A DNA stretch of 64,000 nucleotides. It comes from Leifsonia sp. C5G2 (GTDB lineage Bacteria > Actinomycetota > Actinomycetes > Actinomycetales > Microbacteriaceae). The stretch's first letter is position 1. Every line of letters begins with the position of its first letter. The notes beneath the pieces were generated by a model. It was not told the DNA's origin, made no database searches, and saw only the letters and a program-made list of their open reading frames with translations. This document shows, in pieces, positions 1 through 64,000 of this stretch. The stretch is from assembly GCF_013359685.1 (NCBI RefSeq), contig NZ_JABFMV010000001.1:128858-192857 (forward strand), in the 5' to 3' direction. Both the position numbers and the translations under genes were made by a program.

Positions 1-1
1 C

Positions 2-580
2 ACCGCCTACTGGGAAAGCCAAGGCTTCACCGTCACCAGAACCGTCGACTGGACCGACCCCAGCGGCGAGCAGTCGGTTCTCCTCCGCGCCACACGACCG
101 GACGGCGTCTACTACGGGCTCGACGCCTCCACCGGCCTTGTCGCCATCGATGTCTACACCGAGTGCTCCGCGCACCCCTCCATCGACGACTGGGCGGAGG
201 AAGGGATGCAGGAGCGGCTGGACCAGCTGCCCACATACACGCCCTCCCCGTCGAGGTCGTCCCCCGGACAGGGCCGAGCCGACACCGAAAACCAGACAAC
301 CGCCACAGCGATTACCGACCCGTCGAACCTGTTCCGCGAGTTCCACGAGGACACCACTCCCCTCGACTCGACGGAGCTGTTCCGCGAGTTCCACGACGAC
401 GCAGACGACACCGAACCCGCAGCGACCACCGACACCTCAGACCTGTCCGCCCCGTCCACGACGACGCGGGCTCAGACAGCCCTCTCCCGACGGCGAAGCG
501 GACCCGCGACGACTACAACTGGAGGTGGTGACCGACGATCTCCTCCGCACACCGACGCGCGGCTGCGCATCCGGTCATGA
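2..580 (+). CDS. Hypothetical protein, 3' part only, probably frameshifted
   Basis: The 5' end lies outside the window. The visible frame reads TAYWESQGFTVTRTVDW... and carries a compact first part ending near DDWAEEGMQERL, followed by a polar, acidic, low-complexity tail. The tail holds the motif LFREFH twice, encoded by near-identical DNA at 329-351 and 377-400. This frame stops at 580. Beyond about 470, third-position GC drops in it and becomes very high in the frame one base back, which continues as HDDAGSDSPLPTAKRT... and stops at 531 after DDYNWRW. A third degenerate copy of the repeat sits in that second frame, so I infer a frameshift or sequence error between about 400 and 470. I recognise no family. 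No signal peptide or membrane segment is visible in the part present. Confidence 0.55.
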   Translation, partial: TAYWESQGFTVTRTVDWTDPSGEQSVLLRATRPDGVYYGLDASTGLVAIDVYTECSAHPSIDDWAEEGMQERLDQLPTYTPSPSRSSPGQGRADTENQTTATAITDPSNLFREFHEDTTPLDSTELFREFHDDADDTEPAATTDTSDLSAPSTTTRAQTALSRRRSGPATTTTGGGDRRSPPHTDARLRIRS

Positions 581-702
581 GACGCGCGGCCACACAGGGC
601 CTCATGGGTGTACGCCGCCCATCCAGCAGCACCGAGCGCGCGGTGGTGAATCTCTGTGACGGGAATACCCCCGGGAATAGGCGGGCGCTCAGTGCGTTGA
701 TC

Positions 703-708
703 TACACT
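703..708 (+). promoter_or_regulatory. Candidate -10 element of the riboflavin operon
   Basis: TACACT lies about 13 bases before the FMN riboswitch, so transcription would start just ahead of the aptamer. No convincing -35 hexamer is visible. The stretch 581-702 contains a small GGGAAT-rich inverted repeat and no gene that I can support. Confidence 0.35.
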
Positions 709-720
709 CGACAACGAAAC

Positions 721-870
721 ACGTGCTCCGGGGTCGGTGAGAGTCCGAACCGGCGGTGACAGTCCGCGAGCGGGACGCGAGAGCGTCCTGCTGAGCCGGT
801 GGAATTCCGGCACCGACGGTAATGCGTCAGGCGAGAGCCTGCCGCTCAGTCCGGATGGGAGGCAGCACGG
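721..870 (+). promoter_or_regulatory. FMN riboswitch (RFN element)
   Basis: The aptamer signature is present in order: GGGGTCGGTGAGAGTCCGAA, CCGGCGGTGACAGTCCGCGA, a variable arm, GCCGGTGGAATTCCGGCACC, GACGGTAATGC and AGTCCGGATGGGAGGCAGCA. The outer P1 stem pairs CGTGCT at 722-727 with AGCACG at 864-869. It stands directly upstream of ribD and should sense FMN to switch off the ribD-ribE-ribBA-ribH operon. Confidence 0.96.
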
Positions 871-944
871 TGGGCGGCCCGCATGGGCCGACGCCCGCGC
901 GACCCCGGCGACACGTCTCGAACGAGAGACAGGATGGCAACCGG
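871..944 (+). promoter_or_regulatory. Riboswitch expression platform, probably acting on translation
   Basis: Between the aptamer and the ribD start are two short hairpins. One is GC-rich, with GGGCGGCCC facing GGGCCGACGCCC. The other is GTCTC(915-919)/GAGAC(926-930), ending directly at the AGGATGG ribosome-binding site. No run of T follows either one. I infer that FMN binding hides the ribosome-binding site rather than terminating transcription. Confidence 0.45.
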
Positions 945-2030
945 ATGACGTGGGAAGCCCCCATGCGCACGGCGCTGCAGCTGGCGGCGAACGGTCCCGC
1001 CGCGGGCGTGAACCCGCGGGTCGGCTGCCTGCTCCTCGATGCGGAGGGGAACGTCCTGGCCGAGGGCTGGCACCGTGGTGTCGGAACCCCGCACGCCGAG
1101 GTCGACGCGCTCGGCAAGCTGCCGGCGGGGGCAGCGCGCGGCGCCACCGCCGTCGTCACCCTCGAGCCCTGCAACCACTGGGGCCACACCGGCCCGTGCT
1201 CCGTCGCCCTCATCGAGGCCGGCGTCTCGCGCGTCGTCTACGCCATCGACGATCCGGGGCATCACTCCGGCGGGGGCGCCGAGCGGCTGCGGGAGGCCGG
1301 CGTGGAGGTGGTCGACGGCGTGCTGCGCGACGAGGTCGAGCGGTTCCTCGGCGACTGGCTCACGGCCGCGCGCCTGGGGCGCCCGTACATCGTCGTCAAG
1401 TGGGCGAGCAGCCTCGACGGCCGGGCGGCGGCCGCCGACGGGACGAGCAAGTGGATCACCGGCGCCGCCGCACGCCAGCGCGTGCACGAGCAGCGCGAGG
1501 CCTCCGACGCGATCGTCGTCGGAACCGGGACGGTGCTGGCCGACGACCCCAGCCTGACCGCCCGCGGAGACGCCGGCGAGCTGCTGGGCACCCAGCCGAC
1601 GCCGGTCGTCGTCGGCACCCGGGCCATCCCGAACGACGCCGCGGTGTTCCGCCACCCCAACCCGGTGATCTTCGAGGGCACCCACGACCTGCAGGCGGTC
1701 GTGGCCGACCTGCACCAGCGCGGGTTCCGACGGGTCTACGTCGAGGGCGGCCCGACTCTCGCCAGCGCGTTCGTCGCGGCGGGGCTGGCCGACGAGTACG
1801 CGGTCTACCTGGCGCCGACGCTGCTCGGCGGCCCGCGGCTCGCGCTCGGCGACATCGGCGTCGAGACCATCGGCGATCAGCGGAGGCTGCGCATCCTCGA
1901 CGTCGAACGGCTCGGCGGCGACCTCCTCATCCGGGCCGTTCCCGTTCCCGCCGGAGCGCCCCGCGCCGCCGGCACCGACCCGGCCGATGTGGCCGGCGCC
2001 GACATCTTCCCCGAGACCGAGGAGGTCTGA
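945..2030 (+). CDS. ribD: Bifunctional diaminohydroxyphosphoribosylaminopyrimidine deaminase / 5-amino-6-(5-phosphoribosylamino)uracil reductase
   Basis: RibD carries out the second and third steps of riboflavin synthesis from GTP: it deaminates the pyrimidine ring and then reduces the ribose side chain with NADPH. The N-terminal deaminase domain (about 1-145) shows the zinc site His50-Ala-Glu52 and PCNHWGHTGPC (Cys76, Cys85). The C-terminal reductase domain (about 147-360) is DHFR-like, with VKWASSLDGRAA and YVEGGPTLASAF. Length is 361 residues, normal for the fused enzyme. The ATG at 945 gives the typical short N-terminus, with AGGATGG upstream; a second ATG at 963 is possible. It is the first gene behind the FMN riboswitch, and the next gene starts 5 bases after its stop. 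Confidence 0.97.
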   Translation: MTWEAPMRTALQLAANGPAAGVNPRVGCLLLDAEGNVLAEGWHRGVGTPHAEVDALGKLPAGAARGATAVVTLEPCNHWGHTGPCSVALIEAGVSRVVYAIDDPGHHSGGGAERLREAGVEVVDGVLRDEVERFLGDWLTAARLGRPYIVVKWASSLDGRAAAADGTSKWITGAAARQRVHEQREASDAIVVGTGTVLADDPSLTARGDAGELLGTQPTPVVVGTRAIPNDAAVFRHPNPVIFEGTHDLQAVVADLHQRGFRRVYVEGGPTLASAFVAAGLADEYAVYLAPTLLGGPRLALGDIGVETIGDQRRLRILDVERLGGDLLIRAVPVPAGAPRAAGTDPADVAGADIFPETEEV

Positions 2031-2035
2031 TCACC

Positions 2036-2665
2036 GTGTTCACCGGAATCATCGAAGAGCTGGGCGAAGTCACCGCCGTCGACCGCACCGCCGACGCCGC
2101 GCGCGTCACCGTGCGCGGACCGCTGGCCGTCAGCGACGCCCGCCACGGCGACTCCATCTCGGTCAGCGGCGTCTGCCTCACGGTGATCGGCAAGGACGCC
2201 GAGACCTTCACCGCGGACGTGATGGCCGAGACCCTCGCCATGAGCACCCTCGACGGCGTCCGGCCGGGACGCCGGGTCAACCTCGAGCGCGCGGCGCAGG
2301 TCGGCGACCGCCTGGGCGGCCACATCGTCCAGGGCCACATCGACGGCACGGCGACCGTGCTCTCGGTCGCCGACGGCAGCGCCTGGCGCGTCCTGCGCTT
2401 CAGCCTCGACCCGGAGCACGCGCCGCTCGTCGCCCGGAAGGGCTCCATCGCGATCGACGGCGTCTCGCTCACCGTGAGCGACGTCGGCGGCGGCCGGGAG
2501 GACGGCTGGTTCGAGGTGTCGCTCATCCCCGAGACGCTCGCCGCCACCACCCTCGGCGCCCTCACCGCGGGCGACCGCGTCAACATCGAGACGGACATCC
2601 TGGCCCGTCACGTGGAGCGCATGCTCGCGCTCGAACCCCGGCTGACCGAACGGAGTGCGTCATGA
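2036..2665 (+). CDS. ribE: Riboflavin synthase, alpha chain
   Basis: The enzyme dismutates two 6,7-dimethyl-8-ribityllumazine molecules into riboflavin and the pyrimidine that is recycled by RibH. The protein (209 residues) begins [10 protein letters not shown], the family hallmark. It contains two tandem lumazine-binding repeats, visible as SVSGVCLTV in the first half and [10 protein letters not shown] in the second. The start is a GTG five bases after ribD, and the stop overlaps the ATG of ribBA as ATGA. This gene is called ribC in some genomes. Confidence 0.96.
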
Positions 2666-3960
2666 GTCTGGCCACCATCCCCGAGGCACTGGCGGAGCTG
2701 CGCGCCGGCCGTCCCGTCATCGTCGTCGACAACGAGAGCCGCGAGAACGAGGGCGACGTCGTGCTCGCGGCGGAGCTCGCCAGCCAGGAGTGGATCGCCT
2801 GGACGGTGAAGAACTCCTCCGGCTTCATCTGCGCGCCGATGACGAACGAGATCGCCGACCGCCTCGAACTGCCCGTGATGGTCGCGCACAACGAGGACTC
2901 CCGGGGCACGAACTACACGGTGAGCGTGGACGCGGCCGACCGCCTCTCGACCGGCATCAGCGCCGCCGACCGTGCGCACACCCTCCGCGTCCTGGCGAAC
3001 CTCGACTCGACGCCGTCGAGCCTGCACCGGCCGGGCCACATCCTGCCGCTGCGAGCGGTCGAGGGCGGCGTGCGCGAGCGCGACGGCCACACCGAGGCCG
3101 CGGTCGACCTGCTCAAGCTGGCCGGCATGACCCCGGTCGGCGCCATCGCGGAGATCGTCGCGGACGACGGCGAGATGATGCGCCTGCCCGGGCTGATCGA
3201 GCTGGGCCAGCGGGAGGGCGTGCTCGTCGTCACGATCGAGGCGCTCATCGACTACCTGCAGGAGTTCCACTGCGACCAGCCGCTGGAGACGGTGACGCCC
3301 ATCCCCGAGACCTCCCGGGTGATCTTCGAGGTCGAGACCACCGTGCCGACCACGCACGGGCCCTTCCGGATGCGCGCCTACCGCGACCGGATGACCGGCG
3401 CCGACCACGTCGCCATCGTCGCGGGGACGCCGCAGCGCGACGGCACGCTGGTCCGCGTCCACTCGGAGTGCCTGACCGGGGAGGCGTTCGGCTCGCTCAA
3501 GTGCGAGTGCGGCCCCCAGCTCGACGCCGCGATGGACACCATCCAGCGCGAGGGCGGCGTCGTCGTCTACCTGCGGGGGCACGAGGGGCGCGGCATCGGC
3601 CTGATCAACAAGCTGCGCGCCTACAAGCTGCAGGAGGAGGGCCTGGACACGCTCGACGCGAACCTCGCCCTCGGCCTCCCGATCGACGCGCGCGACTACG
3701 GAGCGGCGACGGCCATCCTGCAGGACCTGGGGATCGAGTCGGTGCGCCTGCTGACCAACAACCCCGAGAAGGTGCGCCAGCTGGAGGAGCACGGCATCGA
3801 GGTCGAGGAGCGCGTGCCGCTCGTCGTCGGCGTCGGCGCCTTCAACGAGGGTTACCTGGAGACCAAGCGCGACCGCATGGGTCACGCGATCGGCGACATC
3901 GACGCGGTGTCGTCCGAGGAGACGGCCGCGGACCTCGCGGCGGGAAGGACGACACGATGA
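2662..3960 (+). CDS. ribBA: Bifunctional 3,4-dihydroxy-2-butanone-4-phosphate synthase / GTP cyclohydrolase II
   Basis: It supplies both precursors of riboflavin: the C4 unit from ribulose 5-phosphate and the pyrimidine from GTP. The N-terminal RibB domain (about 1-205) has the acidic RENEGD loop and [10 protein letters not shown]. The C-terminal RibA domain has the zinc-binding [18 protein letters not shown] and the [11 protein letters not shown] loop. At 432 residues it is a normal bifunctional protein, with both active sites apparently intact. The start overlaps the ribE stop by four bases, and its own stop overlaps the ribH start in the same way, so translation is probably coupled. Confidence 0.97.
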
Positions 3961-4451
3961 GCGGTGCGGGAGCGCCCAGCACGCAGGAGCGGATCGACGG
4001 GAGCGGCCTCAAGGTCGTCATCGTCGCGGGCACCTGGCACGAGACGATCACCGACGGCCTGATCGCCGGCGCGACGCGCACGCTGGACGAGGCGGGCGCG
4101 TCGTACTCGCTCGTGCGCGTCCCCGGGAGCTTCGAGCTGCCCGTCGTGAGCAAGGCGGCGCTGGAGGCCGGCGCGGACGCGGTCGTGGCGCTCGGCGTCA
4201 TCATCCGCGGCGGGACCCCGCACTTCGAGTACGTCTCGGCGGCGGCGACCGACGGGCTCACCCGGGTCGCCCTCGACACCGGCAAGCCCGTCGGTTTCGG
4301 CGTGCTCACGCTCGACGACGAGGCGCAGGGCATCGACCGCGCGGGCCTCCCCGGCTCGAAGGAGGACAAGGGAGCGGAGGCGGCGCACGCCGCCCTCGCC
4401 ACCGCCATCACCATCCGGGAGCTGCGCGCGCGCACCGACCTCGCGCTCTAG
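3957..4451 (+). CDS. ribH: 6,7-dimethyl-8-ribityllumazine synthase
   Basis: RibH condenses the pyrimidine with dihydroxybutanone phosphate to make lumazine, the substrate of RibE; the family forms pentamers or icosahedral shells. The 164-residue protein shows the substrate loops PGSFELPV and [15 protein letters not shown], and [10 protein letters not shown] near the C-terminus. It is the last gene of the operon (ATGA overlap with ribBA) and is followed by a strong hairpin. Confidence 0.96.
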
Positions 4452-4453
4452 TG

Positions 4454-4499
4454 GACGTGACACGCCGTCGCCGCCTTCGGTGCGGCGGCGTGTCACGTC
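4454..4499. terminator. Hairpin between ribH and the convergent reductase gene
   Basis: GACGTGACACGCCG pairs with CGGCGTGTCACGTC around a GC-rich loop that can pair further. It lies between two convergent genes and probably ends transcription from both sides. There is no T-tract. Confidence 0.7.
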
Positions 4500-4512
4500 A
4501 CCCAGGTGCGAA

Positions 4513-5127
4513 TCAACTCACGTCGTAGAGGACGTGCGTCGCGTGCGGCGTCACGACGACGGATCGCTGCACCAGCTCGTGGCGCACGGCTCCCGCGAAA
4601 AGCGGGGTGCCGCCGCCGAGGATGAGCGGCGAGATGTGCAGGCCCAGCGTGTCGACCAGCCCGGCGGACACGGCGGAGCCCACGAGCGCTCCCCCGCCCA
4701 TCAGCACCACGTCGACGTCCCGGCCGGTCGCCGCGGACCTCGCCTCGGCCGCCGTGCGCGCCTGCTCGATCGCGTCCGCCAGCCCTGTGGTCACGAACGT
4801 CCAGTCGAGCCCGGAGAGCCGCACCTCGGTGGGCGGCGTGCCGGTCACGACGAAGAACGGCGGCCTGCCGACCTCGTGCGCGCCATAGCCGAGGTCGTCG
4901 CTCCAGCCGTCCGGCGCGTCGATCACGTCGAAGAGCGACCGGCCCATGATCACGGCGCCCGACCGCTCCGTGCCCTCCTTCAGGATGCGTTCGTCCTCGG
5001 GGTCGCCCGCGAACACCCAGCGGTGCAGGGGCTCGCCGCCGTCGCCCAGTCCGTTGCCGGGACCGGCGTTCGGGCCGGTGACGAAGCCGTCGAGCGACAT
5101 CGTGATGTCTGCGACGATGCGCGTCAT
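4513..5127 (-). CDS. Dihydrofolate reductase family protein (RibD reductase-like)
   Basis: This 204-residue protein has the RibD C-terminal/DHFR-like fold. It starts MTRIVADITMSLDGFVTGP, followed by AVIMGRSLFDV and the dinucleotide-binding VLMGGGALVG, and ends LILGGGTPLFAG. Such stand-alone proteins are NADPH-dependent reductases of unknown substrate. It is the third gene of a minus-strand cluster (ArsR regulator, SRPBCC protein, this gene), three bases after the SRPBCC stop. Small ArsR-SRPBCC-reductase clusters are common in actinobacteria, but the pathway is not established. The nearby rib operon is on the other strand and probably unrelated. Confidence 0.85.
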   Translation of the reverse strand: MTRIVADITMSLDGFVTGPNAGPGNGLGDGGEPLHRWVFAGDPEDERILKEGTERSGAVIMGRSLFDVIDAPDGWSDDLGYGAHEVGRPPFFVVTGTPPTEVRLSGLDWTFVTTGLADAIEQARTAAEARSAATGRDVDVVLMGGGALVGSAVSAGLVDTLGLHISPLILGGGTPLFAGAVRHELVQRSVVVTPHATHVLYDVS

Positions 5128-5130
5128 GGC

Positions 5131-5607
5131 TCAGCCCTCCCCGAGCAGCTCGTCGAGCTTCTCGTAGCCCTCGCGCACGCCGTACTCCATGCCGCTCGCG
5201 ATCATCCCCTCGAGGGCCTCCCGGGAGGTCATCACCGACCGGCCGACCAGGCGGGTGCGCCCCCCGGGCAGCGGCTCGAACCGCAGCCGGTCGAGGCTGA
5301 CCTCGCCCGGCGCACCCTCGAACTCGAACGTCTGGATGAGCAGCTCGTTCTCGATGACGGTGTGGATGACGCCGCGGAAGGCGTAGACCGAGCCGTCCTC
5401 GTCGCGCTGCTCGAACGCGTAGCGGCCGCCGGTGCGGAAGTCCCAGTCGGTGATCGTCGTGACGAGCCGGCGCGGACCGATCCACCGGGCGTACAGCTCC
5501 GGGTCGGCGTGAGCGCGGAAGACGGCCTCGACCGGTGCGTCGAACTCGCGCGTGATGTCGGCGTACGAGGTGCCCTCGACGGCCTCGATGGTGACGGGGT
5601 TGCTCAT
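5131..5607 (-). CDS. SRPBCC (AHSA1-type) domain protein
   Basis: The 158-residue protein has the pattern of the activator-of-Hsp90 homologue type of START-like fold: ITREFDAPVEAVFRAHADPE near the start, ARWIGP, a GGRYAFEQRDEDG strand, FRGVIHTV, and a C-terminal helix with MEYGVREGYEKLDELL. These proteins form a single hydrophobic-cavity domain. Many are encoded next to an ArsR regulator, as here, where its ATG overlaps the regulator's stop as ATGA. The ligand is unknown. Confidence 0.87.
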   Translation of the reverse strand: MSNPVTIEAVEGTSYADITREFDAPVEAVFRAHADPELYARWIGPRRLVTTITDWDFRTGGRYAFEQRDEDGSVYAFRGVIHTVIENELLIQTFEFEGAPGEVSLDRLRFEPLPGGRTRLVGRSVMTSREALEGMIASGMEYGVREGYEKLDELLGEG

Positions 5608-5954
5608 GATGCACTCTCCTTATCGGTGTTCTGCTGCCCCTCCGCGAGGAGGTCGTCGAGGCGCCGGTAGCGCGCCTCGGCCTCGAGCCGGTAGCGGTCG
5701 ATCCAGGAGGTGAGCCGCTCGAGCGCCGCCGCGTCCAGGTGGACGGGCCGGCGCTGGGCCTCGCGGGTGCGCCAGACGAGCCCGGCGGACTCCAGCACGC
5801 TGATGTGCCTGGACACCGCCTGGAGGGTGATGGCGAACGGCTCGGCGAGCTGGTTCACGGTCGCCGGCCCCCGGCTCAGGCGGGCGACGATCGCCCGCCG
5901 GACCGGGTCGGCCAGTGCCGCGAAGGCCCGGTCGAGAGATCCGTCATCCATCAT
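5604..5954 (-). CDS. ArsR-family transcriptional regulator
   Basis: This winged-helix repressor (116 residues) has the classic ALADPVRRAIVARLSRG first helices and the recognition region VNQLAEPFAITLQAVSRHISVL. It belongs to the subtype paired with AHSA1-domain proteins, and I see no metal-binding cysteines. Two start codons are adjacent (5954 and 5951). It is the first gene of the three-gene minus-strand operon and probably regulates its own promoter, where an inverted repeat is visible. Confidence 0.88.
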   Translation of the reverse strand: MMDDGSLDRAFAALADPVRRAIVARLSRGPATVNQLAEPFAITLQAVSRHISVLESAGLVWRTREAQRRPVHLDAAALERLTSWIDRYRLEAEARYRRLDDLLAEGQQNTDKESAS

Positions 5955-5978
5955 TGCTCAACTCCCGGTTTGATCAAC

Positions 5979-6000
5979 CTATTTGTTGAATACAAATTAG
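5979..6000 (-). promoter_or_regulatory. Candidate ArsR operator in an AT-rich promoter
   Basis: CTATTTGT (5979-5986) faces ACAAATTAG (5992-6000), an inverted repeat with one bulged base. It lies 25-46 bases upstream of the ArsR gene in an unusually AT-rich stretch. This is the position expected for an autoregulatory site. Confidence 0.45.
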
Positions 6001-6006
6001 AAGAAA

Positions 6007-6036
6007 GCGCCGCCCGGGTCAAGACCCGAACGGCGC
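6007..6036 (-). terminator. Hairpin downstream of the small membrane protein gene
   Basis: GCGCCG-CCCGGGTC faces GACCCG-AA-CGGCGC around a two-base loop. It begins seven bases past the stop of the 6043-6471 gene and separates it from the ArsR promoter. Confidence 0.6.
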
Positions 6037-6042
6037 CCTAGT

Positions 6043-6471
6043 TCACGGCTTCCAGACCATCAGCACCACGACGGCCAGCAGCAGCAGGCTCGCGACCCCG
6101 GATCCGGCGGCGATCGCCGGGTAGCGGGACGCCGACCCGTCGCGCAGCGCCTCCGCGGCACGGCGCATGGTCGGCACCACCAGGAACAGCGTCAGCGCGA
6201 GCGCGACCACGTACAGGATGATCGACCACAGGATCCACGGCGTCGTCACGCTCAGTCCGTACTTCTTGTCGGCCAGCCCCATCACGCCGAACCCGAACAC
6301 CACTACGAGGAGCGAGAGCAGCGAGAGCAGGTTCGTCGACTTGGCGAGCGTCTCGACCTGGCGGGCGTCCCCGGCGCGGACGGCGCGCATCGCCGTCATG
6401 GGGAGGATGGCCATCGGTCCGACGATGAAGACGGCGGTGACGACATGCAGTACGGCGAAGAGCGTTTCCAT
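6043..6471 (-). CDS. Small four-helix membrane protein (DUF2269-like)
   Basis: The 142-residue protein has four hydrophobic segments at about 3-27, 47-67, 77-100 and 118-140, and no soluble domain. The first helix contains HVVTAVFIVGPM, typical of DUF2269-type integral membrane proteins found in many actinobacteria. A histidine in helix 1 is conserved in such proteins, but the function is not known. Start is ATG at 6471, with TAGCCT as a possible -10 close upstream. It is divergent from the MHS transporter gene. Confidence 0.75.
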   Translation of the reverse strand: METLFAVLHVVTAVFIVGPMAILPMTAMRAVRAGDARQVETLAKSTNLLSLLSLLVVVFGFGVMGLADKKYGLSVTTPWILWSIILYVVALALTLFLVVPTMRRAAEALRDGSASRYPAIAAGSGVASLLLLAVVVLMVWKP

Positions 6472-6636
6472 GCCCCCAGGCTACCGATCGCGCGGATTCG
6501 GCGTCCTCACCGCGCGCGCATAGGGTAGAAGGTGCGCCACAAGCGCTCTCCGACCTCCGCCCCCGCGCGCTTCCGCCCGACCGACGCCGCGCACGCCGTG
6601 CGACCTCTCTCGCTACACCGGAAGCTCTCCACACGC

Positions 6637-8031
6637 ATGTCTACGACGGCCCCCGTCCTCTCCCCCGCCCCCGCGAACACCCGCGGACGCGTCATCCTCG
6701 CCAGCCTCATCGGCACGTCGATCGAGTTCTACGACTTCTACGTCTACGCGACCGCCGCCGTCCTGGTCTTCCCCGCGCTGTTCTTCACCACCGAGGACCC
6801 GACCACGGCGCTCCTCTCCTCGTTCGCCGTGTTCGGCGTCGCGTTCATCGCGCGGCCGGTCGGCTCGATCCTGTTCGGCCACTTCGGTGACCGCATCGGC
6901 CGCAAGGGCACCCTCGTCGGCTCTCTCCTCACCATGGGCATCGCCACCGTGCTGATCGGCTGCCTGCCGACGGCGCAGGTGCCGGGCTGGGAGTTCTGGG
7001 CGCCGTTCCTGCTGGTCGTCATGCGCTTCTGCCAGGGCCTCGGGCTGGGCGGCGAGTGGAGCGGCGCAGCGCTGCTCGCGACCGAGAACGCCCCGGCGGG
7101 CAAGCGCGCGATCTACGGCACCTTCCCGCAGCTGGGCGCGCCGATCGGCTTCATCGTCGCGAACGTGCTCTTCCTCATCCTGAGCTTCACCATCGCACCG
7201 GAGGCATTCGCCGCCTGGGGCTGGCGCATCCCGTTCCTGCTGAGCGCGGTGCTCGTCATCGTCGGCCTGTACGTGCGCCTCAAGCTCGTCGAGACGCCGG
7301 CCTTCCAGAAGGTCGTCGACACGGGTGAGGTCGCCAAGCTGCCGCTCGCGCGCGTCTTCCGCACCAGCTGGCGCCAGATCGTTCTCGGCACGTTCATCAT
7401 GCTCGCCACGTACGTGCTCTTCTACCTGATGACCGCATTCACGCTGACCTACGGCACTGCCGCCGCGACCCCGGCCCAGGCGCAGGCCGCCGCGGAGAAG
7501 GCGGGCAAGACGTTCTCGGCGGCGACCTTCGTGCCCGGGCTCGGCTTCAGCCGCAACGACTTCCTGATCATGCTCATCGTGGGCGTCGTGTTCTTCGGCG
7601 TCTTCACCCTGGTCGCCGGCCCCCTGGCCGAGCGCTTCGGCCGGCGGAAGACGCTGATCTGGGTCACCATCGGCATCATCGTGTTCGGTCTGCTGTTCGT
7701 GCCGCTGTTCGCCGGCGGAACGGTCGGCACCATGGCGCTCCTCATCGTCGGCTTCACCCTCATGGGCCTCACCTTCGGGCCGATGGGCGCCGAACTGCCG
7801 GAGCTGTTCCCGACGAACGTCCGCTACACGGGCTCGGCGGTCGCCTACAACCTGTCCAGCGTCCTCGGCGCGGCCGTCGCCCCGACGATCGCGGTCTACC
7901 TGTGGACGCTCGGCCACGGCAGCACGTTCTGGGTCGGCGTCTACCTCTCCGCCTCCGGCGTGCTCACCCTCATCGCCCTCCTGCTCTCCAAGGAGACGCG
8001 CGACGTGGACTTCACCGACAACGTCAGCTGA
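6637..8031 (+). CDS. MHS-family MFS transporter (metabolite:proton symporter)
   Basis: This is a 12-helix major facilitator. The first helix, GTSIEFYDFYVYATAAVLVF, and the loop GHFGDRIGRKGTL after helix 2 are typical of the metabolite:H+ symporter branch (ShiA, ProP, KgtP relatives). EFGRR-type motif LAERFGRRKTL follows helix 7. The substrate cannot be read from sequence; dicarboxylates, shikimate and betaines are usual for the branch. The ATG at 6637 gives a normal N-terminus. A GTG at 6532 lies five bases after TAGGGT, which looks like a -10, so a leaderless 35-residue-longer form is possible. A strong hairpin follows the stop. Confidence 0.88.
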   Translation: MSTTAPVLSPAPANTRGRVILASLIGTSIEFYDFYVYATAAVLVFPALFFTTEDPTTALLSSFAVFGVAFIARPVGSILFGHFGDRIGRKGTLVGSLLTMGIATVLIGCLPTAQVPGWEFWAPFLLVVMRFCQGLGLGGEWSGAALLATENAPAGKRAIYGTFPQLGAPIGFIVANVLFLILSFTIAPEAFAAWGWRIPFLLSAVLVIVGLYVRLKLVETPAFQKVVDTGEVAKLPLARVFRTSWRQIVLGTFIMLATYVLFYLMTAFTLTYGTAAATPAQAQAAAEKAGKTFSAATFVPGLGFSRNDFLIMLIVGVVFFGVFTLVAGPLAERFGRRKTLIWVTIGIIVFGLLFVPLFAGGTVGTMALLIVGFTLMGLTFGPMGAELPELFPTNVRYTGSAVAYNLSSVLGAAVAPTIAVYLWTLGHGSTFWVGVYLSASGVLTLIALLLSKETRDVDFTDNVS

Positions 8032-8037
8032 TCCGCA

Positions 8038-8102
8038 CCGCCGAGTGGTGACATGATGTCGCAATCCGCGCCGGATAGCGACGACGAGTCACCACTCGGC
8101 GG
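8038..8102. terminator. Long nested hairpin between convergent genes
   Basis: CCGCCGAGTGGTGAC (8038-8052) is the exact complement of GTCACCACTCGGCGG (8088-8102). Inside lies a second stem, GTCGC-A-ATCCG facing CGGAT-A-GCGAC. It sits between the convergent MHS transporter and ABC permease genes and probably stops transcription from both directions. There is no T-tract. Confidence 0.7.
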
Positions 8103-8111
8103 GGTGTCTGC

Positions 8112-8942
8112 TCAGTCGAGGAACAGGGCGCGCAGGCGACGGGTCGTCAGGATGAGGCCGAGCACGATCATCACGGCGAAGTACAGCACGTGCCACAGCA
8201 TCCCGACGTCGACCTGGCCCGTGGTCAGACCGCGGACGAGCTCGACGCCCTGCCACAGCGGGAGCGCCTTGATGACGACCTGCAACGGCTCCGGGTAAAC
8301 GGTGATCGGGTAGAACGTGGCCGAGAGCAGGAACATCGGCAGCAGGATGAAGTTGATCCAGTCCATCTGCTGGAACGTCTTCATGTAGCTCGTGATGCCC
8401 ATCCCGAAGCTCGCGAAGCCGAAGGCGATCAGCAGCACCGCGGGAAGCGCGAGCAGCGCCCACCAGGAGAGGTTGAGGCCGAGCGCCTGCATCACCAGCA
8501 TGAAGCCGAGGGCGTAGAGCGCACCGCGGAGCAGGGCCAGCAGGATCTCGCCGAGCGCGACGTCGAGCGGCCCCAGCGAGGTCGCCAGCATCCCCTCGTA
8601 CAGCTTCGCGAAGTGCATCTTGAAGAAGACGTTCCACGTCGAGTCGTAGACGGCGCCGTTCATCGCGGCCGTCGCCAGCAGCGCGGGCGCCACGAAGGCG
8701 GCGTACGGCACGGTCTGGCCCGACGACGTCTGCACGTCGCCGACCAGGTTGCCGAAGCCGAAGCCGAGCGACAGCAGGTAGAAGATCGGCTCGAAGAAGC
8801 CCGAGACGATCACCAGCCAGTTGGTGCTCCGGGTCGCCGACCACCCGCGGTGCATCACCGACCGCGCGTTGCCGGCGTAGAGAGCGCGCAGCGGCCGCGA
8901 GCGCGGCGTCTCCGCGGTCAGGAGCTCGTCGGTGGCGGTCAC
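8112..8942 (-). CDS. ABC-2 type permease, second subunit
   Basis: The protein (276 residues) has six membrane segments and the ABC-2 exporter pattern, with GFFEPIFYLLSLGFGFG after helix 1 and YPEPLQVVIKALPLWQGVELVRG before the last helix. The GTG start overlaps the preceding permease stop as GTGA. With the partner permease and the ATPase it forms a NodI/NodJ- or DrrAB-like exporter, possibly with a heterodimeric membrane part. Substrates of such exporters include lipids, drugs and polysaccharides; nothing here decides between them. Confidence 0.88.
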   Translation of the reverse strand: MTATDELLTAETPRSRPLRALYAGNARSVMHRGWSATRSTNWLVIVSGFFEPIFYLLSLGFGFGNLVGDVQTSSGQTVPYAAFVAPALLATAAMNGAVYDSTWNVFFKMHFAKLYEGMLATSLGPLDVALGEILLALLRGALYALGFMLVMQALGLNLSWWALLALPAVLLIAFGFASFGMGITSYMKTFQQMDWINFILLPMFLLSATFYPITVYPEPLQVVIKALPLWQGVELVRGLTTGQVDVGMLWHVLYFAVMIVLGLILTTRRLRALFLD

Positions 8943-9775
8943 TTGTTCAGCCGCTTCCCCGCGATGTGCCGCGACCACTGCCAGAACACGACGAAGAGCA
9001 CGGCCAGGTAGAGCACGTGGACGACCGACAGCCAGAGCGGTTCGCTCATCCCGTAGGTGAAGACCCGCGAGAGCTCGGTGGAGTGCCACAGCGGCGAGAT
9101 CCAGCCGATCCACTGCAGGTACGACGGCATGCTCGCGAGCGGGAAGAAGGTGCCGGAGAACAGCGTCATGGGCAGCAGCACGAAGCGCATGAGCATCGCG
9201 ATCTGCCCGGTGTCCTGCTCCAGCGTGGCGACGTACGCCATGATCGGTGCGCCGAAGGCCAGGCCGCCGAGCGTCCCCACCAGGATGCTCAGCCACCCCC
9301 ACGGGCTCGGGACGGCGCCGAACAGCAGCATGAACGCGAAGTACACCACTGACGTGCCGAGCAGCCGCGCGACGACCGCGATCACCACCCCGTCGATGAT
9401 CTGACCGGGCGAGATCGGCGACGCGTTGATGCCGAAGAAGGTCGGGTTCCATTTGAACCCGAGCATGACCGGGTAGGTGAACTCCTCGCTCGCGACCGTC
9501 ACGGCGGCGGTGCAGAGCAGCGCGGGCGCGACGAACACGAGGTAGCTCACCCCGTCGACCGCGTGCGGGCCGAGGTTGGCGCTGACCAGGCTCCCCAGGC
9601 CGAAGCCCATCGCGAGCAGGTAGAGCAGTGGATTGCCGAACCCGGTGACGAGCACCGTCTGCAGGTACGAGCGCATCACGCGGAAGCGGTGCTCCGCCAC
9701 GTACCAGGCGCCGAACCGACGCGGGCGGAGCGCGCCGGCGAGCGCCTCGTGCATCTCGTGCGTCTCGACGGTCAT
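8939..9775 (-). CDS. ABC-2 type permease, first subunit
   Basis: The 278-residue protein has six hydrophobic segments. It shares the pattern of its downstream partner: GFGNPLLYLLAMGFGLGSLV after helix 1, and LPMTLFSGTFFPLASMP with LQWIGWISPLWHSTELSR before the final helices. The two permeases are diverged copies. Its start overlaps the ATPase stop by four bases, so all three genes are translationally coupled. Confidence 0.88.
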   Translation of the reverse strand: MTVETHEMHEALAGALRPRRFGAWYVAEHRFRVMRSYLQTVLVTGFGNPLLYLLAMGFGLGSLVSANLGPHAVDGVSYLVFVAPALLCTAAVTVASEEFTYPVMLGFKWNPTFFGINASPISPGQIIDGVVIAVVARLLGTSVVYFAFMLLFGAVPSPWGWLSILVGTLGGLAFGAPIMAYVATLEQDTGQIAMLMRFVLLPMTLFSGTFFPLASMPSYLQWIGWISPLWHSTELSRVFTYGMSEPLWLSVVHVLYLAVLFVVFWQWSRHIAGKRLNK

Positions 9776-10698
9776 TCGATCAGGCTCCGTCCGGTCAGCC
9801 GGAGGAAGACGTCCTCGAGGCTGGAGCGGCGCACCAGGCTGGTGAGCGGGTGGAGGCCGCGCTGCGTGATCCGCACGAGCTCGGCCTCGCCGTCGTGGCT
9901 GTAGACCAGGATGCGGTCCGGCAGCACCTCGACGCGTTCGCCGATGCCCTCCAGCTGCCCGGCGACCTCCGCGTTGCGGTCGGAGCCGAAGCGCACCTCC
10001 AGCACCTCGCGGGTGGAGTACCGCCGGATCAGGGCGGCCGGCGACCCCTCCGCCATGATGGTGCCCTTGTCGACCACGACCAGGCGGTCGCAGAGCTGCT
10101 CGGCCTCATCCATGTAGTGGGTGGTCAGCACCAGGGTCGTGCCCTGTTCTTTCAGGCGGAACAGCCGGTCCCAGAGGATGTGCCGCGCCTGCGGGTCGAG
10201 GCCGGTGGTCGGCTCGTCGAGCAGCAGGATGCGCGGGTCGTTGATGAGCGCACGCGCGATCGTCAGGCGGCGCTTCATGCCGCCGGAGAGGTCGTCGACC
10301 TTCGCCTTCGCCTTGTCCTCCAGCTGGGCGAACGCGAGCAGCTCGTCGGCCCGCGCGCGGACGCGGGCCGAGGGCAGGCCGAAGTAGCGGCCGTAGACGA
10401 TGAGGTTGTCGCGCACCCGGAGCTCGGTGTCGAGGTTGTCGGACTGCGGCACGACGCCGAGGCGGCTGCGGATCTCCGGACCGTAGCGGTCGGGATCGAG
10501 CCCCAGGATGCTGAGGTCGCCTCCCGTGCGCGTGGAGACCGCCCCGATCATGCGCATCGTGGTCGACTTGCCCGCGCCGTTCGGGCCGAGCAGCCCGAAC
10601 GACTCCCCCGGCTCGACCTCGAAGCTGATCCCGTCGACGGCGGGGAAGTCTTTGTACTTCTTGACCAGGTCGCGGGCGGCGATGACGGGCGTCGGCAT
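9772..10698 (-). CDS. ABC transporter ATP-binding protein (NodI/DrrA type)
   Basis: The 308-residue ATPase has Walker A LLGPNGAGKSTTMRM, a Q-loop at VVPQSDNLD, signature LSGGMKRRLTIARALI, Walker B ILLLDEPTTGLD and the H-loop TTHYMDEAE. The additional C-terminal 80 residues are typical of ATPases that power ABC-2 exporters. It is the first gene of the minus-strand exporter operon. About 95 bases separate it from the divergent HTH gene, whose operator might also affect it. Confidence 0.93.
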   Translation of the reverse strand: MPTPVIAARDLVKKYKDFPAVDGISFEVEPGESFGLLGPNGAGKSTTMRMIGAVSTRTGGDLSILGLDPDRYGPEIRSRLGVVPQSDNLDTELRVRDNLIVYGRYFGLPSARVRARADELLAFAQLEDKAKAKVDDLSGGMKRRLTIARALINDPRILLLDEPTTGLDPQARHILWDRLFRLKEQGTTLVLTTHYMDEAEQLCDRLVVVDKGTIMAEGSPAALIRRYSTREVLEVRFGSDRNAEVAGQLEGIGERVEVLPDRILVYSHDGEAELVRITQRGLHPLTSLVRRSSLEDVFLRLTGRSLIE

Positions 10699-10745
10699 AG
10701 TTCAGCACTGTAGCCGCGACCGGTGACATCCGCCGGGGGCAGGAC

Positions 10746-10792
10746 GTCAATCCAGGTTGACCATTGACTGGTCGTCAACTACGGTTGACGAC
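10746..10792 (+). promoter_or_regulatory. Promoter with two inverted repeats overlapping the HTH gene start
   Basis: A -35 TTGACC (10757-10762) and a -10 TACGGT (10780-10785) are 17 bases apart. The -10 ends seven bases before the ATG at 10793, so the mRNA should be leaderless. Two inverted repeats of the half-site GTCAA/TTGAC overlap it: GTCAA(10746)/TTGAC(10757), and the perfect GTCGTCAAC (10771-10779) with GTTGACGAC (10784-10792). The second covers the -10 and touches the start codon. The HTH protein encoded next is the obvious candidate to bind. Confidence 0.75.
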
Positions 10793-11008
10793 ATGGACAG
10801 CTCGACCCTCCACACCCTCGCCGGCGACGCCGACTCCGACGACCCGATCGTCGCACTCCGCGCCATCGCCCGCATGCACCGCGAGCTCGACCGCGTGGAG
10901 GCCGTCGCCGTCCGCCGTGCCCGCAACGCCAACGCCACCTGGCAGCTCATCGCCCTGGCCCTGGGTGTCAGCAAACAGGCAGTCCACAAGAAGTACGGTC
11001 GAAGCTAG
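10793..11008 (+). CDS. Small helix-turn-helix protein
   Basis: The 71-residue protein ends in a clear HTH, TWQLIALALGVSKQAVHKKY, preceded by a helix rich in Arg and Glu (ALRAIARMHRELDRVEAVAV). It has no effector domain. The ATG at 10793 is chosen because it sits just after the -10 and operator; an upstream ATG at 10757 lies inside the -35. The fused ABC exporter starts 56 bases after the stop. I infer an autorepressor that also controls the exporter behind it. Confidence 0.8.
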   Translation: MDSSTLHTLAGDADSDDPIVALRAIARMHRELDRVEAVAVRRARNANATWQLIALALGVSKQAVHKKYGRS

Positions 11009-11064
11009 CGGAGCGCCGCCCGACGCCCCGCACGAATCCTCACTCCCGAACGGAACGCACCCCC

Positions 11065-13035
11065 ATGTCCAGCACGTCCACCACCGCCGCACCGCGCCGC
11101 CGCCGCGGCTTCGGACGCCCCTCCGACGACGCCGGCCCCCGCGCCCGCTTCTCGCAGCTGCTGCCCTACCTGCTCGAACACAAGCGCGTGCTCGCCTTCG
11201 TGGTGGTGCTCAGCATCCTGGGCGCCGCCGCGAGCCTCGCCCAGCCGCTGCTGGTGAGCCAGGTGATCACCGCGGTCGGAGCGCAGCAGCCGCTCGGCGG
11301 ACTGGTGTGGGGACTGGTCGCGCTCGTCGTGATCTCGGGACTGATCTCCGGCTATCAGCACTACCTGCTGCAGCGCACCGGCGAGGGCGTCGTGCTGTCG
11401 TCGCGCCGCAAGCTGGTCGGCCGGATGCTGCGCCTCCCGATCAGCGAGTTCGACACCCGGCGCACGGGCGACCTGGTGTCCCGCGTCGGGTCCGACACCA
11501 CGCTGCTGCGGGCGGTGCTCACCCAGGGACTGGTGGAGGCGATCGGCGGCGCACTGACCTTCGTCGGCGCCCTCATCGCGATGCTCATCATCGACCCGGT
11601 GCTGCTCGGGCTGACCGTGCTCGTCGTCGCGATCTCGGTCGTCACGGTGGTGCTGCTGTCCGGCCGCATCCGGGTCGCCAGCCAGAAGGCGCAGACCAAG
11701 GTCGGCGACCTGGCGGCTGCGGTGGAGCGCGCCATCAGCTCCGTGCGCACCATCCGTGCCGCCAACGCCACCGAGCGCGAGATCGCCGCGGTCGACGAGG
11801 ACGCGACGGGAGCCTGGAAGATGGGCATCCGCGTCGCCAAGATCTCCGCGCTCGTCGTCCCGGTGGCCGGGATCGCGATGCAGGTGTCGTTCCTGGTCGT
11901 GCTCGGCGTCGGCGGCTTCCGCGTCGCGAGCGGCGCGATCACCATCGCGAGCCTGGTGTCGTTCATCCTCTTCCTGTTCATGATGATCCTGCCGCTCGGT
12001 CAGGCGTTCGGCGCGATCGCGGCCGTGAACTCGGCGCTCGGCGCGCTCGGCCGCATCCAGGAGATCCTCGACCTGCCGACCGAGGACCAGCGCGACCGCG
12101 AGCTCGCCCCGCTCGCCCTGACGGTCGGGGCCGCCAACGAAGGGCTCGCCCCGGATGCTCCCGCGATCGAGTTCGTCGATGTGCGGTTCGCCTACCCGGA
12201 CACGGCGAAGGAGGAGCCTGCGGTCGCTGCGCCCGCGGTGAGCGCGGAGCCGTCGCCCGAGAGGCTCGCGTTCGAGGCGCTCACCGGCGCCGACGTGGTC
12301 GCCGAGGCCGAGGCGGCTGCAGGGTCGGGCGGCGGCGAAGGCCCGCTCCACCCCGGCGGCGTGCTCCACGCGGTCAGCTTCCGGGTGCCGCGCGGCAAGC
12401 GCACGGCGCTGGTCGGTCCGTCCGGCGCCGGCAAGTCCACCATCCTGGCGCTGGTCGAGCGGTTCTACGACCCGCAGGCCGGCGAGGTGCGGTTCGGCGG
12501 GATGGACGTGCGCTCGCTCGACCGCGTCGCCCTGCGGTCGCAGATCGGCTACGTGGAGCAGGATGCGCCCGTGCTCGCGGGCTCGCTGCGCGACAACCTG
12601 ACGCTGGCGACGCCGGACGCCACCGACCAGCAGTGCACCGACGTGCTGCACGCCGTGAACCTCACCGAGGTGCTGGAGCGCAGCGAGCTGGGGCTGGACG
12701 CGCCGGTCGGCGAGGACGGCATCATGCTCTCCGGCGGCGAGCGTCAGCGCCTGGCGATCGCCCGCGCGCTGCTCGCGGCACCGCCGGTGCTGCTGCTCGA
12801 CGAGTCGACGTCCAGCCTGGACGGACGCAACGAGCAGCTGATGCGGGAGGCGATCGACGCCGTCGCCGAGGACCGCACGCTGCTGGTCATCGCGCACCGC
12901 CTGTCGACCGTCGTGGACTCCGACCAGATCGTCGTGCTCGACCACGGACGCGTCGTGGGCACCGGCACCCACTCCGAACTCGTCGAATCCACCCCCCTCT
13001 ACCGCGACCTCGCCAAGCACCAGCTCCTCGTCTGA
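11065..13035 (+). CDS. ABC transporter with fused permease and ATPase domains
   Basis: This 656-residue half-transporter has a six-helix type IV exporter domain (about 28-350) and an ATPase domain with Walker A VGPSGAGKS (about 450), signature LSGGERQRLAIARALL (about 555), Walker B VLLLDES and H-loop IAHRLST. Two copies should form a homodimeric exporter, or it may pair with a partner elsewhere. Unusually, about 50 extra residues rich in Ala, Glu and Gly (about 380-431) separate the strand FAYPDT from LHAVSFRVPRG, where most family members continue directly. It follows the small HTH gene on the same strand. Confidence 0.93.
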   Translation: MSSTSTTAAPRRRRGFGRPSDDAGPRARFSQLLPYLLEHKRVLAFVVVLSILGAAASLAQPLLVSQVITAVGAQQPLGGLVWGLVALVVISGLISGYQHYLLQRTGEGVVLSSRRKLVGRMLRLPISEFDTRRTGDLVSRVGSDTTLLRAVLTQGLVEAIGGALTFVGALIAMLIIDPVLLGLTVLVVAISVVTVVLLSGRIRVASQKAQTKVGDLAAAVERAISSVRTIRAANATEREIAAVDEDATGAWKMGIRVAKISALVVPVAGIAMQVSFLVVLGVGGFRVASGAITIASLVSFILFLFMMILPLGQAFGAIAAVNSALGALGRIQEILDLPTEDQRDRELAPLALTVGAANEGLAPDAPAIEFVDVRFAYPDTAKEEPAVAAPAVSAEPSPERLAFEALTGADVVAEAEAAAGSGGGEGPLHPGGVLHAVSFRVPRGKRTALVGPSGAGKSTILALVERFYDPQAGEVRFGGMDVRSLDRVALRSQIGYVEQDAPVLAGSLRDNLTLATPDATDQQCTDVLHAVNLTEVLERSELGLDAPVGEDGIMLSGGERQRLAIARALLAAPPVLLLDESTSSLDGRNEQLMREAIDAVAEDRTLLVIAHRLSTVVDSDQIVVLDHGRVVGTGTHSELVESTPLYRDLAKHQLLV

Positions 13036-13050
13036 CCCCTCCCCAGCCAA

Positions 13051-13107
13051 CAGCTCCGGACTTTTTCGACCGAATCGTGCGATTCGAGTCGAAAAACTCC
13101 GGAGCTG
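13051..13107. repeat. Convergent-gene hairpin, family copy 1
   Basis: CAGCTCCGGACTTTTTCGAC pairs, with one mismatch, with GTCGAAAAACTCCGGAGCTG, and CGAATCG pairs with CGATTCG at the tip. Partial pairing extends outward (GCCA/TGGC). It lies between the convergent ABC exporter gene and pckG and probably terminates both. Its arms closely resemble those at 16555-16622. Confidence 0.75.
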
Positions 13108-13144
13108 ATGGCTTGGCGGCCGGGCTTAAGCGGGCGGTGGGGGG

Positions 13145-14977
13145 TCAGGCGCGGAGGTGGTAGCGGAGGGAGGCGAGCTCGGCGCGGAGGGCGGCCGGGA
13201 CGCGGGAGCCGAAGCGGTCGAAGAACTGCTCGGTCAGGTCGCACTCGGCCTGCCAACTCTCGGGGTCGACCTCGAAGAGCGCCTCGACGTCCGCCTCCGC
13301 GAGGTCGAGGCCCGCGAGGTCGAGCTCCTCGACGATCGGGAGCCGGCCGATGGCCGTCCCGACGCTGCCGGCGGTGCCCTCGACCCGGCGGGCGATCCAC
13401 TCGATCACGCGGGCGTTCTCGCTGAACCCGGGCCACAGGAAGCGGCCGTCGTCGCCCTTGCGGAACCAGTTCACCTGGAAGATCGCCGGCGCCTTGTCGC
13501 CCAGCTGCTCGCCGACCTCGAGCCAGTGCGCCCAGTGGTCGGCCATGTTGTAGCCGCAGAACGGCAGCATCGCGAACGGGTCCCGGCGCAGCTCGCCCAC
13601 GACACCCTCGGCGGCAGCGGTCTTCTCGGACGAGATGGTCGCTCCGATGAACACGCCGTGCTTCCAGTCGCGGGCCTGCGCCACCAGCGGGACGTTGGTC
13701 CCCCGGCGTCCGCCGAACAGGATGGCGTCGATCGGCACGCCGTCGAACGCATCCCAGTCGTCCGCGATGGACGGGCACTGCGCGGCGCCCACGGTGAACC
13801 GGGAGTTGGGGTGGGCGGCCGGGCGGCCGGAACCCGGCGTCCAGTCGTTCCCCTCCCAGTCGACCAGGTGCGCCGGCGGCTCGTCGGTCAGACCCTCCCA
13901 CCACACGTCGCCGTCGTCGCGCAGTGCCACGTTGGTGAAGATCGTGTTGCCCCACAGCGTCTGGACCGCCGTGCGGTTGGTACTGAGGCCCGTGCCGGGC
14001 GCGACGCCGAAGAAGCCCGCCTCCGGGTTGATCGCCCGCAGCCGGCCGTCCGGACCCTGCCGCAGCCAGGCGATGTCGTCGCCGATGGTCTCGACCGTCC
14101 AGCCCGGGATGCTCGGCTCCAGCATCGCGAGGTTCGTCTTCCCGCACGCCGAGGGGAAGGCTGCGGCGAAGTGGAACACGCGCCCCTCCGGCGAGGTCAC
14201 CTTGATGATCAGCATGTGCTCCGCCAGCCAGCCCTCGTCGCGCGCCATCACCGAGGCGATGCGCAGCGCGAAGCACTTCTTGGCCAGGATGGCGTTCCCG
14301 CCGTAGCCCGAGCCGTACGACCACACCTCCCGCGTCTCCGGGAACTGCACGATGTACTTCGTCGGGTTGCACGGCCAGGGCACGTCCTCGCGGGCGACCC
14401 CGTCCGCGTCGACCAGCGGGTAGCCGACGCTGTGCACGGTCGGCACCCACGGCTGCCCGGCGTCGATCAGGTCGAGCACGACGTCGGTGACGCGGGTCAT
14501 CATCCCGAGGCTGACGGCGACATAGGCGGAGTCGGTGAGCTGAATGCCGACCTGCGAGATCGGGCCGCCGACCGGTCCCATCGAGAACGGGACGACGTAC
14601 ATCGTCCGCCCGCGCATGCTTCCGGCGAAGACCTCCCGCAGTTCGGCGCGCATCGCGTCGGGCGCGCGCCAGTTGTTGGTGGGGCCGGCGTCCGACTCGT
14701 CCTCCGAGCAGATGAACGTCCGGTCCTCGACGCGCGCCACGTCTCCCGGGTCGGTGCGGGCGAGGAAGCTGTTCGGGCGCCACTCCGGGTTGAGGCGGAT
14801 CAGCTTGCCCTCGGCGACGAGCTGCTTGGTCAGCCGGTCGGCCTCGCCGAGGGAGCCGTCGCACCAGACGACCTCGTCGGGCTGCGTGAGGGCGGCGATG
14901 TCGTCGACCCAGGCACGGACGGCGTCGACGCCGCCGGCGGGAACGGTGTCGGTCAGCGGAAGCTCGGCGATGCTCAT
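13145..14977 (-). CDS. pckG: Phosphoenolpyruvate carboxykinase (GTP)
   Basis: PckG converts oxaloacetate plus GTP to phosphoenolpyruvate, the entry step of gluconeogenesis from TCA-cycle carbon. The 610-residue protein has the kinase loop [13 protein letters not shown] with the reactive cysteine, the metal and PEP site [12 protein letters not shown], and [16 protein letters not shown] near the nucleotide pocket, all typical of the GTP-dependent class. The ATG at 14977 is preceded by AAAGGA at good spacing. It is divergent from a RamB-type regulator, with a repeated 17-bp element between them. Confidence 0.97.
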
Positions 14978-14986
14978 GTCGGGTCC

Positions 14987-15003
14987 TTTGCGTGAAAGAA
15001 TCG
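14987..15003. promoter_or_regulatory. 17-bp repeat, copy next to pckG
   Basis: TTTGCGTGAAAGAATCG matches TTTGCTTGCAAGAATCG at 15050-15066 in 15 of 17 positions. It lies 10 bases upstream of the pckG start codon. I infer a binding site of the RamB-type protein encoded next door. Confidence 0.55.
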
Positions 15004-15049
15004 GTTGCACATCCAGGATCAGGGATGTTCCCCACCCTTGAACCGTCCA

Positions 15050-15084
15050 TTTGCTTGCAAGAATCGCGAATCTTTCGCTAACGT
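15050..15084 (+). promoter_or_regulatory. Promoter of the RamB-type gene with 17-bp repeat copy
   Basis: TTGCAA (15055-15060) and TAACGT (15079-15084) form a -35/-10 pair with an 18-base spacer. The ATG follows six bases after the -10, implying a leaderless transcript. The 17-bp repeat TTTGCTTGCAAGAATCG (15050-15066) covers the -35, where a bound repressor would block initiation. Confidence 0.6.
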
Positions 15085-15090
15085 GAAGCC

Positions 15091-16542
15091 ATGAGCACCG
15101 TCGACACGGGCGACATCGACGTCGCCACCCTCGGCCATCGCATCCGTCACTTCCGGGTCCGCCGGGGCATGACCCTCGACGACCTGGGCGCCGCAGCGGG
15201 CGTGGCCCCCAGCCAGCTGTCGCTCATCGAGAACGGCAAGCGGCAGCCCCGGGTCTCGCTGCTCAGCGCACTCGCCGCCGCCCTCGGCGTGCAGCCCGCC
15301 GACCTGCTCTCGACCGAGCCTCCGGACGAGCGCGCCGCTCTGGAGATCGAACTCGCCCGGGCGCAGCGCGGCACGCTCTACGCGTCCCTCGGGCTGCCCG
15401 CGGTGAAGCCGACGAAGGGCACGCCGACCGAGACGCTGCGCGCCCTCGTCGGGCTGCACCGGGAGCTCGGCCGCCGCGCCAGCGAGGCGATCGCGACGCC
15501 GGAGGAGGCCCGGCGCGCCAACACCGAGCTGCGGGAGCGGATGCGGGCGCAGAACAACTACATCCCCGAGATCGAGGAGCTCGCGGAGCAGCAGGTGAAG
15601 GCGTCCGGGCACGTGCGCGGCGCGCTCACGCACCGCGAGGTGAGCGTGATGGCGGAGCGTCTCGGCTTCGAGCTCATCTACGTCAACGACCTGCCGCGCT
15701 CGGCTCGGTCGGTCACCGACCTCGAGAACGGCCGGATCTACCTCCCGCCCGCGTCCATCCCCGGCGGCCACGGCCTCCGCTCGATGGCCCTGCAGGCGAT
15801 GGCGCACCGGCTGCTCGGGCACACCCGGCCGGAGTCGTACGCCGACTTCCTGCGCCAGCGGCTGGAGATCAATTACTTCGCCGCGAGCTGCCTGATGCCG
15901 CGGGAGGCCGCGGTCGGCTTCCTGCAGCAGGCGAAGAAGGAGAAGGACCTCGCGGTCGAGGACTTCCGCGACGCGTTCGGCGTCACCCACGAGGCGGCCG
16001 CGCTGCGGCTGACGAACCTGGCGACGAGCCACCTCGACATGACGCTGCACTTCCTCCGCGTCGGCGACGACGGCGCGCTCTACAAGGGGTACGAGAACGA
16101 CGGGCTGCCGCTGCCGACGGATGTGACGGGATCCATCGAGGGACAGATCGTCTGCCGCAAGTGGGGCGCGCGCAGTGCGTTCACGCACACGAACCGCACC
16201 ACGGAGCTGTACCAGTACACCGACACCCCGGCGGGGACCTATTGGTGCGCGACGCAAACCGGGACGACCGCGGAAGGCGGCTTCTCGATCAGCGTGGGTG
16301 TGCCGTTCGACGAGGCCAAGTGGTTCCGCGGGCGCGAGACGACGGCGCGCGCGGAGTCGCGCTGCCCGGACGAGTCGTGCTGCAAGCGACCGCCGGCGGA
16401 TCTCTCCGGGCGCTGGGCGGGCAAAGCGTGGCCGAGCGCACGGCTGCACGCGCACATCCTGTCGCCGCTGCCGTCGGGTTCGTTCCCCGGCGTCGACGAC
16501 GCCGACGTCTACGCCTTCCTGGAGGCCCACTCCGGCGTCTAG
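15091..16542 (+). CDS. ramB: RamB-type XRE/ImmA-IrrE/DUF2083 transcriptional regulator
   Basis: The 483-residue protein has three parts: an N-terminal XRE helix-turn-helix (about 14-70, [20 protein letters not shown]), a middle ImmA/IrrE-like domain (about 170-330) with AHRLLGH where a metallopeptidase motif would be, and a C-terminal DUF2083 domain with the conserved cysteines [11 protein letters not shown]. This architecture is that of short-chain fatty-acid metabolism regulators such as RamB of Corynebacterium glutamicum. In that organism RamB controls acetate and gluconeogenic genes. Divergence from pckG supports a similar carbon-source role, so RamB is the likely but unproven identity. 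Confidence 0.85.
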
Positions 16543-16554
16543 CCCGGCCCCCAC

Positions 16555-16622
16555 GCCATCAGCTCCTGAGTTCTTCGACCCGGATACGGCGTGTCGGGTC
16601 GAAGAACTCAGGAGCTGACGGC
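16555..16622. repeat. Convergent-gene hairpin, family copy 2
   Basis: CAGCTCCTGAGTTCTTCGAC followed by CCG (16560-16582) is the exact complement of 16595-16617, around a 12-base loop. Pairing extends to GCCAT/ACGGC outside. It lies between the convergent ramB and SDR genes, and its arms share the pattern CAGCTCCnGAnTTnTTCGAC with the hairpin at 13051-13107. Confidence 0.78.
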
Positions 16623-16652
16623 TGGGGAGCTGGGGGCGGGGGGAGTTGGGGG

Positions 16653-17414
16653 CTACTTGGGCTGCATGCGGATGGCGCCGTCGAGGCGGATGGTCTCGCC
16701 GTTGAGCATGGGGTTGTCGACGATCGCGCGCACCAGGGCTGCGTACTCGGCCGGCTTGCCGAGACGCGAGGGATGCGGCACCTGCGCGGCCAGCGAGTCC
16801 TGCGCCGCCTGCGGAAGGCCCGCCATCATGGGCGTCTCGAAGATGCCCGGCGCGATCGTCATCACGCGGATGAGCGACCGCGCGAACTCGCGGGCGAGCG
16901 GCAGCGTCATGGCCGCGACCCCGCCCTTCGACGCCGAGTAGGCCGGCTGCCCGATCTGCCCGTCGAACGCCGCCACCGACGCGGTGTTGACGATCACGCC
17001 GCGCTCCTCCCCCACCGGCTCGGTCTGCGCGATCGCCGCGGCGGCGAGCCGCACGACGTTGAAGGTGCCGATCAGGTTCACCCGGATGACGCGCTCGAAG
17101 TGCTCGAGCGGGATGAGCCCGTCGCGCCCGATGACCTTCTCGGCCGTGGCGATGCCCGCGCAGTTCACGACGACGCGCAGCGGAGCCATCCCGCTCGCGG
17201 CGTCGACGGCCGCCTGTACCTGCGCCTCGTCGGTGACGTCGGCGGCGACGAACCGGGCGTTCGGACCGAGGGCGGTGGCCGCCTTCTCGCCCTCCGAGGC
17301 GGGGAGGTCGAGGATGACGATGTGGGCTCCGCCGTCGATGAGGGCCCGCGCGGTGGCGTTGCCGAGTCCGCTCGCTCCGCCGGTGACGATCGCCGAGCAT
17401 CCGTCGAGTCGCAT
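16653..17414 (-). CDS. Short-chain dehydrogenase, 3-hydroxyacyl-CoA dehydrogenase type 2-like
   Basis: The 253-residue SDR has the cofactor motif TGGASGLG (11-18), the acidic residue of VILDLP that favours NAD, NCAGIA and the catalytic YSASK. It resembles the HSD10/type-2 3-hydroxyacyl-CoA dehydrogenase group, which oxidises 3-hydroxyacyl-CoA in fatty-acid or branched-chain degradation. The ATG at 17414 follows AGAAGGAG. It is the last gene of an operon with a thiolase and an aldehyde dehydrogenase, which supports a beta-oxidation-like role. Confidence 0.88.
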
Positions 17415-17455
17415 GGTTCTCCTTCTGATCGTGAGTGGATGGGGTACCCGCGCGG

Positions 17456-18646
17456 TCAGCGCAGCACTTCGATGAGGGTGGCGTTGGCGGTGCCTCCGCC
17501 CTCGCACATGGTCTGCAGGCCGTAGCGTCCGCCGCGTGCCTCGACCTCGTTGAGCAGGGTCGCCAGCAGCCGCGTGCCGGACGAGCCGAGCGCGTGCCCG
17601 AGGGCGATCGCGCCGCCGCGCGGGTTCAGTCTGGAGGGGTCGGCCCCGAACTCCTGCCGCCAGAGCAGCGGCACCGGCGCGAACGCCTCGTTGACCTCGT
17701 AGGCGTCGATCTCGTCGAGCCCGACGCCGCTGCGCTCGAGCAGCTTGTGCGTCGCGGGGAGGATGCCGGTCAGCATGAACAGCGGGTCGCTGCCGGCGAC
17801 GGCGAAGGAGTGGAAGCGCGCCCGCGGCCGCAAGCCCAGCCGCTTCGCGGCGTCCGCGCTCATGATGAGCGCCGCCGAGGCACCGTCGGTGAGCGGAGAC
17901 GAGTTGCCCGCGGTGATGCGCCACTCCAGCTGCGGGAACCGCTCGGCGAGCCGCTCGCTGCGGAACACCGGCCTCAACCCGGCGAGCGCCTCCGCGGTGG
18001 TGCCGGGACGGATCGTCTCGTCCGCCATGACGCTCCCCGAGTCGGGGGTCGGGACGCCGACCAGCTCGCCCTCGAACGCCCCGTTCGCCGCCGCCCAGGC
18101 GGCGCGGCCGTGCGACTCGGCCGCGTAGTCATCGAGCTGCGCCCGGCTGAAGCCCCACCGGTCGGCGATCAGCTCCGCCGCGACGCCCTGGTTCACCAGA
18201 CCCTCCGGGTAGCGCTGCCGCACCAGCTCCCCGCCGAGCGACGCGCCCTGCACGTTGGAGCCCATCGGGACGCGGCTCATCGATTCCACGCCGCAGGCGA
18301 TCACGACGTCGTACGCGCCGGAGATCACTCCCTGCGCGGCGAACGCCGCCGCCTGCTGGCTGGAACCGCACTGCCGATCGACCGTCACGGCCGGAACGCT
18401 CTCGGGGAAGCCGGCGCTCAGCAGCGCCGTCCGCGTGATGTTGCCCGCCTGCTCGCCGGACTGCGTGACGCATCCGCCGATCACGTCGTCGACCACGGCC
18501 GGGTCGATGCCGGTGCGGTTGACCAGTTCGATCAGGACCCCGGCGAGCAGGTCGGCGGGATGGATGTCGGAAAGCTCGCCGTCGGGCTTGCCGCGCCCCG
18601 ACGGGGTGCGGATCGCGTCGACGATGACCGCCTCTGCGCGGGTCAT
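17456..18646 (-). CDS. Thiolase family acetyl-CoA acyltransferase
   Basis: The 396-residue protein is a complete thiolase. Cys93 in DRQCGSSQQ is the nucleophile, His351 lies in [11 protein letters not shown], and Cys381 in MCEGGG is the general acid/base. It should cleave 3-ketoacyl-CoA with CoA; the degradative class is favoured by the neighbouring hydroxyacyl-CoA dehydrogenase. The start lies one base after the aldehyde dehydrogenase stop, so the two are co-transcribed. Chain-length preference cannot be told. Confidence 0.92.
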
Positions 18647-18647
18647 G

Positions 18648-20111
18648 TCAGGCTCCGAACGGGTTGGGCGTGAGCGTGTACTTGGTGTTCAGGTACTCGC
18701 GGATGCCCTCGAAGCCTCCCTCGCGCCCGAGCCCCGACTGCTTCACACCGCCGAACGGGGCGGCCGCGTTGGACACGACGCCGACGTTGAGCCCCATCAT
18801 CCCGGTCTCCAGCCGCTCGATCATGCGCTGTCCGCGGGCGAGGTCCCTCGTGAAGACGTAGGAGACCAGGCCGTACTCGGTGTCGTTGGCGAGCCGCACC
18901 GCCTCGTCCTCGTCAGAGAACCGGACGATCGAGAGCACCGGCCCGAAGATCTCCTCCCGGAGGATCTCGCTTCCCGGCGGCACGTCGGCGACGACGGTCG
19001 GCTCGAAGAACGTGCCCGTCCCCTCCACCCGCGAGCCCCCGGCGAGCACCGAGGCGCCACGGGTCACCGCATCGCGGAGCAGCTCCGAGACCTTGGCGAC
19101 GGCGTCCTCGTTGATCAGCGGCCCGATGGCGACGCCGTCCTCCGTCCCGCGGCCGACCTTCAAGCCGTTCACCCGCTCGGTCACGCGGCGGGCGAACTCG
19201 TCGGCGACGGCCTCGTGCACGATGAACCGGTTGGCGGCGGTGCACGCCTCCCCGATGTTGCGGAACTTGGCGAGCATCGCGCCGTCCACGGCCTTGTCGA
19301 GGTCGGCGTCGTCGAAGACGACGAACGGGGCGTTGCCGCCCAGCTCCATGGAGGTGCGCAGCACGTTCTGGGACGCCTGCTGCAGCAGCTTCCTGCCCAC
19401 CTCGGTGGAGCCCGTGAACGACAGCTTGCGCAGCCGGGGATCCGCGATGATCGGCGCGGAGACCTTCCCGGAGGTCGTCGTCGTGACGACGTTGAGCACG
19501 CCGCCCGGAAGGCCCGCGTCCTCCAGCAGCTTGGCGAAGTACAGCGTGGTCAATGGCGTCAGCTCCGCCGGCTTGATGACCACCGTGCAGCCCGCGGCGA
19601 GCGCCGGGGCGATCTTCCGTGTGGCCATCGCGAGCGGGAAGTTCCAGGGCGTGATGAGGAAGCTCGGTCCGACGGGATGCTGCGACACGATCATCCGCCC
19701 CGTGCCCTCCGGGTTGGCGCCGTACCGACCGGTGATTCGCACCGCCTCCTCGGAGAACCAGCGCAGGAACTCGCCGCCGTAGGTGACCTCGCCGTTCGCC
19801 TCCGCGAGCGGCTTGCCCATCTCCAGCGTCATCAGCAGCGCGAACTCGTCGCGCCGCTCCTGCAGCAGGTCGAACGCGCGGCGGAGGATCTCGCCGCGCT
19901 GCCGGGCCGGCGTGGCCGCCCAGTCGTCCGCCGCGGCGACCGCCGCGTCTAGGGCACGGATGCCGTCCTCCGGCGAGGCATCGGCGATCTCCTTGATGCG
20001 GTCGCCGGTCGCCGGGTCGAAGACAGGGAACGTCCCGGCCGAGCCGGCCGCCCACTCCCCGCCGATGTACAGCCCGTCGGGCACGCGCTCCAGCAGCGCC
20101 TTCTCATCCAT
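18648..20111 (-). CDS. gabD: NAD(P)-dependent succinate-semialdehyde dehydrogenase-like aldehyde dehydrogenase
   Basis: The aldehyde dehydrogenase (487 residues) has the NAD-binding TPWNFPLAMATRKIAPALAA, the SFTGSTEVG loop, ELGGNAPFVVFDDAD with the catalytic Glu, and the nucleophile in NIGEACTAANRF. Sequence style is GabD-like. In an operon with a thiolase and a hydroxyacyl-CoA dehydrogenase it may oxidise another acid semialdehyde. The ATG at 20111 is preferred because GGAGG stands about eight bases upstream; a GTG three bases earlier is possible. The start shares its first base with the stop of the Lrp gene (TGATG). Confidence 0.88.
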   Translation of the reverse strand: MDEKALLERVPDGLYIGGEWAAGSAGTFPVFDPATGDRIKEIADASPEDGIRALDAAVAAADDWAATPARQRGEILRRAFDLLQERRDEFALLMTLEMGKPLAEANGEVTYGGEFLRWFSEEAVRITGRYGANPEGTGRMIVSQHPVGPSFLITPWNFPLAMATRKIAPALAAGCTVVIKPAELTPLTTLYFAKLLEDAGLPGGVLNVVTTTTSGKVSAPIIADPRLRKLSFTGSTEVGRKLLQQASQNVLRTSMELGGNAPFVVFDDADLDKAVDGAMLAKFRNIGEACTAANRFIVHEAVADEFARRVTERVNGLKVGRGTEDGVAIGPLINEDAVAKVSELLRDAVTRGASVLAGGSRVEGTGTFFEPTVVADVPPGSEILREEIFGPVLSIVRFSDEDEAVRLANDTEYGLVSYVFTRDLARGQRMIERLETGMMGLNVGVVSNAAAPFGGVKQSGLGREGGFEGIREYLNTKYTLTPNPFGA

Positions 20112-20608
20112 CACCCGTTCTCCTCCTTCGTTGCGTCGTCGTCCGCCGCGACCGCGGCCTGCACCAGCGGGACGGTGCGGTGCGGGATCGCGGTCGCCAG
20201 CGCGATGACCGTCGAGGTGCGCACGATCCCTGGAGCGCCGACGATACGCCCGATCACACGCTTCAGGTCGGCGTTGCTCCGCGCGACGGCCCGGATCATC
20301 AGGTCGCCCGCGCCGGTGATCGTGTGCGCCTCGAGCACCTCGGGGATGCCCCGCAGGTGCTCGACGGCGGCCTCGCCGTCCTCCCCCGCGGCCAGTTCCG
20401 CGGTGACGAAGGCCGTCACCGGGTAGCCGAGCAGCTCCGGGTCGATGGCCGGCGCGAAGTCCCGCACCACGCCGGATCGCTGTAGCCGGTCGAGCCGCGC
20501 CTGCACCGTCCCGCGCGCGACGCCCAGCCGCCGGGACGCCTCGAAGACGCCCAGCCGGGGTTCGGCGGCCAGCAACGCGATCAGCTCGGCGTCGAGCTTG
20601 TCGACCAT
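20111..20608 (-). CDS. Lrp/AsnC-family transcriptional regulator
   Basis: The 165-residue protein has the N-terminal HTH of the Lrp family (LGVFEASRRLGVARGTVQARLDRLQ) and a C-terminal RAM ligand domain (GYPVTAFVTAELAAG ... ITGAGDLMIRAVA). Such regulators sense amino acids or their breakdown products. The ATG at 20608 follows GAAGGAGG. It is the first gene of the operon that continues with gabD, thiolase and SDR, and it overlaps gabD by one base, so it probably regulates this catabolic unit. Confidence 0.9.
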   Translation of the reverse strand: MVDKLDAELIALLAAEPRLGVFEASRRLGVARGTVQARLDRLQRSGVVRDFAPAIDPELLGYPVTAFVTAELAAGEDGEAAVEHLRGIPEVLEAHTITGAGDLMIRAVARSNADLKRVIGRIVGAPGIVRTSTVIALATAIPHRTVPLVQAAVAADDDATKEENG

Positions 20609-20654
20609 GCGGCCCTCCTTCGGTCCTCGCACATCGTACGACGCGAGGCCCGGA

Positions 20655-21383
20655 CTAGGCAGGGTCGTCGTCCGTGAGGAACGGCAGTGCGGCCGCCTTG
20701 AAGCCGCGGGCGCTGAGCGCCGTGACATGGTTGCGCTTGGGCAGCTCCACCAGCCGTGCGCCGAGCAGCCGGGCGGCCTCCGCCGCATCCTGAGCGACCG
20801 GGTCGGCGTCGCCCGCGACCAGCAGCGTCGGCACCGTGCTGGCCAGGGGAAGCGGGTGCGCCGCCATCCCGGCCGCGCAGGCGGCGAGCGCCTCCCGGTC
20901 CACCCCGGGCGCCTGACGGAGCGACGCCAGCAGCGGAGCGACCGGACTATCCGCGTCGAGCGCGGCCGGCTCGCCGCGGAGGGCCGCCTGCACGGGCTCG
21001 ACGCCCCACCGGCCGAACTGCTCCACCGTGCCGATCCCGCCGACGACGAGGCGCCGGACCCGCTGCGGCGCCAAGCCGACGAGGGCGAGCGAGACCCAGC
21101 TGCCCATGGAGTACCCGATCACGTCGACGCGGTCGACGCCCTGCTCGTCGAGCACCGCCACCAGGTCCTGGGCGAGCAGGTCGGGCGAGTAGGCGCTCGC
21201 GTCGTGCGGTGCGTCGCTCCGGCCGTGCCCGCGCAGGTCGGGGACGATCGCGCCGCGCCCGGCCTCGGCGAGCGCTGCGACCCATCCCGTCGCCTCCCAG
21301 GTGAGTGCTCCCGTCGACGCGAAGCCGTGGACGAGGAGGACGGGGTCGTCTCCGGGGTGCCGGTCGACGTGCAGGTGCGCCAT
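20655..21383 (-). CDS. Alpha/beta-hydrolase fold protein
   Basis: The 242-residue protein has the oxyanion motif LLVHGFAST, the nucleophile elbow GYSMGSW (Ser92), an acid in AGDADPV and a His in KRNHVT, so the triad is intact. DLRGHGRSD is typical of the fold-5 esterase/lactonase/haloperoxidase-like group. The substrate is unknown. The ATG at 21383 is chosen; a GTG at 21401 has no ribosome-binding site. It lies 46 bases upstream of the Lrp gene on the same strand. Confidence 0.85.
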   Translation of the reverse strand: MAHLHVDRHPGDDPVLLVHGFASTGALTWEATGWVAALAEAGRGAIVPDLRGHGRSDAPHDASAYSPDLLAQDLVAVLDEQGVDRVDVIGYSMGSWVSLALVGLAPQRVRRLVVGGIGTVEQFGRWGVEPVQAALRGEPAALDADSPVAPLLASLRQAPGVDREALAACAAGMAAHPLPLASTVPTLLVAGDADPVAQDAAEAARLLGARLVELPKRNHVTALSARGFKAAALPFLTDDDPA

Positions 21384-21429
21384 CCCCCCACTCTCGTTCA
21401 CGCGCGACAGGCGGGCAACTCCGTGCGGG

Positions 21430-23631
21430 TCAGGACGACAGCTCCGCCCGCGCCTCGTGCTCCTTCTTGCGCCACAGCTTCGACGGCCACCAGATCGCCC
21501 GGCCGATGTCGTACGACACCGCGGGCACGAGCAGCGACCGCACCACGACCGTGTCGAGGAGCACGCCGAACGCCACGATGAACGCGATCTGCACCAGGAA
21601 CAGGATCGGGATGACGGCGAGCGCCGCGAAGGTCGCCGCCAGCACGACCCCGGCTGAGGTGATGACGCTGCCGGTCAGTCCGAGCCCGCGCAGGATGCCG
21701 GGCCGCGTGCCGAGGTGCAGCGACTCCTCGCGCACCCGCGTCATCAGGAAGATGTTGTAGTCCACCCCGAGCGCGACCAGGAACACGAAGCCGAAGAGCG
21801 GCACCGCAGCATCCGCGCCGGGGAACCCGAAGACGTGGTCGAAGACGAGGGCCGAGACGCCGAGCGCGGCCGCGTACGAGAGCACCACGCTGCCGATCAG
21901 CAGCACCGGCGCGACGATCGAGCGGAGGAGCAGCATCAGGATGAGCAGGATGACCCCGAGCACGATCGGGATGATCTTCTGCAGGTCGCTCTGCGCCGTC
22001 TCGTTGGTGTCGAGCGCGATCGCCGTGACGCCGCCGACCAGCACGGAGCCGTCGTCCGAGAGCGACGTGCGCAGCTTCTTCACGACGGCCTCGGCCTCGG
22101 CCGAGTCGGGCTCCGAGGCGAGCGTGGCCTGGATCAGCACGTGCCCGTCCTTCACCACGGGCTCCTGCTGCACACCCGGCTGCGGCCTGCCGCCGCCGGT
22201 GTAGAACGCGGCGGAGGCGATGCCGTCCGTCTTCTCCGTCGCCGCCAGCACCGCGTCGCCGTCGGATTTCGGCGCGACGATGAGCACAGGCGACCCGGAG
22301 CCCGCGTCGAAGTGCTTCGCCACGACGGCCTGGCCGTCGACCGCGTCGGACTGGGAGAGCACGACGTCGGTCTGCTGGACGCCGTTCGCCTTCAGCTGCG
22401 TGAGGCCGAGCGCGCACGCCGCGAGCAGCACGAACGACACGATCCACGTGACCCGCGGGCGTCGGGCGATCAGGCCGCCGACGCGCCGCCACAAGCCGCT
22501 GACGCCCTCCAGTCCGGTGAGGGTCGCCCCCTCCTGATGCGCGTGCCGGCGACCGCCGACGACGGGCCGGAACGGCCAGAACGACGCGCGCCCGAAGATC
22601 GCGAGCAGTGCGGGTAGGAGGGTGAGGGCCGCGAACAGGGAGAACACGATGCCGATGGCTGCGATCGGCCCGAGGCTCTTGTTCGAGTTGAGGTCGGAGA
22701 ACAGCAGGCAGAGCAGCGCCAGGATGACCGTGGCGCCCGAGGCGACGATCGGCTCGAACGCGGCCTTCCAGGCCTTGAGGATGGCGACCCAGCGGGACTC
22801 GTCGCGCTCCAGCGCCTCCCGGTAACGGGCGACCAGCAGCAGCGAGTAGTCCGTGGCGGCGCCGATCACGAGGATCGAGAGGATGCCCTGGCTCTGCCCG
22901 GAGAGCTTGATCCAGCCCCACAGCGCGAACAGGTAGACCACGAGGATCGCGGCGCACAGCGCGAAGATCGACGTGAACAGCACCAGGAACGGCAGCAGCA
23001 GCGCGCGGTACACCAGCAGCAGGATGACGAACACGGCCGCGACGGCGACGAGGAGCAGGATGCCGTCGATGCCCCCGAAGGCGGCGACGAGGTCGGCGGT
23101 GAGACCCGCGGGACCGGTGACCCACGCCTTGGCGCCCTCGGGCACGCCCTGGTCGGCGACCGAACGCAGGTCGGCGACGACCGTCTTCAGCTCGTCCGAC
23201 TGCTCGACGGGGACGATGTACTGCACCGCCTTCCCGTCCGCCGAGGGGATGGGGCCGGCGACACTGGTCGACTGGCCCTCCGGCGGCGCCTGCACACCGT
23301 CGACCTCGCCGAGCTTCCGCCCCAGCTCGGCGTAGGTGGTGGCGAGCTCGCTCTTCTGGATCGTCCCGTCCGCCTGCACCACGACGATCGCGGGGATGGC
23401 GCCGGAGTCGGTGAACCGCTTCTGCCAGTCCTGCACCTCGGTCGACTCCGCGCTGGCGGGCAGGAAGGAGGCTTGGTCGTTGCTGGAGACGCCCGAGAGC
23501 TTGCCGAACGTCGGGCCGCCGAGGCCGGCCAGAGTGAGCCAGATCAGCACGAGGGCGGTGGGGACCACGATGCGCAGCCAGCGTGCCGGCTGCCTGATCG
23601 TTCCCGGCTCGTTCGCCTGTCCGTTAGACAC
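21430..23631 (-). CDS. MMPL/RND-type membrane transporter
   Basis: The 733-residue protein has the two-fold pattern of MMPL transporters: one helix, a large extracellular loop (about 55-190), five helices, then the same again. The proton-relay Asp-Tyr pairs are present in GAATDYSLLLVARYREAL and LGVDYNIFLMTRVREE. Actinobacterial relatives export lipids, siderophores or drugs. The GTG start is supported by AGGAGG six bases upstream. A palindromic operator overlaps this region, but no regulator gene lies alongside. The C-terminus is basic. Confidence 0.9.
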   Translation of the reverse strand: MSNGQANEPGTIRQPARWLRIVVPTALVLIWLTLAGLGGPTFGKLSGVSSNDQASFLPASAESTEVQDWQKRFTDSGAIPAIVVVQADGTIQKSELATTYAELGRKLGEVDGVQAPPEGQSTSVAGPIPSADGKAVQYIVPVEQSDELKTVVADLRSVADQGVPEGAKAWVTGPAGLTADLVAAFGGIDGILLLVAVAAVFVILLLVYRALLLPFLVLFTSIFALCAAILVVYLFALWGWIKLSGQSQGILSILVIGAATDYSLLLVARYREALERDESRWVAILKAWKAAFEPIVASGATVILALLCLLFSDLNSNKSLGPIAAIGIVFSLFAALTLLPALLAIFGRASFWPFRPVVGGRRHAHQEGATLTGLEGVSGLWRRVGGLIARRPRVTWIVSFVLLAACALGLTQLKANGVQQTDVVLSQSDAVDGQAVVAKHFDAGSGSPVLIVAPKSDGDAVLAATEKTDGIASAAFYTGGGRPQPGVQQEPVVKDGHVLIQATLASEPDSAEAEAVVKKLRTSLSDDGSVLVGGVTAIALDTNETAQSDLQKIIPIVLGVILLILMLLLRSIVAPVLLIGSVVLSYAAALGVSALVFDHVFGFPGADAAVPLFGFVFLVALGVDYNIFLMTRVREESLHLGTRPGILRGLGLTGSVITSAGVVLAATFAALAVIPILFLVQIAFIVAFGVLLDTVVVRSLLVPAVSYDIGRAIWWPSKLWRKKEHEARAELSS

Positions 23632-23638
23632 TACGCCT

Positions 23639-23667
23639 CCTGATTACTAGATGGGCTAGCAATCAGG
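23639..23667 (-). promoter_or_regulatory. Palindromic operator upstream of the MMPL gene
   Basis: CCTGATTACTAG and CTAGCAATCAGG flank the five bases ATGGG. The 12-base arms match at all but one pair. The element starts at the ribosome-binding site and covers the probable promoter. Size and symmetry suit a TetR- or MarR-type repressor. Confidence 0.65.
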
Positions 23668-23685
23668 GTAGCGCGGATGCCGCGC

Positions 23686-24261
23686 TCAGTCCACGAGCTC
23701 CGCACCGGCGTGCGCGAGCTCGGCCAACGCGGCCTCCGACGAGGCCGGATCGACACCTGCGACCAGCCCGGTCAGCACGCGCACGTGCTGTCCGCGCCCC
23801 ACCGCGTCCAGCGCCGAGGCCCGCACGCAGTAGTCGGTCGCGATGCCCACGACGTCGACCTCGTGGATGCCCCGCTCGTCGAGCAGCTCGTGCACGGTCT
23901 CCCCCGCCTCCGTCCGCCCCTCGAACAGCGAGTACGCCGGAACCCCCTGGCCCTTGTGGACGTGATGCGTCACCCGCGTCGTGTCGAGCGCCGGGTGGTA
24001 GTCGGCCCCCGGCGTTCCGGCCACGCAGTGCGCCGGCCAGCTCTCGACGAAGTCAGGCTCGGCATCGGTGGCGAAGTGGCCGCCGTTGTCGTTGTGGCCG
24101 TCGTGCCAGTCGCGGCTGGCCACGATCAGGTCGTAGTCGTCCGCGTGGTCGCGCAGCCAGGCCGTCACGCCCTCCGCCACCGCGGCGCCGCCCGTGACAC
24201 CGAGCGCACCGCCCTCCGTGAAGTCGTTCTGCACATCCACGATGAAGAGCGCCCTGCCCAT
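23686..24261 (-). CDS. pncA: Nicotinamidase / isochorismatase-family hydrolase
   Basis: PncA deamidates nicotinamide to nicotinate for NAD salvage. The 191-residue protein has the catalytic triad: Asp9 in VDVQNDF, Lys103 in HKGQG and Cys145 in ATDYCV. The metal site is in SRDWHDGHND (Asp51, His53, His57). The segment after it, NDNGGHFATDAEPDF, is a little longer than in many family members. It fits nicotinamidase better than other isochorismatase-like hydrolases because of TDYCV and DWH. It stands upstream of no obvious partner. Confidence 0.88.
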   Translation of the reverse strand: MGRALFIVDVQNDFTEGGALGVTGGAAVAEGVTAWLRDHADDYDLIVASRDWHDGHNDNGGHFATDAEPDFVESWPAHCVAGTPGADYHPALDTTRVTHHVHKGQGVPAYSLFEGRTEAGETVHELLDERGIHEVDVVGIATDYCVRASALDAVGRGQHVRVLTGLVAGVDPASSEAALAELAHAGAELVD

Positions 24262-24277
24262 GTGCCGCCTCCTCAGG

Positions 24278-25768
24278 TCAGCCGTTGGTGAGGTTGTCGC
24301 CGCACTTGTAGAAGCCGGTGACGAGGGTGTCGATGGCCTGCTTGGCGTTGTCGCCGACGTTGCCGAGCGCGAACACCGCGAAGGTGAGTGGGGTCCCGTC
24401 TGCCGCGTTCACGATGCCGGAGAGCGTGTAGCCGTGGTCGATCCACCCGGTCTTCGCGAACACCGCGCCCCGGGCGGCGGAACTGGCGCCGGTGAACCGG
24501 TTGTAACCCGGGCCGAGCGTGCCGGACTTGCCCGCGACGGGCAGACCGTCGTAGACCACGCCGAGACCGTTCTGCCGGTTCATCACCTTGATGAACAGCT
24601 GCGTCAGGTACGACGGCGGCACCGCGTTGTCATTGCTCAGGCCGGAGCCGTCGGCGATGTGGATGCCGGAGGTGTCGATCCCGTAGCCCTTCAGGCCGGC
24701 GAGCACGCCCGCATTCAGGGCGTCGAAGGTGTTGCCCGCACCGTTCTTGATGGCGACGAGCCGGGCCAGCTCCTCCATGATCGTGTTGTCGGAGACGCGC
24801 ATCGCCTGGTCGATCAGCGTGGTCACCGGCTGCGACTGCACCACTCCGAGCTGCCGCGCCCCCGCCGGCGCGGCGCCCTGGCTGACGCCGACGTTCGTGC
24901 CGAGGTACTGCTGGAAGTACTGCACGGCCCGCGAGACGGGATCGGTGCTCCGCGGGGACTCGACCGCGGTGGGGTCGTCGCGGTCGCCGTCGACCATGAG
25001 CGAGGTCATGTACGACGTCGAGCCTTCAACGACGCGCTCCTCGCGCTCGTCCCAGCTCGGCTGCCAGACCGGCGCACCGAAGAGGGACGTGTCCACGACG
25101 ATGGAGGTGATCGGCTGGCCGCCCATGGCCTGCTTCACCTGGTTCGCGAGGTCCTGGATCTTGGGCGCCCCGGTGTAGAACGACGCCTGGCCGTCGGGCA
25201 GGCGCGAGAGCGTCACGTCACCGCCGCCCACGATCACGACCTGACCGGGGGTGCTCCCCGCGACGACGGTGGTCGAGACGCGGTAATCGGGGCCGAGGGT
25301 GGCGAGCGCCGCGGCGGAGGTCAGCGTCTTCAGGACGGACGCGGTGGGTGCCGGCTTCCCGCCGTTGCGGTCGAACAGCACCTGGCCGGTCTTCGCGTTC
25401 ACGACCTGCGCTTCGAGCGTGCCGAGCCGGCCGTCGGCGGCGAGGCCGGCGACGGAGCAGGTGCGGACACGCGTCGCCGCGCCCTGGTTGGCGGGCACGG
25501 GGCGTCCGGGGTCGACCGTCGGTGTCGGGGTCGGGGTGGCCGTGCGGGTCGCCGTCGCGGTCGGAGACGCGGGGCCTGCGGCGGCAGCGGGCGCTCCGAC
25601 GGTCGCGCCGAGCGCGACGCTGCCGGAGGCGAGCAGGAGGAAGGCCACGGCCGCTCCGGCGGCCATCCAGGTCTTGGGGTGCGAGCGCACCGCGGTCATG
25701 ATGCCGGCGAGCGGTCGCCGCGGCGGGCGCGCGGGCGCGCCGGTGTCGGGCTGATCCGATTCGTGCAT
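24278..25768 (-). CDS. dacB: D-alanyl-D-alanine carboxypeptidase / endopeptidase (PBP4, peptidase S13)
   Basis: This secreted penicillin-binding protein trims peptidoglycan peptides. It has a cytoplasmic Arg/Pro-rich start, one membrane anchor at about 34-56, a Thr/Pro linker (68-90), then the S13 domain. All three motifs are present: Ser144-x-x-Lys147 in TASVLKTL, SDN in MRVSDNTIMEEL, and KTG in FAKTGWIDHG. The large insert typical of PBP4 follows the first motif. It should be anchored outside the membrane by its single helix. Length 496. Confidence 0.93.
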   Translation of the reverse strand: MHESDQPDTGAPARPPRRPLAGIMTAVRSHPKTWMAAGAAVAFLLLASGSVALGATVGAPAAAAGPASPTATATRTATPTPTPTVDPGRPVPANQGAATRVRTCSVAGLAADGRLGTLEAQVVNAKTGQVLFDRNGGKPAPTASVLKTLTSAAALATLGPDYRVSTTVVAGSTPGQVVIVGGGDVTLSRLPDGQASFYTGAPKIQDLANQVKQAMGGQPITSIVVDTSLFGAPVWQPSWDEREERVVEGSTSYMTSLMVDGDRDDPTAVESPRSTDPVSRAVQYFQQYLGTNVGVSQGAAPAGARQLGVVQSQPVTTLIDQAMRVSDNTIMEELARLVAIKNGAGNTFDALNAGVLAGLKGYGIDTSGIHIADGSGLSNDNAVPPSYLTQLFIKVMNRQNGLGVVYDGLPVAGKSGTLGPGYNRFTGASSAARGAVFAKTGWIDHGYTLSGIVNAADGTPLTFAVFALGNVGDNAKQAIDTLVTGFYKCGDNLTNG

Positions 25769-25809
25769 CCGGGTATGTTACCCGGGCTTCCTGAACGTCG
25801 GAACTCCGG

Positions 25810-26025
25810 TCAGCCCTTGTCCTTGCTGAGCGCCTCCGGCTTGTGCACGGCCTCCTTGCCGCTCTTGTCGCTCTTCACCAGGTACTGGGGGTCGTCCTTG
25901 GAGGCGCGGACGGTCCTGCCGGCCGCCTCCGTGTCCTCGGTGATCTTCTTCTCGACCTCGCCTGGCACGTCCACCCCGTGGGAGGACCACTCGACCCGGT
26001 CGCCGTGCTTCAGCTCATCCGCCAT
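25810..26025 (-). CDS. DUF2945 small protein (hypervirulence-associated Tudor-like)
   Basis: This 71-residue hydrophilic protein (MADELKHGDRVEWSSHG...) matches the DUF2945/HVA1 pattern: a GDRVEWSSHG turn, GEVEKKITEDTE, DDPQYLVKSDKSGKEAVHKP. The family is widespread in bacteria and fungi, without a proven biochemical role. The ATG at 26025 is chosen; a TTG four codons earlier has nothing to support it. Confidence 0.85.
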   Translation of the reverse strand: MADELKHGDRVEWSSHGVDVPGEVEKKITEDTEAAGRTVRASKDDPQYLVKSDKSGKEAVHKPEALSKDKG

Positions 26026-26074
26026 GCCCGCAGCCAACCACCGCGGCTCAGATCCGACCAGGGGGGCGGCCGGC

Positions 26075-28630
26075 TCACGGCACGGCGGTCACCCGGTAGT
26101 TGTCGAAGGACACGGTCACCGGCGTCGCCGTCGCGGTGGCCGAGAGGTACGCGCGCAGACCGACGCTTCCCGCGGCCTGCAACCCGGCCGTGGAGTCGGT
26201 GGCCGTGACCTGCCAGGAGGCCGGCTCGGCCTGCGCCGCCGCCCACACCTTCGCACTCAGGACCGTCGGCGAGGAGCCGACCGCCTGGATCCGGACGCTC
26301 AGCTGCTGTCCCGGCGAGTAGGAGAGCCCGCTGACCGTCGAGGTCCGGAGGGCCGTCCCGTTCGCGAGGAGCTGGATCTGGACGGCACCGCTCGCGCTCA
26401 GCCAGACCCGCCCCTCGTACGCCGCCGACCCGACCTGGCGGCCGATCGCCGACACGAAGGCACCGCCCCCGGTCGGCGCGAGGTCGGTCGTGAACGACAC
26501 CGTGGAATCCGTCCGGCTCGACGAGACGCCGCCGAGGGTCTGGGTCTTCGTGGATCCGGCCGGGTCGTTGATGCGGCCGGCGCCCGACGAGACGGAGTAC
26601 GAGGATGTGGTGCCCGCCCCGGTCCACGCGCCTCCGGTGTCCGCCGCGCCCCAGCCTCCGGTCACCGTGCGCTCGAACCCGTCCCGGGCGATCGTCGTCC
26701 CGGTGTTCGCCGCCACGGTCGCCTGACGGGTCGTCGACGCCGTCGCTCCCGCGTTGTCTTTCACCGTCAAGGTGATCGTGTAGGTGCCTGCCGCGGCATA
26801 GGTGTGCCCGGCTGTCGAGCCGCTCGCGGTGCCGCCGTCGCCGAACGACCACGCGTACGACGAGATCGTCCCGTCCGGGTCGCTGGAGGCGCGGCCGTCC
26901 ACCGAGACGGCGAGACCGTTGATCCCGACCGTGAAGGACGCCGTCGGCGGCTGATTCGCCCCGCCGCCGGCGATCACGACCCGGTTGCCCGTCCGGGCGA
27001 TGCGGTTGCCGTCCGGGTCGGTCACCGTCAGCGTGTAGGTGTGCGCGCTGCCGCCGGCCAGCCCGCTGTCGGTGTACGACATCCCGGGGAGGCTCCAGAA
27101 GTTCGTCGAGCGCGTCACCTGGTAGACCGGATGGGCCGTATCGCCGTCGCGGGAGAGCGCGTAGGTGAGGGCGGCGTTGTCCTGGTCGTACGTCGCGGTC
27201 CAGCTGATTCTGGCCTGGCCCGCGGAGGGCGACGTGGCGTTCGGCGTCAGCGCGGTGTTGTTGTTCGGGCCCGTCGTGCTGCGCACCACCGAGTCGAACG
27301 CATACCGGGTCAGTCCGTACTGCGCGGTGCCGTTGACGGTCGGGAACTCCCCGCCTGCGACCAGGTACCGGCTGTCGCCTGCCAGACTCCACACCGCCTG
27401 GTACTGCCCGGTGTACGTGCCGACCGTGTAGTTCGGGAACCAGGTCTGCAGCGTCGGCGCGGGCTGACCGCTGAAGTTCGCGTACGACCGGTTGCCGTCG
27501 TTGGTCAGGGTGCCCGTCCTCGCCTTCGAGAACGCGATCGTGTGGTGGAACGTGCGCGGATTCGTCTCGGGGAACCCGCCGACGTTGCGGCACATGTGGG
27601 GATGACCGGCGACGTAGAGCGCGTTGCCGATCGGCGCGACCGTGTAGGTGTCGCCGTGGCAGTCCTCCAGCCAGATCAGGGCGCCCGTGACGGCGTCGGC
27701 GGAGAAGCTGCCTTCCAGGTTGCCGCCGGAACCGTAGACGTACCCCGAGCCGTAGATGCGGTCGGAGGTCGCCGCGAGCGACGTGATCCCCGCCTGCGTT
27801 CCCGCGTCGCGGACGACGTTGTTCGCCGGGAACGGGAGCGTGCTCCCGGTTGACCCGGTCAGCATCGCGAGCCCGTAGTGCGCCTCGCCGTTCACGTTCT
27901 TGAAGCGGCCGCCGGCGTACACGCGCGCCCCGTCCGGGCTGACGGCGAGCGCATCGACGACGTAGTCGGCGGAGGCTCCCCAGGAGCCGATCAGCGCGCC
28001 GTTCGTCGGGTCGATCTTGGCGAGGTAACCGCGCCTGACGCCGTTGACGCTGGAGAACGTCCCACCCGCGTAGACCGCCGTGTTCGTGACCGCGAGGGCG
28101 CGCACCTGGCTCTCCATGACCGGGCGGAACGACGCGATCGGTTGGCCCGTCGCGGTGCTGATGGCGACGATGCGGTAGTACGACGCGCCGCCCGCCGAGG
28201 TGAAGTCGCCGCCCACGTAGATGCGGGAGCCGTCCGGGCTCGCCGCGATCGCGAGCCCCTGGGCGTTCAGCGGCACGTTGAACGACGTCAGCGCTCCGGT
28301 GGTGACGTTGTAGGCGAGCAGGTTGCTGCGCGGGGTCGTGTTCGACCCGGCCGGCGAACCTGCCGGCCGGGCGGTGGCGAACTTGCCGGCGACGTACACG
28401 GTGTCGCCGACGACCACCTGCGCCCAGGCCACGCCGTCGATCTGGGTGGTCGGCAGCGCCGTCGCCCCGACCGTCGGCGGCGTCGCCGGATTGTTCGGGT
28501 CCGGCGGCATCGTGTCGGCGGAGGCGGGGACGCCCAGCCCGACGCCCCCTCCGATCAGCAGCAGCGCACTCAGCGCCGCGGTGAGCAGGCCGAGCGCGCG
28601 CGTCCGGCGGGACCCCTTCGTTGCATCCAT
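26075..28630 (-). CDS. Large secreted beta-propeller and PKD domain protein
   Basis: The 851-residue protein starts with a signal peptide ending near GVPASADTMP. A long beta-propeller-like region follows (about 60-430) with repeats of the form SPDGSRIYVGGDFTSAGG, VYAGGTFSSVNGVRRGYLAKID and VYAGGRFKNVNG. Then come a fibronectin-III-like segment (about 440-545), a PKD domain (about 555-640, SYAWSFGDGGTASGS) and a C-terminal concanavalin/LamG-like jelly-roll (about 645-851, DGFERT... SFDNYRV). No sortase motif or membrane anchor is seen at the C-terminus, so it is probably released or loosely bound. I infer a role in surface binding or glycan interaction; no catalytic residues are recognisable. 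Start: ATG 28630, or the adjacent GTG 28633. Confidence 0.85.
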   Translation of the reverse strand: MDATKGSRRTRALGLLTAALSALLLIGGGVGLGVPASADTMPPDPNNPATPPTVGATALPTTQIDGVAWAQVVVGDTVYVAGKFATARPAGSPAGSNTTPRSNLLAYNVTTGALTSFNVPLNAQGLAIAASPDGSRIYVGGDFTSAGGASYYRIVAISTATGQPIASFRPVMESQVRALAVTNTAVYAGGTFSSVNGVRRGYLAKIDPTNGALIGSWGASADYVVDALAVSPDGARVYAGGRFKNVNGEAHYGLAMLTGSTGSTLPFPANNVVRDAGTQAGITSLAATSDRIYGSGYVYGSGGNLEGSFSADAVTGALIWLEDCHGDTYTVAPIGNALYVAGHPHMCRNVGGFPETNPRTFHHTIAFSKARTGTLTNDGNRSYANFSGQPAPTLQTWFPNYTVGTYTGQYQAVWSLAGDSRYLVAGGEFPTVNGTAQYGLTRYAFDSVVRSTTGPNNNTALTPNATSPSAGQARISWTATYDQDNAALTYALSRDGDTAHPVYQVTRSTNFWSLPGMSYTDSGLAGGSAHTYTLTVTDPDGNRIARTGNRVVIAGGGANQPPTASFTVGINGLAVSVDGRASSDPDGTISSYAWSFGDGGTASGSTAGHTYAAAGTYTITLTVKDNAGATASTTRQATVAANTGTTIARDGFERTVTGGWGAADTGGAWTGAGTTSSYSVSSGAGRINDPAGSTKTQTLGGVSSSRTDSTVSFTTDLAPTGGGAFVSAIGRQVGSAAYEGRVWLSASGAVQIQLLANGTALRTSTVSGLSYSPGQQLSVRIQAVGSSPTVLSAKVWAAAQAEPASWQVTATDSTAGLQAAGSVGLRAYLSATATATPVTVSFDNYRVTAVP

Positions 28631-28733
28631 CACAGCCCCCGGAAGACCTGATTAATTCTCAATTTGCGCACAGCGTACTCCGCGAGACGCGGCGGCGCAG
28701 CAGAATCGGGGATTCCGGCGAGAGAGGAGGGGG

Positions 28734-28809
28734 TGGAGCCGCCCAAGGGAATCGAACCCTTGACCTTCTCATTACGAGTGAGATGCTCTGCCGACTGAGC
28801 TAGGGCGGC
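28734..28809 (-). tRNA. tRNA-Thr (CGT anticodon)
   Basis: The minus strand reads GCCGCCC at the 5' end, pairing with GGGCGGC at the 3' end, followed by discriminator T and an encoded CCA. The anticodon stem TCTCA/TGAGA encloses CTCGTAA, giving anticodon CGT for codon ACG. The D-arm (CTCAGTCGGCAGAG) and T-loop (GTTCGATTC) are normal. Confidence 0.97.
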
Positions 28810-28889
28810 GTGGGCCGGGCTGACGCCCGACGCACAGTCAGATAGCTTACCCGATCCGGCGGGGTGCTGCCGACCAGGGCGGGCTGCGG

Positions 28890-29588
28890 TCAGCGCACCT
28901 GCGTTCCGAGGGCGGAGAGCTGCTCGAACGAGCTGCGCAGGCGGTCGGAGAGCGGCTCGACGCCGCCGTGGTCGGCCCAGCACGACCAGGCGTGACGCAT
29001 GCCCGCGAACGCCACATAGGTGACCAGCCGCGCCCGCTGGTGCAGCGCCTCCTGGTCTGCGGCGAGCTCGGGGTCGTCGTGGGCGAGGCGGCGCTGCACG
29101 ACGCCGCTCAGGGCGTCCTCGAACTTGTGCATGCTGGCCATGCGCAGGGCGAACAGCTCCGGGTTGTCCTTCAGCAGGGCGCGGCGCAGTTCATGGAGGC
29201 GGTGGACGCTCTCCGGTCCGGACGCCCGGTCGTCGCCGTCGGGCTCTGCCGTGTCGCCGAGGTCGATCGCCGCGATGAGCAGGGTGCTGATCCCGTCCAG
29301 GATCGGCCGCTCCGGACCGGCGGCCACGAACTGTTCGATGGTCTCCTGGTCGGGCAGCTCCGGCAGCTCGCCGATGATGGCCGACTCCTTCGACGGGAAG
29401 TAGTTGAAGAACGTACGCGGCGAGACGTTGGCGACGTGACTGATCTCGTCGATCGTGACGCGGTCGAAGCCGCGTTCGCTCGCCAGCTCGACGGCGGCGA
29501 GCTGGATGGCGCGGCGGGTCGCGATGCGCTTGCGTTCGCGGAGGCCCGGCTCGCTCACCAGGGCATCGGGGGCGGCAGACACATCCAC
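28890..29588 (-). CDS. TetR-family transcriptional regulator
   Basis: The 232-residue regulator has the N-terminal TetR HTH: RKRIATRRAIQLAAVELASE, then VTIDEISHVANVSPRTFFNYFPSKE. The C-terminal domain resembles the group of actinobacterial TetR proteins that control exporters; no ligand can be assigned. The GTG at 29588 is used; a second in-frame GTG lies at 29582. A 12-base palindrome upstream is a likely autoregulatory site. No transporter adjoins it, so a distant target is possible. Confidence 0.88.
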   Translation of the reverse strand: MDVSAAPDALVSEPGLRERKRIATRRAIQLAAVELASERGFDRVTIDEISHVANVSPRTFFNYFPSKESAIIGELPELPDQETIEQFVAAGPERPILDGISTLLIAAIDLGDTAEPDGDDRASGPESVHRLHELRRALLKDNPELFALRMASMHKFEDALSGVVQRRLAHDDPELAADQEALHQRARLVTYVAFAGMRHAWSCWADHGGVEPLSDRLRSSFEQLSALGTQVR

Positions 29589-29603
29589 GATTATTTCACT
29601 CGC

Positions 29604-29615
29604 TGCAAAGTTGCA
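29604..29615 (-). promoter_or_regulatory. Palindrome in the TetR gene promoter
   Basis: TGCAAAGTTGCA is an inverted repeat of TGCAA around AG, centred about 20 bases upstream of the TetR start codon. On the minus strand GTGCAA and TAATCG, 17 bases apart, may be the -35 and -10. Confidence 0.5.
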
Positions 29616-29641
29616 CCACTCACTCTGTCACCACTCGTCGC

Positions 29642-31201
29642 TCAGCAGGTCTTGCCCTTCTCGGGCACCGTCCCGGAGACGAGGTAGGAGTCCACCGTGT
29701 CGTTCACGCAGGAGTTCGACTTGTTGTACGCCGTGTGCCCCTCGCCCTTGTAGGTCAGCAGGTGGCCGTTCTGCAGCTCGGAGGCGAGGTTCTTCGCCCA
29801 CACGTACGGGGTGGCCGGGTCGTTCGTGGTGCCGACGACGAGGATGGGGGCGGAGCCGTCGGCCGAGATGGGGCCGCGGTCGCCGGTCGCCTTGTACGGC
29901 CAGTTGGCGCAGCCGATGTCGCCGTACGCCATGTAGGGGCCGATGACGGGTGCGGCCTTGGCGAGCTCCGCCGCCTGCTGCCGCATCACCGCGGGGTCGG
30001 CGTCGTACGTGTAGTCGAGGCAGTTGATCGCCACGAACGCCTCGGTGGAGTTGTCGGAGTAGGTGCCGTCGGAATCGCGGTTGTTGTAGGTGTCGGCGAG
30101 CGTGAAGGCCACGGACGCGCTCCCCTTCATCACCGACTCGAACAGCTTGTCGAGATACGACCACGCTGTGGCGTCGTACAGCGGCGTGATGATGGCCGTC
30201 ACGAGCGTGTTCGCGCCGAGCTCACGGCCGTCGGAGTTCTGGATGGGACTCTTCTCCACCGCTGCGAGCAGCTGCCCGACGGTGGTCATCGCGTCGTCCA
30301 CCGTGCCGGTGAAGGGGCAGTCCTTCCGGGTCAGGCAGTCGGCGAGGTAGGCACGGAGTGCGCTCTCGAAGCCTTTGGCCTGCACCTCGGTGACGTCGAA
30401 GTTGGTGGCGGCCGGATCCAGGGCGCCGTCGAGCACCAGCCGGCCGGTCTTGCCCGGGTAGAGCCCCGCGTAGACCGCGCCGAGGTAGGTGCCGTAGGAG
30501 TAGCCGAGGTAGTTCAGCTTCTTGTCGCCCAGGGTCGCCCGGAGCAGGTCGAGGTCGCGGGCGGCGGACACCGTGTCGACCCGAGGGAGCGGCGCGCCGG
30601 TGTTCTTCTTGCAGGCGTCGCCGAAGTCCTTCGCGACCTTGGTGTTGGCCGCGATCCACTCGTCGGAGCCCCGCTGGCCGGGCGTGATGCCGTAGAGGTA
30701 GTCGTCCATCTGCTTGGCGTCGTAGCACTTCACCGCGGTGGACCGGCCGACGCCGCGAGGGTCGAAGCCGACGATGTCGAAGTGGTCCTGGAGCGTCTTG
30801 TCGGCGACGAAGTCGACCGAGTCCTTCACGAAGTCGTACCCGGATGCGCCAGGGCCGCCGGGGTTGGTGAGCAGCGAGCCCTGCTTGGTGCCCTTCGCGG
30901 GCTGCCGGATCAGTGCCAGCTCGATCTCGCCCTTCGCCGGGTTGTTCCAGTCGAGCGGCGCCTTCGCGGTCGTGCACTGCATCCCGCTGCCGCAGCCGGT
31001 CCACTTCAGGACCTGGCCGTAATACGGCTGCAATGCGGCCGCCACCTTCTCGGGAGACGGAGTGGACGTGGCAGACGTCTTGGCCGGGAGGAACCACGTG
31101 ACGCACCCGCTCAGGGTCAGCACGAGCACGGCGGCGAGCGCCACGACGGCGGTCGACGCTCTGCGCCGGCGGGGCGCCGAGGGGCCGGGTCGGGTGGTCA
31201 C
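29642..31201 (-). CDS. Lipoprotein alpha/beta-hydrolase, tripeptidyl aminopeptidase type
   Basis: The 519-residue protein has a lipoprotein signal with lipobox LTLSGC, and then the SlpD/SlpE-like (peptidase S33) fold. NPGGPGASGYDF is the oxyanion region, GYSYGTYLG the nucleophile elbow, and VGTTNDPATPY and GEGHTAY supply the Asp and His. The C-terminal TAP-like domain has paired cysteines. It would act outside the membrane, cleaving short peptides from N-termini. Its GTG start overlaps the holB stop as GTGA, so this exported enzyme is translated from the same message as a replication gene. Confidence 0.9.
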   Translation of the reverse strand: MTTRPGPSAPRRRRASTAVVALAAVLVLTLSGCVTWFLPAKTSATSTPSPEKVAAALQPYYGQVLKWTGCGSGMQCTTAKAPLDWNNPAKGEIELALIRQPAKGTKQGSLLTNPGGPGASGYDFVKDSVDFVADKTLQDHFDIVGFDPRGVGRSTAVKCYDAKQMDDYLYGITPGQRGSDEWIAANTKVAKDFGDACKKNTGAPLPRVDTVSAARDLDLLRATLGDKKLNYLGYSYGTYLGAVYAGLYPGKTGRLVLDGALDPAATNFDVTEVQAKGFESALRAYLADCLTRKDCPFTGTVDDAMTTVGQLLAAVEKSPIQNSDGRELGANTLVTAIITPLYDATAWSYLDKLFESVMKGSASVAFTLADTYNNRDSDGTYSDNSTEAFVAINCLDYTYDADPAVMRQQAAELAKAAPVIGPYMAYGDIGCANWPYKATGDRGPISADGSAPILVVGTTNDPATPYVWAKNLASELQNGHLLTYKGEGHTAYNKSNSCVNDTVDSYLVSGTVPEKGKTC

Positions 31202-32385
31202 AGGTCGCTCCCCTTTCGTGCGGTCGTGCCGCGCAGGATCGTGGTCAGCATGGCCTCGAGGGCGAGGGCCGGGGCGACGTTGCCGTCGATGCGCTCCCGC
31301 GCGGTCGCCACCGCGTCCATCGCGGCGAGCGTAGCGGCCGGAGTCGTGTGGGTGCTGAGAGCGTCCAGCTCGGTGCGGAGCTCGCGGTTGACCAGCTCGC
31401 TGCCGGTGCCCAGCTGGAGCATCATGACGTCGCGGTAGAGCGAGAGCAGATCGACCAGGATGCGGTCGATGCCGTCGCGCAGGCTGCGCGTGGCGCGCCG
31501 CTTCTGGTCCTCTTCGAGCTGCCGGAGCTGGCCGCGCAGGGCGGGAGGGATGGTGCCGCCCGGCTCGATGCCGAGAGAGCGGAGGGCGTGCTCGCGCTCC
31601 TCCGCGTCGCGCTCCTCGGTGATGGCCTTCGCGTCGGCGCCCGCGATCTCGAGCAGCGTCGCGGCGGCGAGCACGGCGTCGGAGACGGAGCGGATGCCGA
31701 GGGCGAGCTGCAGCGTCTGCTCGCGGCGCCGCCGTGCCTCCTCATTGGTGGCGAGGCGGTGCGCCATCCCGATGTGGCTCTGGGCGTGCCGGGCGGCGCG
31801 CTCGGCGGCCTCGGCGTCCACACCGTCGCGGCGCTGGATGAGCTCCGCCACGTCGCCGACGCCCGGCACGCGCAGGCGGACGGTGCGGACCCGCGAGCGG
31901 ATGGTCGGGAGCAGGTCGGCCTCGCTCGGCGCGCACAGGATCCAGACCGTGCGCTCCGGCGGCTCCTCCAGCGCCTTCAGCAGGACGTTGGAGGTGCGCT
32001 CAGTCATGCGGTCGGCGTCCTCGATGACCATCACCCGGTAGCGGCCGACGGACGGAGAGAACTGCGAGCTGGCGACCAGCGACCGCACCTCGTCGATGGA
32101 GATGATGACGCGTTCGGTGCTGAGCACGGCGAGGTCGGGGTGCGTGCGCGCCTCCACCTGGCGGCGCGCCGCGAGGTCTCCCTCCGGCGTGCCGGGGCTC
32201 AGCAGCGCGGTCGCGAACGCATAGGCGAGGTTCGAGCGGCCGGAGCCGGGCGGCCCGGTGATGAGCCAGGAGTGCGTCATCCCGCGGTTGGCGGGCCCGC
32301 CGGACGCGGCGCCAGACCCCTCCGCGGCGGCACGGACGACCTCGATCGCCTCGTCCTGGCCCGTGAGCTCGTCCCACACCGTCAT
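31198..32385 (-). CDS. holB: DNA polymerase III subunit delta-prime
   Basis: HolB is part of the clamp-loader. The 395-residue protein starts MTVWDELTGQDEAIEVV. It has a P-loop ITGPPGSGRSNLAYAFATAL, a sensor region VIEDADRMTERTSNVLLKALEEPP, and an SRC-like sensor replaced by SRVRTVRLR. A glycine-rich P-loop lacking the usual Lys-Thr is common in delta-prime, which does not hydrolyse ATP. The ATG at 32385 follows GGAAGG. It lies 73 bases after tmk in the conserved actinobacterial order topA-tmk-holB. Confidence 0.95.
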   Translation of the reverse strand: MTVWDELTGQDEAIEVVRAAAEGSGAASGGPANRGMTHSWLITGPPGSGRSNLAYAFATALLSPGTPEGDLAARRQVEARTHPDLAVLSTERVIISIDEVRSLVASSQFSPSVGRYRVMVIEDADRMTERTSNVLLKALEEPPERTVWILCAPSEADLLPTIRSRVRTVRLRVPGVGDVAELIQRRDGVDAEAAERAARHAQSHIGMAHRLATNEEARRRREQTLQLALGIRSVSDAVLAAATLLEIAGADAKAITEERDAEEREHALRSLGIEPGGTIPPALRGQLRQLEEDQKRRATRSLRDGIDRILVDLLSLYRDVMMLQLGTGSELVNRELRTELDALSTHTTPAATLAAMDAVATARERIDGNVAPALALEAMLTTILRGTTARKGSDL

Positions 32386-32458
32386 GCCTTCCAGGCTAGC
32401 CGCCACCGCGGACACCCACGGACGGCTGAGGAGGGCGTGCGCGGCGTGGCCGGAGTCG

Positions 32459-33079
32459 TCAGACCCGGCCGCTGAGGCGCTCGCGGATCTCGGCCGCGAT
32501 GTCGTCGACCGGCCGCGCCGCATCGACGACCAGGAAACGCTCCGGCTCGGCCGCGGCCAGCCCGAGGTAGGCCTCGCGGACACGGGCGTGGAAGTCGGAT
32601 CGCTCCGCCTCCAGCCGGTCGTAGCGGGTGCGCGCGGTGTCGAGGCGCGCGCGGGCGGCGTCCTCGTCGAGGTCGAGCAGGATGGTGAGGTCGGGCAGGA
32701 GGCCCTCTGCGGCCCAGAGCGACAGGTCGCGGATCTGCTGCGCGTCGAGCACGCGCCCGGCGCCCTGGTAGGCGACGGACGAGTCGATGTAGCGGTCCTG
32801 CAGCACGATGTCGCCGCGCTCCAGGGCCGGTCGCACGAGCGTAGCGACGTGGTGTGCGCGGTCGGCCGCGTAGAGGAGCGCCTCGGCGCGCGGCGCGATG
32901 TCGCCGCGGTGATGCAGGACGATCTCGCGCACCTCCACCCCGAACTCCGTGCCGCCGGGCTCCCGGGTGCGGACGACGGTCCGGCCCTGGGCAGCCAGCC
33001 ATTCCTCGAGGAGCGCGGCCTGCGTCGACTTGCCGACGCCGTCGCCGCCCTCCAGCGTGATGAAGAGACCGGCGGTCAC
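32459..33079 (-). CDS. tmk: Thymidylate kinase
   Basis: Tmk phosphorylates dTMP to dTDP. The 206-residue protein has the P-loop LEGGDGVGKSTQ, the DRY motif in LQDRYIDSSVAYQGAGR, TREPGGTEFG before it and a lid region RTRYDRLEAERSDF. Its GTG start overlaps the topA stop as GTGA. No deviation from the family is visible. Confidence 0.97.
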   Translation of the reverse strand: MTAGLFITLEGGDGVGKSTQAALLEEWLAAQGRTVVRTREPGGTEFGVEVREIVLHHRGDIAPRAEALLYAADRAHHVATLVRPALERGDIVLQDRYIDSSVAYQGAGRVLDAQQIRDLSLWAAEGLLPDLTILLDLDEDAARARLDTARTRYDRLEAERSDFHARVREAYLGLAAAEPERFLVVDAARPVDDIAAEIRERLSGRV

Positions 33080-35859
33080 TCGGCCGACTTCTTCGCGGCG
33101 GCCTTCGTCGTGGTCTTCTTCGCCGTCGCCGTCTTGGCCGTCGCCTTCTTCGCGGTGGTCGTCTTCGCCGTGGTCGCCTTCGCCGTGGTCGTTCGTCGCG
33201 CCGGCTTCTTGGCCGGACCCTTCGCCCGCTTGTCGGCGAGCAGCTGGACGGCCCGGTCGAAGTCGACCTCGTCGACGGTCTCGCCGCGAGGGATGGTCGC
33301 GTTGGTCTCGCCATCGGTGACGTAGGCGCCGAAGCGGCCGTCCTTGATCCGGATCGGCTTGCCGCTGACCGGGTCGGCGTCGAACTCCTTGAGGGCGCTG
33401 GAGGCTCGGCGGTTGCCGTACTTGGGCTGGGCGAACAGCTCCAGGGCTCCGGCCAGGTCGATGTCGAAGATGTCGTCCTCGCTCGGCAGCGAGCGGGTGT
33501 CCGTGCCCTTCTTCAGGTAGGGCCCGTAGCGCCCGTTCTGCGCCTGGATCTCGTCGCCGCTCTCGGGGTCGGCGCCGACGACGCGGGGAAGGTCGAGCAG
33601 CTTGAGAGCCGTCTCGAGGTCGATCGTCGCGAGATCCATCGACTTGAACAGTGACGCGGTGCGTGGCTTCGCCGCGGCGGTCTTCTTGGTCTTCTTCGGC
33701 TCGACCACCTCGCCGGTGGCGGAGTCGACCGTCGGCTCCTCCTCGGGGTCGGCCTCGGTCACGTACGGCCCGAAACGGCCGTCCTTCGCCAGCACGACCT
33801 TGCCGTTGCCGGGGTTGGTGCCCAGCACGCGGTCCGTCTGCACCGGCGCATCGATCAGCTCGCGCGCCTTGGCGGGCGTGAGCTCGTCGGGGGCGAGGTC
33901 CGGCGGGATGTTGACGCGCCGCGGCGGCGCATCCGGACCGGCGTCGGTGTCGGCGACCTCGAGGTAGGGCCCGTACTTGCCGATCCGGAGGGTGATCCCC
34001 TCGTCGATCGTGATGGAGTTGATGCTGCGGGCGTCGATCTCGCCGAGGTTGTCGATGACCCGGCGCAGACCCTTGTGCTTGTCGCTCCCGAAGTAGAAGC
34101 TGTTCAGCCAGTCGACGCGCTCCGCCTCGCCGTCGGCGATGCGGTCCAGGTCGTCCTCCATCTCGGCGGTGAAGTCGTACTGCACCAGATCGGCGAAGTA
34201 GTCCTCCAGCAGCCGGACGACGGAGAACGCCACCCAGCTCGGCACCAGAGCCTGGCCGCGCTGCGTGACGTAGCCGCGGTCGATGATCGTGGAGATGATG
34301 CTCGCGAACGTCGAGGGACGCCCGATCCCGAGCTCTTCCAGCGTCTTGACGAGGCTCGCCTCGGTGTATCGGGGCGGCGGCGTGGTCTCGTGGCCGTCTG
34401 CCGCGATGTCGCGCACCTCGAGCGCTTGCCCTTCCTTGAGCGGCGGGAGCTTCGCCTCGGCGGCGTCGGAGGCGTTGCGCTCCTCGTCCTTCCCCTCCTC
34501 GTAGGCGTTCAGGAAGCCGCGGAAGGTGATGACGGTGCCGCTGGCCGTGAACTCGGCGACGGTGCCGTCGAGCGGCCCCTCCGTGACGCGCGCCGACACG
34601 GTCACGGAGGCCGTCTGGCCCTTCGCGTCCGCCATCTGCGAGGCGACGGTGCGCTTCCAGATGAGGTCGTACAGGCGGAACTCCGGTCCGCGGAGCGAAC
34701 GCTCGAGCTCGGCCGGGGTGCGGAAGGTCTCGCCCGACGGGCGGATCGCCTCGTGCGCCTCCTGCGCGTTCTTGCTCTTGGAGGCGTAGGTTCGCGGCTT
34801 CTCGGGGACGGTCTCCGGGCCGTACAGCTTCGCCGCCTGCGCCCGGGCGGCGTTGGTCGCCTGCTGCGAGAGCGACGAGGAGTCGGTTCGCATATAGGTG
34901 ATGTAGCCGTTCTCGTAGAGCGACTGGGCGACGCTCATCGTCTGGCGCGCGGAGAAGCGCAGCTTGCGGGCGGCCTCCTGCTGAAGCGTGGAGGTGGTGA
35001 ACGGCGCCGCCGGACGGCGGGAGTAGGGCTTGGAGTCGAGCTTGGACACGGCGACCGCCGTGCTCGGCTGCCGGACCGCCGCGGCGAGGGCGGTCGCCGT
35101 CGCCTCGTCGAGCGTGCGTGCGCCGGAGGTGAGGCGGCCGTGGTCGTCGAAGTCGCGGCCGGTGGCGACGCGGTCGCCGTCGATGCGCGCGAGCCGCGCC
35201 TCGAAGGCGCTGGCGTCCTCCGGGGCGAGCTGGGCAGTGAGCCCCCAGTACGACGCCGGGACGAAGGCGAGCCGCTCGCGCTCGCGGTCGACCACCAGAC
35301 GCGTCGCGGCCGACTGCACACGTCCGGCGGAGAGGCCCGGGCCAACCTTCCGCCAGAGGACCGGCGAGACCTCGTAGCCGTAGAGGCGGTCGAGGATCCG
35401 CCGGGTCTCCTGGGCGTCGACGAGCGCGGTGTCGATCTCGCGGGTGTTGTCGCGGGCCTTCTCGATGGCCTCACGGGTGATCTCGTGGAAGACCATCCGC
35501 TTGACCGGGATCTTCGGCTTCAGCACCTCGACGAGGTGCCAGGCGATGGCCTCGCCCTCGCGGTCCTCATCCGTTGCGAGCAGGAGTTCGTCGGCGTTCT
35601 TCAGTGCGCGCTTGAGGTCGGCGACCGTCTTCTTCTTCTGGTCGGACACCACGTAGTAGGGCTCGAACTCGTTCTCGACGTCGACGGAGAACTTGCCGAG
35701 GGAGCCCTTCTTAAGCTCCGGCGGGAGGTTCTTCGGCTCGATGAGGTCGCGGATGTGCCCGACCGAGGCCATGACCTCGTAGCCGTCGCCCAGGTACTGC
35801 GCGATCGACTTCACCTTGTTGGGTGACTCGACGATGACGAGCTTCTTCGTGTCAGGCAC
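33076..35859 (-). CDS. topA: DNA topoisomerase I
   Basis: TopA relaxes negative supercoils through a transient 5'-phosphotyrosine. The 927-residue protein has a TOPRIM domain at the N-terminus (LVIVESPNKVKSIAQYLG; LLATDEDREGEAIAWHL) and the catalytic Tyr322 in ITYMRTDSSS. Four C-terminal topoisomerase repeats follow (GRFGPYVTE, GRYGPYLKKG, GRFGAYVTDGE types) and a long Lys/Ala/Thr tail (TTTAKATTAKTTTAKK...), normal in actinobacteria and lacking zinc fingers. The GTG start at 35859 is preceded by AAGAGGAG. Upstream the same frame stays open into the last tad gene, which I treat as accidental. Confidence 0.97.
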   Translation of the reverse strand: MPDTKKLVIVESPNKVKSIAQYLGDGYEVMASVGHIRDLIEPKNLPPELKKGSLGKFSVDVENEFEPYYVVSDQKKKTVADLKRALKNADELLLATDEDREGEAIAWHLVEVLKPKIPVKRMVFHEITREAIEKARDNTREIDTALVDAQETRRILDRLYGYEVSPVLWRKVGPGLSAGRVQSAATRLVVDRERERLAFVPASYWGLTAQLAPEDASAFEARLARIDGDRVATGRDFDDHGRLTSGARTLDEATATALAAAVRQPSTAVAVSKLDSKPYSRRPAAPFTTSTLQQEAARKLRFSARQTMSVAQSLYENGYITYMRTDSSSLSQQATNAARAQAAKLYGPETVPEKPRTYASKSKNAQEAHEAIRPSGETFRTPAELERSLRGPEFRLYDLIWKRTVASQMADAKGQTASVTVSARVTEGPLDGTVAEFTASGTVITFRGFLNAYEEGKDEERNASDAAEAKLPPLKEGQALEVRDIAADGHETTPPPRYTEASLVKTLEELGIGRPSTFASIISTIIDRGYVTQRGQALVPSWVAFSVVRLLEDYFADLVQYDFTAEMEDDLDRIADGEAERVDWLNSFYFGSDKHKGLRRVIDNLGEIDARSINSITIDEGITLRIGKYGPYLEVADTDAGPDAPPRRVNIPPDLAPDELTPAKARELIDAPVQTDRVLGTNPGNGKVVLAKDGRFGPYVTEADPEEEPTVDSATGEVVEPKKTKKTAAAKPRTASLFKSMDLATIDLETALKLLDLPRVVGADPESGDEIQAQNGRYGPYLKKGTDTRSLPSEDDIFDIDLAGALELFAQPKYGNRRASSALKEFDADPVSGKPIRIKDGRFGAYVTDGETNATIPRGETVDEVDFDRAVQLLADKRAKGPAKKPARRTTTAKATTAKTTTAKKATAKTATAKKTTTKAAAKKSAE

Positions 35860-36104
35860 GTGACTCCTCTTAATATGCACACACTGTGTCGTCCACAGCT
35901 GACGGTCTCGCCCGTTGGGACGAACACGGCGCTCCCCCTGCTGCGATGGTCCACGACCCGCGCGGTCCGTGCGGCCGACAGGCAAACCATACACACCTTC
36001 GCCGTTCGTCTGCCTAATCGTGTCCGTCTCGTTCGCCGTGGGCGCAGATCGCGCCCTGCCACCGGACCCTATGCGTGGCACGGCGCCGGGAGGACAATGA
36101 CGGT
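35860..36104. promoter_or_regulatory. Divergent intergenic region, topA / small hypothetical gene
   Basis: Nothing here codes convincingly. On the minus strand, TATGGT (35991-35986) is a possible topA -10 that would leave a leader of about 120 bases. A short ACACA/TGTGT repeat lies near 35877-35888, and AAGAGGAG is the topA ribosome-binding site. Confidence 0.35.
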
Positions 36105-36350
36105 ATGGCAACGACGACGACGTACACCGCCAAATTGATCGACGGCCCGCTCGAGGGCAAGACCGTCTCGACCGACTTCCTCGACTCCGGAGACGCCCGT
36201 CCCCGCCTCGAGATCTCGGCCGTCGCGGGCTCGAAGCACTATCTCTATGTGCGCGCCGCGGGCTCGGAGGTCGAGTTCGCCTCCGACGACGGTCGGGGAC
36301 GCCTTCCCACCGCGGTGGCGTACCGCTACGTGGAGACGGTCTTCGACTGA
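36105..36350 (+). CDS. Small hypothetical protein
   Basis: The 81-residue protein (MATTTTYTAKLIDGPLEGKT...) is acidic to neutral, with alternating beta-strand-like segments: GKTVSTDFLDSG, LEISAVAGSKHYLYVRAAG and TAVAYRYVETVFD. It has no signal peptide or membrane segment. I do not recognise the family; proteins of this type occur beside topA in related actinobacteria. The ATG at 36105 has GGGAGGA rather far upstream, and ATGs a few codons earlier are possible. Codon use is strongly GC3-biased, which supports it. Confidence 0.65.
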   Translation: MATTTTYTAKLIDGPLEGKTVSTDFLDSGDARPRLEISAVAGSKHYLYVRAAGSEVEFASDDGRGRLPTAVAYRYVETVFD

Positions 36351-36405
36351 CCCCGCCTGTCGCGGGTGCGCGACCGGCGGCTGCGGCCTCGCCGCGACCG
36401 CCCGG

Positions 36406-36783
36406 CGGTCCTGCGCGCGCGGTCCCGGACGCCGACAGCGCGAGATACGGCACGGTGACGGACACGGTGACCACCGCACCCTCGTGGGCGCACGAGGACA
36501 GCGCGGCGCCGTTGGCCCGGGCTACAGCCTCGGCGAGATCGCACGGGATGCCGGGCGAGCGCCCGCTCGCCGCATCGGCCGCGGCGAGGGCTGCCAGATC
36601 GGCCGCCGCGGCAGCGCGGGATCGCGCCGCGAACGCTCCCACCGCCGTGATCGCCCCCGCCGCGACCGCCACGACGACCCCGACGGACGCCAGTGCGAGC
36701 ACGGACCCCGCGCCGGCCTCGGACCGGACCAGCCGTCGCAGAAGGTCCCCGGGCCCTCTCCTCGTCCGTCGTGCCCTGGTCAT
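36406..36783 (-). CDS. TadE-like helper protein of the tad locus, 3' end unresolved
   Basis: The recognisable part (about 126 residues) has a basic start (MTRARRTRRG), EAGAGSVLALASVGVVVAVAAG as a pseudopilin-like membrane segment, and a short outside domain with two cysteines (IPCDLAEAVARANGAALSSC) that may form a disulfide. It ends with the typical VTVSVTVPYL... TARAGP. This is the Rv3654c-like family encoded last in actinobacterial tad loci. The normal stop after ARAGP is missing: the frame stays open into topA, while the nearest stop in another frame is at 36326. The start overlaps the preceding tadE stop as ATGA. The end given is that of the family-like part only. Confidence 0.65.
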
Positions 36784-37124
36784 TCGTCGCTGCGTTCGTC
36801 GAGGGCGCACGCCCGCGCGCTGATCCGGACGCCGATGGCGCTGAGCGCACCCTCCGACGCGGTCAGTCTGACGCACGTGGCGCTCCCCTGCGGTTCGACC
36901 GACACGGCCGTTCCCGCCGGCAACCCGGCCGCGCCGGGATCGTCGCCGCGCGCCACCAGCCGGGCGGCAGCGGCGGCCGAGGCCACGAGGCCGGCCTGCG
37001 CGGCGGCGCCGATCACGACCGCGACGCACAGCGCGACGCAGGTCAACACGACGGGCATCGCGATCGCGAACTCCGCCGTCACGCTGCCCCGCTCGGATCG
37101 CAGGTCAGCCGCCGGCGAGCGCAC
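36780..37124 (-). CDS. TadE-family pilus assembly protein
   Basis: The 114-residue protein has the TadE-like N-terminus RGSVTAEFAIAMPVVLTCVALCVAVVIGA, a short charged leader ending before a conserved Glu and a single membrane helix. A small outer domain follows, with one cysteine (SATCVRL). It is a minor pseudopilin of the tad locus. The GTG start at 37124 overlaps the end of the flp gene by 20 bases, so translation is likely coupled. Confidence 0.82.
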   Translation of the reverse strand: MRSPAADLRSERGSVTAEFAIAMPVVLTCVALCVAVVIGAAAQAGLVASAAAAARLVARGDDPGAAGLPAGTAVSVEPQGSATCVRLTASEGALSAIGVRISARACALDERSDE

Positions 37125-37296
37125 GATGCACCAGGTCGCTCAGAATGGCCTTCACCTCGTCGCCTTTGAGCAGCGCGACGAGCAGTCCGGCGAAGCCGAC
37201 CGCCGCCAGGATCGTGATCGCGTACTCGGCCGTCGCGGCGCCACGATCCTCCCTCAGCCGCGCGCAGAGGGCTCTTCTTCTCTGTATTCGCTCCAT
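37105..37296 (-). CDS. Flp-type pilin (DUF4244)
   Basis: The 63-residue prepilin has a basic leader of about 18 residues, the cleavage region EDRGAATAEYAITILAAVG and a hydrophobic helix, followed by GDEVKAILSDLVHRALAGG. This is the short actinobacterial Flp pilin type (DUF4244). GGAGGAACC precedes the ATG. It stands after the TadBC gene and before tadE. No prepilin peptidase gene is in the window. Confidence 0.88.
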   Translation of the reverse strand: MERIQRRRALCARLREDRGAATAEYAITILAAVGFAGLLVALLKGDEVKAILSDLVHRALAGG

Positions 37297-37383
37297 CGGT
37301 TCCTCCTCCGTGTCGGGTGAGCTGGTTCCATGCTTCCGGCGGCCGACCCGCCGCAGTCGTCGCCGTCGGGATCTGTGGGGAAC

Positions 37384-38325
37384 TCACGTCCACCCCTCGG
37401 CTGTGGACGACAAGAGGGAGAGCAGGAGCGGAGCCACCGCGAGGAGGACGAAGCTCGGAAGCACGCACAGCCCCAGCGGGACCATCAGCCGGACCCCGAG
37501 CGCAGCGGCGGCCGATCGGGCCTCCGACCGCGCGCTCCGGCGCCGCTGACGGGCGGAGGCCGTCAGCAGCTCCACCGCTGGGACACCGGCGGCACCCGCG
37601 AGCTGCACCGTGGCCCGGGCACCACCGTCGTCCGGAGGCGCGAGCCCGCAGCCGCCCGCGGCGTCGCCCGCAAGGCGGATTGCGGCCTCCGCCGACAGCC
37701 CTCCCTGCAGCGCGATCGCGATCAGCTCCTCCGCGAGACCCGGCTGCGGTCGCCGCGCGGTCGCGCGGCGGACGAGCGAGCGCATCCACCAGCGGCCCGC
37801 CACCATGAGCAGCGCGCCGCCGACGAGAGCGACCGCGCCGGCGGGCGACGCCGCGGTGCCCGCCAGGTCCGCCCCCAGCGCGGCGGCCATGAGGACACCC
37901 CCGGCCGGGAGCCACGACACCAGACGCGCGGTCGCGCGGGGTCCGCTGAGGGCGACCCCGGCGTCGCGGTCCGCCTCCGCCGCGTCTCTCAGCGTCTCGG
38001 CGATCGTCCGAAGCGCATGCCCGAGCGGCGCGCCGGCCACCTCGGCGACACTCCACACCGCGGCAATGCTCCGCAGGTCGTCCGTCGTCGCCGCCCGCGC
38101 GAGCGCGGTGCTGCACGACTCGGTCTTCCGCTCGAGGGCCGCCCGCACTGCGACGGCGACGGGATGCACGCCATGGTCGGCCGCCGCATTCCAGGCCGCT
38201 CGTGGCGTCAGCCCCGCGTCGAGCATCACCGCGAGCGACTCGGCCAGCGCTGCCACCCGGTCCGCTTCGGCTCCCGGCGGCCCGGGCGTGCGCGCGCCCC
38301 ACCGACCCGGAACAACCCGCCTCAC
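37384..38325 (-). CDS. Fused TadB-TadC-like pilus inner-membrane platform protein
   Basis: The 313-residue protein holds two type II secretion F-like segments. The first (about 20-140) has LAESLAVMLDAGLTPRAAWN and AEVAGAPLGHALRTIAETLR. The second (about 195-310) has LAEELIAIALQGGLSAEAAI and SEARSAAAALGVRLMVPLGL. Hydrophobic helices lie between them and at the C-terminus. TadB and TadC are usually separate genes; here one reading frame seems to cover both. The GTG start at 38325 overlaps the ATPase stop as GTGA. Confidence 0.8.
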   Translation of the reverse strand: MRRVVPGRWGARTPGPPGAEADRVAALAESLAVMLDAGLTPRAAWNAAADHGVHPVAVAVRAALERKTESCSTALARAATTDDLRSIAAVWSVAEVAGAPLGHALRTIAETLRDAAEADRDAGVALSGPRATARLVSWLPAGGVLMAAALGADLAGTAASPAGAVALVGGALLMVAGRWWMRSLVRRATARRPQPGLAEELIAIALQGGLSAEAAIRLAGDAAGGCGLAPPDDGGARATVQLAGAAGVPAVELLTASARQRRRSARSEARSAAAALGVRLMVPLGLCVLPSFVLLAVAPLLLSLLSSTAEGWT

Positions 38326-39284
38326 GCGCCCACCACCGCGAGCCGGCCGGCCGCGTCGAGCCGCAGCCGCCCGAAGCCGGCGAGACGGCGGCTCCCGCCC
38401 TCGCGGACGAGATGGACCACCAGGCCGATCGCACTGACGGCCTGACGCGCGAGCGCGTGCTCGCTCATGCCCGCCAGGGCGCTGAGCGCCTCCAGCCGTG
38501 CCGGCACGTCGTGCAGCGAGTTCGCGTGCAGCGTCCCGGCTCCGCCGTCGTGACCGGTGTTCAGTGCACCGAGCAGATCCTGCACCTCGCCGCCGCGGCA
38601 CTCGCCGAGCACCAGGCGGTCCGGGCGCATCCGGAGGGCCTCGCGCACGAGGCGGCGCAGATCGACGCCGCCTGCACCCTCCAGGTTGGGTTGTCTCGTC
38701 TCGAGACCGACCACGTGCGGGTGGTGGATGCGGAGCTCCGCGACGTCTTCGATCACGACGATGCGCTCCCCCGGGGGTGCGTGGCCCAGCAGCGCGGCGA
38801 GCAGGGTCGTCTTGCCCGTGCCGGCGGCCCCGGTGATGAGGAGGTTGGTGCGGGCGGCGACCGCGTCCAGCAGCACGCGGCGTGCCTCTTCCGCCATCGC
38901 GCCGGAGGCGACGAGCTCGGCGAGACTCGGCGGGGCCGGGGACGGCACGCGGATGGACAGCAGCGCTCCCCCGGTGGACACGGGCGGCAGCACGGCGTGG
39001 ACCCGGACGCCGCCGCGCAGCCGCACGTCGACGAACGGGGTCGCTTCGTCCAGATGCCGGCCTCCCGCGGCGATCAGGCGCACGGCGAGCTCTCGCGCAG
39101 CCCTCCGGTCGGCCCGCCAGCCCGCCTCGAGGCGCAGCCCGTCTCGCGCGTCGTCGGTCCAGAGCTCGCCCGTGCCGGTCAGGAAGACGTCTGTCACGCC
39201 CGGCCGCAGCAGGTAGGGGGCCAAGGGCCCGAACGTCTGCCAGTGGCCCGGCTCAGCGAGAGACGCAGTGGGGTGGTCGACCAT
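38322..39284 (-). CDS. tadA: Tad secretion ATPase (TadA/CpaF type)
   Basis: The 320-residue ATPase has Walker A TGAAGTGKTTLLAALLGH, an Asp box around IVVIEDVAEL, Walker B-like LRMRPDRLVLGECRGGE, and GGAGTLHANS, all as in the type II/IV secretion ATPases of Tad systems. It lacks the long N-terminal extension of many CpaF proteins. It is the first gene of a compact tad locus (tadA, tadBC, flp, tadE, tadE-like). The expected TadZ-type ATPase gene upstream is absent. Confidence 0.9.
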   Translation of the reverse strand: MVDHPTASLAEPGHWQTFGPLAPYLLRPGVTDVFLTGTGELWTDDARDGLRLEAGWRADRRAARELAVRLIAAGGRHLDEATPFVDVRLRGGVRVHAVLPPVSTGGALLSIRVPSPAPPSLAELVASGAMAEEARRVLLDAVAARTNLLITGAAGTGKTTLLAALLGHAPPGERIVVIEDVAELRIHHPHVVGLETRQPNLEGAGGVDLRRLVREALRMRPDRLVLGECRGGEVQDLLGALNTGHDGGAGTLHANSLHDVPARLEALSALAGMSEHALARQAVSAIGLVVHLVREGGSRRLAGFGRLRLDAAGRLAVVGA

Positions 39285-39386
39285 GCCCCGACGCTACGGA
39301 TGTCTGCGACCGGCGTCGGGCGCAGACCGGAAGCTGTGGACAGCAGCCGGACGGACGATCCTGTGGACGGCGTCGAGCCACCGGTT
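39285..39386. other. Gap between tadA and the 6C RNA
   Basis: About 100 bases that contain no reading frame or hairpin I can support. It should hold the tad promoter; CTGTGGAC occurs twice (39342 and 39361 region) without clear meaning. Confidence 0.3.
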
Positions 39387-39488
39387 AAAAAAGGGGGGCC
39401 GCACCTATTGGGGGGAACAGGTGCGGCCACTGCGGCGCAGGATTGGGGGGAATCGATTGCGCCGCACGCACGAATTTTCATTCGGCCG
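39387..39488 (-). ncRNA. 6C RNA
   Basis: On the minus strand two hairpins follow each other, each with a loop containing TTCCCCCCAAT or GTTCCCCCCAAT, that is, six cytosines. The first stem is TGCGGCGCA/TGCGCCGCA (39466-39458 with 39439-39431). The second is GGCCGCACCT/AGGTGCGGCC (39428-39419 with 39406-39397). It is followed by a C-run and TTTTTT (39392-39387), so it is also a classical terminator. Two hairpins with C6 loops define the actinobacterial 6C small RNA. Its place beside tadA and near acs agrees with the location of the mycobacterial homologue as I recall it. Confidence 0.9.
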
Positions 39489-39494
39489 GGGTCC

Positions 39495-39522
39495 AGTTTA
39501 CGCAGAATCAATGCAAACGCAA
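39495..39522 (-). promoter_or_regulatory. Promoter of the 6C RNA
   Basis: TTGCGT (39522-39517) and TAAACT (39500-39495) are separated by 16 bases. Transcription would begin near 39488, some 20 bases before the first C6 hairpin. Confidence 0.6.
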
Positions 39523-39618
39523 GTCTCCGGGGGCAGCCGTTCCGACAGGTTGTAGAGTCAGGGATTGTCGCGCCACGACTCGTATCGACCGCATCGCAAA
39601 GGAGCGAAAAGACTCCCC

Positions 39619-41568
39619 ATGAGCAACACAATCGACAACCTGCTCCACGAAGCCCGCCGGTTCCCGCCGAGCGACGAGTTCGCCGCGAACGCCGTCGCCC
39701 AAGCCGAACTGTACGAGCGCGCGGCCGAGGACCGCCTCGGCTTCTGGGCCGACCAGTCCCGCGAGCTGCTCCACTGGCACACGCCGTTCACGCGCACCCT
39801 GGACTGGAGCGACCCGCCTTTCGCGAAGTGGTTCGACGACGGCGAGCTCAACGTGGCGTACAACTGCCTCGACCGTCACGTCCTCGCCGGCAACGGCGAC
39901 CGTGTCGCGATCCACTGGGAGGGCGAGCCCGGCGACACCCGGACCATCACCTATGCCGAGCTGACCGCAGAGGTCAAGAAAGCGGCCAACCTGCTGACCA
40001 GCCTCGGCATCCACGCGGGCGACCGCGTCGCGATCTACCTGCCGATGATCCCGGAGGCGGTGATCGCGATGCTCGCCGTCGCGCGCATCGGCGCCGTCCA
40101 CTCGGTGGTCTTCGGCGGCTTCAGCGCGGAGAGCCTGCGCTCGCGCATCGACGACGCCGAGGCGAAGCTCGTGATCACCGCCGACGGCGGCTGGCGCAAG
40201 GGCCGGGTGTTCCCGCTGAAGGACGCGGTGGACGCCGCCCTCAGCGGCGAGGCCACCACCGTGGAGCACGTCCTGGTGGTCAAGCGCGGCGAGAACGAGG
40301 TGGCCTGGACCGAGGGCCGCGACCTGTGGTGGCACGACGAGCTCGCCCTGGTCGACGCGGACCACGTCGCGAAGGCCTTCCCCGCGGAGCAGCCGCTGTT
40401 CATCCTCTACACCTCGGGGACCACGGGCAAGCCGAAGGGCATCCTGCACACCACCGGCGGCTACCTCACGCAGGCGGCGTTCACCCACAAGAACGTCTTC
40501 GACCTCCACCCGGAGTCGGACGTCTACTGGTGCAGCGCCGACGTGGGCTGGATCACCGGCCACACCTACGTCGTCTACGGGCCGCTCGCCAACGGTGCGA
40601 CCCAGGTGCTGTACGAGGGCACCCCGGAGACGCCGCATCCCGGTCGCTGGTGGGAGCTGATCGAGAAGTACAAGGTCTCGATCTTCTACACGGCGCCGAC
40701 CGCCATCCGCTCCTTCATGAAGCTCGGCCGCCAGCACCCCCAGCAGTTCGACCTGTCGAGCCTGCGGGTGCTCGGCTCGGTGGGCGAGCCCATCAACCCC
40801 GAGGCGTGGATGTGGTACCGCGACGTCATCGGCGGCGACCGGACCCCGATCGTGGACACCTGGTGGCAGACCGAGACCGGAGCGATCATGGTGTCGGCCC
40901 TGCCGGGTGTCACCACGCTGAAGCCGGGAAGCGCCCAGGTGCCGCTGCCGGGCATCTCGATCGACATCCTCGACGAGGCCGGGACTCCGGTCGGCAAGGA
41001 CCAGGGCGGTCTCCTCGTGGTGACCGAGCCGTGGCCGAGCATGCTGCGCGGCATCTGGGGCGACCCGGAGCGCTTCAAGGAGACGTACTGGTCGAAGTTC
41101 GGCGACAAGTACTTCGCCGGCGACGGCGCCCGGTACGACTCCGACGGCGAGATCTGGCTGATGGGCCGTGTCGACGACGTGATGAACGTCTCCGGCCACC
41201 GCCTGTCGACGGCGGAGATCGAGTCGGCGCTCGTCGCGCATCCATTCACGGCCGAGGCCGCAGTGGTGGGCGCCGCCGACGAGACGACCGGTCAGGCCGT
41301 CGTCGCCTTCGTGATCATCAAGCAGAACCAGCTGGAGCAGGCCGAGGCGCTGGATGTGGCGGCCGAACTGCGCAAGCATGTCGCGCAGCAGATCGGCGCC
41401 ATCGCGCGCCCGCGGGACATCTTCATCGTGTCGGAGCTGCCGAAGACCCGGTCCGGCAAGATCATGCGGCGCCTGCTGCGGGATGTGGCCGAGGGCCGCG
41501 AGGTCGGCGACACGACCACGCTGGCGGACACCGCGGTGATGAGCTCGATCCAGGCCAAGCTGTCCTGA
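39619..41568 (+). CDS. acs: Acetyl-CoA synthetase
   Basis: Acs activates acetate to acetyl-CoA through acetyl-AMP. The 649-residue protein has the AMP-binding core [20 protein letters not shown], the signature [28 protein letters not shown], and the C-terminal [10 protein letters not shown] with the lysine that is acetylated in the family. The ATG at 39619 has AAAGGAG about 14 bases upstream, and GGAG can pair with CTCC just before the start. It is divergent from the 6C RNA. Its stop is followed by a strong hairpin. Confidence 0.97.
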
Positions 41569-41583
41569 GCCGGCAGTAAGACG

Positions 41584-41615
41584 GAAGGGGCGGCGCCATC
41601 CGGCGCCGCCCCTTC
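41584..41615. terminator. Bidirectional terminator between acs and the RidA gene
   Basis: GAAGGGGCGGCGCC (41584-41597) and GGCGCCGCCCCTTC (41602-41615) form a perfect 14-bp stem with a four-base loop between convergent genes. Confidence 0.85.
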
Positions 41616-41628
41616 GTCGTCCGAGCGG

Positions 41629-42099
41629 TCAGTCGACGGCGAGGATCAGCTCCACCTCGACCGGCGAGTCCAGCGGCAGCACCGCCACGCCGACGGCCGA
41701 GCGGGCGTGCACCCCGGCGTCGCCGAAGATCTCCCCGAGCACCTCCGAGGCGCCGTTGACGACACCCGGCTGCCCGGTGAAGGCGGGGTCGGAGGCGACG
41801 AAGCCGACGACCTTGACGACCCGGGTGACGCGATCGAGCGACCCGAGGACGCTCTTCGCCGCGGCGAGCGCGTTGAGCGCGCAGGTGCGCGCGTAGTCCT
41901 TCGCGTCGGCCGGCGGCACCAGGCCCTCTGCCTCGCCGACCTTGCCCGTCGCGGGCAGCGCGCCGGCGACCATCGGCAGCTGGCCCGAGGTGTAGACGTG
42001 GGAGCCGTCGAACACAGCCGGTGTGTACGCGGCGACCGGGGGAACGACCTCCGGCAGCGTGATCCCGAGCTCCGCGAGCCGGGCCTCGATGTCCGCCAT
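41629..42099 (-). CDS. RidA family protein
   Basis: The 156-residue protein belongs to the RidA/YjgF group, which hydrolyses reactive enamine/imine intermediates in its classic members. The pattern YTSGQLPM, ... ALNALAAAKSVLGSLDRVTRVVKVVGFVAS and ARSAVGVAVLPLDSPVEVELI is present, including the arginine that binds the carboxylate. It is longer than archetypal RidA (about 130) because of an N-terminal stretch, so it may be one of the other subfamilies. Its start touches the stop of the upstream small gene. Confidence 0.9.
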   Translation of the reverse strand: MADIEARLAELGITLPEVVPPVAAYTPAVFDGSHVYTSGQLPMVAGALPATGKVGEAEGLVPPADAKDYARTCALNALAAAKSVLGSLDRVTRVVKVVGFVASDPAFTGQPGVVNGASEVLGEIFGDAGVHARSAVGVAVLPLDSPVEVELILAVD

Positions 42100-42266
42100 C
42101 AGGCCTGATCCTCGCTCGCCACCTGGCGCTTGAGGTAGGCGACCAGACCGCCCTCGGGTCCCGTCACGATCTGCACCAGCTCCCAGCCTTCGGAGCCCCA
42201 GTTGTTCAGGATCGCGGCGGTGTTGTGGATCATCAGCGGGGTGGTCAGGTACTCCCAGCGCGGCAT
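42099..42266 (-). CDS. Small DUF4177-like protein
   Basis: The 55-residue protein MPRWEYLTTPLMIHNT... contains GSEGWELVQIVTGPEGGLVAYLKR, the strand-turn-strand pattern of DUF4177. AAGGAGC stands at the right distance from the ATG. It directly precedes the RidA gene, sharing one base, as in many actinobacteria. Function unknown. Only about 50 bases separate it from the divergent ponA. Confidence 0.8.
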   Translation of the reverse strand: MPRWEYLTTPLMIHNTAAILNNWGSEGWELVQIVTGPEGGLVAYLKRQVASEDQA

Positions 42267-42317
42267 CGTGCTCCTTGATTCGGGGGATTTCGCAGGTTCA
42301 TCACCTACTCTGATCCT

Positions 42318-44873
42318 ATGTCTGCGCAAAAACCACAGGCTAGAGGTGTGCTCGGCGCCACCGTTGCCTTCATCGGCATGAGTGTCGTGGCCGGTCTTCT
42401 GGTCACCGCCGCCGTCACCCCCGCGATCGCGGTCACCGGCATCGCCGCCAACAACAGCATCGGCGTCTTCGAGGGTCTCCCCGAGTACCTCAACGTCGAC
42501 CAGCTGGCCCAGCCCACCACGATCTACGCCAAGAGCGGCGACCAGGATGTGGCGCTGGCGACCTTCTACTCGCAGAACCGGCTCCCGGTCGCGTTCAACC
42601 AGATCTCGCAGGCCGGGAAGGACGCCGCGATCGCCGGCGAGGACCCGCGCTTCTACAGCCATGGCGGCGTCGACATCCAGGGCACCGTGCGCGGCGTCCT
42701 GTCGACCGTCGCCGGCGGCGGCGTTCAGGGCGGTTCGTCGATCACCCAGCAGTACGTGAAGAACGTGCTGCTGCAGAAGTGCGAGGCGCTCCCGGTCAAG
42801 ACGAAGGAGCAGAAGGCCGCCTATCAGAAGTGCGTCGACGACTCGACCGGCGTCTCCCCCGACCGCAAGCTCAAGGAGATGAAGTACTCGATCGGCATCG
42901 AGAAGAAGTACTCGAAGGACCAGATCCTCGTCGGGTACCTCAACATCGCCGGGTTCGGCGGATCGGTCTACGGCATCGAGGCCGCGGCCCGGTACTACTA
43001 CAACACCACGGCGGCGGCGCTGACCCCGGCGCAGGCGGCCAGCCTCGTCGCGATCGTCAACGAGCCGACGAGCCTGAAGATCGACAATCCCGCGTCGACG
43101 ACCAACGGCGCGGCCAACGGGTACGCCAAGAACAAAGAGCGACGCGACTACATCCTGCAGAAGATGTACCAGTACAAGAAGCTCACAAAGGCGCAGTACG
43201 AGGAGGCCGTCAAGACGCCGGTCACGCCGGACATCAAGCAGTCCGAGCGCGGCTGCCAGACGGCCGCCGGCGCCGCGTACTTCTGCGACTACGTGCAGAA
43301 GGTCATCTTGAACGACCCGACCTTCGGCGCCGACGAGGACACCCGTGCCTCCAACTTCAACCGCGGCGGGTACAAGATCTACACCACCCTCGACCTCGAC
43401 CTGCAGAAGGTCGCAGAGGAGACCATCCAGTCGTACGTGCCGCCGTCGTACTCCAAGGCCGACATCGGCGGCGTCCTGACCGGCGTCCAGCCCGACACCG
43501 GCCGGGTGCTCTACATGGCGCAGAACAAGAAGTACAGCCAGGACGAGGAGCAGCTGAACAGCAGCACGGACTACTCCTCGATCAACCTCGCCACCGATCA
43601 GAAGTACGGCGGCTCGGGCGGCTTCCAGGTCGGATCGACGTACAAGGTCTTCACGCTGGCCGAGTGGTTCAAGGAGGGCCACTCGCTCAATGAGTCGGTC
43701 AACGCCAACATCCGCACGTACACGAAGTTCAAGAACTCGTGCGACGGCGACTGGAGCGGCACGTACCGCCCGACCAACGACTCGTCCGGCGAAGAGGGCA
43801 TCCGGAACGCGCAGAGCGCGACCACCCAGTCCATCAACACGGCGTTCGTGAGCATGGCGAGCCAGCTCGACCTCTGCGAGATCAAGAAGGACGCCGAGGC
43901 GTTCGGGGTGCACACCGCCAAGGGCGAGCCGCTGGACACCAACCCGTCGTCGGTGCTCGGCACGAACTACATCGCGCCGCTCACCATGGCCACCGCCTTC
44001 GCGGGCATCGCCAACAACGGGAAGACCTGCACGCCCATCGCGATCGACAAGATCGTGGACGCCACCGGCAAGGAGGTGCCGCCGCCGGCGACCACCTGCA
44101 CCCAGTCCGTCGACCCCGCCATCGCCAACACCATGGCGAAGGCGCTCAAGGGTCCGCTCCAGGGCGGCGGAACCGCCTCCGGTATGAACCAGACCGGCAA
44201 GGACATGCTGGGCAAGACGGGTACCACCGAGTACAACGACCAGCTCTGGCTCGTCGCCGCGACCACCAAGGTCGCCGGCGCGTACTGGGTCGGCAACATC
44301 AAGGACCACGTCGACTTCCGTCGGATCTATCCGACGCACGGAACGTCGCCCGCGAGTGCCCGCACCGCGGTGATGCGCACCATGATGTCGGCCGCCGTCG
44401 GGAAGTACGGCGGAGACGACTTCCCGGAGCCGCCGTCCAAGCTGACCAAGGGCATCCAGGTCGCCATCCCCGACCTGACCGGCAAGACCCCGGACGAGGC
44501 GAAGGCCATCCTGACCGGGCTCGGCCTCGACTCCGCCGACGGCCCGCAGCAGGACTCCGTCGCGCCGGCCGGCACCGTCTCCGGGACGGACCCCGCCGCG
44601 GGTACGCAGGTGAGCAAGGGCACCGTGGTGACGATCTTCACCAGCAACGGGTCGATGGTGGCGATGCCGAACGTGGTCGGCCAGAAGGCGGCCGACGCCC
44701 AAGCAACCCTCACGGCCGCCGGCTTCAAGGTGAAGACCGTGGGCGGCAACAGTCCGACCGCCACCGTCCAGGCACAGGACCCGCCTGCGAACACCCCGGT
44801 CAAGACCGGCTCGCAGGTCACCCTGACGCTCGCGGCGTCGAACCCGTCGTCGACCCCGGGCGCGGGCGGCTAG
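42318..44873 (+). CDS. ponA: Bifunctional penicillin-binding protein with PASTA domains
   Basis: This class A PBP polymerises and cross-links peptidoglycan. The 851-residue protein has a membrane anchor (about 15-42), a glycosyltransferase domain with EDPRFYSHGGVD (about 108) and GGSSITQQYVKN (about 136), and a transpeptidase domain with STYK (about Ser438), SIN in TTQSINTAF and KTGTTE (about 631). Two PASTA domains follow (about 713-780 and 783-848, IPDLTGKTPDEAKAIL; MPNVVGQKAADAQATL). It resembles mycobacterial PonA2, and like it is followed by a metallophosphoesterase gene. Confidence 0.95.
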   Translation: MSAQKPQARGVLGATVAFIGMSVVAGLLVTAAVTPAIAVTGIAANNSIGVFEGLPEYLNVDQLAQPTTIYAKSGDQDVALATFYSQNRLPVAFNQISQAGKDAAIAGEDPRFYSHGGVDIQGTVRGVLSTVAGGGVQGGSSITQQYVKNVLLQKCEALPVKTKEQKAAYQKCVDDSTGVSPDRKLKEMKYSIGIEKKYSKDQILVGYLNIAGFGGSVYGIEAAARYYYNTTAAALTPAQAASLVAIVNEPTSLKIDNPASTTNGAANGYAKNKERRDYILQKMYQYKKLTKAQYEEAVKTPVTPDIKQSERGCQTAAGAAYFCDYVQKVILNDPTFGADEDTRASNFNRGGYKIYTTLDLDLQKVAEETIQSYVPPSYSKADIGGVLTGVQPDTGRVLYMAQNKKYSQDEEQLNSSTDYSSINLATDQKYGGSGGFQVGSTYKVFTLAEWFKEGHSLNESVNANIRTYTKFKNSCDGDWSGTYRPTNDSSGEEGIRNAQSATTQSINTAFVSMASQLDLCEIKKDAEAFGVHTAKGEPLDTNPSSVLGTNYIAPLTMATAFAGIANNGKTCTPIAIDKIVDATGKEVPPPATTCTQSVDPAIANTMAKALKGPLQGGGTASGMNQTGKDMLGKTGTTEYNDQLWLVAATTKVAGAYWVGNIKDHVDFRRIYPTHGTSPASARTAVMRTMMSAAVGKYGGDDFPEPPSKLTKGIQVAIPDLTGKTPDEAKAILTGLGLDSADGPQQDSVAPAGTVSGTDPAAGTQVSKGTVVTIFTSNGSMVAMPNVVGQKAADAQATLTAAGFKVKTVGGNSPTATVQAQDPPANTPVKTGSQVTLTLAASNPSSTPGAGG

Positions 44874-45853
44874 TGGCTCGCGGAGCATTCCGTCCGGCGG
44901 CGTCCGCCCTGGCGCTCGTCGCCGGGGCGGGCGCCGCTGCGTTCGCCTACGGGTCGCTGATCGAACGACGTGCCTACACGCTGCGTGAGGTGAGCGCGCC
45001 GGTCCTGCCGCCGGGAGCCGACCCGATCCGGGTGCTGCACCTGTCCGACCTGCACATGGCGCCGTGGCAGCGCGACAAGCAGGAGTGGATCCGGTCGCTC
45101 GCCCGTCTCTCGCCCGACCTGATCGTGGAGACCGGGGACGTCCTGGGTCACGCTCAGGGTCTCGAGGGTGTGCGCGCGGCCTACCAGGCCTTCAGCGGCA
45201 TCCCCGGTGTCTTCGTGCACGGTTCGAACGACTACTACGGTCCCCAGTTCAAGAACCCGCTCAAGTACTTCCTCGGCCCGTCCAAGAAGCGCACCCCGAC
45301 TGCTCCGCGGCTCGACACGGCGTCCCTCACGGCGTTCTTCCGCGACCTCGGCTGGATCGACCTCGACAATCGTGCGGCCGGCCTCGAACTGCGGGGAACG
45401 CACCTGGAGTTCTTCGGCGTCGACGACCCGCACATCCGCTTCGACCGGGTGGAGTCCATCCCGGGCGCCTTGGACGAGCTGCGCGAGAACGATCCGTTCT
45501 CCGACGACAACGCCTGGCCGGACGAGGGTCCGCGTCCCGAGCGGCAGGCGGTCACCATCGGTGTGACGCACTCCCCCTACCGCCGGGTGCTGGATGCGTT
45601 CGTGACCTATGGGGCCGAGATGATCTTCGCCGGCCACACCCACGGCGGTCAGGTGTGCGTGCCCGGGTTCGGTGCTCTCGTCACCAACTGCGACATCCCG
45701 CGTGCCCAGGTGAAGGGGCTCAGTGTGTGGCGTCATGCGTTCCGGTCGGCGTACCTGAACGTGTCGGCGGGGCTGGGCACGTCGATCTTCGCCCCTGTGC
45801 GCTTCGCCTGCCGTCCGGAGGCCACTCTGGTGACGCTCACCGCCGCCCCCTGA
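44873..45853 (+). CDS. Membrane-anchored metallophosphoesterase
   Basis: The 326-residue protein has an N-terminal membrane helix (about 8-28) and a calcineurin-like phosphoesterase domain: LHLSDLHM (metal Asp/His), VETGDVLGH, HGSNDYY in place of GNHD, and FAGHTHGGQVCVPG. The N instead of H-D spacing at the third motif is common in this actinobacterial subgroup. The GTG start shares its first base with the ponA stop (TAGTG), so it is co-translated with the cell-wall synthase. Substrate unknown; it may act at the membrane surface. Confidence 0.88.
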   Translation: MARGAFRPAASALALVAGAGAAAFAYGSLIERRAYTLREVSAPVLPPGADPIRVLHLSDLHMAPWQRDKQEWIRSLARLSPDLIVETGDVLGHAQGLEGVRAAYQAFSGIPGVFVHGSNDYYGPQFKNPLKYFLGPSKKRTPTAPRLDTASLTAFFRDLGWIDLDNRAAGLELRGTHLEFFGVDDPHIRFDRVESIPGALDELRENDPFSDDNAWPDEGPRPERQAVTIGVTHSPYRRVLDAFVTYGAEMIFAGHTHGGQVCVPGFGALVTNCDIPRAQVKGLSVWRHAFRSAYLNVSAGLGTSIFAPVRFACRPEATLVTLTAAP

Positions 45854-45907
45854 GTGCCTCCCGTGGTCATGAGCACTCTCGCGCTCGTGTATCCTGGATG
45901 AGGCCTT

Positions 45908-45981
<74 letters not shown>

Positions 45982-45982
45982 C

Positions 45983-46049
45983 GTAATGCAATAAGAGGAA
46001 AGGCCCCGGCTCGCTGAGCGAGCCGGGGCCTTTCCTCTTATTGCATTAC
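45983..46049. terminator. 32-bp perfect palindrome downstream of tRNA-Pro
   Basis: The arms 45983-46014 and 46018-46049 are exact complements over all 32 bases, with TGA as the loop. The core is GGCCCCGGCTCGC; the outer part, GTAATGCAATAAGAGGAAA, is AT-rich. It starts one base after the tRNA, so it should terminate it. It is also symmetric for transcription from the other side. Confidence 0.85.
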
Positions 46050-46205
46050 TCGCTGGTGTCTAATGGGGCCCCCGCCCGCGAGGGGCCCCGGGCGCCGCTC
46101 CGAGCGCCAGCGAGGACCGGCGTCTGGGGTAGCGGGTGGGGCGCACCTCGCGACGCCCGTGGAGAAGTCTTGGACACCCCGTGGAGAGCCGCCGGCAAAG
46201 TCCGG
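46050..46205. other. Intergenic stretch
   Basis: Between the palindrome and the end of the FMN reductase gene I see no gene, repeat or hairpin that I can support. Confidence 0.4.
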
Positions 46206-46799
46206 CTAAAACGCATCCGGCCGAGCAAACTCCACCTCCCCCACCGGCACCCCCGGCTCGACCCGCGACCGGATCAGCGGCAGCGTCCGCGACACCGCGG
46301 TGTCGATGCGCTCGCGCAGGTCCTCCGACCGGATCTGGTAGTCGGCGAAGTCGCTCTCGGCGGCGTAGATGCCGAGCGGCAGGGTGAGGGACTGGAAGAA
46401 ACCGAACAGCGGCCGCATCTGGTGCTCCACCAACAGCGCGTGCCGGTCGCTGCCTCCGGTGGCCGTGAGCACGATGGGCTTGTCGATGAGCGCGTACTGG
46501 CCGACATGGTCGAAGAAGAGCTTGAACAGGCCCGTGTAGGTGGCCCGGTAGGCCGGGGAGCCGACCACCAGGATGTCGGCCGCCTCCACGGCCTCCAGCG
46601 CCTCGGTGACGACGGGGCTGAGGCTGTTGCGGAACGGCCCGGCCCCGAGGTCCGGGAGCAGCGGCGCGAGCTGGATGGTGCGGGCGATGCCGCCGGTCGC
46701 TTCCGCGTACGAGCGGGTGACCTCGTCGACCAGGACCGTCGTGCGGGAGGGGTGGGTGGGGCTTCCGCTCACTCCGACCACGCTGAGTGGATGCGACAT
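46206..46799 (-). CDS. NAD(P)H-dependent FMN reductase
   Basis: The 197-residue flavodoxin-fold protein has the phosphate loop VVGVSGSPTHPSRTTVL and the motif VVGSPAYRATYTGLFKLFFDHV of SsuE/MsuE-type reductases. It reduces FMN for two-component flavin oxygenases. It lies 88 bases downstream of an LLM-class oxidoreductase gene on the same strand, a natural partner that uses reduced flavin. The ATG at 46799 is used. Confidence 0.88.
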   Translation of the reverse strand: MSHPLSVVGVSGSPTHPSRTTVLVDEVTRSYAEATGGIARTIQLAPLLPDLGAGPFRNSLSPVVTEALEAVEAADILVVGSPAYRATYTGLFKLFFDHVGQYALIDKPIVLTATGGSDRHALLVEHQMRPLFGFFQSLTLPLGIYAAESDFADYQIRSEDLRERIDTAVSRTLPLIRSRVEPGVPVGEVEFARPDAF

Positions 46800-46887
46800 G
46801 TGGGAACCGCCTTCCGGCTGGGGATCGGGATTTCGCCCAACGGTACCCGGAGCCGTCGCCGACCGCGCGGGCGGCCGTCACGGTCCG

Positions 46888-47904
46888 TCATGCGGCGGGG
46901 TACAGCTCCCGGACGATCTCCAGCGAGCGGATGCGGCCTTCCACCGTCGCGGCTCCGGACGAGACCATGAGCTCGTCGGTGCCGGTGGAGGCGAGCAGGG
47001 ATTCGAGCCGGCTCTTCACCTCGTCGGGCGTGCCGACGGCCTGGCGGGCGTTCCGGCTCGCGATGAACTCCTCCTCCAGGGGACCGAACTCGTACGCCAG
47101 CGCCTCCTCGATGCTCACCGGTTCGGGCTTGAGGCCCCGGCGCATGCGGAGGAACGACAGCTGGCCGGGCAGGGAGAGCGCGCGGACGGTCTCCGGGTCC
47201 TCGTCGGAGATGACGTTGACGGCGATCATCGTGTGCGGCTCGGCCAGAGTCTCGCTCGGCTCGAACTTCGACCGGTACAGGTCGAGCGCGGCCTCGGTGT
47301 TCTCGCCGGCGAAGTGGTGCGCGAAGGCGAAGGGCAGCCCGAGCGCCGCGGCGACCTGGGCGCTGTAGCCGCTGGAGCCGAGCAGCCAGACCTGCGGGGC
47401 GTCGCCGAGTCCCGGCACGGCGGTGATGCCGTGCAGCGGGTTGGCGTCGCTCATCCCGCCGTAGAAGAAGCCGAAGAGGTCGAGGAGCTGCTGCGGGAAG
47501 TCGTCGGCGCCCAGGCCCTCCTGGCTGCGGCGGAGCGCCGCGGCGGTGGCACCGTCGGTGCCGGGCGCGCGGCCGATGCCGAGGTCGATGCGGTCGCCGT
47601 AGAGGGCGCGCAGCGTCCCGAACTGCTCGGCGACGACCAGCGGCGCATGGTTGGGCAGCATCACGCCGCCGCTGCCCACCCGGATGCGCTCGGTCGCGCT
47701 CGCCACCCCGGCGATGAGGACCGCGGGGGCACTGGAGGCGATGGCCGGCATCCCGTGGTGCTCGGCGACCCAGAACCGGTCGTAGCCGAGCCGTTCCGCG
47801 TTCTGCGCGAGGCGGATGGTGCCGGCGACAGCGTCGGCGTTGGTTCCGCCTGCGGGGCGGCTGGCGAGGTCGAGGACGTTGAGGGGGATGCTGCGGGAAG
47901 TCAC
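46888..47904 (-). CDS. LLM class flavin-dependent oxidoreductase
   Basis: The 338-residue protein is of the bacterial luciferase-like type, with [59 protein letters not shown] and [11 protein letters not shown]. It is of the MsnO8-like subgroup, which includes many monooxygenases of unknown substrate. With the FMN reductase gene that follows, it probably forms a two-component system. GTG start at 47904, preceded by CCGGGG. Confidence 0.9.
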
Positions 47905-47933
47905 CCCCGGTGCAACGCGGCGCCCGGCACGAC

Positions 47934-47966
47934 GATTCCCGGCCGGTTCGGAACCGGCCGGGAATC
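47934..47966 (-). terminator. Terminator hairpin after the LAHTG protein gene
   Basis: GATTCCCGGCCGGTT and AACCGGCCGGGAATC form a perfect 15-bp stem with loop CGG, 20 bases past the stop of the 47987-48550 gene and 29 bases before the LLM start. Confidence 0.8.
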
Positions 47967-47986
47967 GGGTCGTTGCGGCAGGGCGC

Positions 47987-48550
47987 TCAGACCGTGGTCT
48001 TGAGCTTCCGGATCCAGGCCACGATCGCCAGGGCGATCAGGCCGAGGACCACAAGCGATCCGCCCGCCCAGGCCGCCCAGGTGGCGACGACGGAGCCGGT
48101 GTGCGCCAGTCCTCCGCTGCCCGGGTCGACCACCGTGCTGGCCTGGTCGGCCGGCAGGACGGTCAGGGTGGTCGGGCACTCGTGCCCGCTGGTCTGCCCG
48201 ATGCCGACCACGCTGTACTGGCCGGAGGCGCTCGCCGGGAGGGTCACGGAGAGCACGTCGCTGCCGTCGGCGTTGGCGTGCTTGGTGAACTGGAGGCTGC
48301 TGGTGGCTGTGGTGAAGGAGGCCAGCTTGAAGCTGGAGCCGTCCTGTCCGGTCACCGTCCAGGTGATCGCCTCGCCCGGCGACCAGGTCCCGGGGATGCA
48401 GATGAGTGTCGCGCTGCTGCCGGCGTCGACGACGGAGACGTCGAACTTGCACTGGGCGCCGTCGGTGTAGTCGACGGCATTCGCAGCCGCGGGGGCCGCA
48501 AGCAGCAGCCCCGCGGTCACGGCGACTGCCGCCAGGATCTTCTTGAACAT
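47987..48550 (-). CDS. Putative class E sortase substrate, surface protein with LAHTG motif
   Basis: The 187-residue protein has a signal peptide ([20 protein letters not shown], cleavage near ANA-VD), then a single all-beta domain with three cysteines (CKF, LICIPG, HECP). Its C-terminus is a cell-wall sorting signal: LAHTG, a hydrophobic helix and the basic tail WIRKLKTTV. LAxTG is the motif used by class E sortases of high-GC actinobacteria. The domain resembles an Ig-like fold. The ATG at 48550 is supported by the signal peptide. No sortase gene is in the window. Confidence 0.78.
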
Positions 48551-48603
48551 CGGCCCGCCTTTCTGTTTGGGGCCCGGCTCACGGTCGGGTAATTGAGTAA
48601 TCT

Positions 48604-50481
48604 TCACTTTACGATGCCCGAGCACTGGACGACAATGGGCTCGACCGCCTTCTCTACCCCCACATCGGGGGTGGAACCATCGCCCGGAAGCGTCGGCGTG
48701 GTCACCACGGTCAGATCGGCGGACGACTGCTGCTCGTTGAGGAACTGCACGGAGACCGTCCGCGACTGGCCGGGCGCCAGCTCGACGGTGAACAGGCTCA
48801 CCGGGCGGCCGCCGTCCACGCCGGAGACCGTGGAGTAGTTCGCACCGTCGCTCTCCGTCGCGGCGAGCAGGCCGCCGGACGGCCCGTACACGGCCACGCG
48901 GGTGCGGATGGACCCGGGCGGAACACCGTACGTCCCACCGCCCGTGACGTATTCCGGGAGCGAGGTGGCCGCATCCGCCGGCGCGCGATTGGTCAGTGTG
49001 ACGCGCACGAGCGTCGACGGTTTGCCGTCGGCCCGGCAGATCGCGGCCCCGGCGGCCACGGAGGTACCGAGGTAGTAGTCCATCTTCGCCCCGGTGGCGT
49101 CGTTGTAGTAGACGCCGATCCCGGCACTCGACAGATCGGAGCGCGGCAGCGATCCCGCGAGGGTCGTCCTCCCCAGCACCTTCTCGTCGTCGGGATGGGC
49201 GCTCCAGACGAGCACGCGCCGCGATTCCCCGGCGGCGGCGAGCGCACTGACCAGCTTCTTCGCATCCACATCGCCGGACGAGAGCCGGGAGAAGACCGCG
49301 GACGCCGCGGAGGCGAAGAACGCATCCTGCTGCGCGGGCTGCGAGAACCGCTGGTACACGTCACTGAGCAGGAGCTTGACGGCGTTGGAGGAGGTGAGCG
49401 TGTCGCCGGACGGCAGCGTGACCGGACCGGTCGACTTCAGCAGCCCGCTGAGCACCACGGGGTCGACGGCGACGACACCATCCACCGTCCCGCCGTAGGT
49501 CTTCGTCCACATCGCGGCGGCGGTCGTGGCCGCCAGCGGGAAGTGGGGCGTCAGGTTGGCGTCCTGGAGGTAGCGGCCGACGAGCGGACCGTAGAGTCCC
49601 TGGGTCGTGCTGGGGACATCGGCGACGGATGCGCCCCACGGCCCGATCGACGTCCCCGCCTCCTGCCGCACGAGCGTGACCGCTCCGTCGTCGGCGTGGA
49701 CGAGGGCCACGGCGCCGATGAGCCCTCCCGTCGCACGGAGCTCGGCCGGGTTCTGCGCGGCGAGCAGGTAGTCGCGCGGGCCATCGGCCCCGAGCATCGA
49801 CGGCAGGAGCTTGACCGCGTTGCCGATGGCATCGATCTGCGGCGCCGCGTGGTCGAGCACGTCGTGCAGTTGCGAGATGCCGGCGGCGACGGGCGCCACC
49901 AGGCCGCCGGTCCGGATCGCCGCCACGCTCCCCCTCGCCGAGATGAACGCTGCCCTCGCCTTGGCGACCGCGGGCTGCGCCGCCACGATCGGCGCCAGGT
50001 CGACCCGGCCGTCCTTGACGGCGAGCGCACGCAGGTCGACCCCTTCGCCCGCCGCCACGAGGGGACTGACGACGCGCGAGGCGACGGTGTCGGAGGCGGC
50101 CGCCGCCGTGCGCACCGCGGTCAGGTTGGGCCCGATCCACGGCACGGCCTCGGCGGTGAGCCACACCGGGTCCGATGTCAGGCCGGCGGCCTGGCTCGTC
50201 TTCTCACTGAGAGCGGCGGCTGCGCGCTCCGCGGCGGGGAGGTCGCCGGAGCCGATCGCGGTCTTCACCCGGTCGGCGGCCGGGATGGCGTCGGCGAGGG
50301 CGCGCTGCGCCACGTAGCCGCGGACCCCGATCCACACGATCGCGAACAGGAGGACGACGCCGAGCCCGATCAGGATGGAGACGGTCGCGGGATGCCGGAG
50401 CGGCCGCCGCCGCGGCACGCTCGGTGGCACCGTGTCCGCGCGGCGCGGCGGTGCGTCCGGCTCGGTGAGACCTGTCGCCAT
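48604..50481 (-). CDS. DUF4012 domain membrane protein
   Basis: The 625-residue protein has a proline-rich cytoplasmic start, one helix (about 34-54) and a long outer part. This part contains the DUF4012 pattern: YLLAAQNPAELRATGGLIGAVALVHADDG, LTPHFPLAATTAAAMWTKTYGG, GVVAVDPVVLSGLLKSTGPVTLPSG. Such proteins occur near polysaccharide or glycan genes, and here the gene lies next to UDP-glucose dehydrogenase and a sortase-type surface protein. Function unknown; a link to capsule or cell-wall glycan is an inference. Confidence 0.85.
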   Translation of the reverse strand: MATGLTEPDAPPRRADTVPPSVPRRRPLRHPATVSILIGLGVVLLFAIVWIGVRGYVAQRALADAIPAADRVKTAIGSGDLPAAERAAAALSEKTSQAAGLTSDPVWLTAEAVPWIGPNLTAVRTAAAASDTVASRVVSPLVAAGEGVDLRALAVKDGRVDLAPIVAAQPAVAKARAAFISARGSVAAIRTGGLVAPVAAGISQLHDVLDHAAPQIDAIGNAVKLLPSMLGADGPRDYLLAAQNPAELRATGGLIGAVALVHADDGAVTLVRQEAGTSIGPWGASVADVPSTTQGLYGPLVGRYLQDANLTPHFPLAATTAAAMWTKTYGGTVDGVVAVDPVVLSGLLKSTGPVTLPSGDTLTSSNAVKLLLSDVYQRFSQPAQQDAFFASAASAVFSRLSSGDVDAKKLVSALAAAGESRRVLVWSAHPDDEKVLGRTTLAGSLPRSDLSSAGIGVYYNDATGAKMDYYLGTSVAAGAAICRADGKPSTLVRVTLTNRAPADAATSLPEYVTGGGTYGVPPGSIRTRVAVYGPSGGLLAATESDGANYSTVSGVDGGRPVSLFTVELAPGQSRTVSVQFLNEQQSSADLTVVTTPTLPGDGSTPDVGVEKAVEPIVVQCSGIVK

Positions 50482-50551
50482 GCGACAAACCTAACAAATC
50501 CTCACTTTTTTGGCGGCCCCCAAATGGGGCGAGTCTTGCCGGGTGCTCGCG

Positions 50552-51859
50552 TCAGCGGCCGAGGCCGCGGTAGGACCAGCCGGCAGCGCGCCACGCGACC
50601 GGATCCAGGGCGTTGCGCCCGTCGATCACGGTCCGGTGGGCCACCAGCGTGCCGAGCTCCTCCGGGTCGAGACCCGTGAACTCCGGCCACTCCGTGATGA
50701 GCACGACCACGTCGGCGTCGCGCACGGCCTCCTCCGTGGAATCCACCACGTCCACCTGCGGCGCTCGCCTGCGCGCGTTGTCGGCCGCCTCCGGGTCCGT
50801 CGCACGGACGACCGCGCCCGCCTCGGCCAGCCGCATCGCGATCTCGAGGGCCGGCGAGTCCCGGATGTCGTCCGAGTGCGGCTTGAAGGCGAGCCCGAGC
50901 ACGCCCACGCGCACGCCCGCGAGGCCGCCTGCCGCCTCGCGCACCAACTCGACGACACGGGTGCGTCGCCGCAGGTTGATGCTGTCCACCTCCTCCAGGA
51001 AGCGCACCGACTCTCCGAGTCCGAGCTCGCGCGCCCGCGCACTGAACGCCCGGATGTCCTTCGGCAGGCACCCGCCGCCGAAGCCGACCCCGGCGTTGAG
51101 GAAGCGGCGCCCGATACGGGCGTCGTGCCCGATCGCGTCCGCCAGCTTGGTCACATCCGCCCCGGTGACCTCCGCGATCTCCGCCATCGCGTTGATGAAG
51201 GAGATCTTGGTGGCGAGGAAGGCGTTCGCGGACACCTTCACCAGCTCCGCGGTCGCGTAGTCGGTGACGATCACGGGCGTCCCGGCCGCGACGGCGGAGG
51301 CGTACACCTCGTCGAGCAGGCGCGCGGCGCGCTCCCCCGCCTCCCCCTCGGGGACGCCGTACACCAGCCGGTCGGGGCTGATCGTGTCCTTCACGGCGAA
51401 GCCCTCGCGCAGGAACTCGGGGTTCCAGGCCAGTGCCGCGCCCGGCGCCCGCTCGGCGACCGTGGCCGCCAGGCGGGCGGCGGTCCCCACCGGGACCGTG
51501 CTCTTGCCGACGATGAGGTCGCCCGCCTTCACGTGCTCCACGAGCGCGGCGAACGCGGCGTCGACGAAACGCATGTCGGCGGCGTCCCCATCCGCGACCT
51601 GCGGGGTGCCGACGGCGACGAAGTGCACGTCCGCGTCGGCAGCGGCGGAGAAGTCGGTGGTGAACCGGAGGCGGCCCGTGGCGGTGGCCGACTCGAGCAC
51701 CTCGGGCAGCCCCGGCTCGAAGAACGGCGGGCGGCCGGCGGACAGGGAGGCGATCTTCGCCTCGTCGATGTCGATGCCGACGACCTCGTGGCCGAGGTGC
51801 GCCATCGACGCCGCATGCACGGCACCGAGGTAGCCGCAGCCGATCACGGAGATTCTCAT
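50552..51859 (-). CDS. ugd: UDP-glucose 6-dehydrogenase
   Basis: It oxidises UDP-glucose to UDP-glucuronate with two NAD. The 435-residue protein has the Rossmann start MRISVIGCGYLGAVHAASMA, STVPVGTA, EFLREGFAVKD with the catalytic Glu and the nucleophile in GFGGGCLPKDIRAF. The C-terminal UDP-binding domain has LGLAFKPHSDDIRDSPAL. UDP-glucuronate would serve a surface polysaccharide. The gene stands next to the DUF4012 gene. Confidence 0.95.
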   Translation of the reverse strand: MRISVIGCGYLGAVHAASMAHLGHEVVGIDIDEAKIASLSAGRPPFFEPGLPEVLESATATGRLRFTTDFSAAADADVHFVAVGTPQVADGDAADMRFVDAAFAALVEHVKAGDLIVGKSTVPVGTAARLAATVAERAPGAALAWNPEFLREGFAVKDTISPDRLVYGVPEGEAGERAARLLDEVYASAVAAGTPVIVTDYATAELVKVSANAFLATKISFINAMAEIAEVTGADVTKLADAIGHDARIGRRFLNAGVGFGGGCLPKDIRAFSARARELGLGESVRFLEEVDSINLRRRTRVVELVREAAGGLAGVRVGVLGLAFKPHSDDIRDSPALEIAMRLAEAGAVVRATDPEAADNARRRAPQVDVVDSTEEAVRDADVVVLITEWPEFTGLDPEELGTLVAHRTVIDGRNALDPVAWRAAGWSYRGLGR

Positions 51860-51931
51860 CGGGTCAGATCCTTGGGTCGCAGTCGTCGCGCGAGGGGACG
51901 GCTTCTGGTCTCTTGGAGGGGGAGGCGAGCG

Positions 51932-52606
51932 TCAGGTGAAGTCGGGGTCCGGCTCGTCGACGTACGCCGGCGCGGCGTCGACCGGCCAGTGCCTGCGGCC
52001 GTTGTTGAGCACGCCGCGGCTCTCCTGAAGGTAGCAGTTGCCGCACAGCGACTCGTAGGAGACCGAGGCGCCGTCGATGGCCACCTGGTCGCCGTCGAAG
52101 ACGAAGACGCCGTCGATCTTGCGGGCGTTGAAGATCGCCTTCCGGCCGCAGCGGCAGATGGTCTTGAGCTCTTCGAGGCTGTGCGCGACTTCGAGCAGCC
52201 TGCGGCTGCCCGGGAAGGCGACCGTCTGGAAGTCGGTGCGGATGCCGTACGCCAGCACCGGGACGTCGTCGAGAAGGGCGATCCGGAGCAGGTCGTCGAC
52301 CTGCGCCTCGGTGAGGAACTGCGCCTCGTCGACCAGCAGGGCGCTCACATCCCGCCCGAAGCGCTTCATGGTGCGCTCGCGGTGCCGCTGGAACGAGCCG
52401 TACGCATCCGTCTCGGGTGCGATGAGGAAGTCGACCTCGCGGGTGACGCCGAGCCGGGACAGGATGCCCAGGTCGCCCTTGGTGTCGATCGACGGCTTCG
52501 TGAGCAGGACGCGATGGCCGCGCTCCTCGTAGTTGTACGCGGCCTGAAGCATCGCCGTGCTCTTGCCGCTGTTCATCGCGCCGTACCGGAAATACAGTTT
52601 CGCCAC
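51932..52606 (-). CDS. tdk: Thymidine kinase
   Basis: The type II thymidine kinase (224 residues) has P-loop RYGAMNSGKST, the DEAQFLT motif, the nucleoside-binding GIRTDF and lasso region, and two pairs of zinc cysteines: CRCGRK and CGNCY. It salvages thymidine to dTMP. The ATG at 52606 gives the typical start MAKLYFRYG. Nothing unusual. Confidence 0.95.
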   Translation of the reverse strand: MAKLYFRYGAMNSGKSTAMLQAAYNYEERGHRVLLTKPSIDTKGDLGILSRLGVTREVDFLIAPETDAYGSFQRHRERTMKRFGRDVSALLVDEAQFLTEAQVDDLLRIALLDDVPVLAYGIRTDFQTVAFPGSRRLLEVAHSLEELKTICRCGRKAIFNARKIDGVFVFDGDQVAIDGASVSYESLCGNCYLQESRGVLNNGRRHWPVDAAPAYVDEPDPDFT

Positions 52607-52649
52607 GCATCGATCCTATGCGGGCGGACCGGGCGCGCGTGTCAGCCGC

Positions 52650-53357
52650 TCAGGTGAGGTAGCCGTCCTCCGCGGCGCGGCGGATGAGGTCGGCCCGCGA
52701 ACTGGTCGGACGCCCCGCCTTGCCGTACTTCTCGCGGACGCGGCGGAGGTAGGTCTTGGCGGTCTCGTACTGGACGTTCATCGCGCGCGCCACCTCCGAC
52801 GTGGTGCGCCCGTCGGCGTACAGCACGAGCGCCTGACGCTCTCCGTCGCTCAGGCGCGGCCGGGACGACTCGGGGATGAGCGGCTTCGGCCGCCACGCCG
52901 ACGGAGCGGCCTGGGTGCGGCCGGGGCCGCGTCCCGCCGCCGAGAGCGCGGCCGCGAGGAGTTCGGCCATCGGCTGCGACTTCGTGACGTAGGCGACGGC
53001 GCCGGCGGCGAGCGCGGCATCCCGGTCCTCGGGCGTGTCCACGGCGCTCAGCACGACCACCTTGGCGCCGGCGGCCCGGCAGGTGCGCACTCGGGCGCCG
53101 ATGGAGACGGATTCCTTCAGCTGCAGGTCCATGATGACCAGGTCGGTCGGGAACGCGTCGCTGTGCACCAGTTCGAGCCAGCTCCCGGCCCGGACGACGA
53201 GGTCGAACTCGGGCGCGTTCTTCTCGATCCAGGTCGACAGGCTGTCGAGGAGGATCTCGTGGTCGTCGAGGATCGCCAGCCGGATGGGCGGTTCTGCGGT
53301 GCGCACGCCGGCCGCCGGGGAGGCGGAGGGCGGTGGGTCGGAAGGTGCTGCTGTCAT
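52650..53357 (-). CDS. NarL/LuxR-type response regulator
   Basis: The 235-residue protein has a receiver domain (about 25-140; ILDDHEILLDSL, phospho-acceptor Asp77 in VIMDLQL, Lys in VTKSQ) and a C-terminal LuxR-type HTH (about 168-232). The DNA-binding helix reads TTSEVARAMNVQYETAKTYLRRVREKYGKAGR. The sequence between the domains is proline-rich. It is the last gene of a signalling cassette and overlaps the upstream sensor gene as ATGA. Confidence 0.92.
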   Translation of the reverse strand: MTAAPSDPPPSASPAAGVRTAEPPIRLAILDDHEILLDSLSTWIEKNAPEFDLVVRAGSWLELVHSDAFPTDLVIMDLQLKESVSIGARVRTCRAAGAKVVVLSAVDTPEDRDAALAAGAVAYVTKSQPMAELLAAALSAAGRGPGRTQAAPSAWRPKPLIPESSRPRLSDGERQALVLYADGRTTSEVARAMNVQYETAKTYLRRVREKYGKAGRPTSSRADLIRRAAEDGYLT

Positions 53358-54586
53358 CGTCGTCTCGCTTCAGCGTACGGGAGACCGGCGCCCGGCGAGG
53401 CGAACCGGATGGTGAGGTCGGCACCGCTCTGGCGCATCGTGGCATCCATCGCGACCGAGTTCAGAGCGCTCACGAACGGGAGCAGCGCGCGACGGACCTC
53501 CGAGCGCGACTCGTCGATGCGGGCGCGGAGGACGAAAGTGGGGCGCTCGGGGCGCGTCGCCACGATGCTCAGGCGGGCGGGGTCGAGCCCGGGAAGGCCT
53601 GCGACCGTCGCGAGCAGGGCGCCGACGATCGCGCGCTGGTCGGTGGTCAGCACGCGCTCCAGTCGGTCGGGGTCGTCGACACAGGCTCCCTCCGGGCGCG
53701 CCGTCGCCCCGCCGAGCCGTGGACCCAGTGCGAGGTCGAGCGCGTCGGCCAGCCAGGTCCGGCCGACGGCCTGCACCGACATGCCGCGCAGCCGGTCGGC
53801 GATGGCGCGCGCCTCCGCCCGGTCGCCGTCGGTCACCCGGCCGCGTTCGAGGAGTCCGGTCAGGAAGGGGACCGCCTCGGCGTTGAGCGCCGTCATCCGC
53901 TCCTGAGCGATCATCCGGGCCGCGGCCTGACGCAGTTCTCCGTCGAGCCGTGCCTGCCCGTCGCGGGCGACCTCCCGCCAGCGCAGCGTCTCGCCGGTGA
54001 TGGTCCAGGCGTAGCCGGCGCCGCCCGCCGCGAGAGCGAGCACCGGAACCGCCGCGACCGTGGCGTACACGAGCGGAGCATTCGCGATGACGAGGGAGTG
54101 CTGGGCCGCGGCCAGCCCTCCGAGCACCAGGGCGGAGACGATGGCAGAGCCCGCGACCTCGCCGACCGGACGGTAGAACGGCATCACGATCAGCAGGAGT
54201 GCGACCGCGATCTGACCCCAGTCGTCCTGGATCCGCTCGTTGTGACCCCACACGGCCGAGTCGAACAGGCAGGCCGCCGTCACGGCGACGGCGATCACAC
54301 AGAGGTGCGACCAGCGGCCGAAGGGCGCGAAACCGGGGTGCGAGCGGATGGCCGCCACCAGGACGGCGACGACGAGGACCGCGATCGCCACGCCCGCGAC
54401 GGCGGGGTCGCGGAGCTGGTCGCGGTGGAGGAACGTGGAATATGCGGCGTACACCACGGCCAGTCCGCCGAGCAGCGGCACCAGCAGCCAGGCGGACTGC
54501 GCACCGAGCGGGTCGAGTCGCTGCGGCGTGCGTTCGAGGGGGACGGAGCGCGCATCCACGATGGCGCGCGACGTGAGGGCGGTCAT
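53354..54586 (-). CDS. Membrane sensor resembling a degenerate histidine kinase
   Basis: The 410-residue protein has six or so membrane helices (about 27-200) and a cytoplasmic C-terminus with a coiled region (RWREVARDGQARLDGELRQAAARMIAQERM). The kinase parts are missing or worn: I find no His box and no N, G1 or G2 box in the terminal 150 residues. The 4-base overlaps on both sides (kinase upstream, response regulator downstream) mean the three are made together. It may regulate the true kinase or sense a signal for it. Homologues as a companion subunit are not known to me. Confidence 0.75.
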   Translation of the reverse strand: MTALTSRAIVDARSVPLERTPQRLDPLGAQSAWLLVPLLGGLAVVYAAYSTFLHRDQLRDPAVAGVAIAVLVVAVLVAAIRSHPGFAPFGRWSHLCVIAVAVTAACLFDSAVWGHNERIQDDWGQIAVALLLIVMPFYRPVGEVAGSAIVSALVLGGLAAAQHSLVIANAPLVYATVAAVPVLALAAGGAGYAWTITGETLRWREVARDGQARLDGELRQAAARMIAQERMTALNAEAVPFLTGLLERGRVTDGDRAEARAIADRLRGMSVQAVGRTWLADALDLALGPRLGGATARPEGACVDDPDRLERVLTTDQRAIVGALLATVAGLPGLDPARLSIVATRPERPTFVLRARIDESRSEVRRALLPFVSALNSVAMDATMRQSGADLTIRFASPGAGLPYAEARRR

Positions 54587-55827
54587 GCGGCGGGGCCTCC
54601 GCCGGCCGCATGCTCCGACTCCGCCGGGACCGTGAGGATCACCGTCGTTCCGACATCGGTGCTGGAGTAGATGTCGACCGTGCCTCCGACACGGGCGATC
54701 CGGTCCTGCACCGACTGACGAAGGCCCAGCCGGTCCGCCGCCGGCCCGGCGGCGGGGAAGCCGCTCCCGCTGTCCACGACCATGACGGAGACGGAGCCGC
54801 CGCCGGCGGACAGCGCCACCTCGGCGACCGGGCTTCCGGAGTGCCGCATCACATTGACCAGGCACTGGCGGACGGCGAGCCCGACCGCCCGGCGCACATC
54901 CTCGTCGAGGCCGGTGAAGGCCGTGCGGTCGCCCGACACGTCCACCGTCAGTCCTTCGTCGCGCGCCGTCTCGATCGCCTGGTGCAGTTCGCTGTCGTAC
55001 CACGGGTCCGCCGCCGTCGCGCCGGCGGTCTCGCCCGCGCCGGCGAAGTCGTGCGAGCCGGAGCCGTCCTCGCCCGGGACGCCGACCGCGAGACCGCGCA
55101 GGTCCGCCTCGATCCGGCGAGCGAGCCGCGGTTCGAGCTCACCGGGGCGAACCGACGCGACGGCGACGAGCTCGCTCAGCACGGTGTCGTGGAGCTCGGC
55201 GGTGGAGGCGGCTGTCAGCTCACGGCGGATGTCGACGAGCCGCGCATCCCGCACGGCACGGTGCAGGGCGGCCTGGGCACGGGAGCGCGTCCCGCGGGTC
55301 AGCCCGTCGAAGGCGAGCACTCCGACCAGCAGCAGGTAGGCACCGAGCGAGATGGCATCGGGCACGTAGCTGCGCTCCGCGGTCGCCGCCGCGAGGATGA
55401 CGGCGGCCTCGGCGAGCGCGAAGCCCAGGGTCGCCCACAGGATGCCGACCAGCGATCCGGTGCCCGTGCCGCCGACCAGCGTCATCGCCACCACCGGCAA
55501 GGCGATCACGAACAGGTTCGTGTCACGGTAGGACGGCGTCGTGGTGAGCAGGGCGACGACGTAGAAGTAGGTGCAGACGGCCCCCACGATCAGGTAGGCG
55601 AGGGTCAGGACGACGGTGCGCCCGCGCGCGAGCATGAGCAGCAGCGCGACCATCGGGACGAGGAACAGCAGCGTGAGCCAGGACGTGATGTTGTGGCTGC
55701 CGAGACTCGACGTCGCAACGTTCAGCACCGCTCCCCCGAGGCAGACGAGGCCGGCCCACCGCGCGGCCGTCGCGATGGCGCGCGAATTCGCGGGTCGTGC
55801 CAGATGGCTGGGCAGACCGAGCGACAC
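54583..55827 (-). CDS. Sensor histidine kinase (NarX/DesK-like, HisKA_3 type)
   Basis: The 414-residue kinase has six membrane helices in the first 175 residues. A HisKA_3-like dimerisation part follows with His213 in AELHDTVLSEL, and an HATPase domain with N box QCLVNVMRHS, G1 box VVDSGSGF and G2-like LGLRQSVQDRIA. It should phosphorylate the NarL-type regulator encoded two genes downstream. The GTG start at 55827 has GGAAGG about 11 bases upstream. Signal unknown. Confidence 0.85.
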   Translation of the reverse strand: MSLGLPSHLARPANSRAIATAARWAGLVCLGGAVLNVATSSLGSHNITSWLTLLFLVPMVALLLMLARGRTVVLTLAYLIVGAVCTYFYVVALLTTTPSYRDTNLFVIALPVVAMTLVGGTGTGSLVGILWATLGFALAEAAVILAAATAERSYVPDAISLGAYLLLVGVLAFDGLTRGTRSRAQAALHRAVRDARLVDIRRELTAASTAELHDTVLSELVAVASVRPGELEPRLARRIEADLRGLAVGVPGEDGSGSHDFAGAGETAGATAADPWYDSELHQAIETARDEGLTVDVSGDRTAFTGLDEDVRRAVGLAVRQCLVNVMRHSGSPVAEVALSAGGGSVSVMVVDSGSGFPAAGPAADRLGLRQSVQDRIARVGGTVDIYSSTDVGTTVILTVPAESEHAAGGGPAA

Positions 55828-55946
55828 GACGTGCGTCCCTTCCGGGGCCGAGTGCGTCTCGGTCCTCCCGGGATTATGGCATCCGAGGCCGCCACTGTGT
55901 ACCCCGGTGACGTACCCCGAATCCGGGGGAAAGCCCCGATCGACGC

Positions 55947-57086
55947 TCAGAACAGCGTCGGCTGCACCCCCAAGCCGGTCAGGGAAGCGCTGACGAGCGA
56001 GGCGGTGTCCGGCGCCTCGGAATTCGAGCCGGCCGTCCGGATCGCCGACCCGACGACCTGCCGCTCCCCCTCGTCGTCGCGCAGCATTCCGAGCGCGCTC
56101 GACCGGACCCCGCCGGTCAGCGGGTCTTCCCGACCGCGCTCCAGTCCGTGCGACCGGATCAGCGGCTTGATGCGCGCCGCCAGCCACGCCCGGTACTCCT
56201 TGGGCGCGTAGGTGCCGCGACCGTACATCGCGCGATACTGCGGCAGCAGCTCGGGGTGCTGCTCGCCGAGCCAGAGGTAGAACCACTCCTTGACGCCGGG
56301 CTTCAGATGCAGTGCCGAGTAGAGCACCGAGGTGGCGCCCGCCTCCTTCGCCTGCCGCAGCGCCTCGTCGAGGTGGGCTCGCGTATCGGTCAGGTACGGC
56401 ATGATCGGCATCAGGAACACGCCGCAGTCGAGACCGTGCTCGCGCACCGCGGTGACCGTCGCGAGCCGGGCCTTGGTCGTGGGCGTGCCCGGCTCGACCG
56501 ACTGCTGCAGTTCGTCGTCGTAGACCGCGATCGACATCGCGAGGTCGACGGGGACTCGCTTGTTGGCCTCCACCAGACGGTCGAGATCGCGCCGCAGGAG
56601 CGACCCCTTGGTCAGGATGCTGAACGGCGTGCCCGAGTCCGCCAGCGCATCGATGATGCCCGGCATGAGGGCGTACCGCCCCTCTGCCCGCTGATACGGG
56701 TCGGTGTTGGTGCCCAGGGCGACGGGATGATGCCCCCAGCTCGGCTTCGACAGCTCTTTGCGCAGCACCTCGGCGACGTTGACCTTGACGATGATCTCGT
56801 TGTCGAAGTCTTTGCCCGAGTCGAGGTCGAGGTAGGTGTGGGTCGGCCGCGCGAAGCAGTAGACGCAGGCGTGCGAGCAGCCCCGGTAGGGGTTGATGGT
56901 CCAGCCGAACGGCATCGGCCCGCCCCCGCCCGGGACGCGGTTGAGCGCCGACTTCGCCAGCACCTCGTGGAACGTGATGCCGGCGAAGTCGGGCGTGCGC
57001 ACGGAGCGCACCAGGTTGTTCAACCGCGCGAGCCCGGGGAGCGCCGACGGCTCGTCGACCGACAGCTCCTGACTACTCCAACGCAT
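55947..57086 (-). CDS. Radical SAM protein, Rv2578c/SplB-like
   Basis: The 379-residue protein has the cluster motif RGCSHACVYCFARP (Cys70, Cys74, Cys77). It has the INPYRGC and NTDPYQRAEGRY pattern of the Rv2578c family, which is distantly related to spore photoproduct lyase and PA0069-type proteins. LTKGSLLRRDLD and the (beta/alpha)8 core are intact; the substrate is unknown. A perfect LexA-type box lies 8 bases upstream of the ATG, so it is probably induced by DNA damage, and I infer a repair or nucleic-acid role. Confidence 0.88.
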   Translation of the reverse strand: MRWSSQELSVDEPSALPGLARLNNLVRSVRTPDFAGITFHEVLAKSALNRVPGGGGPMPFGWTINPYRGCSHACVYCFARPTHTYLDLDSGKDFDNEIIVKVNVAEVLRKELSKPSWGHHPVALGTNTDPYQRAEGRYALMPGIIDALADSGTPFSILTKGSLLRRDLDRLVEANKRVPVDLAMSIAVYDDELQQSVEPGTPTTKARLATVTAVREHGLDCGVFLMPIMPYLTDTRAHLDEALRQAKEAGATSVLYSALHLKPGVKEWFYLWLGEQHPELLPQYRAMYGRGTYAPKEYRAWLAARIKPLIRSHGLERGREDPLTGGVRSSALGMLRDDEGERQVVGSAIRTAGSNSEAPDTASLVSASLTGLGVQPTLF

Positions 57087-57093
57087 GGCTTCA

Positions 57094-57111
57094 TTCGAAC
57101 ATACGTTCGAA
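57094..57111 (-). promoter_or_regulatory. LexA (SOS) box upstream of the radical SAM gene
   Basis: TTCGAACATACGTTCGAA is a perfect inverted repeat and matches the SOS box consensus TCGAAC-N4-GTTCGA of mycobacteria and other actinobacteria. It fills the 27-base gap between the ABC-F stop (57114) and the radical SAM start (57086). A possible -10, TATGTT, lies within it. Confidence 0.85.
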
Positions 57112-57113
57112 CA

Positions 57114-58727
57114 TTAAGCAAGGTGGACGCTCCCCCCACTCCAGCGCGACCGCAGCCACCGGTCGTGGCTCGCGACCACGACCGCTCCGGGATAGGCGCC
57201 GAGCGCCTCCTCCAGCTCTGTCGCGAGAGCGAGCGACAGGTGGTTCGTCGGCTCGTCGAGGAGGAACAGGTGCGGCGGCCGCGCCACGATCAGTGCGAGC
57301 GCCAGCCGGCGCTGCTGCCCGACCGAGAGGGCGCCGACCGGCCGGTCGGCGTCCCTCGGCGCGATCAGCCCGAGCGAGATCAGCGGAACGGTCTCCGCCC
57401 GCCTCTCGCCCATCGTCGCCGCGTAGATGCGGCGGGGCGACGCCGACGGATCGGCGAACCGCACATCCTGCTCCAGCAGCGCCACCCGGAGCCCGCGCCT
57501 GCGCTGCACGGTCCCGGCGGTCGGCTCGAGCCGGCCGGCCAGCACCGAGAGAAGCGTGGACTTGCCCGCCCCGTTCGCGCCGGTGACGAGGATCCGCGCG
57601 TCGGGCGCCACGCTCAGCTCCTCGAGCTGCAGACGCCCGGGGATTCGCACCTCCCGCGCCTGCACGAGCAGCCCGGAGCCGTCGCCCAGCACCTGGAAAC
57701 CCGACGGGATGCCGGCGAACGTCAGCGGAGCGGGCGGCTTGCCCACCTGCGCGTCGCGCAGCTCGTCGAGCCTCCCCTCCGCGTTCCGGACACGGCGGCT
57801 GATCTGACGATCGAGCGTGTTGCCCTTGTACGACTTCGCGAACTTGTCGTTGTCGCGCACCTTCCCCGACCAGGCGATGGAGCGAGCGGTCACGTCGACG
57901 GCGTGCTTCAGCTCCGTGAGCTCCGCCTGCTCGTCGGCGTACTGCTTCTCCCACCGGGAGCGCTCCGCAGCCTTCTCGGACAGATAGTCGCTGTAGCCGC
58001 CGCCGAACACCGTCGTACCCGACCGAGCGGGGTCGAGGTCGAGCAGGCCGGTCGCCACCCCGTCCAGGAAGGCCCGGTCGTGACTGGCGAAGACGACCGG
58101 TCCGGGCCACGACCGGAGCTGGCGCTCCAGGAAGCCCGCCGCCTCGTCGTCCAGATGGTTGGTCGGCTCGTCGAGCAGCAGCGCGTCCGGGCGGCCGAGC
58201 AGCAGAGCCGCGAGCGCGAACCTGCTGCGCTGACCGCCGGAGACCTCGCCGAGGCGCCGGGCCAGCGGGATGCCGCCGACCCCCAACCCGTCGAGCAGCT
58301 CGTCGCGGCGTGCGTCGATGCTCCAGATCTCGGCACGCTCGGCCGCCGCCAGTGCGGTGTCGTAGCGGGCGTCCGCCGTCGGGTCTCCCGAGCCGAGCGC
58401 CGTCGCCGCCGCCTCGAGCTCGCGCTCGATCGCGCGGACGTCGGCCAGCGCGTGCTCGATGAGGGCCGCGAGCGTGTCGCCCGGCTCGAACCGGACCTCC
58501 TGCCAGAGGAAGCCCGTGCGCGGCGGGCGGGACAGCGTCCCGGAGTCCGGAGTCTCCGCCCCGGCGAGCACGCGCAGCAGCGTGGACTTGCCCGCGCCGT
58601 TCTCGCCGATCAGGCCGAGCCGGTGTCCCGGCGCGACGGTCAGCGAGACGTCGGTGAGCACCCGGCGATCGCCGTAGACGACGGAGACGCCGTCGGCGCG
58701 CAGGGGTGCGAGGGTGATGGTTGGCAT
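57114..58727 (-). CDS. ABC-F family ATP-binding protein
   Basis: The 537-residue protein has two ATPase domains and no membrane part. First domain: GENGAGKSTLLRV (about 40), SGGQRSRFALAALLL, ALLLDEPTNHLDDEAA. Second: GANGAGKSTLLSV, LSVGQQRRLALALI, LFLLDEPTNHLSLALA. The linker between is about 90 residues, charged and helical (AAERSRWEKQYADEQAELTEL). Both signatures are intact enough for hydrolysis. ABC-F proteins bind the ribosomal E site and either rescue translation or protect against antibiotics. The structured leader with a tiny ORF favours the resistance type. ATG at 58727, ribosome-binding site GGAAAGG. Confidence 0.9.
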   Translation of the reverse strand: MPTITLAPLRADGVSVVYGDRRVLTDVSLTVAPGHRLGLIGENGAGKSTLLRVLAGAETPDSGTLSRPPRTGFLWQEVRFEPGDTLAALIEHALADVRAIERELEAAATALGSGDPTADARYDTALAAAERAEIWSIDARRDELLDGLGVGGIPLARRLGEVSGGQRSRFALAALLLGRPDALLLDEPTNHLDDEAAGFLERQLRSWPGPVVFASHDRAFLDGVATGLLDLDPARSGTTVFGGGYSDYLSEKAAERSRWEKQYADEQAELTELKHAVDVTARSIAWSGKVRDNDKFAKSYKGNTLDRQISRRVRNAEGRLDELRDAQVGKPPAPLTFAGIPSGFQVLGDGSGLLVQAREVRIPGRLQLEELSVAPDARILVTGANGAGKSTLLSVLAGRLEPTAGTVQRRRGLRVALLEQDVRFADPSASPRRIYAATMGERRAETVPLISLGLIAPRDADRPVGALSVGQQRRLALALIVARPPHLFLLDEPTNHLSLALATELEEALGAYPGAVVVASHDRWLRSRWSGGSVHLA

Positions 58728-58912
58728 GGGAACCGCCTTTCCGGGCGCTCCACAGGGAGCGGGTTCCCGCCGGGCGATCTCCGTCGTGAGCGGCGCCGGA
58801 GCGCCCAGGCGCCTGACCGGGCAGCGCGGTGACCGAAGAGTCCTCACTCACATCGACGGCGCCTCAGGCGCGGGACGTCAGGAGGTTCTCACTTCATAGC
58901 GTGGATGACCAT
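58728..58912 (-). promoter_or_regulatory. Structured leader of the ABC-F gene, candidate attenuator
   Basis: Just before the ATG a two-part hairpin forms: outer GGGAACC/GGTTCCC (58768-58762 with 58734-58728) and inner CGCTCC/GGAGCG. The ribosome-binding site GGAAAGG (58742-58736) lies in the unpaired part between them, and the 3' arm touches the start codon. Upstream are further GC-rich repeats (GGCGCC-type) and a small ORF at 58889-58912. Promoter candidates TTTACA and TATGGT, 18 bases apart, lie near 58910-58937. Confidence 0.55.
58889..58912 (-). CDS. Possible leader peptide MVIHAMK
   Basis: ATG-GTC-ATC-CAC-GCT-ATG-AAG-TGA is a seven-codon frame 160 bases upstream of the ABC-F start. No ribosome-binding site is visible. 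If the TATGGT promoter is used, transcription would start inside it and leave only the inner ATG-AAG-TGA. It is a candidate sensor for stalled ribosomes, not a proven gene. Confidence 0.25.
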   Translation of the reverse strand: MVIHAMK

Positions 58913-58941
58913 AGCAGGCCGCCGACGCCGATGTAAAGCGA

Positions 58942-60417
58942 TCAGTGCTGCAGGTGCAGCGTCTCCGCCGTGGCCGCGAGCACGCGCTCGGCCTCCTCCG
59001 GCCGGTCGTTCAGCGTCGTGCCGACGGTCGGGATCAGCTCCTTCAGCGTCGGCAGCCACGCCGAAAACCGGTCGGGGAAGCAGCGCTTCAGCAGGTCGAC
59101 CATGATCGGCACGGCCGTGGACGCACCGGGCGAGGCGCCGAGCAGACCGGCGATCGAGCCGTCCTCCGCCGCGACCACCTCGGTGCCGAACTGCAGAACG
59201 CCGCCCTTCTTGGCGTCCTTCTTCATCACCTGGACACGCTGGCCGGCGGTGATGAGCTCCCAGTCCTCGCTCTTCGCGGTCGGCATGAACTCCTGCAGCG
59301 CCCGCATCTTCTTGTCGCGGTTGGCGAGCAGCTCACCGACGAGGTACTTGATGAGATCGAAGTTGTCGCGCGCGACCGCGAGCATCGGGCCGATGTTCTT
59401 GGGCCGGATCGAGCCGGGCAGGTCGAACCACGACCCCGTCTTCAGGAACTTCGGGCTGAACCCGGCGTAGGGCCCGAACAGCAGTGACGCCTGGCCGTCG
59501 ACGACACGGGTGTCGAGGTGCGGCACCGACATCGGCGGAGCGCCGACGGCCGCCTTGCCGTAGACCTTCGCCTGGTGCTGGGCGACGAGCTTCGGGTCGG
59601 TGGTGCGCAGGAACTGCCCGGAGATCGGGAACCCGCCGAAGCCGTCGATCTCGGGGATGCCGGACTTCTGCAGCAGGTGCAGCGCGCCGCCGCCCGCGCC
59701 GACGAACACGAACCGTGCGGTGGCGACGTGCGTGGTGTGGCCGACCTCGTGCCGCACCTTCAGCCGCCAGAGGCCGTCCTTGGTGCGCTTGATGCTGCGC
59801 ACGGAGTGGTTGAGCGCGAGCGTCGCTCCGTTCTCGACCAGGTTGTCGATCAGCGCCCGGGTCAGGGCGCCGAAGTCGACGTCGGTTCCGGAGCTCTGGC
59901 GCGTCGCGGCGATGCGCTGCTTGGCGTTGCGCTTCTTCGTCAGCAGCGGCGTCCACTCGCCGATCACCGCGGGGTCTTCGGAGTACTCCATGCCGGCGAA
60001 CAGCGGCTGGTCCTTGAGCGCCTCATACCGCTTGCGGAGGTAGCGGACGTTGTCGCGGCCGCGCACGAAGGTCATGTGCGGGGTCGAGTTGATGAAGGTG
60101 TTCGGCTCGGGCAGGTCTCCCGCGGCGACCAGGCTCGACCAGAACTGCCGGCTCAGCTGGAACTGCTCGTTGATGCTGATCGCCTTGGCCGGGTCGACGG
60201 TGCCGTCGGACGCCTCCGGCATGTAGTTGAGCTCGCACAGGGCGGCGTGGCCGGTGCCCGCGTTGTTCCAGGGGTTCGACGACTCCTGGGCCACTTCGCC
60301 CAGGCGCTCGTAGATCCGGATGCTCCAGTCGGGCTGCACACGCTGGATCATGGCCCCCAGCGTGGCACTCATGATGCCGCCGCCGATGAGGACGACGTCG
60401 ATGGGAGAATTGCTCAC
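58942..60417 (-). CDS. mqo: Malate:quinone oxidoreductase
   Basis: Mqo oxidises malate to oxaloacetate and passes electrons to quinone at the membrane. The 491-residue FAD protein begins with the dinucleotide motif [14 protein letters not shown], followed by [29 protein letters not shown] and [14 protein letters not shown]. The GTG at 60417 is preceded, six bases earlier, by TAGGAT, a good -10, so the transcript is probably leaderless. A 14-base palindrome lies 53 bases upstream of the start. Confidence 0.95.
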
Positions 60418-60422
60418 CCGAC

Positions 60423-60428
60423 AATCCT
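60423..60428 (-). promoter_or_regulatory. Candidate -10 of mqo, leaderless start
   Basis: TAGGAT lies about six bases before the mqo GTG. No clear -35 is visible upstream of it. Confidence 0.4.
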
Positions 60429-60469
60429 ATGATGCGCACGCCGGAGCGCCGCCTGATCGCCCCCACATC

Positions 60470-60483
60470 TCTCGATATCGAGA
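60470..60483. promoter_or_regulatory. 14-bp palindrome upstream of mqo
   Basis: TCTCGATATCGAGA is a perfect palindrome. It lies between the end of asd and the mqo promoter, 20 bases from asd. Motifs of this form (ATCTCGATATCGAGAT-like) are typical of MarR-family operators. Confidence 0.5.
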
Positions 60484-60503
60484 CAACTCACGGCGCGAGC
60501 GGG

Positions 60504-62949
<2,446 letters not shown>

Positions 62950-63061
62950 GGACACTCCTGAACTCACGGGCTTCCCATCCTACCGGCCGGGATATGACGG
63001 TTCCCTTATGTGACGGCCGCTGTGGACAGCGGGGGCCCGGTGTGGCAGAAGCGAGGACGCG

Positions 63062-63658
63062 TCAGGAGACCTGGCGGCGGCCCTCGAAGGCGCGGCCCAG
63101 CGTGACCTCGTCGGCGTACTCGAGGTCGCCGCCGACGGGGAGACCGGACGCGAGGCGCGTGACGCGGATGTCGAGCGTGACCAGCAGCCGGCTCAGGTAC
63201 GTGGCGGTCGCCTCGCCCTCCAGGTTCGGGTCGGTCGCGATGATGACCTCCTGGACCGTGCCGTCGGCGAGCCGCTGCATCAGCTGGCGGATGCGCAGGT
63301 CGTCGGGGCCGACGCCGTCGATCGGGCTGATCGCCCCGCCGAGCACGTGGTACAGGCCGCGGAACTCGCGCGTGCGCTCGATCGCGACGACGTCCTTCGC
63401 CTCCTCCACGACGCAGATCAGCGCGGGGTTGCGGCGCGGGTCGCGGCAGATGGAGCAGGTGGCCTCCTCGGAGACGTTGCCGCAGATCTCGCAGAACCGG
63501 ACCTTGTCGCGCACTTCGAGCAGCACCTCGGCGAGACGGGTCACGTCGAACGTCTCGGTCTGCAGGATGTGGAACGCGATGCGCTGCGCCGACTTCGGGC
63601 CGATGCCCGGAAGGCGCCCGAGCTCGTCGATCAGCTCCTGGACGATGCCTTCGTACAC
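63062..63658 (-). CDS. recR: Recombination mediator protein RecR
   Basis: RecR acts with RecF and RecO to load RecA on gapped DNA. The 198-residue protein has the HhH motif [19 protein letters not shown], a four-cysteine zinc finger (Cys56, Cys59, Cys68, Cys71) and a TOPRIM domain ([32 protein letters not shown]). The GTG at 63658 lies three bases after the dnaX stop, so they form one operon. Confidence 0.97.
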
Positions 63659-63661
63659 CGG

Positions 63662-64000
63662 CTACCTCATCCCCGGGGTCGGAGGGGCGGGCTGCTCCTC
63701 GAGGAAGGTGGCGCCGAGGATCTCGCGGACGACCGCCTCGCCGTACCGCTGCGGCTGCTGGAAGGTCGGGGTGCGCGACCCCGAAGCCGGAGCCGACGAC
63801 GGCCGCGCCGAGCGGGCGGGCTCGTCCGCGGCGCGCGGGGAGGCGGAAGACGGCGCCGCCGGGCGGGACGCGGCGTCGCCGGAGGGCGCGGCCGACCAGT
63901 CGCCCGCGGGCTCCTCCGGGACCGGCGGCTCGTAGGGCGGCTCGCTCTCGGGCGGCGGGACGTCGTCGAACGGCGGCTCGTCTGCCTCGGGCGCGGCCGG
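63662..64000 (-). CDS. dnaX: DNA polymerase III subunit gamma/tau, C-terminal part only
   Basis: Only the last 112 residues are inside the window; the 5' part lies beyond 64000. The Pro/Ala/Glu-rich linker (EADEPPFDDVPPPESEPPYE...) runs into RYGEAVVREILGATFLEE, the usual conserved end of actinobacterial DnaX. The ATPase domains are not visible. Identification rests on this end and on recR following immediately. Confidence 0.85.
   Translation of the reverse strand, partial: PAAPEADEPPFDDVPPPESEPPYEPPVPEEPAGDWSAAPSGDAASRPAAPSSASPRAADEPARSARPSSAPASGSRTPTFQQPQRYGEAVVREILGATFLEEQPAPPTPGMR

Follow-up and report, generated by a model that had tools for sequence, protein, structure and literature searches.

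We consider it reasonably probable that the radical SAM gene described here, which lies behind a LexA box in the 64,000-nt stretch of the Leifsonia sp. C5G2 genome that we analysed (the window), encodes a LexA-repressed, clamp-recruited radical enzyme that acts on a DNA lesion other than the spore photoproduct. The gene combines an SOS switch at its start with a tail that resembles a clamp-docking peptide at the end of its product, suggesting that the enzyme probably works on damaged DNA.

Judged by its sequence, the protein is a full-length member of the Rv2578c family (NF038135), at 503.6 bits, over the cut-off of 430, and with residues 1-315 aligned to positions 1-316 of the 317 in the profile; its only Pfam match at E 0.001 was PF04055 (Radical_SAM). 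We see no essential difference from that family, in which the MRW start and a LexA box by the start codon are also found; the MRW start recurs among the relatives collected here. We know of no tested function for any Rv2578c-family protein. Upstream, on the same strand, an ABC-F gene ends with a TAA stop 27 bp before the radical SAM ATG, so that the box occupies most of the gap between the two genes. The best model matches of this ABC-F ATPase (window positions 57114-58847) are to TlrC/CarA-type ribosomal protection proteins, all of them under the cut-off. Because a consensus promoter scan did not call the TTGCTT-17-TCGAAT match that can be read by eye across the box (Table 1), we treat this promoter as putative; the LexA box would cover most of its spacer and part of its -10 element, and a transcript from it would begin at about the ATG and be leaderless. 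A promoter-like match at 55901-55873, on the same strand, precedes the downstream histidine-kinase-like ORF, a hint that the radical SAM gene may stand alone as a transcription unit; it probably forms a single-gene SOS unit.

Table 1. Positions in the window of the radical SAM gene and its sequence features.
Feature	Position	Strand	Basis
LexA (SOS) box TCGAACATACGTTCGA	57095..57110	.	Pattern scan; recurs 5' of relatives
Candidate core promoter, TTGCTT (57121-57116)-17 bp-TCGAAT (57098-57093)	57093..57121	-	Read by eye; weak match
Rv2578c-family radical SAM gene	55947..57086	-	ORF; 379 aa; ATG start (57086), MRW...
CX3CX2C motif for putative [4Fe-4S] cluster, C70/C74/C77	56856..56879	-	Three Cys kept in 174/174 relatives
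Disordered C-terminal tail (predicted), residues 320-379	55950..56129	-	AlphaFold2 pLDDT <50 at 320-331, 333-379
QPTLF, beta-clamp-binding-like motif, very C-terminus	55950..55964	-	Motif comparison; consensus from PMC11139829 (in part)

The first-pass annotation had singled out the box as an ideal LexA site, the only one noticed in the window, lying right before the start of the gene. The site is present exactly as written there, at 57095-57110, and 8 bp (57087-57094) separate it from the ATG; CGAACN4GTTCG occurs at five places in the window when one mismatch is allowed, and the radical SAM box is the only exact occurrence. In shuffled windows, the box with up to three mismatches was matched a mean of 0.31 times per window. 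In the 4.09-Mb genome, CGAACN4GTTCG has 15 exact matches and the backwards pattern three. Five of the 15, as read by eye, extend to the full TCGAACN4GTTCGA: those at the radical SAM gene, at an ORF with DUF6504, at a putative ImuA'-like ORF, on the uvrA side, and at locus L007, which has a G+C-rich spacer. Six places in the genome lie within two mismatches of TCGAACATATGTTCGA, namely those at the radical SAM gene, recA (PF00154), the DUF6504 ORF, an ORF without a Pfam match that we read as ImuA'-like, a small ORF also without a Pfam match, and beside uvrA (PF17760, PF17755). The DUF6504 ORF, of 96 aa (L018:1501-1825), has in front of it a 16-base box identical to that of the radical SAM gene; the small ORF (L020:1501-1863) stands behind a two-mismatch LexA box and is a candidate SOS gene; and the full TCGAACN4GTTCGA adjoins uvrA at L021:1480-1520. 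One lexA was found in the genome; a site with three mismatches lies some 160 bp ahead of where its match begins. The genome also has dnaN. The sequence marks of an actinobacterial LexA regulon, a GAACN4GTTC-type box by the start of the gene and lexA in the same genome, are both found here.

To look for the box across the phylum we began with 396 Actinomycetota genomes; 133 gave a match at E 1e-60, and in 53 of these the match exceeded the cut-off. We examined 127 of the 133, leaving out the window's own genome, one genome with the gene in two fragments (G303) and four with the gene near a contig end (G120, G130, G238 and G301). An exact GAACN4GTTC lies between -200 and +30 of the match start in 98 of the 127 loci, but in just 4 of 2540 shuffled sequences and 4 of 1907 other windows from these loci. 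The exact box is absent from the 12 loci of a divergent subgroup, and no alternative common box stood out there by eye, as inverted repeats or as 8-mers; the tail motif is kept in all eight readable proteins of this subgroup. Without these 12 loci, the exact core is found in 98 of 115 and at least seven of the eight core bases in 110 of 115; the second test is looser, and 142 of 1726 other windows satisfy it as well. A comparison of 30 genomes, with the value for our own box carried over from the window scan and not recomputed, found the exact core upstream of the radical SAM gene in 25 and upstream of recA in 17. In genome G327 of family f8, recA and the radical SAM gene deviate from the core alike (GTAC for GAAC), and in G192, of the same family, the same core base is altered in both, but to a different letter in the radical SAM gene than in recA; our own reading is that the operator may be drifting along with its repressor. 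The exact core is found in 14 of 17 loci of family f7, which, in view of Rv2578c, looks mycobacterial to us, and GGGAACN4GTTCTA is common at the loci of family f6.

Within the window's own family, the gene is present in 85 of 120 genomes; among the genomes without it, 20 were listed, 13 of them smaller than 2.5 Mb. We read 70 of the 85 gene-bearing genomes, leaving intein-bearing copies aside, and two of the 70 loci lack upstream sequence. The exact core was found in 41 of the remaining 68 and at least seven of the eight core bases in 64, and in 63 the start of the best box is 24 or 25 bp upstream of the ATG. In the phylum sample, 30 of the 127 loci (L046, L066, L073, L079 and 26 others) carry an intein-like insert with a long match. 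Its junction, HNC[FY]AR, is identical in all 30, and a strict pattern confirms 27. The insert interrupts the iron-sulphur motif immediately ahead of its third cysteine (C77), such that the motif would be assembled only once the insert is spliced out.

The proteobacterial sister genes are of the type of the PA0069 family (NF033668), whose profile gives the window protein 213.5 bits, below its cut-off of 360; relatives of the PA0069 type are 30-37% identical to the window protein (alignment of 63 of the 80 loci described below). They share with it LexA-type boxes and a C-terminal clamp-like motif, and differ in having a longer N-terminus and CTGTN8ACAG or GTTCN7GTTC instead of GAACN4GTTC. We examined the 80 best loci out of 590 confirmed ones in genomes, which is not a random sample; nearly all have proteobacterial titles, and class labels were taken from the record titles. 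In this set, 27 of 29 alphaproteobacterial loci have GTTCN7GTTC, on either strand, ahead of the gene; of the 41 beta-, gammaproteobacterial or unspecified loci, 28 have CTGTN8ACAG, and one of the 41 also has the alphaproteobacterial pattern. Both boxes are absent from 12 of those 41, from all seven xanthomonad-type loci and from the single Legionella locus; the alphaproteobacterial pattern occurs in one of the two loci titled from other phyla. Elsewhere in the same 80 loci, GTTCN7GTTC was found in 6 and CTGTN8ACAG in 1 of 1860 control windows. To our knowledge, Legionella has no LexA. In Legionella adelaidensis (L163:649-3397), the PA0069 gene lies head to head with a PolX gene, its product ends in QLDLFAGIV, and the box types sought were not found. 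Seven of ten plasmid-borne relatives are proteobacterial, four of them annotated as PA0069 family. Six of these seven are preceded by an exact GTTCN7GTTC or CTGTN8ACAG, and the Legionella plasmid copy by neither. The plasmid-borne Arthrobacter, Tsukamurella and Gemmatirosa loci have no exact core, with a near box visible by eye in Arthrobacter. Taken with the actinobacterial box, the class-specific counts imply that the sister families carry three LexA-type operators. The SOS link proposed at first pass stands far above chance and recurs both in the actinobacterial relatives and, with other operators, in Proteobacteria.

The second feature of the protein is its tail. Clamp ligands follow the consensus Q-aliphatic-x-[L/M]-[F/L], or a version one residue longer, and in Pol II and Pol IV the clamp peptide is C-terminal (PMC11139829, in part). 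The proline at position 2 puts the window's QPTLF outside the strict published form; its C-terminal position and a pLDDT below 50 are those of the flexible tail of a clamp ligand. Beyond the core, 27 diverse relatives have a linker that varies and an end of similar sequence (QPTLF, QLTLL, QLSLL, QATLF), and the glutamine is invariant in a 15-sequence alignment that spans both phyla. We counted the motif in 94 actinobacterial proteins (intein-free, complete, 230-520 aa) and in the same mostly proteobacterial best 80 of 590. The loose pattern Q..[LMIFV]x, sought in the last 16 residues, matches 76 of the 94 and all 80; it is generous, matching 51 of 1273 neighbouring ORFs as well. A strict motif within two residues of the end is found in 56 of the 94 and 71 of the 80, but in just 1 of the 1273, which are often not real genes and so serve as a control of composition more than of proteome. 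A narrower pattern matches 71 of 94 and 77 of 80, where shuffled ends would give 3.9 and 8.0. The published consensus in the last 12 residues matches 34 of 94 and 61 of 80, rising to 63 and 66, against 3 of 1273 neighbouring ORFs, if proline at position 2 and a terminal isoleucine are allowed. Eight more distant relatives were fetched as controls for the tail; a Paenibacillus protein (QQGFE) meets only the loose pattern. A distant Roseburia radical SAM relative (L288:1070-1933), outside both families, likewise has a clamp-like end, QQSLFD, a point against the clamp reading.

An alternative possibility is that the SOS box is real and the LF tail is something other than a clamp motif, such as a degradation tag, a domain contact or another element. 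Indeed, the glutamine is kept in 40 of the 70 own-family proteins and absent from 30, with the LF end retained in 69 of 70, and phylum-wide the loose pattern is absent from 18 of the 94. We nonetheless consider this unlikely, since the residues preferred in the motif (Q-L/M/P-x-L-F/L) are similar to those of established clamp ligands, one natural ligand, the delta subunit, binds the clamp without a glutamine (PMC11139829, in part), and the tail is predicted to be disordered, with a variable linker.

Neighbouring genes were clustered across the 80 mostly proteobacterial loci, and ten cluster representatives were scanned against Pfam. Three have no match; the others are an RNase HII, a glycosyltransferase, a carbonic anhydrase, a DNA methylase, a MoCF domain protein, a peptidase M3 and an AsnC-type regulator. 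As far as these representatives go, the recurring neighbours appear to lie mostly outside DNA repair, which counts against a repair role. Of the 29 alphaproteobacterial loci, 18 have an RNase HII gene on the same strand 3' of the radical SAM gene and 10 have a CcrM-like DNA methylase, with one representative annotated per cluster (examples at L209:3882-4844 and L185:3209-4471). Both neighbours would suit an SOS-induced, clamp-bound enzyme whose target is not a base, but RNA or ribonucleotides in DNA, a molecule of the nucleotide pool or a clamp-bound protein; RNA and protein modification are widespread among radical SAM enzymes. The RNase HII cluster is, however, confined to alphaproteobacteria, and the predicted fold is of the type of spore photoproduct lyase (SPL); we regard such a target as rather unlikely.

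That fold bears on the label "SplB-like" given at first pass. An AlphaFold2 model of the window protein (mean pLDDT 78.0, pTM 0.78, 64 sequences) has SPL as its closest match in Foldseek (best E 5.0e-10) and in VIA-align, where SPL structures align with Z 20.5-20.9 over 267-277 residues at an rmsd of 3.3-3.9 and the next protein scores 15.7. Among solved structures, SPL also tops the weak sequence-profile matches (E 0.002), narrowly ahead of SkfB, a RiPP enzyme (0.0024); a profile comparison by hhalign aligned only 67 columns, and the place of the fourth SPL cysteine falls outside them. SPL (PF20903; PDB 4FHC and related) thus has the fold, the CX3CX2C motif and an EPxT stretch in common with the window protein. 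SPL requires a fourth cysteine as hydrogen donor and a tyrosine relay (PMC3742179, in part). By contrast, the window protein's family has no conserved fourth cysteine: the three cluster cysteines are kept in 174 of 174 relatives, and the next best cysteine column reaches 56 of 174. At the inferred place of SPL C141 (Bs numbering) or C140 (Gt numbering), which comes from our own anchoring of the SPL TSD to NTD, no cysteine was found in the 170 of 174 relatives that could be matched; 26 of the 170 have one a few residues away. The SPL relay tyrosine (Y99 Bs, Y98 Gt) falls on the residue after the third cluster cysteine, which is F78 in the window protein and, in the 174 relatives, phenylalanine in 138, tyrosine in 34, leucine in one and unmatched in one. 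Nor did PF20903, the Pfam model of SPL, match the window protein at E 0.001. The "SplB-like" label therefore holds for the predicted fold, and fails for the catalytic residues and for the SPL Pfam model.

A true SPL, repairing 5-thyminyl-5,6-dihydrothymine, would account for the clear margin by which SPL is nearest in predicted fold, for its first place among the weak profile matches and for the frequent SplB annotation of Rv2578c-type proteins (PMC12924846, in part). We reject SPL membership, and think this function very improbable, because of the missing PF20903 match and the absent catalytic residues. In addition, PF20903 proteins are separate: they occur in 9 of 198 actinobacterial genomes, seven of which also have an Rv2578c-type gene, and the seven actinobacterial PF20903 proteins read, of ten loci, have neither the exact core box nor a clamp-type end. 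The combination of an SPL-like predicted fold with missing SPL residues suggests that the family has an SPL-like frame without being SPL. Lastly, that the box is a chance palindrome or part of the end of the ABC-F gene, whose stop codon is 3 bp away, has next to no likelihood and is rejected on the shuffle controls and on recurrence upstream of relatives, including the near-constant spacing in 63 of 68 own-family loci and the exact core at 98 of 127 loci phylum-wide.

We propose that the gene is a LexA-repressed one whose product is recruited by the clamp to lesions other than the spore photoproduct, as follows. LexA would sit on the box, overlapping the probable core promoter beside the start codon, and keep the gene off; DNA damage would lead to RecA-driven cleavage of LexA and turn it on. 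Enzymes of the radical SAM superfamily use a [4Fe-4S] cluster to cleave SAM to a 5'-deoxyadenosyl radical, and here a cluster on C70, C74 and C77 would generate that radical. The disordered 60-residue tail, through its QPTLF end, would dock on the beta sliding clamp and deliver the enzyme to sites of replication or repair, as for SOS polymerases. There the radical would attack a damaged DNA nucleotide, and the most likely outcome would be that a pyrimidine lesion or crosslink is reversed or processed. Given that the hydrogen-donor cysteine and relay tyrosine are absent, the lesion and the chemistry should differ from those of spore photoproduct repair. The loci in which none of the sought boxes was found, in the divergent actinobacterial subgroup and in part of the Proteobacteria, weigh against this reading, as does the prophage insertion in Streptomyces described below.

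SOS control of radical SAM genes is already in print. Rv2578c is reportedly in the published LexA regulon of M. tuberculosis, and PA0069 in that of P. aeruginosa. A radical SAM protein belongs to the predicted core Gram-positive LexA regulon, in an analysis that took in M. tuberculosis H37Rv and Leifsonia xyli (PMC7739468), and a Streptomyces venezuelae radical SAM gene, vnz_31145, which is a candidate relative, is in a LexA regulon table drawn from mitomycin RNA-seq and ChIP-seq; its box as listed there is unlike the GGGAACN4GTTCTA of the f6 loci (PMC9380542). The gene splB is predicted to be LexA-controlled in alpha- and betaproteobacteria (PMC3323433) and in Bacteroidetes (PMC8565304), and SplB-like genes are linked with ImuB-C operons (PMC3765255). 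Perhaps the splB of the proteobacterial SOS studies is the PA0069 family. A Streptomyces homologue is a phage attachment site, and the prophage inactivates it without evident cost; the authors doubt the SplB label and call a role in DNA repair speculative (PMC12924846, in part).

A search of the open-licence literature for radical SAM proteins with a clamp-binding motif, or with a sliding clamp and LexA, did not find the clamp tail. Pol II, Pol IV and Pol V are under LexA control, and ImuB, too, is clamp-bound. The SOS-induced, clamp-bound Pol II, Pol IV and Pol V have a clamp peptide (PMC11139829, in part), comparable to the clamp-like end of the radical SAM protein; those are polymerases, whereas here the clamp-like peptide would carry a radical enzyme. 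If the tail does bind, the new element would be radical chemistry delivered by the sliding clamp.

We know of radical DNA repair only from spores, where it works without the clamp. As a tentative extension, which we would put short of probable, the genes described here may form a widespread SOS class of Actinomycetota and Proteobacteria, under three LexA operators, in which clamp-tethered radical SAM enzymes perform replication-coupled radical repair, either reversing a lesion or crosslink directly or cleaving it by radical chemistry. Predicted LexA regulons from several phyla repeatedly include radical SAM genes labelled "SplB", none with a tested function that we know of; the common label is probably misleading as to the chemistry, and the conserved clamp-like tail makes recruitment to replicating or repaired DNA a testable claim.
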